Below are positions 1-22,835 of a DNA stretch of 22,835 nucleotides, in pieces; position 1 is the first letter of the stretch; the number at the start of each line of letters is the position of its first letter. The stretch comes from a virus. The stretch is taken from the IMG/VR virus record IMGVR_UViG_3300029989_000160, positions 1-22,835 of that record; one strand, given 5' to 3'. The notes beneath the pieces are model-generated. The model made no database searches, had not been told where the DNA came from, and saw only the letters and a program-made list of their open reading frames with translations. The position numbers were made by a program, and so were the translations under genes.

Positions 1-232
1 CAATGACGTCTGGGGAAAGTTCGTCGTCGTCGCCTACGCGCAAACGGGCTCGGTCGCCGACCTGGGCGAACCGACCTACGGCTACACCTACCGCCTCGAC
101 GGCGCGCCGTATGTTGAGCAGGGCTACCAGGACCGCAACGCCAAGTCGGATATCTACCCGGTCACCGACGAAGTGTCGCCGGTACTCACCGCCGCCCTCA
201 GCGGCTACCTGATTTCCGCCGCGATTGCCTAA
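1..232 (+). CDS. Probable major capsid protein, C-terminal end (partial)
   Basis: The gene is cut by the left window edge; the open frame starts at base 2 and ends with TAA at 230-232, leaving 76 codons. The visible end contains GYTYRLDGAPYVEQGYQDRN, then KSDIYPVTDEVSPVL and a hydrophobic tail ending LISAAIA. This resembles the C-terminus of phage major capsid proteins that precede head-tail joining genes. Position supports it: the next genes follow the lambda-like order of small head protein, joining protein, tail terminator and tail tube. It would form the icosahedral head shell. I infer the family from style and context and see no catalytic or diagnostic motif. It could instead be another head or tail structural protein. 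Confidence 0.5.
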   Translation, partial: NDVWGKFVVVAYAQTGSVADLGEPTYGYTYRLDGAPYVEQGYQDRNAKSDIYPVTDEVSPVLTAALSGYLISAAIA

Positions 233-242
233 GGAGAGCCCC

Positions 243-428
243 ATGAAATATCACGTACAGGAGCCGCTGCGCCACGACGGCGAAGAGTTCGCCGTCGGCA
301 GCACCGTCGATCTGGACCCCAAGGCGGCGAAAGCCTTGCTCGCCTCGGGCGTCCTCATCGATCAGGCCACCGCCAAGGCCAAGGCTGAAGCAGCCAAAGC
401 CGAGGCCGGCGAAAGCGATCCGGTCTGA
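243..428 (+). CDS. Small phage head-region protein (DUF7210-like)
   Basis: This is a 61-residue protein starting at ATG 243, chosen because AAGGAG at 231-236 lies six bases upstream; an in-frame ATG at 225 would overlap the capsid gene's end without a good binding site. It begins MKYHVQEPLRHDGEEFAVG and has a predicted small beta fold (GSTVDLDPKAAKALLASGVL). It ends in an alanine/lysine-rich tail (ATAKAKAEAAKAEAGES) likely to be helical or disordered. Short proteins of this type sit between capsid and head-tail joining genes in many siphophages. Its precise role is unknown, and a minor head or neck component is an inference from position. Confidence 0.6.
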   Translation: MKYHVQEPLRHDGEEFAVGSTVDLDPKAAKALLASGVLIDQATAKAKAEAAKAEAGESDPV

Positions 429-431
429 GCC

Positions 432-707
432 ATGTTCGATGCCGCCGACCTTGCTGTATTCGTTGATGCCGACATGCCGGGCTACGTTTCGGCGACGGTC
501 AACGGACAGCGGGTCAACGGCCTCTTTCGTGCGCGTTACGCCGAAACCTTCGGCTTTGTCGGCGGTACGCAACCGGGACTGCGGGTTCACGACTCGCTCG
601 CCGTGCTTGAAGGGGATTCCGTGCTGATCGGTGCGGCGGTCTATACCGTTGCCACGATTGAACCGGCCGAACCCGGTTTCAATTTGCTGAAACTGGAAAC
701 CGTATGA
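432..707 (+). CDS. Head-tail joining protein (lambda FII-like)
   Basis: This 91-residue protein starts at ATG 432, three bases after the previous stop, and its end overlaps the next gene by four bases (ATGA at 704-707). The sequence is mostly short beta strands (VSATVNGQRVNGLFRARY, DSVLIGAAVYTVATIEP), including the typical 'ILKGDVLT..Y.V..v.pd..G...L.L' pattern at the C-terminus. Lambda FII-type joining proteins attach the completed tail to the head connector. Length fits that family, which is usually around 90-120 residues. Assignment rests on this C-terminal pattern plus the position between head and tail-terminator genes. Confidence 0.6.
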   Translation: MFDAADLAVFVDADMPGYVSATVNGQRVNGLFRARYAETFGFVGGTQPGLRVHDSLAVLEGDSVLIGAAVYTVATIEPAEPGFNLLKLETV

Positions 708-1144
708 GCCACGTCCGTCAGCAGATCCGCGAAGCCGCCGCCATCGTCCTCACTGGCCTCGCAATCAGCGGCTCGCGTGTCTTCCAAAACCGATTGCGTC
801 CGCTCAAGGACGCCGATCTGCCGTGCCTGCTGATCAATACCGACGATGAGGACATCGAAACCATCGGTTTTACCGCCGACGCCCCGCAAGAACGCCGCCT
901 GACCCTGATGATCCGCGCCCTGGCCAAGCAATCCCTCACGCTCGACGACACCCTCGACAACATGTTGGCCGAGATTGAATCCGCGTTGGCCAGGCAGACA
1001 TTCGGCGGTCTCGCCAAAAGCCTGCTGCTGGAAAAAATCAGCATCGAAATGAACGACGACCTGGAAAAGCCCGTCGGCGTCGCCTCCGCGCACTACCAGC
1101 TTACCTACTACACCGCCACCGGCAACCCCGGCACGGCGCTTTAA
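704..1144 (+). CDS. Tail terminator / minor tail protein (lambda U/Z-like)
   Basis: A 146-residue protein beginning MSHVRQQIREAAAIVLTGL and continuing SGSRVFQNRLRPLKDADLPCLLINTDDE. This 'bundle helix, then V(F/Y)..R..P....LP.LLV' opening is typical of phage tail terminator and tail completion proteins. They cap the tail tube at the end that meets the head and stop tube growth. The C-terminal part (HYQLTYYTATGNPG) matches the usual beta-strand end of the family. It is translationally coupled to the joining protein by a four-base overlap and precedes the tail tube gene, as expected in a lambda-like order. Confidence 0.65.
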   Translation: MSHVRQQIREAAAIVLTGLAISGSRVFQNRLRPLKDADLPCLLINTDDEDIETIGFTADAPQERRLTLMIRALAKQSLTLDDTLDNMLAEIESALARQTFGGLAKSLLLEKISIEMNDDLEKPVGVASAHYQLTYYTATGNPGTAL

Positions 1145-1155
1145 GGAGCAACACC

Positions 1156-1800
1156 ATGCCCACTCCCCGCAAATGGTCCAACGTCGCCGTAGCGATGCAA
1201 TCCATCCTCGCTGTTGCCGTCACCGCCACGGCAATCAGCAAGGCCACGGAAGGCGTCGTCACCGCCCCCAATACCCTGGTTGCCGGCGACTACGTCGTTG
1301 CGGTCAATATTCAGGGCATGCGCCAGATCGACGACCGCATCTTCCGCGTCAAGTCGCCATCGGCCTCCGCCTTCTCGCTCGAAGGCGAAGATACGACGCT
1401 GTTTGACACCTTCAGCTCGGGCACTTTCCAGAAGATCACCTTCGGCACGTCGATTACGACGGCGACGACGATCAGCCCGTCGGGCGGCGAATTCGACATG
1501 ATCGACACGACGACGATCCACGTCTCGCAGCGCAGCCAGATGCCCGGCTTGCCGAGCGCCATGAAGTACGACATGGACCAGATCTGGGACGTCTCCGACG
1601 CCGGCCTCAAGGCCATGAAGAGCGCCAGCGATGCGCAAGCCAAGCGCGCCTTCTTGTTCACCTTCGGCGTCGGCGGCCAGATCATGGCCTTCAATGGTTA
1701 CGTCGGCTACTCCGGCGCGCCGGGCGGATCGTCGCAGCAGATGGTCACCTCCAAGGCGACAATCACCTGTAACGGCACGCCCACCTACTACGCGAGCTGA
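1156..1800 (+). CDS. Major tail tube protein (lambda V-like)
   Basis: A 214-residue protein with start ATG 1156, preceded by AAGGAG at 1143-1148. It opens MPTPRKWSNVAVAMQSILAV. A first beta-rich section follows (TLVAGDYVVAVNIQGMRQIDDR), then a region with the 'FDMIDTTTIHVSQRSQMPGL' style common to phage tail tube proteins (target of insertion, IDxTT, small-molecule-like beta sandwich). The role is to polymerise into the hollow tube around the tape measure. Position is diagnostic: directly after the terminator and before the frameshifted chaperone and the tape measure. An unusually strong ribosome binding site suits a protein needed in many copies. Confidence 0.75.
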   Translation: MPTPRKWSNVAVAMQSILAVAVTATAISKATEGVVTAPNTLVAGDYVVAVNIQGMRQIDDRIFRVKSPSASAFSLEGEDTTLFDTFSSGTFQKITFGTSITTATTISPSGGEFDMIDTTTIHVSQRSQMPGLPSAMKYDMDQIWDVSDAGLKAMKSASDAQAKRAFLFTFGVGGQIMAFNGYVGYSGAPGGSSQQMVTSKATITCNGTPTYYAS

Positions 1801-1801
1801 C

Positions 1802-2137
1802 ATGTCGGCGCTTTCTGAAAAACTGCGCAAGGCTCGCACGTTGCGGGTCGAGGCCGGGGGGTTCACGTTCCTGGTGCTGCGTCCGACGCCGCTCGAACGC
1901 GAGGAGAAGCTGCGCGGCAACGTCGCGCGCGGAATCCTTTCGCTGATCACCGGATGGGAAGACGTAACCGAGCTGTCGATGTTCGGTGGAGGTACCCCTC
2001 ACCCACTGCCGTTTGACGCCGACGCCTGCGCCGAATGGCTGACCGACCGGCCGGACCTATTCAACGTCATCGCCAAGGCCGTGGTCGACGGCTTTGAAGC
2101 CTACCTCTTGGCGCAGGAGGAAGCGCTAAAAAACTGA
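1802..2137 (+). CDS. Tail assembly chaperone (lambda G-like)
   Basis: A 111-residue protein starting at ATG 1802, immediately after the tail tube stop. The frame is open further upstream, but that part overlaps the tube gene and is not credible. The protein starts MSALSEKLRKARTLRVEAGG and contains FTFLVLRPTPLEREEKLRG and a segment on the local 'tail assembly' pattern (LFNVIAKAVVDGFEAYL). Chaperones of this class bind the tape measure and recruit tube subunits. Its last sense codons form the slippery heptamer AAAAAAC at 2128-2134, right before TGA 2135-2137. Some ribosomes should therefore shift -1 and make a longer product (see next entry). Confidence 0.75.
   Translation: MSALSEKLRKARTLRVEAGGFTFLVLRPTPLEREEKLRGNVARGILSLITGWEDVTELSMFGGGTPHPLPFDADACAEWLTDRPDLFNVIAKAVVDGFEAYLLAQEEALKN
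2128..2134 (+). other. Programmed -1 ribosomal frameshift site (AAAAAAC)
   Basis: The heptamer A AAA AAC has the canonical X XXY YYZ form and sits in the zero frame directly before the chaperone's stop codon. The -1 frame is open from here for 72 codons to the tape measure start. It works as the G/GT ratio switch in tail assembly. I did not identify a convincing downstream stimulatory structure by eye. Confidence 0.75.
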
Positions 2138-2352
2138 GGGCCTGGCTTGACGAGCAGCAGCTTCCGGAAAAAGTCAGGTCAGGCGGAACTCCCCGGGGCG
2201 TGGCCGTCGCCGTTGCCGCCTGGAACATGATGTCCGGGCTCGATTGGTCGGCGCTGCCAATAGTCTGCGACCTGCTTGGCGTCAGCGATCCAGAGCACCT
2301 GGTGCAGCAATTGATTCTTCTGAGAGACCATACGAGCGAGACTGATGGCTGA
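2134..2352 (+). CDS. Tail assembly chaperone frameshift extension (lambda GT-like)
   Basis: This frame has no credible start of its own. It is reached by a -1 shift on A AAA AAC (2128-2134), which is in the correct zero-frame phase (CTA AAA AAC TGA). After slipping, translation continues with CTG AGG GCC TGG at 2134 for 72 codons to TGA at 2350-2352, giving an approximately 183-residue G-GT fusion. The extension reads LRAWLDEQQLPEKVRSGGTP, then VAVAVAAWNMMSGLDWSALP and CDLLGVSDPEHLVQQL. It ends inside the start of the tape measure gene (ATG 2345), just as lambda T overlaps H. The G/GT arrangement is conserved in long-tailed phages, and I infer the shift from the sequence alone. Confidence 0.75.
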   Translation: MRAWLDEQQLPEKVRSGGTPRGVAVAVAAWNMMSGLDWSALPIVCDLLGVSDPEHLVQQLILLRDHTSETDG

Positions 2353-4489
2353 CCCAAAACTAAACATCGAAATCACCGCCAAACTCGACAGCCTCGATCG
2401 CGATTTTGCAAGAGTCAACGGTATGGCGCGCGATACGGCGAGCAAGGTTGAACGCGCGTTCGGCGGCCTGGGCAGTTCGCTCAAGGGAATTGCCGGCGGA
2501 TTGGTGGCGGCGTTCTCGGTCGATATGTTCGCTGGAATATTCACCGGCGCGGTCGAAGCGCAGGATCATCTCAACGATTTATCAAAATCCACCTCGATCT
2601 CTGTAGAGACGCTGGCAGGCCTCGGCGCCGCAGCGCGAAAGTCTGGCGGAAATCTGGATGATGTCGCCGCATCGGTTAACAAGCTGTCGGTCAACATGGG
2701 CAAGGATCCGGAGAAGTTCAAAGCGATCGGCATTAGCGCCAAGGAGCCGATCGAGGCATTCAAGCAACTGGCCGACGTCTTCGTCTCAATACAAGACCCT
2801 CAGGAGCGCGCAGCGTTTGGCGCTGCAGCGCTTGGCAAGTCGTGGGCCGGGACGGCGCCGCTGCTTGCAGAAGGCGGCAAGTCAATTGGCGAGATGGTCG
2901 AGAGGGGGACAAGGCTCTCAAAGGTTACCGCCGATTCAGCAAAAGCTGCTGATGAGCTGAATGACCGGCTGGAAGATCTACAGACCGCCTCGCAGGGAAC
3001 GAAAACGGCATTCGTTAATCTGGTAATCCCCGCGATGATCGAAACTCTTAGGATTATGGATCAAATGCGGGAGTCAGGCAGCATCCTGGCACCGCTATTG
3101 TCTGGGATTGGCAGGCAGCGATTTTCGTTCGATCCGAATTTTGCAAGTTCAGAGACGCAGTTTAAAGATTTGAAAGCGAAGTTGTCAGGTCTTGAAACGG
3201 ACCGCGCCAATCTCGTCGCCTCTGGAGGGGGGTTGATCAATATTTGGCTGTACGGAAACAAGGATGATCTTGACCAAAAGATACTGATCACTCGTAACCA
3301 GGTCGATGCACTCAGCAAAATGGGCGATAAGCTGGTCAAGCCGGCTGAAACTCAGGTCGGTCGCAGCGCGCTATCGGCGGCCGACGTCCGAAAATTCCTC
3401 GACGGTGACAAAAGTACTCCAAAAGTCACCACCCAGATCAGCGACGGGCAGCGCCTGATCCAGCAGCTCCGGGACCGAATGTCGACTCAGGAACAGCTCA
3501 CCGAGGTCGAGAAGCTGCAGCTCTCGTTTGCTGACAGCCGCTACAAGATCATTAGCTTTGGCGAGAAGGACATCGCGCTATCGCTGGCCGCGCAGATCGA
3601 CGCGCGCGGCGCGATCAACAAGGAACTCGACGCCGAGCTGGTGATGGTCAAGGAACTGACCAAGACCTACGACGCGCAGGAGGCGCGCCTGCAATCGCTC
3701 ATCGCCAGTACCGATCATGGAAAGAATGCCCAGACCATGCAGGATGAGGCGCTAGCCGAGTCGGCGCTGTTTTCTGGAAAGATCGATAGCAGCACCTATG
3801 ACCAGATCATCGAGAAGCTGCGCGAGGTCAAGGACGAAGGAAAAGACACTTTCAAGGAACTTCAGGACGCCATCGACGGTTGGGGAAAACAAGGCGCTTC
3901 AGCCATTGCGGACTTTGCGGTGGACGGGTCCGCATCATTCTCGGGAATGACCAAGTCGATCATCAAGGATATGGTCGCCATGGTGGCCCAGCAGAACATC
4001 ACGGGACCCCTTGCGAAATCCATCGGGAGCTTCGACTGGAAAGGCCTGTTCGGCGGGTCGGCCGGGACGACGGGAACGACCAACAGTTTCATGACCAACG
4101 GTGTCGCCCTCGGTTCGGCCAAGGGCAATGTTTTTACTTCACCAGGCCTGTCCGCCTTCTCCGGTCAAGTGGTCTCGTCGCCGACGGTATTTCCGTTTGC
4201 GCGCGGCATCGGCTTGATGGGCGAGGCCGGACCGGAGGCCATCATGCCGCTTAGCCGGGGATCTGACGGAAAACTCGGCGTCCGGGCCGGTGGCGGTACG
4301 CCAAACGTCAGCATCGTCGTGAACAACACCGTCTCGGACAAGGTCCAGGCCACGGTCCAGCCGAGAATGAATAACGGCAAGCTTGAATTCGAGGTATTGA
4401 TTCAGCAGGCTGTAGCGAAGGACCTGCGCAGTAACGGCCCGATGGCGCAAGGGCTTTCAAGCACCTTCGGCCTGGCGAGGGCGATATGA
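2345..4489 (+). CDS. Tail tape measure protein
   Basis: A 714-residue protein. The N-terminal 40 residues (LNIEITAKLDSLDRDFARVN, then TASKVERAFGGLGSSL) match the usual start of lambda-family tape measures. A hydrophobic segment follows at about 47-70. The body is mostly helical and rich in Lys, Glu and Gln. Near residues 495-560 it has GWGKQGASAIADFAVDGSAS and KSIIKDMVAMVAQQNITGPL. The C-terminus carries GIGLMGEAGPEAIMPLSRGS, a motif seen in many tape measure proteins. It sets tail length and is ejected with the DNA. At roughly 0.15 nm per residue it implies a tail near 105 nm (inference). The start overlaps the frameshift product's end and the stop overlaps the next gene. Confidence 0.88.
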   Translation: MADPKLNIEITAKLDSLDRDFARVNGMARDTASKVERAFGGLGSSLKGIAGGLVAAFSVDMFAGIFTGAVEAQDHLNDLSKSTSISVETLAGLGAAARKSGGNLDDVAASVNKLSVNMGKDPEKFKAIGISAKEPIEAFKQLADVFVSIQDPQERAAFGAAALGKSWAGTAPLLAEGGKSIGEMVERGTRLSKVTADSAKAADELNDRLEDLQTASQGTKTAFVNLVIPAMIETLRIMDQMRESGSILAPLLSGIGRQRFSFDPNFASSETQFKDLKAKLSGLETDRANLVASGGGLINIWLYGNKDDLDQKILITRNQVDALSKMGDKLVKPAETQVGRSALSAADVRKFLDGDKSTPKVTTQISDGQRLIQQLRDRMSTQEQLTEVEKLQLSFADSRYKIISFGEKDIALSLAAQIDARGAINKELDAELVMVKELTKTYDAQEARLQSLIASTDHGKNAQTMQDEALAESALFSGKIDSSTYDQIIEKLREVKDEGKDTFKELQDAIDGWGKQGASAIADFAVDGSASFSGMTKSIIKDMVAMVAQQNITGPLAKSIGSFDWKGLFGGSAGTTGTTNSFMTNGVALGSAKGNVFTSPGLSAFSGQVVSSPTVFPFARGIGLMGEAGPEAIMPLSRGSDGKLGVRAGGGTPNVSIVVNNTVSDKVQATVQPRMNNGKLEFEVLIQQAVAKDLRSNGPMAQGLSSTFGLARAI

Positions 4490-4845
4490 TGTCGGTCTTT
4501 CCGTCCTATGCCGAGCTGCTGATCAGCGGCTACGGCGAGAAGCGCGAATCGGCGCTGCTGCGCACCGAGATGGAGTCCGGCCCGCCCAAACAGGCCAGGA
4601 TCAAGTCGCGCGTGATGGTCGAGCGCGCCGTCGCGATCCGCCTCATGAGCCTGGCCGACTATCAGGCCTTTGTCGCCTGGTTCGCGCTCGATCTTGACGA
4701 GGGCGCCGGCTGGTTCGATTTCAATGATCCGGTCTCAGGAGTGTCCAAGCCAGCGCGTTTTGTCGGCGGCGGGTTGGAGGCTACGCCGACGACGGCGCGT
4801 TTAAACGGCTGGACGATCAACGCCAAAATAGAAACCTGGGGCTGA
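4486..4845 (+). CDS. Minor tail protein in lambda-M position
   Basis: A 119-residue protein starting MMSVFPSYAELLISGYGEKR, with the first ATG overlapping the tape measure stop (ATGATG at 4486). It has no transmembrane part. The middle (RVMVERAVAIRLMSLADYQAF) and the pair of aromatic motifs (WFALDLDEGAGWFDFNDPVSG) recall phage proteins that follow the tape measure and help build the tail tip, similar in position to lambda M. The C-terminus WTINAKIETWG is a typical final strand for this small tail-tip fold. It is one base from the next gene. Identification comes from gene order and general look, not a motif I can name. Confidence 0.55.
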   Translation: MMSVFPSYAELLISGYGEKRESALLRTEMESGPPKQARIKSRVMVERAVAIRLMSLADYQAFVAWFALDLDEGAGWFDFNDPVSGVSKPARFVGGGLEATPTTARLNGWTINAKIETWG

Positions 4846-4846
4846 C

Positions 4847-5323
4847 ATGGCCCGCGCCTATTCCGCTGAGTACAAATCGACGCTGGCCTCTACTGCCGCG
4901 CCCGAAGCGCCCATAACGCTGCTCGAAATCGATCACGCCGACCTGTCGCAGCCTGTCCGCGTCGTCAATGACACATCGAATGTCATCAGCAATGGCGTCG
5001 AGTACATCGCCTGCCAGTTCCGTTGCGACATGCCTTCGGACTTTGAAAACCAATTGCCGAAAGCCACGCTTTCCGTTGATAACGTCGGCAAGGAGCTGAT
5101 GTATTGGGTCGAGACCAGCGGCGGCGGCAAGGGAGCGGCGGCGCGATTCATTCAAATCATGCGATCAAGGCCCGATCAGATCGAGTGGGAAATAAGCATG
5201 GACCTGACCAACATCAAAGCGACGACTTCCGAAGTCACCGCCGACATGGGCTACGACAACATCTTCACGCGCCCGGCAATCTCGATGCGCTTCGACAAAT
5301 TCACCGCGCCGGGGATCTTCTGA
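4847..5323 (+). CDS. Tail-tip protein, DUF1833-like (lambda-L position)
   Basis: A 158-residue protein beginning MARAYSAEYKSTLASTAAPE. It continues PITLLEIDHADLSQPVRVVN and NGVEYIACQFRCDMPSDFEN, which is the pattern of the DUF1833 phage family: short lead helix, 'LLEI.H..L..P.R.V.D', 'Y.p..F....P.D....P...L..DNV'. Members replace lambda L in many siphophages and take part in tail-tip hub assembly. Lambda L carries an iron-sulphur cluster, and the few cysteines here give no sign of one. The stop codon TGA at 5321-5323 shares its A with the start of the next gene, so the two are likely co-translated. Confidence 0.7.
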   Translation: MARAYSAEYKSTLASTAAPEAPITLLEIDHADLSQPVRVVNDTSNVISNGVEYIACQFRCDMPSDFENQLPKATLSVDNVGKELMYWVETSGGGKGAAARFIQIMRSRPDQIEWEISMDLTNIKATTSEVTADMGYDNIFTRPAISMRFDKFTAPGIF

Positions 5324-5715
5324 TGATGCACTGGTGCGAGCCGTACATCGGCCAAGCCTATTCACGCGGCGATGCCGACTGTGCTCGCCTGGTGTGCAGG
5401 GTGCGCGCCGAGGTGTTCGGGCTGCCGGTGCCGACCGATGCCGAAGCCGAGCGCGCCGCGTCTAGACTGGGCCGTGTGGCGCAGATGGCCGATGGCGTCG
5501 AGGCGTTCGGGCTGCGAGTCAATGAGCCGAAAGAAGGCGATGCGGTGCTGATGGTCTGCCGTGGGCGGCCGTCGCACATCGGCGTCTATTGCCTTGTCGA
5601 TTCCGAGCCATGCGTCCTGCACGCAATGGAGAACGCCGGCATGGTCGTCAAGCATCGCATCCGCGATCTGTCGCAAGTCATGTTATCAGTCGAAGGGTTT
5701 TACAGATGGAAATGA
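5323..5715 (+). CDS. NlpC/P60-like tail peptidase (lambda-K C40-like)
   Basis: A 130-residue protein starting at ATG 5323 (MMHWCEPYIGQAYSRGDADC). The C40 catalytic cysteine is probably the Cys in GDADCARLVCRVR (about residue 20), and the histidine is in GRPSHIGVYCL (about residue 85). The AME..GMVV segment near 105 fits the rest of the fold. Family proteins are papain-like cysteine peptidases at the tail tip that cut peptidoglycan cross-links during entry or process the tip. Length is short, so it has the peptidase domain but not lambda K's extra Mov34-like domain. The frame is open upstream, but that part overlaps the DUF1833 gene and is not used. The stop overlaps the start of the J-like gene. 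Confidence 0.75.
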   Translation: MMHWCEPYIGQAYSRGDADCARLVCRVRAEVFGLPVPTDAEAERAASRLGRVAQMADGVEAFGLRVNEPKEGDAVLMVCRGRPSHIGVYCLVDSEPCVLHAMENAGMVVKHRIRDLSQVMLSVEGFYRWK

Positions 5716-8700
5716 CCGCGATCGCGCAAGCCCTGACGCTGACCTATAGCCCGCATCCGCTGCTGCCCGTTGATCGCGTCGTCATGCCCGCGCAATGGCA
5801 GGCCGGGCGCACGGTGCGCGAGTACCTGGTGGCATCCGGCATCGACGCGCACCGCGAAATCGTCATCCGCAATAACAACACGCTGCTGACCGTGGCCGAG
5901 TGGGACATCATTTGTCCGGTCCCTGGCGACATCGTTAATGTTGAAGGCGTGGTATCGGGCGGCGGCGGCAAGGGCGGGTCGAACCCGATAGCGATGGTCC
6001 TGTCGATAGCGGTGATGGTTATGGCTCCGCAACTCGCCGCCATGATGTACACGTCGATGGGCGGAACGATTGCGGCGGGCGCCGCAGGAATGGCGGCGTT
6101 CACCGGGTCAATGACCGGCATGGCGATGGTTGCCGGCATATCAATCGCCGGCAATCTGGTAATAAGCGCTCTATTCCGTCCTTCGCAAGCATCAACGAAC
6201 GCTGCAGTAACCGGCCAAGGCGCTGCCGAAAGCCCAACATACAGCCTATCAGGTGGATCGAACAGAATGCGCCCCTATGAGCCGCTTGCGGTCGTCATGG
6301 GCAACCATCGCATATTCCCCGACTACGCGGCCAAGCCATACACGGAGTACGAAGGCGAAGACCAATATCTTTTCCAGGCCTTCAATTTTGGCATTGGCGA
6401 CCTCGAACTATCCGACCTGCGTATCGGCGAAACGCTGCTGTCGTCCTACGCCGATGTCACGATCACCCGCGCAGTTAATGGCGTCCTACCGGGATTCTTT
6501 GGCAACGTAGATACCACGGAGGGCGCTGAATTAACTGCAGCGACCGGATGGGTCGTTCGCACGTCGGGAACGGATACGACGAAACTCGCCGTCGACATTG
6601 GCGTTTCTCTGTTTTACGCGAATGACTCAGGCGGGATTGATGGGAGAACTGTCAATCTTGCTATTGAGTACGCCGTGGCAGGGTCCGGCGTATGGAAAAC
6701 ATTCTTTCCGACGCTTGGCGAATCAACGTTCTATCACCCGGCAACCCACGAATTTACCCTGTGGAACGCCAAGACGAAGCCAATGCGGGTCACGTATGCG
6801 CTCGATGTTCCGATCGGTCAATACGACGTTCGGGTAAAGCGCGCAAGCCCTGACGAGACGGATATCAAAGCAACGTCGACGGCAGCATGGGCTGTGTTGC
6901 GATCATACCAAGATGGTATAGCCGACTACAGCAACCAGACCGTAATCGGCATCAAGATCAAGGCCAGCGGCCAGCTAAACGGCGCGCTGCAACAACTCTC
7001 CGCAATCGCCGACAACAAGGCGAGGGTCTGGACGGGTAGCGCATGGGCGATGCAAGCCACCACAAACCCGGCCTGGTGGTATCTCGACTTCATCCGCGGC
7101 CGAAAAGACGACGAAGGGCATTTGCTCTATGGCTGCGGGCTGTCTGACGAAAAGATCGACATCGAGGCAATCAAAGCCTTTGCCGTGTTCTGCGATGCCA
7201 ACGGACTGACATTCTCCGTTGTGTTGGATAGACAACAGAACGCCGCAGACGTAATGAACATGATATGTCGCTGCGGTTTCGGCTCGCCTTCGCGGGCCTC
7301 TGGCAAACTCGGCGCGGTATGGGATGCGGTCAATCAATCGCCGGTCATGGCGTTTGGCATGAGCAACATCTGCAAGGGATCGTTCGAGGTCGCGTATGTC
7401 ACGGAAAACCTGACCGACGAAATCGTCATCAACTACACGAACCGGGATACGTGGGAGACGGATCAGGTTCGCGTCACCGTTCCCGGTACGATAGGCACGC
7501 CGCTACGCCCTAGCACGATTGAACTGATGGGCTGTACCGTCGATGCCATGGCCGCGAAGTTCGCCCACTACATCGCTGGGCAACAACTCTATCGCCGTCG
7601 CATGATTACGTGGGAAACGGATTTCGAGGGCTTCGTGTGTCAGCGCGGCGATGTTGTTCTTTTGGCTCACGATCTGACGCAATGGGGTTACTCGGGGCGA
7701 ATCGTCAGCGTTGACGGGCTGACCATCACGCTTGACCGCACCGTTCCGCGCTCGGGCGCTGCGGAATACCTGATGATGCAATCGCCCGATGGTGACACGC
7801 AGGTTTTCACCATCGCTGCCGGCGCCGAAGATTCCGACACGATCACGCTGCCGTCCGCCTTCGCGCTGCAAGACGGTTATCCCGCGGTCGATCATAAATG
7901 GTATTTCTCGCCGATGGCCACGCCGGGCAAGAAGGTGAAAATCGTATCCGTCCAGCCGCTGTCGGAATCCCGCGTTCGCCTGATCGCCACCGACGAAGAC
8001 CCGGCCTACTATGCCTCATGGGACGGCGAATTTACTGCGCCAGCGGTTCAAACGCTGCTGACGAATGTAGCGAGCGTCACCCGCTTATCGCTGAAACTAC
8101 ATCAAGTCGTCATCGACAATTTCCAAGTCAATCGCGTCACGGCATCATGGCGACAGACGGGTGGCACGCAGTATTGCACCGTCCGCGCCTGGTTGGATGG
8201 CGTAGCGATTGGCACATGGACGCGGGTTACGGATGCGGCGATAGAGATTGATCTATCTGCCAGCGTCGGCACAGTCTCGGTTGAAGTAACCCCGTTCGGT
8301 GCGCAGGGCTCGGGTGTATCGGTATCGTCGTCGCTCTCGCTGTCGATGCTGCCCGCGCCTGCTGCGCCTGTTGTCGTCGCTACCCCGGCACTGTTCGCTA
8401 TCGATGTTAAATGGCTGTTCGGTGATGCCCGGCAGGATGTGCGCTACACCGAATTGTGGTTCTCGCAGACCAATAGCCGCGCTGCTGCGTCTCGTGTTAC
8501 CAGTGAACCTTATCCTGGCGCACGCTATCTGCACATCGGCATAGAGCCGGGCGAGGGTGGCTACTATTGGGCGCGGGTTATTGATACGCGAGGGAATCCG
8601 TCCGAGTGGTCATCGGCGTCGAATGCAGGCGTCTATGCAACGGTCAGCACTGATCCTGCCGATCTGCTGACGCAACTCCAAAGCGCACTGGGGATGCCAC

Positions 8701-10226
8701 AGCTCGCCGCCGAGCTAGCTGCGCCGATATCCCAGATCAGCGGAATGGCGACCGACATCCTGCAACGCGCTATCGACATTGACGGGTTGAGCGAGCGCGT
8801 TCTATTTGAGCGCGCAGTTACAGATGCGACAATCGCTATCGATCCGACCACAGGAAAGATCAAGCTACTGGCGACGGCAGTAACGACGACCGATGTCGAA
8901 GCAAGGCTGACGCAAGCCGAAGTCGACATCAACGCGGCAGAAGGCACGCTGACCAGCACCGTCGCAACGCTTTCGTCAGTGTCCGGCGAGCTATCATCGG
9001 CTCAATCGCAGATCGCGCAGCTTGCCAACTCTGTCGCACTCGGCGTCTCGGATGTTAAAATTTCCGAGATTGCCGGGCAAGTTGCCGGCTCGATAACGGT
9101 CGAATCAGCGGCAGCAGCTCAGGCGCTCGCTGAAACCGCGCTGCGTCAGGCGTTAGGGCTGGACTCCGCAACTGACGCTGACCTGCTTTCGCGCAGCAAT
9201 GTCGCCCTCGCGCAATTTGACATCAAAGCTAATTCGGATGCGGTTAGCGCGGAAGCAACGGCACGGCTTGTACTTGCGGCGGCTGTCGCATCAAATCTAG
9301 CGATTCTCACTATCGAGCAGACAGCCCGCGCAACCGCCGACAGCGCCGAGGCATCTGCCCGCGAAACGCTCGCCGCAACGGTCGGGCAGAACACAGCAGC
9401 AATTCAAACCGAGCAGACAGCCCGCGCAACAACTGACGGAGCGCTGGCCTCGCAGATCAGCACGGTTCAGGCGAGCCTTAACGGAAGCATTGCCAGCGTG
9501 CAAGAGACCGCCAGCGCAGCCGCCAGCGCCGTCGGTGGCGTCGAGGCTAAGTGGGGCGTCAAGGTTCAGGCGATGGCTGATGGTCGCCGCGCGATGGCCG
9601 GCGTCGAGCTGCTCGCCGGTACGGACGGCGAGAGTGTCTTCGCGATCCTCGCGGACAGACTGCTGATCTATAAACCAGACGGCAGCGGTGCGCCACGGCA
9701 GATCGTCACGCTCGGCACGGTCAATGGCGTCACGGCGCTGGGTTTAGACGGCAGCCTGATCGTCGACGGCAGCATCGTCGCCCGCTGCCTCGCCGTTAAA
9801 ACGATCACCGCAGAAAGCGGCGTAATTGGAGACCTCGCTGTCGGAACCCTACAACTGGCAGGCCATGCCGTAACGGTTCCGTTCGTAACATCAGCAGTAA
9901 CGGGCGTGGCGGGGGCGGGGATAGGGACCAAACACCCCATAGTCAGCGGGACCATTGCGATGGCTCAGCCCGGCGTTCTATATGCGTCATTCATGGCGCC
10001 ACAGGGGTACTCATCAGGAATCAGAGAGTCGTACACGACTCTTTCTATTGACGGGCTTCCCCCTGTAGTTGTCGGCGGCGCAATGGCCTACCAGACCAAC
10101 GTTGCAGTATCCACGGGCGCCTATGTTTCTGCGGGCAATCACACAGTGTCAATCGTGTGGGAGGGGCAGGACGGGACGGTTAGCCTATCCCCCGGAACGC
10201 TATTCATTCAAGGAGCAATGAAATGA
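5706..10226 (+). CDS. J-like host specificity / tail tip attachment protein
   Basis: A 1506-residue protein, the largest in the window. ATG 5706 has GAAGGG upstream; ATG 5712 is an alternative that overlaps the previous stop (ATGA). Residues 94-157 are hydrophobic and glycine-rich, like lambda I. Residues about 160-870 form the baseplate hub part (LAVVMGNHRIFPDYAAKPYT, then AWWYLDFIRGRKDDEGHLLY). A fibronectin-like section lies at about 882-983, then a long alanine-rich coiled coil at about 1060-1275. A DUF1983-type segment follows (AGTDGESVFAILADRLLIYK, about 1300-1330). A beta-rich C-terminal head (from about 1380) probably binds the receptor. It appears to merge I-like and J-like roles. 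The end overlaps the next gene by four bases. Confidence 0.88.
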   Translation: MEMTAIAQALTLTYSPHPLLPVDRVVMPAQWQAGRTVREYLVASGIDAHREIVIRNNNTLLTVAEWDIICPVPGDIVNVEGVVSGGGGKGGSNPIAMVLSIAVMVMAPQLAAMMYTSMGGTIAAGAAGMAAFTGSMTGMAMVAGISIAGNLVISALFRPSQASTNAAVTGQGAAESPTYSLSGGSNRMRPYEPLAVVMGNHRIFPDYAAKPYTEYEGEDQYLFQAFNFGIGDLELSDLRIGETLLSSYADVTITRAVNGVLPGFFGNVDTTEGAELTAATGWVVRTSGTDTTKLAVDIGVSLFYANDSGGIDGRTVNLAIEYAVAGSGVWKTFFPTLGESTFYHPATHEFTLWNAKTKPMRVTYALDVPIGQYDVRVKRASPDETDIKATSTAAWAVLRSYQDGIADYSNQTVIGIKIKASGQLNGALQQLSAIADNKARVWTGSAWAMQATTNPAWWYLDFIRGRKDDEGHLLYGCGLSDEKIDIEAIKAFAVFCDANGLTFSVVLDRQQNAADVMNMICRCGFGSPSRASGKLGAVWDAVNQSPVMAFGMSNICKGSFEVAYVTENLTDEIVINYTNRDTWETDQVRVTVPGTIGTPLRPSTIELMGCTVDAMAAKFAHYIAGQQLYRRRMITWETDFEGFVCQRGDVVLLAHDLTQWGYSGRIVSVDGLTITLDRTVPRSGAAEYLMMQSPDGDTQVFTIAAGAEDSDTITLPSAFALQDGYPAVDHKWYFSPMATPGKKVKIVSVQPLSESRVRLIATDEDPAYYASWDGEFTAPAVQTLLTNVASVTRLSLKLHQVVIDNFQVNRVTASWRQTGGTQYCTVRAWLDGVAIGTWTRVTDAAIEIDLSASVGTVSVEVTPFGAQGSGVSVSSSLSLSMLPAPAAPVVVATPALFAIDVKWLFGDARQDVRYTELWFSQTNSRAAASRVTSEPYPGARYLHIGIEPGEGGYYWARVIDTRGNPSEWSSASNAGVYATVSTDPADLLTQLQSALGMPQLAAELAAPISQISGMATDILQRAIDIDGLSERVLFERAVTDATIAIDPTTGKIKLLATAVTTTDVEARLTQAEVDINAAEGTLTSTVATLSSVSGELSSAQSQIAQLANSVALGVSDVKISEIAGQVAGSITVESAAAAQALAETALRQALGLDSATDADLLSRSNVALAQFDIKANSDAVSAEATARLVLAAAVASNLAILTIEQTARATADSAEASARETLAATVGQNTAAIQTEQTARATTDGALASQISTVQASLNGSIASVQETASAAASAVGGVEAKWGVKVQAMADGRRAMAGVELLAGTDGESVFAILADRLLIYKPDGSGAPRQIVTLGTVNGVTALGLDGSLIVDGSIVARCLAVKTITAESGVIGDLAVGTLQLAGHAVTVPFVTSAVTGVAGAGIGTKHPIVSGTIAMAQPGVLYASFMAPQGYSSGIRESYTTLSIDGLPPVVVGGAMAYQTNVAVSTGAYVSAGNHTVSIVWEGQDGTVSLSPGTLFIQGAMK

Positions 10227-10522
10227 CCCCGTTCGTCGTTAGAAATTTGAGCGGAGAGGTGATTCGGTACGGTCGCGCACCGGAGTCTCAAGTCCCATTA
10301 CAGGCACAAGAAGGCGAAATCGTTACCGTTGAGGAGTTCACTCCTGCTCCTGTTGCCATACGGGGAAAGACCTACGTTGAATATCGGGTTACTGCGTACC
10401 CGCCAATCGGAGACCAGCTTGACGCGCTCTGGAAAGGTGGCGAAGCCCTCGCTGCGATGCAGCAACAAATTCTTGCGGTGAAGGCCGCGCATCCGAAACC
10501 CCAAGAAGGAGAAACAGTATGA
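10223..10522 (+). CDS. Small tail-fibre-associated protein
   Basis: A 99-residue protein overlapping the J-like gene by four bases (ATGA at 10223-10226). Its central segment EYRVTAYPPIGDQLDALWKG is a well-known signature: 'YP.i.DQLDALWKGG' occurs at the ends of phage tail fibre proteins and in small separate fibre-associated proteins. The preceding half is beta-rich (MTPFVVRNLSGEVIRYGRAP). The C-terminal KAAHPKPQEGE is charged. It may be a fibre assembly helper or a minor tip protein, and function is not established from the sequence. It again overlaps its neighbour (next ATG at 10519). Confidence 0.6.
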   Translation: MTPFVVRNLSGEVIRYGRAPESQVPLQAQEGEIVTVEEFTPAPVAIRGKTYVEYRVTAYPPIGDQLDALWKGGEALAAMQQQILAVKAAHPKPQEGETV

Positions 10523-11709
10523 GTTGGACACGGAACGGCACGGTTAGCCTGAGCAACGGCAGCGCGATAGTCTACGGCGCAGCGACTACCTGGGCATCGA
10601 GCGGCGTGGTTCGCGCTGGCGATACGTTCAAAGCACCGGACGGCAGGGATTACGAAGTGTTGAGCATCCAGAGCAACACACAACTGACGCTTGCTTCTCT
10701 TTACCTTGGTGTCACCGCTAGCGCACAGAGCTACGCGATGATCCACACGGGCCTGCTGCCGGCCGAGCTGGCGGTTGAGCTGTCTGATCTGCAGAGCAAA
10801 TACCTGACAACAATCAGCCAACTTTTCGGATGGGAAACGTCAAGTGCTGACACCGTCCCAATGACCAACCCCGCGACCGGATTTATCGCCGAAGTGATGC
10901 CGTTGCTTCGATTCCTTGCCCTCGCATCGGGAACGAACACCGGAGACCAGATCGCTGCAACGACTCCGAATACCCCAGCAGGAAACATCGCCGCAACAAC
11001 GGTGCAAGCGGCGCTCAACGAATTGGACAGCGAGAAAGCATCTCTGCTGGACGTTGCAAAGCAAACGGGCGTTTATGTCGGCGCCCAAGGCGGGCCTGCC
11101 ACCTATACGGCATTGGTTACTGGTGTTGTCGCATACAGCGATGGACTTACCATTGATATTCAGCCAGCGACCACATGCGGGGCGTCACCGACGATCAATG
11201 TCAACAGCCTTGGGGCAGCGTCGATCTTCCGAGAGCTTACGTCAGGTGTGTACTCGCTTGTCGCGGCGGGCGAAATCCAGCAGTACCACAATCAGCGGCT
11301 TACGTACTTGGGGACATTGGGTGGTTTTCTGATTCGCGGATCAACGGCTAGACGCATAAAGCGGCTAAATGCGACTCGCAACATGCAGGCGGGGTCTGGG
11401 GTTGTCGCTTACACCGGGGCTGGGTTTAGACCGACGAAGATCACAGCTTATGCCGCCGTCGCAGGCGCGCGACCCTTTTCAGTCGGAACAAGTTCGGCAG
11501 TTGCAGGGGGCGGATACTCATGCGGACAGGATGACGCGCACATGAGTATCGGCGGCAGTTTGTTTATCTGGATTCAATCCTCCATACCTGGACAAAGTCA
11601 AACAGCGTCCGTCCTTTATATGGACGCCGATGGATTCACTCTATCCTGGGTGAATTCTGGATCTCCCGCCGCCGGTAGTGCTGACATCGTTTTCATCTGC
11701 GAGGAATAA
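10519..11709 (+). CDS. Tail fibre / receptor-binding protein
   Basis: A 396-residue protein. The first 75 residues (MSWTRNGTVSLSNGSAIVYG, then GDTFKAPDGRDYEVLSIQSN) match a common N-terminal tail-attachment module of phage fibres. A helical neck follows (about 75-190, containing AALNELDSEKASLLDVAKQT). Next is a section like phage fibre shafts (TALVTGVVAYSDGLTIDIQP). The C-terminal 100 residues are rich in Gly, Ala and Ser and end in short strands (SADIVFICEE), suggesting a trimeric receptor-binding tip. ATG 10519 overlaps the stop of the previous gene, with AAGAAGGAG upstream. No variable repeat is present here, so this fibre does not seem to be a target of the retroelement further right. Confidence 0.72.
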   Translation: MSWTRNGTVSLSNGSAIVYGAATTWASSGVVRAGDTFKAPDGRDYEVLSIQSNTQLTLASLYLGVTASAQSYAMIHTGLLPAELAVELSDLQSKYLTTISQLFGWETSSADTVPMTNPATGFIAEVMPLLRFLALASGTNTGDQIAATTPNTPAGNIAATTVQAALNELDSEKASLLDVAKQTGVYVGAQGGPATYTALVTGVVAYSDGLTIDIQPATTCGASPTINVNSLGAASIFRELTSGVYSLVAAGEIQQYHNQRLTYLGTLGGFLIRGSTARRIKRLNATRNMQAGSGVVAYTGAGFRPTKITAYAAVAGARPFSVGTSSAVAGGGYSCGQDDAHMSIGGSLFIWIQSSIPGQSQTASVLYMDADGFTLSWVNSGSPAAGSADIVFICEE

Positions 11710-11712
11710 ACC

Positions 11713-12114
11713 ATGCGAATTCTGACAAACAAAGAAACGGGCGAACTTATCGAGGCCCAATCTGACGCGACCGAAGGTACGCTGATCGCCAACGCAGTCG
11801 CTGCGGGAATGTCTGCGTCCGATGTGGTCGAGTCGGTGGTTTCAGATGAGGAATACGCGGCGCTGCGGAAATCAATGGAGCCGAAGCCCGTTATCAGTGT
11901 GTCTCCTTGGCAGATTCGCAAGGCGCTCACCGTAACTAACTTGAGAGATTCTGTGGAAGCTGCGGTTGCTGCATCGGATCAGAACACCCGCGATGCGTGG
12001 CAGTACGCCACTGCATTCGTGCGTGATGATCCGCTGGTGATTGCCATGAGAGAGTCGCTCGGTAAGACAGTAGAAGAAATCGATGCGTTGTTTGAACTGG
12101 CGGCGTCGCTATGA
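11713..12114 (+). CDS. Phage tail-fibre-adjacent protein of unknown function
   Basis: A 133-residue protein starting MRILTNKETGELIEAQSDAT, three bases after the fibre gene. The second half contains SPWQIRKALTVTNLRDSVEA followed by AAVAASDQNTRDAWQYATAF and DPLVIAMRESLGKTVEEIDA. This pattern ('PWQIRKALN..GLR..VE..VA..d..T.d.We.at.f.R..PlV..m') is recurrent in small phage proteins next to tail fibres or lysis genes. It is predicted helical and soluble. Function is unknown, and fibre assembly or a minor virion role is only a positional guess. Its stop overlaps the next start (ATGA at 12111-12114). Confidence 0.55.
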   Translation: MRILTNKETGELIEAQSDATEGTLIANAVAAGMSASDVVESVVSDEEYAALRKSMEPKPVISVSPWQIRKALTVTNLRDSVEAAVAASDQNTRDAWQYATAFVRDDPLVIAMRESLGKTVEEIDALFELAASL

Positions 12115-12578
12115 GAATCCAGGAGATCAGGCACCCTGGTGAGTGGTGGCTGATGTACGTCATCGGCAACCTCTCCGCGATTGATTCAGATTACGTCCGG
12201 TCGTTCGCTGTTGCCTGGTTGTTCAAGGAGAACGGGAAATGGGTGCTCACCCCGCGATTCACCGGGAACACGGCGCTCTACTACAACGCGGTTTTCTTCG
12301 TGCGCTGGACCACGACGCCGCTGATCATCCTGCTCCCAATTATTACGGCATTGGTCGGTAGCAATTGGCCAGCGCTGTTTTTACTACATGGCCTGTTCTG
12401 GTCATTCCGCTGGTCAGCCAGCAGCACCTCAAAGGCGCTGTGGCAGGCAGGTATCGGCTGGAAACTTAACGGGCGCTTTGCCCCGCTATTCCGCTTCCAG
12501 TCTGACGAGAGTTCCGCCACGGGAGTGACCGGGCCGAACTTCGGCCAGGCAACAGGTTTTAACTACGGGACGCACTGA
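12111..12578 (+). CDS. Phage membrane protein of unknown function
   Basis: A 155-residue protein overlapping its upstream neighbour by four bases. Two hydrophobic stretches are visible: TTTPLIILLPIITALVGSNW (about residues 64-84) and ALFLLHGLFWSFRW (about 86-100). Before them is a Trp/Tyr-rich segment (GEWWLMYVIGNLSAIDSDYV), and after them a soluble tail ending GPNFGQATGFNYGTH. This suggests a small inner-membrane protein, perhaps with a short hairpin in the membrane. Its place between fibre genes and the holin and lysozyme genes fits a lysis or superinfection role, but no family motif was recognised. Confidence 0.55.
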   Translation: MRIQEIRHPGEWWLMYVIGNLSAIDSDYVRSFAVAWLFKENGKWVLTPRFTGNTALYYNAVFFVRWTTTPLIILLPIITALVGSNWPALFLLHGLFWSFRWSASSTSKALWQAGIGWKLNGRFAPLFRFQSDESSATGVTGPNFGQATGFNYGTH

Positions 12579-12579
12579 C

Positions 12580-12900
12580 ATGCCAGAGCATCGATGGAGT
12601 GACGAGCGGCTCGAGCAGTTCTATCGAGATTTCAAAGATCACGCGCTGCTCGAGAAACTGGAGCAAAAGCAGAATCAGGAAATTTACGATGCGGTTTTTC
12701 AGAAAGCCGATACCGATACCAACACCCCCCCCGGGCTTCTGCAAAGTACGGCACAGATTGCCAAGCAGCTTCACGACATGCGGGTCTGGCAGGACCGGCA
12801 GAAAACTTTTGTTGGCGGCGCGATCTTCGCTTGCAGCGCAGTCTGGTTCGTTTTAACGGGGGCGGGGCAAAAGTTGTTAGTGCTTTTGCAGAAGCTGTGA
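12580..12900 (+). CDS. Small one-TM protein, possible lysis accessory
   Basis: A 106-residue protein starting one base after the previous stop. The N-terminal three quarters are charged and helical (MPEHRWSDERLEQFYRDFKD, then ALLEKLEQKQNQEIYDAVFQ), probably a coiled coil. A single transmembrane helix lies near the C-terminus (TFVGGAIFACSAVWFVLTGA, about 76-96), followed by a short basic tail. This layout is seen in small phage membrane proteins near lysis cassettes, including some holin-related and antiholin-like proteins. I cannot assign it to a family. Codon use resembles the neighbours. Confidence 0.5.
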   Translation: MPEHRWSDERLEQFYRDFKDHALLEKLEQKQNQEIYDAVFQKADTDTNTPPGLLQSTAQIAKQLHDMRVWQDRQKTFVGGAIFACSAVWFVLTGAGQKLLVLLQKL

Positions 12901-12961
12901 TCTCGCTCGCCCAACTCAAGAAAATCGAACGATCAACCGTAGCAATCAGGAGGATCAAATC

Positions 12962-13426
12962 GTGATGACAATCCTGTCATTCCTTGGCGGAAATGCCTTT
13001 CGACTGATATTCGGCGAGGTCGCCGCGTATTTCAGCAAGAAGCAGGAGCACGCGCAGGAGGTTGAGCGGATGAAGACTCAGGGCGATCTCGACGCCGCAC
13101 AACACGCTCGCAATCTTGAGGCCATCAAAGTGCAGGCCGATCTTGGCGTCAAGACGATCCAAGTGCAGGCGGAGGCCACGCTCGATCGTATTGATGCCGA
13201 TGCTTGGGCCGCTGCGGTTACCGATGTTGGAAAGCAGACTGGGATTAAGTTCCTCGACATTTGGAACGGTAGCATCCGGCCTGCACTGGCGTCGATGGCC
13301 ATGGCAATCGTAATCTTTGAGGTACTGCAGAACGGTTTTATATTGAGCGATTGGGATCGCGAGCTCGTCGGCGCGATCCTCGGCATCTACGTCGCTGATC
13401 GTAGCCTGGCCAGGCGGGGTAAATGA
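12962..13426 (+). CDS. Holin-like membrane protein (3TM/GTA holin type)
   Basis: A protein of 153-154 residues. GTG 12962 lies eight bases after AGGAGG (12948-12953); ATG 12965 is the alternative and changes only one residue. An N-terminal amphipathic part (ILSFLGGNAFRLIFGEVAAY) precedes a charged coiled coil (about 24-75). Two transmembrane helices follow near the C-terminus (SIRPALASMAMAIVIFEVLQ and LVGAILGIYVADRSL). This arrangement, including the 'W...IRP' just before the first helix, matches holins of the three-TM gene-transfer-agent type. Holins form the membrane lesion that releases the endolysin. It sits directly before the endolysin gene and overlaps it by four bases, supporting the role. 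Confidence 0.6.
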   Translation: MMTILSFLGGNAFRLIFGEVAAYFSKKQEHAQEVERMKTQGDLDAAQHARNLEAIKVQADLGVKTIQVQAEATLDRIDADAWAAAVTDVGKQTGIKFLDIWNGSIRPALASMAMAIVIFEVLQNGFILSDWDRELVGAILGIYVADRSLARRGK

Positions 13427-13869
13427 TCGAGCTTGCCGTCGCCGTTGCGACTGCACTGGCCAGGCGGTTCGAGGGCTTGTTCCTCGTGCCGTACCTGTGT
13501 CCCGCCGGTGTGCCGACGATCGCCTACGGCGCCACGTATTATGAAGACGGTAGGGCGGTCACCCTGCTCGATCCGGCGGTCACCCGCGAGCGCGCCGAGG
13601 TGCTGCTGCTTTGGATGGTCCGCACCCGCTACCTGCCTGCCGTGCTCAAGCTATGCCCCGGAATTGATAACCCGCAACGCCTGGCGGCGTTGATCGACTT
13701 CGCGTTCAACCTTGGCGCCGGCCAGTTGAAAGCCAGCACGCTACGCAAGAAGGTCAATGCCGGGGCGTGGGGCGATGTTCCCGCAGAGCTTCGTAAGTGG
13801 GTCAAGGGCGGCGGAAAGGTGCTGCGCGGGCTGGTCATTCGGCGTGATGCTGAAGCGTCGTTGGTGTAA
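13423..13869 (+). CDS. Endolysin, GH24 phage lysozyme
   Basis: A 148-residue enzyme that cleaves the peptidoglycan glycan chain at cell lysis. The GH24 catalytic pattern Glu-8-Asp/Cys-5-Thr is exact here: E17, C26 and T32 in RRFEGLFLVPYLCPAGVPTI. The downstream LAALIDFAFNLGAGQLKAST (about 88-107) is the usual lysozyme second motif, and GKVLRGLVIRRDAEASL matches the family's C-terminus ('GL..RR..E..L'). The start overlaps the holin-like gene (ATGA at 13423). The N-terminus MIELAVAVATALARRFEG is mildly hydrophobic, but a signal-anchor role is uncertain. No spanin gene is recognisable next to it. Confidence 0.85.
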   Translation: MIELAVAVATALARRFEGLFLVPYLCPAGVPTIAYGATYYEDGRAVTLLDPAVTRERAEVLLLWMVRTRYLPAVLKLCPGIDNPQRLAALIDFAFNLGAGQLKASTLRKKVNAGAWGDVPAELRKWVKGGGKVLRGLVIRRDAEASLV

Positions 13870-13930
13870 GCACGCAGCGCATTGATCACAAAAAGTAATC
13901 TGTACCTGCTACGTCAAGTCGTTTTAATGA

Positions 13931-13984
13931 TGTAGGTAGTTTTGACGGTATCTATATAATACAATGCCTGTAAGACCTACAAAT
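13931..13984. repeat. Left pair of inverted TGTAGG boxes (possible arm-type sites)
   Basis: TGTAGGTAG at 13931-13939 and CCTACAAAT at 13976-13984 contain the same hexamer in opposite orientation. An equivalent pair occurs at 14150-14202 with nearly the same spacing (45 and 44 bases between starts). They lie left of the probable att core. Integrase arm sites or Xis/AlpA operator sites are plausible, by inference. Confidence 0.45.
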
Positions 13985-13993
13985 AGGATGTTA

Positions 13994-14015
13994 TCGAATC
14001 CCTCCGTCTCCGCCA
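13994..14015 (+). other. Probable attP core: 3' end of a tRNA-Ser gene
   Basis: These 22 bases, ending GTCTCCGCCA, read like the end of a tRNA-Ser: T-loop (TCGAATC), T-stem strand, acceptor strand, discriminator G and CCA. The rest of a tRNA is not upstream, so this is a fragment. P4-type integrases commonly recombine at tRNA 3' ends, and the integrase starts 175 bases to the right. The non-coding stretch 13870-14190 also holds TGTAGG boxes on both sides and a terminator; it is AT-richer than the genes and shows no credible ORF. That tRNA-Ser is the target is my inference from base patterns. Confidence 0.6.
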
Positions 14016-14054
14016 GTAGCATGCAGCAATAAGCAATTGTTGCGAACCGTAAAG

Positions 14055-14094
14055 CACCGAAGCCCTGTAGAATCAAGGCTTCGGTGTTTTTTTT
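14055..14094 (+). terminator. Rho-independent terminator
   Basis: A perfect 10-bp inverted repeat (CACCGAAGCC at 14055-14064 and GGCTTCGGTG at 14077-14086), with a 12-base loop, is followed at once by eight Ts (14087-14094). It reads in plus-strand direction and should end late-gene transcription before the integrase. After integration it might also terminate the host tRNA transcript. Confidence 0.85.
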
Positions 14095-14149
14095 CGCCCA
14101 TCGTTTGCCTACGTTCCCCACTCAAAAAGGCGGTTCCACACCGCGAGTG

Positions 14150-14202
14150 TGTAGGTAGATATGTGGTACGGAATGAGGGGAGTAGCGGAGATGCCTACAA
14201 AT
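14150..14202. repeat. Right pair of inverted TGTAGG boxes (possible arm-type sites)
   Basis: TGTAGGTAG at 14150-14158 and CCTACAAAT at 14194-14202 repeat the pair found at 13931-13984. The second box overlaps the first codons of the integrase gene, so binding there could also repress integrase expression (inference). Confidence 0.45.
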
Positions 14203-15435
14203 TGCCTGCGGGATAGTGATTGCAAGGCCGCCCGGCCAGCGGAGAAGCTTTTCAAGCTGTTTGATGGCAATGGCCTGCACCTGGCTGTGCTACCGACTGG
14301 CGGCAAGGTCTGGCGCGCTGCCTACCGATATGCCGGCAAGCAACAGACCAAGAGCTTCGGGCCCTACCCGGAAGTCTCGCTAGCCGAGGCGCGGCAGAAA
14401 CGCGACGAGCTGCGGGCGGCGTTACGCGATGGCCTGGATCCGATGGCGGATAGGAAGGCAACGCGCAGCGAGAACCGGCTGCACGGCAAGTCGCGCAAGT
14501 GGATCACCTTGCGCGAGGCATCAGAAGAATATTGGGAGGGCCGCAAGGATCTTTCGTCGTCCTACCTGGCAAACGCCAGGCGCGGCATTGCCATGCACCT
14601 GTGTACAGCGCTTGGCGATCGCGACATTGCCAGCATTACCCGCGTCGACCTGCTGGCCGAACTAAAACGCATGGACGCCGCCGGCCTGCACGTCTATGTG
14701 CGCAAGGTCCGTATGTGGGCCGATCAGGTCTTCGAGTGGGCCGTTGAAAACGAGAAGGCGACGATCAACCCGGCCAAGCTGATCAACCCGAAGAAGGCCT
14801 TTGGCCAGTCGAAGGTCGAAAGCTTTTCCGCGCTGACCCTGCGCGACGTGCCGGCCTTCCGCCAGCGGCTGGCCATGGAGGGCGAACTGCAGAGCGTACT
14901 GGCCTGCAAGCTGCTGGCCCTGACCTGGACGCGCACGATCGAGCTGCGGATGATGGAGTGGTCGGAGATCGATGAGGCCGAGGCGCTGTGGCTGATCCCC
15001 GAGGGGAAGATGAAGCGGGCCAAGGATCACCTGGTGCCGCTGTCTCGCCAGGCCGTGGTGTTACTGAAGGAATTGAAGGCCCGTAGCCGCAGGAGTCGCT
15101 ACGTCTTTCCGTCAGATCGGACGCTGGAAAGGCCGATGTCTGAGAATGCCGTGCTCTATCTGATCCACCGCATCGGCTACAAGGGGAAATTGACGGGCCA
15201 TGGCTTCCGGTCGATCGCCAGCACCTGGGCCAATGAGCGGGGATATACGCCGGATGCGATCGAGCGGCAGCTGGCTCACGTGCCGGAGAACAAGGTCAGG
15301 TCCATTTACAATCGAGCCGCGTACCTGCCCGAGCGGCGCGCCATGTTGCAGGCGTACGCCGACTGGATGGACTCATGCGATGTTGACGCCGGCGTTGCGC
15401 AGGGTCGAGACACGCCAGCCGAGCGTCTTGCGTGA
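14191..15435 (+). CDS. int: Tyrosine integrase, P4/DUF4102 type
   Basis: A 414-residue site-specific recombinase that integrates and excises the phage DNA. Start ATG 14191 was chosen for the upstream GAGGGGA at 14175-14181 and the family's usual N-terminus; ATGs at 14161 and 14173 are in frame but less likely. The N-terminal DUF4102 arm-binding domain is visible (LFDGNGLHLAVLPTGGKVWR, then KSFGPYPEVSLAEARQKRDE). The catalytic set is complete: R248 in TRTIELRMMEW, H337 and R340 in HGFR, H363 in LAHVPENK, and Y373 in VRSIYNRAAYL. Length is normal for the family. It lies downstream of a terminator and the att-like core, and its last 63 bases overlap the convergent Xis-like gene. Confidence 0.92.
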   Translation: MPTNCLRDSDCKAARPAEKLFKLFDGNGLHLAVLPTGGKVWRAAYRYAGKQQTKSFGPYPEVSLAEARQKRDELRAALRDGLDPMADRKATRSENRLHGKSRKWITLREASEEYWEGRKDLSSSYLANARRGIAMHLCTALGDRDIASITRVDLLAELKRMDAAGLHVYVRKVRMWADQVFEWAVENEKATINPAKLINPKKAFGQSKVESFSALTLRDVPAFRQRLAMEGELQSVLACKLLALTWTRTIELRMMEWSEIDEAEALWLIPEGKMKRAKDHLVPLSRQAVVLLKELKARSRRSRYVFPSDRTLERPMSENAVLYLIHRIGYKGKLTGHGFRSIASTWANERGYTPDAIERQLAHVPENKVRSIYNRAAYLPERRAMLQAYADWMDSCDVDAGVAQGRDTPAERLA

Positions 15436-15561
15436 CATCCTGACGTCGGGCAGTGGGAGCTTCCCGGCAACCATCCAGCGCCGAATGCTCTCGCTGGTGA
15501 CACTCATCAGGGCCTGCAACTCGGGGCGAAAGATCACCCGGTCTTTTTCGTCGATAGTCAT
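15373..15561 (-). CDS. AlpA/Xis-like DNA-binding protein (probable excisionase)
   Basis: A 62-residue protein with a MerR/AlpA-type winged helix: SVTSESIRRWMVAGKLPLPD is the helix-turn-helix plus 'wing' start ('v..stirr.i..G.lP.P'), followed by SRKTLGWRVSTLRN. In P4-like phages AlpA-type proteins act as excisionases, or switch int expression. It ends inside the 3' end of int on the opposite strand (63-bp overlap), so transcription of the long minus-strand operon would run antisense into int. Its ATG overlaps the stop of the upstream ASCH-like gene (ATGA), making it the last gene of that operon. It could instead be a phage regulator. Confidence 0.7.
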   Translation of the reverse strand: MTIDEKDRVIFRPELQALMSVTSESIRRWMVAGKLPLPDVRMSRKTLGWRVSTLRNAGVNIA

Positions 15562-16193
15562 TTATTGATCGCTTTCTTGAATTCAATAACCCATACATAC
15601 GGATTGGCTGCCCATGAGCCGGGGCCGTTGATCGACTGCCAAAGGTTCGCATACCCGAGCCTGTACGACTGACGTCCGATCTCGGATACATCCCACGCAG
15701 ACAGGCAGCCAGCGCTGACGCAGGCGTTCAGACTTATTCCTTCTGCCATACAGTCTTTCTCGCTGATGTCCTGCAGGCGCTCGACGCGGACGCTGACGAT
15801 TTCGAGCGTGATGCGGCTGGCCCATCGCGGCATGTGGATTGACGGCCGGCACTTGAATCCCCATTGCTTGAAGTCAGCGCGATCTTGTTCGTCCCAACCG
15901 TACGCGTCGTAATAGTAAGGAGCCCAGGTATCGGCGCCCTCGCGCATCATCTTCGGCGTGCGTTCGGGGCGTTCCCATCCATTTTCGCGCACCCAAAGGC
16001 GATCGCCGGGCTGGCCGTATGGAGAGTTCTCGTAGCTTCCGTTATTCACCTCGCCGGCGAGTTCTCCAGGGACCAACAGGCAGCCAAAGCCAAGGTCCTT
16101 GCGCGGCTTCACATTTCTCCGAGTCTGCGTTTTCTTGCCGGCGAGCAGCGCGCGCACCATCGGCGCCGAGAATAAAATCGGTCGTTCTTTCAC
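15558..16193 (-). CDS. Phage ASCH/PUA-like protein
   Basis: A 211-residue protein. The GTG start at 16193 overlaps the methyltransferase stop. The protein then begins (M)KERPILFSAPMVRALLAGKK and TQTRRNVKPR, the recurrent start of phage proteins in the ASCH/PUA-like group. Later motifs fit as well: GDRLWVREN (about 64-72), PRWASRITLEIVSVRVERLQ and DISEKDCMAEGI, ending SWAANPYVWVIEFKK. ASCH folds bind RNA or modified nucleotides, and the exact role of these phage members is unknown. Its place after a DNA methyltransferase hints at recognition of modified bases or nucleic acid, as inference only. An upstream in-frame ATG at 16259 overlaps the methyltransferase and is not preferred. Confidence 0.6.
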   Translation of the reverse strand: MKERPILFSAPMVRALLAGKKTQTRRNVKPRKDLGFGCLLVPGELAGEVNNGSYENSPYGQPGDRLWVRENGWERPERTPKMMREGADTWAPYYYDAYGWDEQDRADFKQWGFKCRPSIHMPRWASRITLEIVSVRVERLQDISEKDCMAEGISLNACVSAGCLSAWDVSEIGRQSYRLGYANLWQSINGPGSWAANPYVWVIEFKKAINK

Positions 16194-17992
16194 GCTGCTC
16201 TCCTGATAGCCAGTTCGGCAAGGTTGGCAAACACCAGCGCGGACGCCACCGGTGGACAAACAGAATTTCCAACCATGCGCACCTGTGCTGTCTTCGTGAG
16301 GGTTAGGCCTTGCGCCGGGTCGTCGCCGATGATGTAGCGCTCGGGGAATCCCTGCGCGCGGTAGAGCTCACGAGGGGCAAGCATACGCAGGCCGATGTCG
16401 CTGATCTGGTATTGCTGTCCGGCGACTATCACCAGGCCGAAGCGGTCGCGCGCGGTAATCGTGTGCAGCGGGTCTTCCATTCGAGGGTCTTGGTCGACGC
16501 CGTAGTAGGCGGTCAGGAAGGCGCGAACCTCCGCGAAGTGGTTGCCCTGCGCGCTGATGGTATGCAGCGGCTCAGTGGGCTCTTGCCCGGGGGCGTGCGT
16601 TCCGGCGTCGCCGCGCATCTTGACTAGGCTGCTGGTGACAACGCCCGCGACTGCTCCGCTTGCTGTGATTGTGTTCAGCGGCTGCTCGACGCTGCGGATG
16701 CCATGGCTGAATCGTGGTGCGCCGTTGGCCGACTGTTCGCCGTGGCCCATGTGCACAAGATTTGCGGCGACGATGCTGTTGTGGTCGACGCTAGTGACGG
16801 TCGGCACCGGGTTGCGCAGGTCATCGCCGACGACACCGGTGTAGTGCTTGGCGATGAACGCAGAAACGAGCGCATGCTTTGAGGATCCGACCAGCGTACC
16901 AATCGGCCTCTCAAGGTCGAGCGCCCTTGGCGACTGGCCGTCGCGCTCGCCGTAGCCGGTCTGGATCATCGTCGGCGCGATCAGCGCGTGGTGACCGCCT
17001 TTGGTCTGGGCGCAAATCGTTCGCAAAGGTTCGTCAATGGGCATGCAGCGCGGGCTTGAGGCGTTGGCGTGCTCGGTAAGCACTGGCGCGACGAGCGCAT
17101 GATTTCCACCGCCGGCGTGAATCGTCCGGAACGGCTCGGCCATGCTGTAGCTGCGGTCGCCTCCGGTGCGCCCCTTGTGCTCACCATGAGCCAGCCCGAC
17201 GATGAACGGATCCGCCGCATTGACCACATAGCGCATGATCCCCTTGGCGATCCGGCGCAGAGTGGCATCGGCCAGCGGCCGGGCGCGTTCAAAGATCGAC
17301 GGGCAGGGCAGGGTGAAGTCGATGCATTCCGCCGCGGTGCGCCACGGTTTCAGCTTCTTGGCCTTAGCCGTCTTCGGGTCAGCATGGGTCGGCGCCGGCC
17401 AGACAATCGACTGACCGTCACAGCGCGCGATCAGAAACAGGCGTTTGCGGATCGTCGGTGTGCCGTAATCGCAAGCCTTGAGCACCTTCCATTCGACGAC
17501 ATACCCCTGGCGGCGCAACGCATTGACGAACACGTTGAACTCGCGCCCCTTCTGCTTGGCGTCCGGCCGCATACTGCCGTCGGCGCCCTCGACCAGCGGC
17601 CCCCAGGTAATGAATTCCTCGACGTTCTCGAGCATGATCACGCGCGCCTTGAGCGCGGCCCAGCGCAGCGTCACCCAGGCCAGCCCGCGAATCTTCTTCT
17701 CGACCGGCTTGCCGCCCTTGGCCTTGGAAAAGTGTTTGCAGTCGGGCGACAGCCAGACGAGGCCGACCGGGCGGCCCTGCGTCACCTCGCGCGGGTCGAC
17801 GTCCCAAACGCTCTCGCAGTAGTGTTTCGTCTCGGGGTGGTTCGCCTTGTGCATCGCGACAGCCTCCGGGTCGTGGTTGATCGCGACGTCGACGCGCCGG
17901 CCAAGCGCCAGTTCGATTCCTGTGCACGATCCGCCACCGCCCGCGAAATTGACGACCAGCATTTCCTTATGGATGTCGAGGTTGAGTTGCAT
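16190..17992 (-). CDS. Cytosine-5 DNA methyltransferase with repeated target domain
   Basis: A 600-residue enzyme that transfers a methyl group from S-adenosylmethionine to C5 of cytosine. Motifs: I FAGGGGSCTG (16-25), IV SPDCKHFS with catalytic C85 (Asp instead of the usual Pro before Cys), VI ENVEEF (122-127), VIII TIRKRLFLIA (180-189), and X VGNSVCPPVA (574-583). Between VIII and X lie about seven degenerate repeats (286-518) of the form '(E/D/Q/N/R)P-x-x-T-(I/L/V)', for example EPFRTIHA, EPLRTICA, QPLNTITA, EPLHTISA and DPLHTITA. They replace an ordinary target-recognition domain. The enzyme may protect phage DNA from host restriction. Start ATG 17992 is two bases after the upstream stop; M11 is an alternative. 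Confidence 0.88.
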   Translation of the reverse strand: MQLNLDIHKEMLVVNFAGGGGSCTGIELALGRRVDVAINHDPEAVAMHKANHPETKHYCESVWDVDPREVTQGRPVGLVWLSPDCKHFSKAKGGKPVEKKIRGLAWVTLRWAALKARVIMLENVEEFITWGPLVEGADGSMRPDAKQKGREFNVFVNALRRQGYVVEWKVLKACDYGTPTIRKRLFLIARCDGQSIVWPAPTHADPKTAKAKKLKPWRTAAECIDFTLPCPSIFERARPLADATLRRIAKGIMRYVVNAADPFIVGLAHGEHKGRTGGDRSYSMAEPFRTIHAGGGNHALVAPVLTEHANASSPRCMPIDEPLRTICAQTKGGHHALIAPTMIQTGYGERDGQSPRALDLERPIGTLVGSSKHALVSAFIAKHYTGVVGDDLRNPVPTVTSVDHNSIVAANLVHMGHGEQSANGAPRFSHGIRSVEQPLNTITASGAVAGVVTSSLVKMRGDAGTHAPGQEPTEPLHTISAQGNHFAEVRAFLTAYYGVDQDPRMEDPLHTITARDRFGLVIVAGQQYQISDIGLRMLAPRELYRAQGFPERYIIGDDPAQGLTLTKTAQVRMVGNSVCPPVASALVFANLAELAIRRAA

Positions 17993-17994
17993 TC

Positions 17995-18312
17995 CTACCG
18001 CATCCGGTGCGTGGTGATTGATCCGCCGGGGACCAGGTCGAGGTGCTTGACGCCGCTTCCGGTAACCTGGTCGCCGCTGCGCAGCGTGCGCACGGTCTCG
18101 CCCTGGTTCTGTGTTGCTTCGGTCTCGGTAAAGAACCCGCTGCCGCTGACCTTGTTGGCTACGCGCATGAAGTCGACCTCGACCTTGGCGGTATTGACGA
18201 CGACTTGGGCAGTGTCGTTGATGGCCTTCGCCTTATCGGGCGTGATCGAACCGTCTTTCAGGCCGGCGAGGGTGGCGAACAGATGGGCCCTGAGTGCTTT
18301 GATGTCAGACAT
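17995..18312 (-). CDS. Small conserved phage protein of unknown function
   Basis: A 105-residue protein with ATG 18312, chosen because the frame upstream of it overlaps the HNH gene and is not convincing. It begins MSDIKALRAHLFATLAGLKD and continues SITPDKAKAINDTAQVVVNT and AKVEVDFMRV, a helical region repeated in many phage proteins located near DNA methyltransferase or replication genes. The C-terminal half is polar with Gly, Thr and Asp turns. Function is unknown; a DNA- or protein-binding accessory is possible. It overlaps the HNH gene by eight bases and is two bases from the methyltransferase start. Confidence 0.6.
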   Translation of the reverse strand: MSDIKALRAHLFATLAGLKDGSITPDKAKAINDTAQVVVNTAKVEVDFMRVANKVSGSGFFTETEATQNQGETVRTLRSGDQVTGSGVKHLDLVPGGSITTHRMR

Positions 18313-18955
18313 TGCTTTGTGATCTCCGGTTGATTTGACGACTGACCACACCGCGCAGCTGCACCAGCGCGGAGATCTCGGTGCCATATTGGTGATACGA
18401 ATTGCGCAGCATCAGCGCACTGCGGGTAATGACCTCCAGATTCCCGATCGTGCAGTTCTGCTTGTTCCCATCTTTGAAAACGAGGGCCATTCCGGCTGGC
18501 GGATAGCTGCCGTGATTCTCCTTCCAGACCACTCGGTGCATCTGGGCCCACTTGCGCGGCTCCTCAATCTTGATTTCGATGTAGCCATCGACCGTAATGC
18601 GCGTGCTTCCGACCGGCCGGTGGTTGGCCACCGATTGACCTGGCTTGAACTGCGTTTCAGCTGACCTTCCCCCTGCTTTCCAGCCCTTGATTCCCTTGTT
18701 GAAAGGGGTTTGTCCGGGCTTGAATTGCGTTTTGACGCCGTGATTTTTTTCCCGAGACACTGCCGATAGATAGGCATGGCTCTTCTTGATGCCGTGGATA
18801 TAGGCACAGTTGTTCATGCTGTTGATCGAAATCCCCATTTCATTGGCCAGATTGGCCGTCGGAATATCCGGGTAGCGATCGCGCATGATCTGCAGTTCGG
18901 ACTCTGTCCACCGGTGCTTTGGCTGCTTTCTCGGCGGTGAAAAGGCGCGGGTCAT
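18305..18955 (-). CDS. HNH endonuclease with N-terminal HTH
   Basis: A 216-residue protein. The N-terminus (about 15-55, WTESELQIMRDRYPDIPTAN and LANEMGISINSMNNCAYIHG) is a helix-turn-helix of the type that recognises DNA. It is followed by two copies of a NUMOD-like motif, TQFKPGQTPFNKG (about 76-88) and TQFKPGQSVANHR (about 101-113). The HNH nuclease is C-terminal, with MHRVVWKENHG (about 139-149) and VFKDGNKQNCTIGNLEVI (about 159-176). HNH enzymes of this sort in phage are often free-standing homing endonucleases; a packaging role is less likely here, away from terminase genes. It is coupled to its neighbours through overlaps at both ends. Confidence 0.8.
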   Translation of the reverse strand: MTRAFSPPRKQPKHRWTESELQIMRDRYPDIPTANLANEMGISINSMNNCAYIHGIKKSHAYLSAVSREKNHGVKTQFKPGQTPFNKGIKGWKAGGRSAETQFKPGQSVANHRPVGSTRITVDGYIEIKIEEPRKWAQMHRVVWKENHGSYPPAGMALVFKDGNKQNCTIGNLEVITRSALMLRNSYHQYGTEISALVQLRGVVSRQINRRSQSNV

Positions 18956-19287
18956 GGCGCCTCCCTATTGCGTCTGCGCTGAACCATCTCAAGGCAGTGC
19001 GCGGCCATCGCCAAATCTTCGGCGGCATATTTCTCTTTCGGCTTCCGGTGATACTTGCGCAGCAGCCACATGGCCAGGCAGATCCCGATCGGGCCACCAG
19101 ATAGAAAACCGGCGATCTCCCAGCCGCTGGCGTCGGGTACCAGCTTGTAGAGCGTCAAATTGCCGACGCCGATCAGTGAGCTGTTGAAGAAGGCCCCGAC
19201 GTAGCGCCCGTTATTGACGAGTAGCGACTGCGCACCAAGCGCGGTGACCAAGGCCAGGGTCGACGCGAAGATGGCCAGGGCGGTCAT
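18952..19287 (-). CDS. Small phage membrane protein of unknown function
   Basis: A 111-residue protein with an N-terminal transmembrane helix (MTALAIFASTLALVTALGAQ) and further hydrophobic stretches (about 30-50, VGAFFNSSLIGVGNLTLYKL; and about 58-76, EIAGFLSGGPIGICLAMWLL). A basic, charged C-terminal tail follows (RKYHRKPKEKYAAEDLAMAA). This suggests two or three membrane spans with the tail in the cytoplasm. No family was recognised. Its start overlaps the dNMP kinase stop by four bases and its stop overlaps the HNH start by four, so it is an integral part of the operon. Confidence 0.55.
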   Translation of the reverse strand: MTALAIFASTLALVTALGAQSLLVNNGRYVGAFFNSSLIGVGNLTLYKLVPDASGWEIAGFLSGGPIGICLAMWLLRKYHRKPKEKYAAEDLAMAAHCLEMVQRRRNREAP

Positions 19288-19844
19288 AGCGTCGTCTCGC
19301 CGGCGATCTCGAACACGAAGCCAAGCGCCGCATCGATCTGTTCATAGAGCTGCTCAAGCGTTCCATTGTTGACCAGACCGCGGTCGACCGTGATGGCGGA
19401 CTGTTCGATCTCGCTTTGGTGCGCACTGTGCTCGGTTGTTGCGGCGCCGGGGCGGATTACGCGCCAGACCTCGCCGCCCAGCCGCTTGACCAGACCCGCC
19501 TCGCTCAGAAACCGAACGTCAGTGATTACGACATCCTCGCCGACGTGCGCCGCGGCGCGCAGCCGGCGCGCCATGATGTCGGTCCAGAGCCCATCGGCGA
19601 TCATATGGCGGCCCCAGTCCGTGCCCAGCGTCTGCATCAGTCGCCGTGGACTGCAGTTGAGCTGGGAAATAACCGATTCCTTGTTTTCCGGCCGAAAGTG
19701 GTACGGCTCGAGATCGAGGCCGGCGATCAGCATGGCGCGTATTGGGTCGGCGAAGGCGGTCGGTGCGAAGCCATGCGCTTTATTCAGATAGGCGCTGACG
19801 GTGTCTTTTCCAGACATTGCCGCGCCGGTGAGTCCAATAATCAT
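19284..19844 (-). CDS. Deoxynucleoside monophosphate kinase
   Basis: A 186-residue P-loop kinase that phosphorylates deoxynucleoside monophosphates. The Walker A motif is GAAMSGKDT (residues 7-15) in MIIGLTGAAMSGKDTVSAYL. The following FADPIRAMLIAGLDLEPYHF and RRLMQTLGTDWGRHMIADGL belong to the phage dNMP kinase pattern (T4 gp1-type), including 'LQ.LGT...R'. VVITDVRFLSEAGLVKRLGG is also typical. It would support dNTP supply for phage DNA synthesis. Its ATG overlaps the reverse transcriptase stop (ATGA), and GGAG lies just upstream inside the RT gene. The two are therefore probably translationally coupled, so extra dNTP supply for cDNA synthesis is possible (inference). Confidence 0.85.
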   Translation of the reverse strand: MIIGLTGAAMSGKDTVSAYLNKAHGFAPTAFADPIRAMLIAGLDLEPYHFRPENKESVISQLNCSPRRLMQTLGTDWGRHMIADGLWTDIMARRLRAAAHVGEDVVITDVRFLSEAGLVKRLGGEVWRVIRPGAATTEHSAHQSEIEQSAITVDRGLVNNGTLEQLYEQIDAALGFVFEIAGETTL

Positions 19845-20911
19845 TTTTTTCTCCGGTAGGTTTTGGTTAAATCACCCTTGATGCAGTGGCCGCGATAGCG
19901 AAGGGTATTGGCGAGCTGCGCCCGGTCATGATGACTATGCCCCGACTGGCGAAACAGCCCGAAATAGCTGTTGGCCGTCTCGAAGAGCTTGTCTGATTCG
20001 ATCTCGCGCACACGGCGCAGTGCATCGTTGAACGTACGCCGCCGGGTGACGCGCCGCCACGGCTTGATCACCTGGCCAATGAAGTCGATGCCGCGATCAA
20101 CAGGCTGCAGGATCGTCTTGGTCGGGTTGAGCCTGGCGTGCAGCCGGTTAGGAAGAAACGTTTCGATCGCTTCGTGCGCGGCATTGAGCCACTGCGGCGA
20201 CTCGTGGAGTAGAACGAAGTCGTCGACGTAGCGGATGTAGTGCCGCGCGCCGATCCTGTGCTTGACGAACTGGTCGAGCACGTCGAGATAGACGTTGGCG
20301 AAGAACTGGCTTGACAGGTTGCCGATCGGCAGGCCGAGGTTCGCCGGCTGACTGGTCAGTCGCTTGTGCGCGGGAACACGCTCAAGCAACGCTGCATTGC
20401 CGCGCAGTTCGTAGTTCTGGCGCGGGTCATGAAACAGCACCAGGTCAGCCAGCCAAAGCCACCATGGCTCGCTGACGCGCTTGGCGACCAGGTCGTGGAC
20501 GATGTGCTTGTCGATGCTGACAAAGAAGTTCGCCAGGTCGAGCTTGAGATACCACGCCGGCCGGGACCAGTTCTGCGAGACGCTGCGGACCTTCGCTTCG
20601 AGCCGTTGCGCCGCATAGAGCGTTCCGCGCCCTGGAATGCAGGCGCAACTGTCGGCGATGAAGGAAGCGTAGAACCGCGGCGAAATCCGGTTGTAGAGCA
20701 GGTGGTGCACGATCCGATCGCGGAAGTCTGCAGCCCACACTTCGCGCGGTTTTGGTCGGGTGATGACAAAGCAGATCGATCGACCGGGGCGATAGGTGCC
20801 GCGCTGCAGCTCGTCGAACAGCGCGCCGAGGTTGCGCTCGAGGTTCTGCTCGAAAGCCAGTGCACTGGCGCTGTTGCGCTTCGACTGGCGACAGTCGAAA
20901 TACGCTTGCAC
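19841..20911 (-). CDS. DGR reverse transcriptase
   Basis: The enzyme copies the template repeat RNA into adenine-mutated cDNA that replaces variable repeats. With the GTG at 20911 it has 356 residues (usual DGR RTs are about 300-400). Signature segments: AYFDCRQSKRN at the N-terminus, YLKLDLANFFVSID (catalytic Asp near 125), GLPIGNLSSQFFANVYLDVL (about 193-212, DGR-type motif), YIRYVDDFVLL (YVDD, about 228-231), and LNPTKTILQP...DFIGQ. No maturase or endonuclease domain is present. The frame stays open to 21262 through the template repeat, and no ATG lies between repeat and enzyme core, so the exact start is uncertain. GTG 20911 is my conservative choice without a visible ribosome site. The stop overlaps the dNMP kinase start. 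Confidence 0.9.
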   Translation of the reverse strand: MQAYFDCRQSKRNSASALAFEQNLERNLGALFDELQRGTYRPGRSICFVITRPKPREVWAADFRDRIVHHLLYNRISPRFYASFIADSCACIPGRGTLYAAQRLEAKVRSVSQNWSRPAWYLKLDLANFFVSIDKHIVHDLVAKRVSEPWWLWLADLVLFHDPRQNYELRGNAALLERVPAHKRLTSQPANLGLPIGNLSSQFFANVYLDVLDQFVKHRIGARHYIRYVDDFVLLHESPQWLNAAHEAIETFLPNRLHARLNPTKTILQPVDRGIDFIGQVIKPWRRVTRRRTFNDALRRVREIESDKLFETANSYFGLFRQSGHSHHDRAQLANTLRYRGHCIKGDLTKTYRRKK

Positions 20912-20953
20912 CAGTTCATGGAAGGAAAAATCAGGTTGGGGTGCTGCGCATTG

Positions 20954-21056
20954 ATCTGCGGACGGCTCGGGCGCGGAGCTTGTTGTTGATGTCGTTGTTG
21001 TTCTGGTTGCCGTTGTTGAAGTTCTGATACCAGGCGTAGCCAGAATCCGAGGCGTT
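20954..21056 (-). repeat. DGR template repeat (TR)
   Basis: This 103-bp stretch aligns without gaps to VR1 at 21611-21713. The first 29 bases of the alignment (plus coordinates 20954-20982) are identical in TR, VR1 and VR2. Over the next 74 positions VR1 differs at 17 sites, all of them adenines of the minus (coding) strand of TR; 27 adenines are present and no C, G or T differs. Read in the variable-protein frame it is rich in AAC codons, as in DGR templates. It lies between avd and the RT gene, with only 42 bases to GTG 20911. Confidence 0.93.
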
Positions 21057-21228
21057 GTGTGCTCGCTATCGATGTCGCAACCGCGAAGGCTTTCGCCGAT
21101 CAGGGTTGAAACTGCGCCAGACCGGTCACGGCGGCTGCCGTCGGTATCTGCGATGCGCATGTCGGTGGCCTTGTGAGCCAGCGGCGAGACCAGATTAATA
21201 AATCGCTCAGTCATGGTGGTCGTGACCA

Positions 21229-21582
21229 TCAGGAAGCGGGCGATGCGGAGGCGCGGCGCCATCCTGACGCTTGCTTGCCGACGCTGTTGGTGAGCTCGAT
21301 GGCCTTCGCGTATTGGGCGGTCGAAATCAGCCGCTTGTCCCGTGAAAGCCGCAACAGCAGTTCGGCGACTTGAAGGCGCTCGATCAACTCGCCGAGGTGT
21401 GGTGCTTTATCCCGCGCGCAGTTGGCGCGAAAGATCAGCACGACGATCTCAACGCATTCGGCGCTGATCTTGCCGCCGATGCTCTGCTTGAAGTCGCGCG
21501 GCATGCTCCTGACCGAGTCCGTAACGGAATCGAGCAGGTCGTAGGCGACCTTGTAGATCGGGAGTTGATTCGTGAGGGCCAT
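21229..21582 (-). CDS. avd: Avd, accessory variability determinant
   Basis: A 117-residue protein with the S23/four-helix-bundle pattern of DGR Avd: LPIYKVAYDLLDSVTDSVRS, then MPRDFKQSIGGKISAECVEI, then LGELIERLQVAELLLRLSRD and STAQYAKAIELTNSVGKQAS. Avd forms a basic pentameric barrel that binds template RNA and RT and is required for mutagenic cDNA synthesis. The C-terminal WRRASAS tail is basic. Length is normal. The ATG at 21582 is 14 bases after the VR1 gene stop and has no clear ribosome site. The gene is between a variable protein and the template repeat, which is the classical DGR order (target, avd, TR, RT). Confidence 0.88.
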   Translation of the reverse strand: MALTNQLPIYKVAYDLLDSVTDSVRSMPRDFKQSIGGKISAECVEIVVLIFRANCARDKAPHLGELIERLQVAELLLRLSRDKRLISTAQYAKAIELTNSVGKQASGWRRASASPAS

Positions 21583-21594
21583 GATAAATAGCTA

Positions 21595-21609
21595 AATTAC
21601 TGAATAATT
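21595..21609 (-). repeat. Short AT hairpin downstream of VR1
   Basis: AATTA and TAATT arms flank a five-base loop (coding strand AATTA-TTCAG-TAATT), just beyond the end of VR1 and covering the stop codon of the variable protein. The same 15 bases occur after VR2 (22774-22788) but not after TR. A hairpin or cruciform downstream of VR helps target recognition in the Bordetella phage DGR, and this one is shorter. Confidence 0.5.
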
Positions 21610-21962
21610 AATCTGCGGACGGCTCGGGCGCGGAGCTTGCTGCCGACGCCGTAGCTGAGCTGGCGGCCGTTGTCGAAGTACTGACACCAGGCGGAGCCAG
21701 AACCCGAGGCGTAAAGTTCGCCTGACCAGTACCAGTCGCTCTTGAACTGGGTCTTGCAGTTGGCGTACAGAAGGGCTTGTTCCTGGCGCGTCGGCAGCTC
21801 GCCGCCGGCCTTCTGAGCGAACGCCTTGGCCTTCTCCCAGGTGAGCGACTTGTCGCCCGCCAGCAGGATCAGGTGATGGCTCGGCGCGCCGTCCTCATTG
21901 AGGATCAGGCCGGCATAGGTCTCACCGGCGGCGAGTGTGGGAAGGGTGATGGTTTGTTCCAT
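21597..21962 (-). CDS. DGR variable protein 1, C-type lectin-like (DUF1566 type)
   Basis: A 121-residue protein starting at ATG 21962, with GAGGA eight to nine bases upstream; the frame upstream is not credible. It has LPTLAAGETYAGLILNEDG (about 8-25), then HLILLAGDKSLTWEKAKAFA. GGELPTRQEQALLYA (53-67) follows with DWYWSGELYASGSGSAWCQY (76-95) and RARAVRRL near the end. This is the DUF1566/C-type-lectin fold common in DGR targets ('W..A...A...GGELPTR.E...L', 'YWS', 'RAVR'). The variable face lies in residues 84-108, which come from VR1. No signal peptide is visible, so it may be a virion or cytosolic protein. It presumably binds a ligand that changes with variation. Confidence 0.88.
   Translation of the reverse strand: MEQTITLPTLAAGETYAGLILNEDGAPSHHLILLAGDKSLTWEKAKAFAQKAGGELPTRQEQALLYANCKTQFKSDWYWSGELYASGSGSAWCQYFDNGRQLSYGVGSKLRARAVRRLIIQ
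21611..21713 (-). repeat. DGR variable repeat 1 (VR1)
   Basis: This is the 103-bp partner of TR at the 3' end of a target gene. It encodes residues 84-118 of the variable protein. The constant block at 21611-21639 acts as the IMH-like initiation region; the remaining 74 positions contain 17 substitutions, all at TR adenines. They change 14 amino acids: residues 84, 87, 90, 93, 95, 97, 100, 102-108. N98 and others keep the template residue. Confidence 0.93.
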
Positions 21963-21985
21963 GGTGTTCCTCGAGGAAGAAGTGA

Positions 21986-22090
21986 TTAACGGGCGGACAT
22001 GGCCCACGCCAGACGGCGCGAGTAGTTGAGCCGACGCATGTAGCGCCAGGCGGTGACCGCGCGTGCCGCCAGGGCGATCAGGCGCGGCAC
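21986..22090 (-). CDS. Small basic ORF (34 aa)
   Basis: A GTG at 22090 with AAGGA nine bases upstream opens a 34-residue frame, (M)PRLIALAARAVTAWRYMRRL then NYSRRLAWAMSAR, ending with TAA at 21986-21988. It overlaps the preceding gene's 3' end by 13 bases and ends 23 bases before VP1. Its alternating Ala and Arg side chains suggest a short basic amphipathic helix. The frame fits the tight packing of the operon, but no family is recognised, and such a short ORF could be chance in GC-rich DNA. Confidence 0.35.
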   Translation of the reverse strand: MPRLIALAARAVTAWRYMRRLNYSRRLAWAMSAR

Positions 22091-22275
22091 GGCGCGACAT
22101 CCTTGACGAGTCTCGCGGCGAACAGCGCCCAGCCCTTAACCGGCTTGGGCAGCAGGGCGAACTGGCGGCCGTTGGTGTAGAGACGCAGGCCGGCCAACAT
22201 GGCCGCGTTAGCCTGCTGCACCAGGTCGAAGGCCCGGGCCTCGGGATCAACGGGGAAGAAGACGGCGGAGATCAT
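22078..22275 (-). CDS. Small DGR-linked protein of unknown function
   Basis: A 65-residue protein beginning MISAVFFPVDPEARAFDLVQ and continuing NAAMLAGLRLYTNGRQFALL, with a hydrophobic but not clearly membrane-spanning composition. Its ATG lies two bases after the preceding stop. It sits between the two target genes of the DGR. It is predicted to be mixed alpha/beta, with a C-terminal KGWALFAARLVKDVAPCRA helix. No family is recognised. Its place suggests a role shared with the variable proteins, such as assembly or attachment, but this is a guess. Confidence 0.5.
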   Translation of the reverse strand: MISAVFFPVDPEARAFDLVQQANAAMLAGLRLYTNGRQFALLPKPVKGWALFAARLVKDVAPCRA

Positions 22276-22277
22276 GA

Positions 22278-22721
22278 TCAGGCGGCCTGCTGGAGGTCGC
22301 CGGCGCCGGTGGCTTCCTGCACGATGTCCAGTGCAATGACCGGGCAGTCGAAGCCGACCAGCGTTAACGTCATCTCACTCATGCAGGGCGTGCCGGTCGG
22401 GCTGACGCCGGCGTATTTCGCGTCCTCACAATAAATGTTCAGGCCGGCTCTATGGATTGCGTTGCGAACAGTCGACAGCTTCTTGTTTCCGACTTGAACC
22501 CATGCGGTGATGCTGTTGAGGTGCACAGAAACTACAGGGTTTCCTGTGACACCAAGGGTATCGCTGGCCCTGAGCAGCGCTGACAGCGTCTCGCACTTAG
22601 TGATTTGTAGATGGTTTTCTTCAATGGCTTTGAGTTTCTTTCCGCACTCCGCCATCACCTCGCGCACCAGTTTTTGCTGCAGTGTCAATTCTGCGGCCGG
22701 GGTTTCAATCATTTCGAACAT
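22278..22721 (-). CDS. DGR-linked protein of unknown function (147 aa)
   Basis: This protein starts at ATG 22721 with AAGGA seven bases upstream. The first 50 residues are helical and charged (ELTLQQKLVREVMAECGKKL, then AIEENHLQITKCETLSALLR). The rest has alternating strands and helices (NPVVSVHLNSITAWVQVGNK, then YAGVSPTGTPCMSEMTLTLV). The end is alanine-rich. No motif could be matched. Its 54-base distance from the VR2 stop and two-base distance to the next gene place it between the two variable genes, so it may belong to the DGR target module. Codon use looks like its neighbours. Confidence 0.55.
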   Translation of the reverse strand: MFEMIETPAAELTLQQKLVREVMAECGKKLKAIEENHLQITKCETLSALLRASDTLGVTGNPVVSVHLNSITAWVQVGNKKLSTVRNAIHRAGLNIYCEDAKYAGVSPTGTPCMSEMTLTLVGFDCPVIALDIVQEATGAGDLQQAA

Positions 22722-22773
22722 GGTCAGATCCTTAGGATTCCACGTCTTGTAGCGGTCGGAGATCGAATTGATA

Positions 22774-22788
22774 AATTACTGAATAATT
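22774..22788 (-). repeat. Short AT hairpin downstream of VR2
   Basis: The 15 bases are identical to those after VR1: AATTA-TTCAG-TAATT on the coding strand, covering the TAA stop of the second variable protein. Identity between VR1 and VR2 extends through this element and into the constant 29-base block of the repeat. Confidence 0.45.
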
Positions 22789-22835
22789 AATCTGCGGACG
22801 GCTCGGGCGCGGAGCTTGCCGTAGATGCCGTGGTC
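22776..22835 (-). CDS. DGR variable protein 2, C-terminal end (partial)
   Basis: Only the last 19 residues plus the stop are in the window: DHGIYGKLRARAVRRLIIQ. The final twelve residues are identical to those of variable protein 1, so this is a second target with the same C-terminal fold. The visible hypervariable residues DHG-YG differ from the template's NND-NN at adenine codons only. The rest, including any different N-terminal domain, lies to the right of the window. It is first in the visible operon order. Confidence 0.85.
   Translation of the reverse strand, partial: DHGIYGKLRARAVRRLIIQ
22790..22835 (-). repeat. DGR variable repeat 2 (VR2, partial)
   Basis: The 29-base constant block (22790-22818) is identical to TR and VR1. 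In the next 17 bases, six substitutions are seen (1st, 2nd, 5th, 10th, 14th and 17th positions), all at the ten TR adenines in this stretch, and the other seven bases are unchanged. The rest of the repeat is beyond the window edge. Confidence 0.88.

Follow-up and report, generated by a model that had tools for sequence, protein, structure and literature searches.

A Phage Diversity-Generating Retroelement with an RT-15 RNA 5′ of Its Template Repeat and Octamer Repeats 3′ of Its Variable Repeats

Introduction

The means by which diversity-generating retroelements (DGRs) discriminate a variable repeat (VR) from the template repeat (TR), and by which they prime cDNA, have been worked out mainly in Bordetella phage BPP-1. 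There, copying of the TR by the reverse transcriptase (RT) and Avd introduces errors at adenines, and the VR is made the recipient by a mark on its 3′ side (PMC3240598, PMC12875486). The mark consists of a GC-rich hairpin with a GRNA loop, located 4-34 bp after the VR (PMC3240598). The question raised by the locus described here is how these tasks are accomplished in a DGR that possesses neither a spacer 3′ of its TR nor such a hairpin. The locus lies at one end of a virus record of 22,835 nucleotides (IMGVR_UViG_3300029989_000160), the whole of which is referred to below as the window. Very probably, it is a DGR through which a temperate siphophage varies two or more small proteins of C-type lectin fold, with an RT-15 RNA as guide and tandem octamers as the mark of its VRs.

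Organization and Identity of the Cassette

The cassette occupies the minus strand, opposite to that of the tail genes in the window, and reads in the order: end of the VR2 gene, two short ORFs, the VR1 target gene, avd, an RNA element, TR and RT. Its features are as follows:

19841-21160, minus strand: DGR reverse transcriptase (RT), with a conserved core from 19841 to ~20930
20954-21056, minus strand: template repeat (TR), gapless against VR1 and VR2, with adenine-only differences
21053-21245, minus strand: RT-15 structured RNA (Rfam RF03018), immediately 5′ of the TR; overlaps the avd end
21229-21582, minus strand: avd, accessory variability determinant (Pfam bAvd, phrog_3206)
21586-21604, minus strand: octamer direct repeats 3′ of VR1, TTCAGTAA TTTAGCTA TTT
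21597-21962, minus strand: target protein 1, 121 aa, C-type lectin (Lcl_C) fold by AlphaFold2 model and PDB match
21611-21713, minus strand: variable repeat VR1, at the C-terminal end of target 1 (residues ~84-119)
22765-22783, minus strand: octamer direct repeats 3′ of VR2, TTCAGTAA TTTATCAA TTC
22787-22835, minus strand: variable repeat VR2, found by TR alignment and cut at the contig end (whole copy in contig L005)

Both protein components named in the initial annotation were matched in profile searches. The RT matches phrog_1423 (E 2.4e-121), Pfam RVT_1 (E 1.1e-15) and the structure of the BPP-1 RT (8ub7, E 3e-37), and its translation contains LPIGNLSSQ and RYVDD, motifs of the IGxxxSQ and YxDD types, respectively. 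Avd matches phrog_3206 ("Avd protein of DGR", E 3e-31) and, above the cutoff, Pfam bAvd (E 7e-13); its match to NCBIfam DivGenRetAVD (E 2.7e-14) falls below that family's curated cutoff, and a PDB sequence search gave no match for Avd. With the RT motifs, the adenine changes between TR and VR, an Avd and a C-type lectin (CLec)-type target carrying its VR at the C terminus all present, the cassette is certainly a DGR by all core tests, because the TR/VR differences are confined to adenines in the window and in its relatives. Being a DGR is in itself ordinary, and a relative in Burkholderia phage Magia has already been annotated.

The tail genes of the window, encoding a tape measure and a J-like protein, support the assignment of the host virus as a probable siphophage, in agreement with the initial annotation. 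A tyrosine integrase gene on the plus strand and a C5 cytosine methylase gene on the minus strand (14161-17992) adjoin the cassette and denote a temperate phage. The earlier description of the DGR as complete holds for RT, Avd, TR and VR1 but not for the VR2 gene, which is severed by the contig end; likewise, that account was right about the DGR itself but omitted the 5′ structured RNA, the missing 3′ spacer and the octamers that replace the hairpin. The contig terminus (22835) falls inside VR2, where repeat or allele variation possibly broke the assembly.

Adenine-Specific Variation

The alignment of TR with VR1 is gapless, with an offset of 657. On the minus strand, comparison of 20951-21056 with 21608-21713 shows 17 of 34 adenines changed in VR1 (10 to G, 4 to T and 3 to C), versus 1 of 72 other bases (0/21 G, 0/14 T and 1/37 C; Fisher P 1.8e-9), and this bias together with the agreeing partial VR2 excludes chance. 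The lone C>T, at 20953, falls just beyond the TR (20954-21056), and TR/VR homology in the relatives ends there too, so that the repeat proper of VR1 contains no non-adenine changes. Partial VR2 in the window has six adenine changes and otherwise only the same C>T.

Since the window copy is cut, the full VR2 was taken from near-identical contigs. Three contigs from three other metagenomes (L004, L005 and L006) are 99.8-100% identical to the window, and L005 and L006 contain the complete VR2 gene. In the complete VR2 of L005, 15 of 34 adenines are changed, with only the C>T at 20953 besides, and all 15 sites that distinguish VR1 from VR2 are template adenines. The computed alignments thus agree with the gapless, adenine-only TR/VR1 pair, the partial VR2 and the adenine-confined divergence of VR1 from VR2 that had been proposed initially, apart from the C>T adjoining the repeat. 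Substitutions between L004 and the window fall in two tight clusters (17642-17657 and 22628-22674), the sequences being identical elsewhere, which suggests strain mixing or recombination.

The clade that includes this element is Beta-/Gammaproteobacterial and comprises more than 150 loci. A scan of viral contigs yielded 80 relatives that were kept, and a scan of bacterial genomes yielded 80 more, mainly from Burkholderiales, Rhodocyclaceae, Gallionella and Pseudomonas; most loci have one to three targets. The rate of change in 55 nonredundant relatives was 40% for template adenines and 0.5% for other bases. Changes at non-adenine sites, which the initial annotation had named as a possible objection, are rare by counts made with an unbiased mismatch score: 43/7834 versus 1420/3530 template adenines in the nonredundant viral relatives (109 VRs), and 87/11174 versus 1961/4795 in the bacterial genomes (156 VRs). 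Among clade VRs, template adenines preceding A were changed in 71% of cases, and those preceding G in 3/320. Because 267 of the 320 sites are structural Gln codons (CAG), enzyme bias and selection are inseparable here, and the sparing of adenines before G was not retained as a sign of enzyme bias.

Target Proteins

The AlphaFold2 model of target 1 has a mean pLDDT of 96.3 and adopts a C-type lectin fold, with the C-terminal domain of Legionella Lcl as its best PDB match (8q4e, E 2.8e-5). A match to Pfam Lcl_C (E 6e-5) falls below the cutoff, and a PDB sequence search with the target gave nothing useful. Target 2, complete in L005 (1553-1909), is a lectin-like protein of 119 aa. Target 1 matches a phage family of unknown function and not a named tail family, and its homologues in Magia reside in the integrase/regulator half of the genome. 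The targets presumably bind cell-surface ligands.

The RNA Element 5′ of the Template Repeat

The RNA at 21053-21245 is a full-length match to Rfam RT-15 (RF03018; positions 1-192 of 192), scoring 166.5 bits in cmscan against a gathering threshold of 82 (E 1.7e-41), and it abuts the TR, 3′ end to 5′ end. This association is conserved: RT-15 was found in the same place in 29/29 relatives scanned and in phages Magia, QDWS and Haboob, and the Cruim01 record lists it as a misc_RNA. In the RT-15 alignment, 26/56 pairs are changed on both sides, supporting the RNA fold. A pairing of UCUGGU in RT-15 with ACCAGA in the TR is part of the consensus fold, but its columns hardly vary and offer no covariation support, and it was not retained.

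The clade has no 3′ spacer, and the TR runs into the RT reading frame; the distance from the end of the TR to the start of the RT match has a median of -18 nt, versus -152 in relatives of BPP-1. An exception is L024, where a small gene of ~90 codons (4709-5000) parts the TR from an RT with its own start codon. Because RT-15 still adjoins the TR in L024, the two behave as a unit. RT-15 may bind the RNP and position RT-Avd, or may delimit the cDNA, from the 5′ side.

In the window, no ATG, GTG or TTG lies between the TR and the RT core, and the RT frame is open through the TR into RT-15. The likely RT start is the ATG at 21160, which is inside the RT-15 RNA, so that the RT frame passes through the TR. 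An RT-15 ATG is in frame with the RT at 47/52 nonredundant viral loci but at only 49/71 bacterial-genome loci, for which reason it was rejected as a universal start; at many bacterial-genome loci, the RT starts inside or after the TR. Since the frame is conserved strongly in the viral set and not in the bacterial one, start codons evidently move within the TR-RT stretch. The TR-encoded part of the RT is free of protein-level selection (nonsynonymous/synonymous-like ratio of 0.98 versus 0.07 in the core) and its structure is predicted with very low confidence, which would fit disorder.

It is conceivable, if rather doubtful, that RT-15 acts only as an RT stop or in translation control, with a primer-bearing spacer hidden inside the RT gene. 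A motif in the 3′ end of avd terminates cDNA synthesis in BPP-1 (PMC12875486), and RT-15 overlaps the end of avd, as would befit such a stop. The hidden spacer, however, is matched by no Rfam family at the RT 5′ end, and that end is without strong synonymous constraint (observed/expected of 0.83-0.85 over the first 30 codons versus 0.75-1.02 elsewhere). A spacer within the RT gene was dropped as a candidate for want of clear constraint at synonymous sites.

Octamer Repeats 3′ of the Variable Repeats

Directly 3′ of the VR, nearly all members of the clade possess tandem 8-nt units, typically three to four, [AC]TT[TC]A.. (in full, [AC]TT[TC]A[AGT][TC][AC]), which are absent 3′ of the TR and 5′ of the VR. 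The pattern TTYRNNNNTTYRNNNNTTY has only two matches in the window, one beside each VR; the other strand and a reversed-pattern control gave none. Of 162 nonredundant VR flanks, 96% had two units (6-11% of shuffles) and 69% had three (0.2% of shuffles); in a set of 219 such flanks, three octamers were present in 65%, compared with 0.1% of shuffles and 0% of TR flanks; and the lag-8 identity of VR flanks was 0.441 versus 0.268 (sd 0.006) in shuffles, although the relatedness of the sequences means that these shuffle statistics overstate independence. Across 2.8 Mb, both strands counted, the three-unit pattern occurred 210 times in VR flanks versus 30 times elsewhere, and several of the latter resemble flanks of VRs missed by the detector. 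Octamer arrays with no detected VR (L009 31, L031 3842, L042 215 and L092 4922) are likely flanks of targets missed by the repeat search, and the motif could itself serve to find targets.

A GRNA hairpin follows the VR in 0.5% of cases in the clade, versus 80% in the BPP-1 group and 69% in the ARM81mr group with the same code. Just after VR1 and VR2 of the window, the longest stem is 5 bp and AT-only, in contrast to the BPP-1 type of hairpin. A first hairpin test, on 36-nt flanks, gave no stems above chance. Within 70 nt, however, stems of at least 6 bp accompany 32% of clade VRs versus 2% in shuffles, almost none with a GRNA loop; an earlier claim of hairpin-free flanks was accordingly narrowed to the missing GRNA-loop hairpin, and some other hairpin role is possible.

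Most likely, the octamers mark the VR as recipient, the role played by the GRNA hairpin in BPP-1, but they could have a purpose other than homing. One such function would be translational, the repeats being no homing signal but a series of staggered stops in all frames that ends the target after a homing frameshift. A period of 8 (7 in gamma-phage DGRs) does run through all three frames, and stops in all three were found in 41% of flanks versus 6% in shuffles, yet 59% of flanks are without them, 45% of units have TTC for TTT, which loses the stop and keeps the period, and the conserved feature is the TTY spacing. A purely translational role therefore seems unlikely, and marking of the recipient is the reading followed below.

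Activity of the Element

VR1 is identical in four assemblies (the window, L004, L005 and L006) from different metagenomes, although the samples may not be independent. Among these near-identical contigs, the VRs differ at a single site, a template adenine of VR2 with A>G (window 22817); it distinguishes the window from L006, to which it is 99.98% identical over 7,992 bp. Given the adenine differences between VR1 and VR2, the invariance of VR1 and the one A>G in VR2, the element was certainly active in the past and is plausibly active now. Sequence comparison of two other relatives, L082 and L083, offers stronger evidence of activity: their RT genes are identical over the compared stretch, with 14 VR differences, all at template adenines, and 6 differences in 2.6 kb outside the VR. 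The proposal that the element is active or recently active hence has partial support, gaining from the VR2 allele and from L082/L083 and losing from the invariant VR1. That the repeats record past mutation by a cassette no longer working would suit a VR1 unchanged in four assemblies but is very improbable, since the ORFs are intact, the RT core is under strong purifying selection (ratio 0.07), one VR2 allele differs at a template adenine, and relatives with identical RT genes show adenine-confined VR differences.

Proposed Mechanism and Significance

A transcript from avd onward would carry the RT-15 fold followed by the TR. RT and Avd would bind this RNA and make from its TR a cDNA that carries errors opposite template adenines. 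This product would then replace VR1 or VR2 via the shared GC-rich homology at the 3′ end, and the tandem octamers 3′ of each VR, absent at the TR flank, would tag it as the recipient. A more specific version is put forward tentatively, as a real possibility rather than an expectation: RT-15 may do the job of the BPP-1 3′ spacer, perhaps through retron-like 5′ priming, and the octamers may replace the hairpin and be read by RT-Avd, possibly with one repeat per Avd subunit. If so, the related 7-8-bp repeats of other DGR groups would represent a general, overlooked target element. Moreover, a clade that has neither 3′ spacer nor GRNA hairpin and is still adenine-specific allows the general parts of the mechanism to be tested, the RT-15 family gains a concrete role to test, and directed-evolution tools could use the octamers as a target tag that is short and portable.

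Comparison with Known Systems

The cassette resembles Bordetella phage BPP-1 (NC_005357) in its target-avd-TR-RT order, adenine mutagenesis, CLec target and GC-rich 3′ homology. In BPP-1, however, a structured RNA (Phage_DGR, RF03022) lies 3′ of the TR, between TR and RT, whereas RT-15 lies 5′ of the TR; BPP-1 also has a spacer of ~144 nt, a GRNA hairpin after the VR, and as its target a tail protein encoded beside the tail genes. BalMu-1 differs as well, with an RT-14 RNA 3′ of the TR. Gammaproteobacterial DGRs of the Aeromonas phage phiARM81mr type share short phased repeats 3′ of the VR, with a period of 7 (lag-7 match of 0.45 versus 0.27), but these are YTG-based and a GRNA hairpin is also present (69%). 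In L177 and its relatives L260-L339, from gammaproteobacterial phages, 7-nt phased YTG repeats lie between the VR and the GRNA hairpin, and in Lagaffe-like DGRs the period is 8 (n=5).

Burkholderia phage Magia (MT701587) shares an RT that is 68% identical, Avd, the RT-15 RNA and two "lectin fold" proteins in the regulator/integrase half of the genome, annotated as potential DGR targets with IMH-like regions; its second target, by contrast, is ~6 kb away. The Magia annotation does not note RT-15, its record does not mention VR-flank repeats, and its TR/VR pair escaped the TR search used here. A TR that overlaps the RT ORF characterizes a class already known, DiGReF structural group 3 (PMC3521204), which in the section of that source covered here is defined by annotation only, with neither an RNA family nor a VR-flank repeat in its description. 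The literature searched held no description of VR-flank repeats, which is weak evidence of novelty given that subscription papers lay mostly outside its scope. The clade departs twice from the BPP-1 model, with an RNA 5′ of the TR and no 3′ spacer, and with octamers for the hairpin; the kind of system is known, and its variant of RNA layout and target mark is apparently undescribed.
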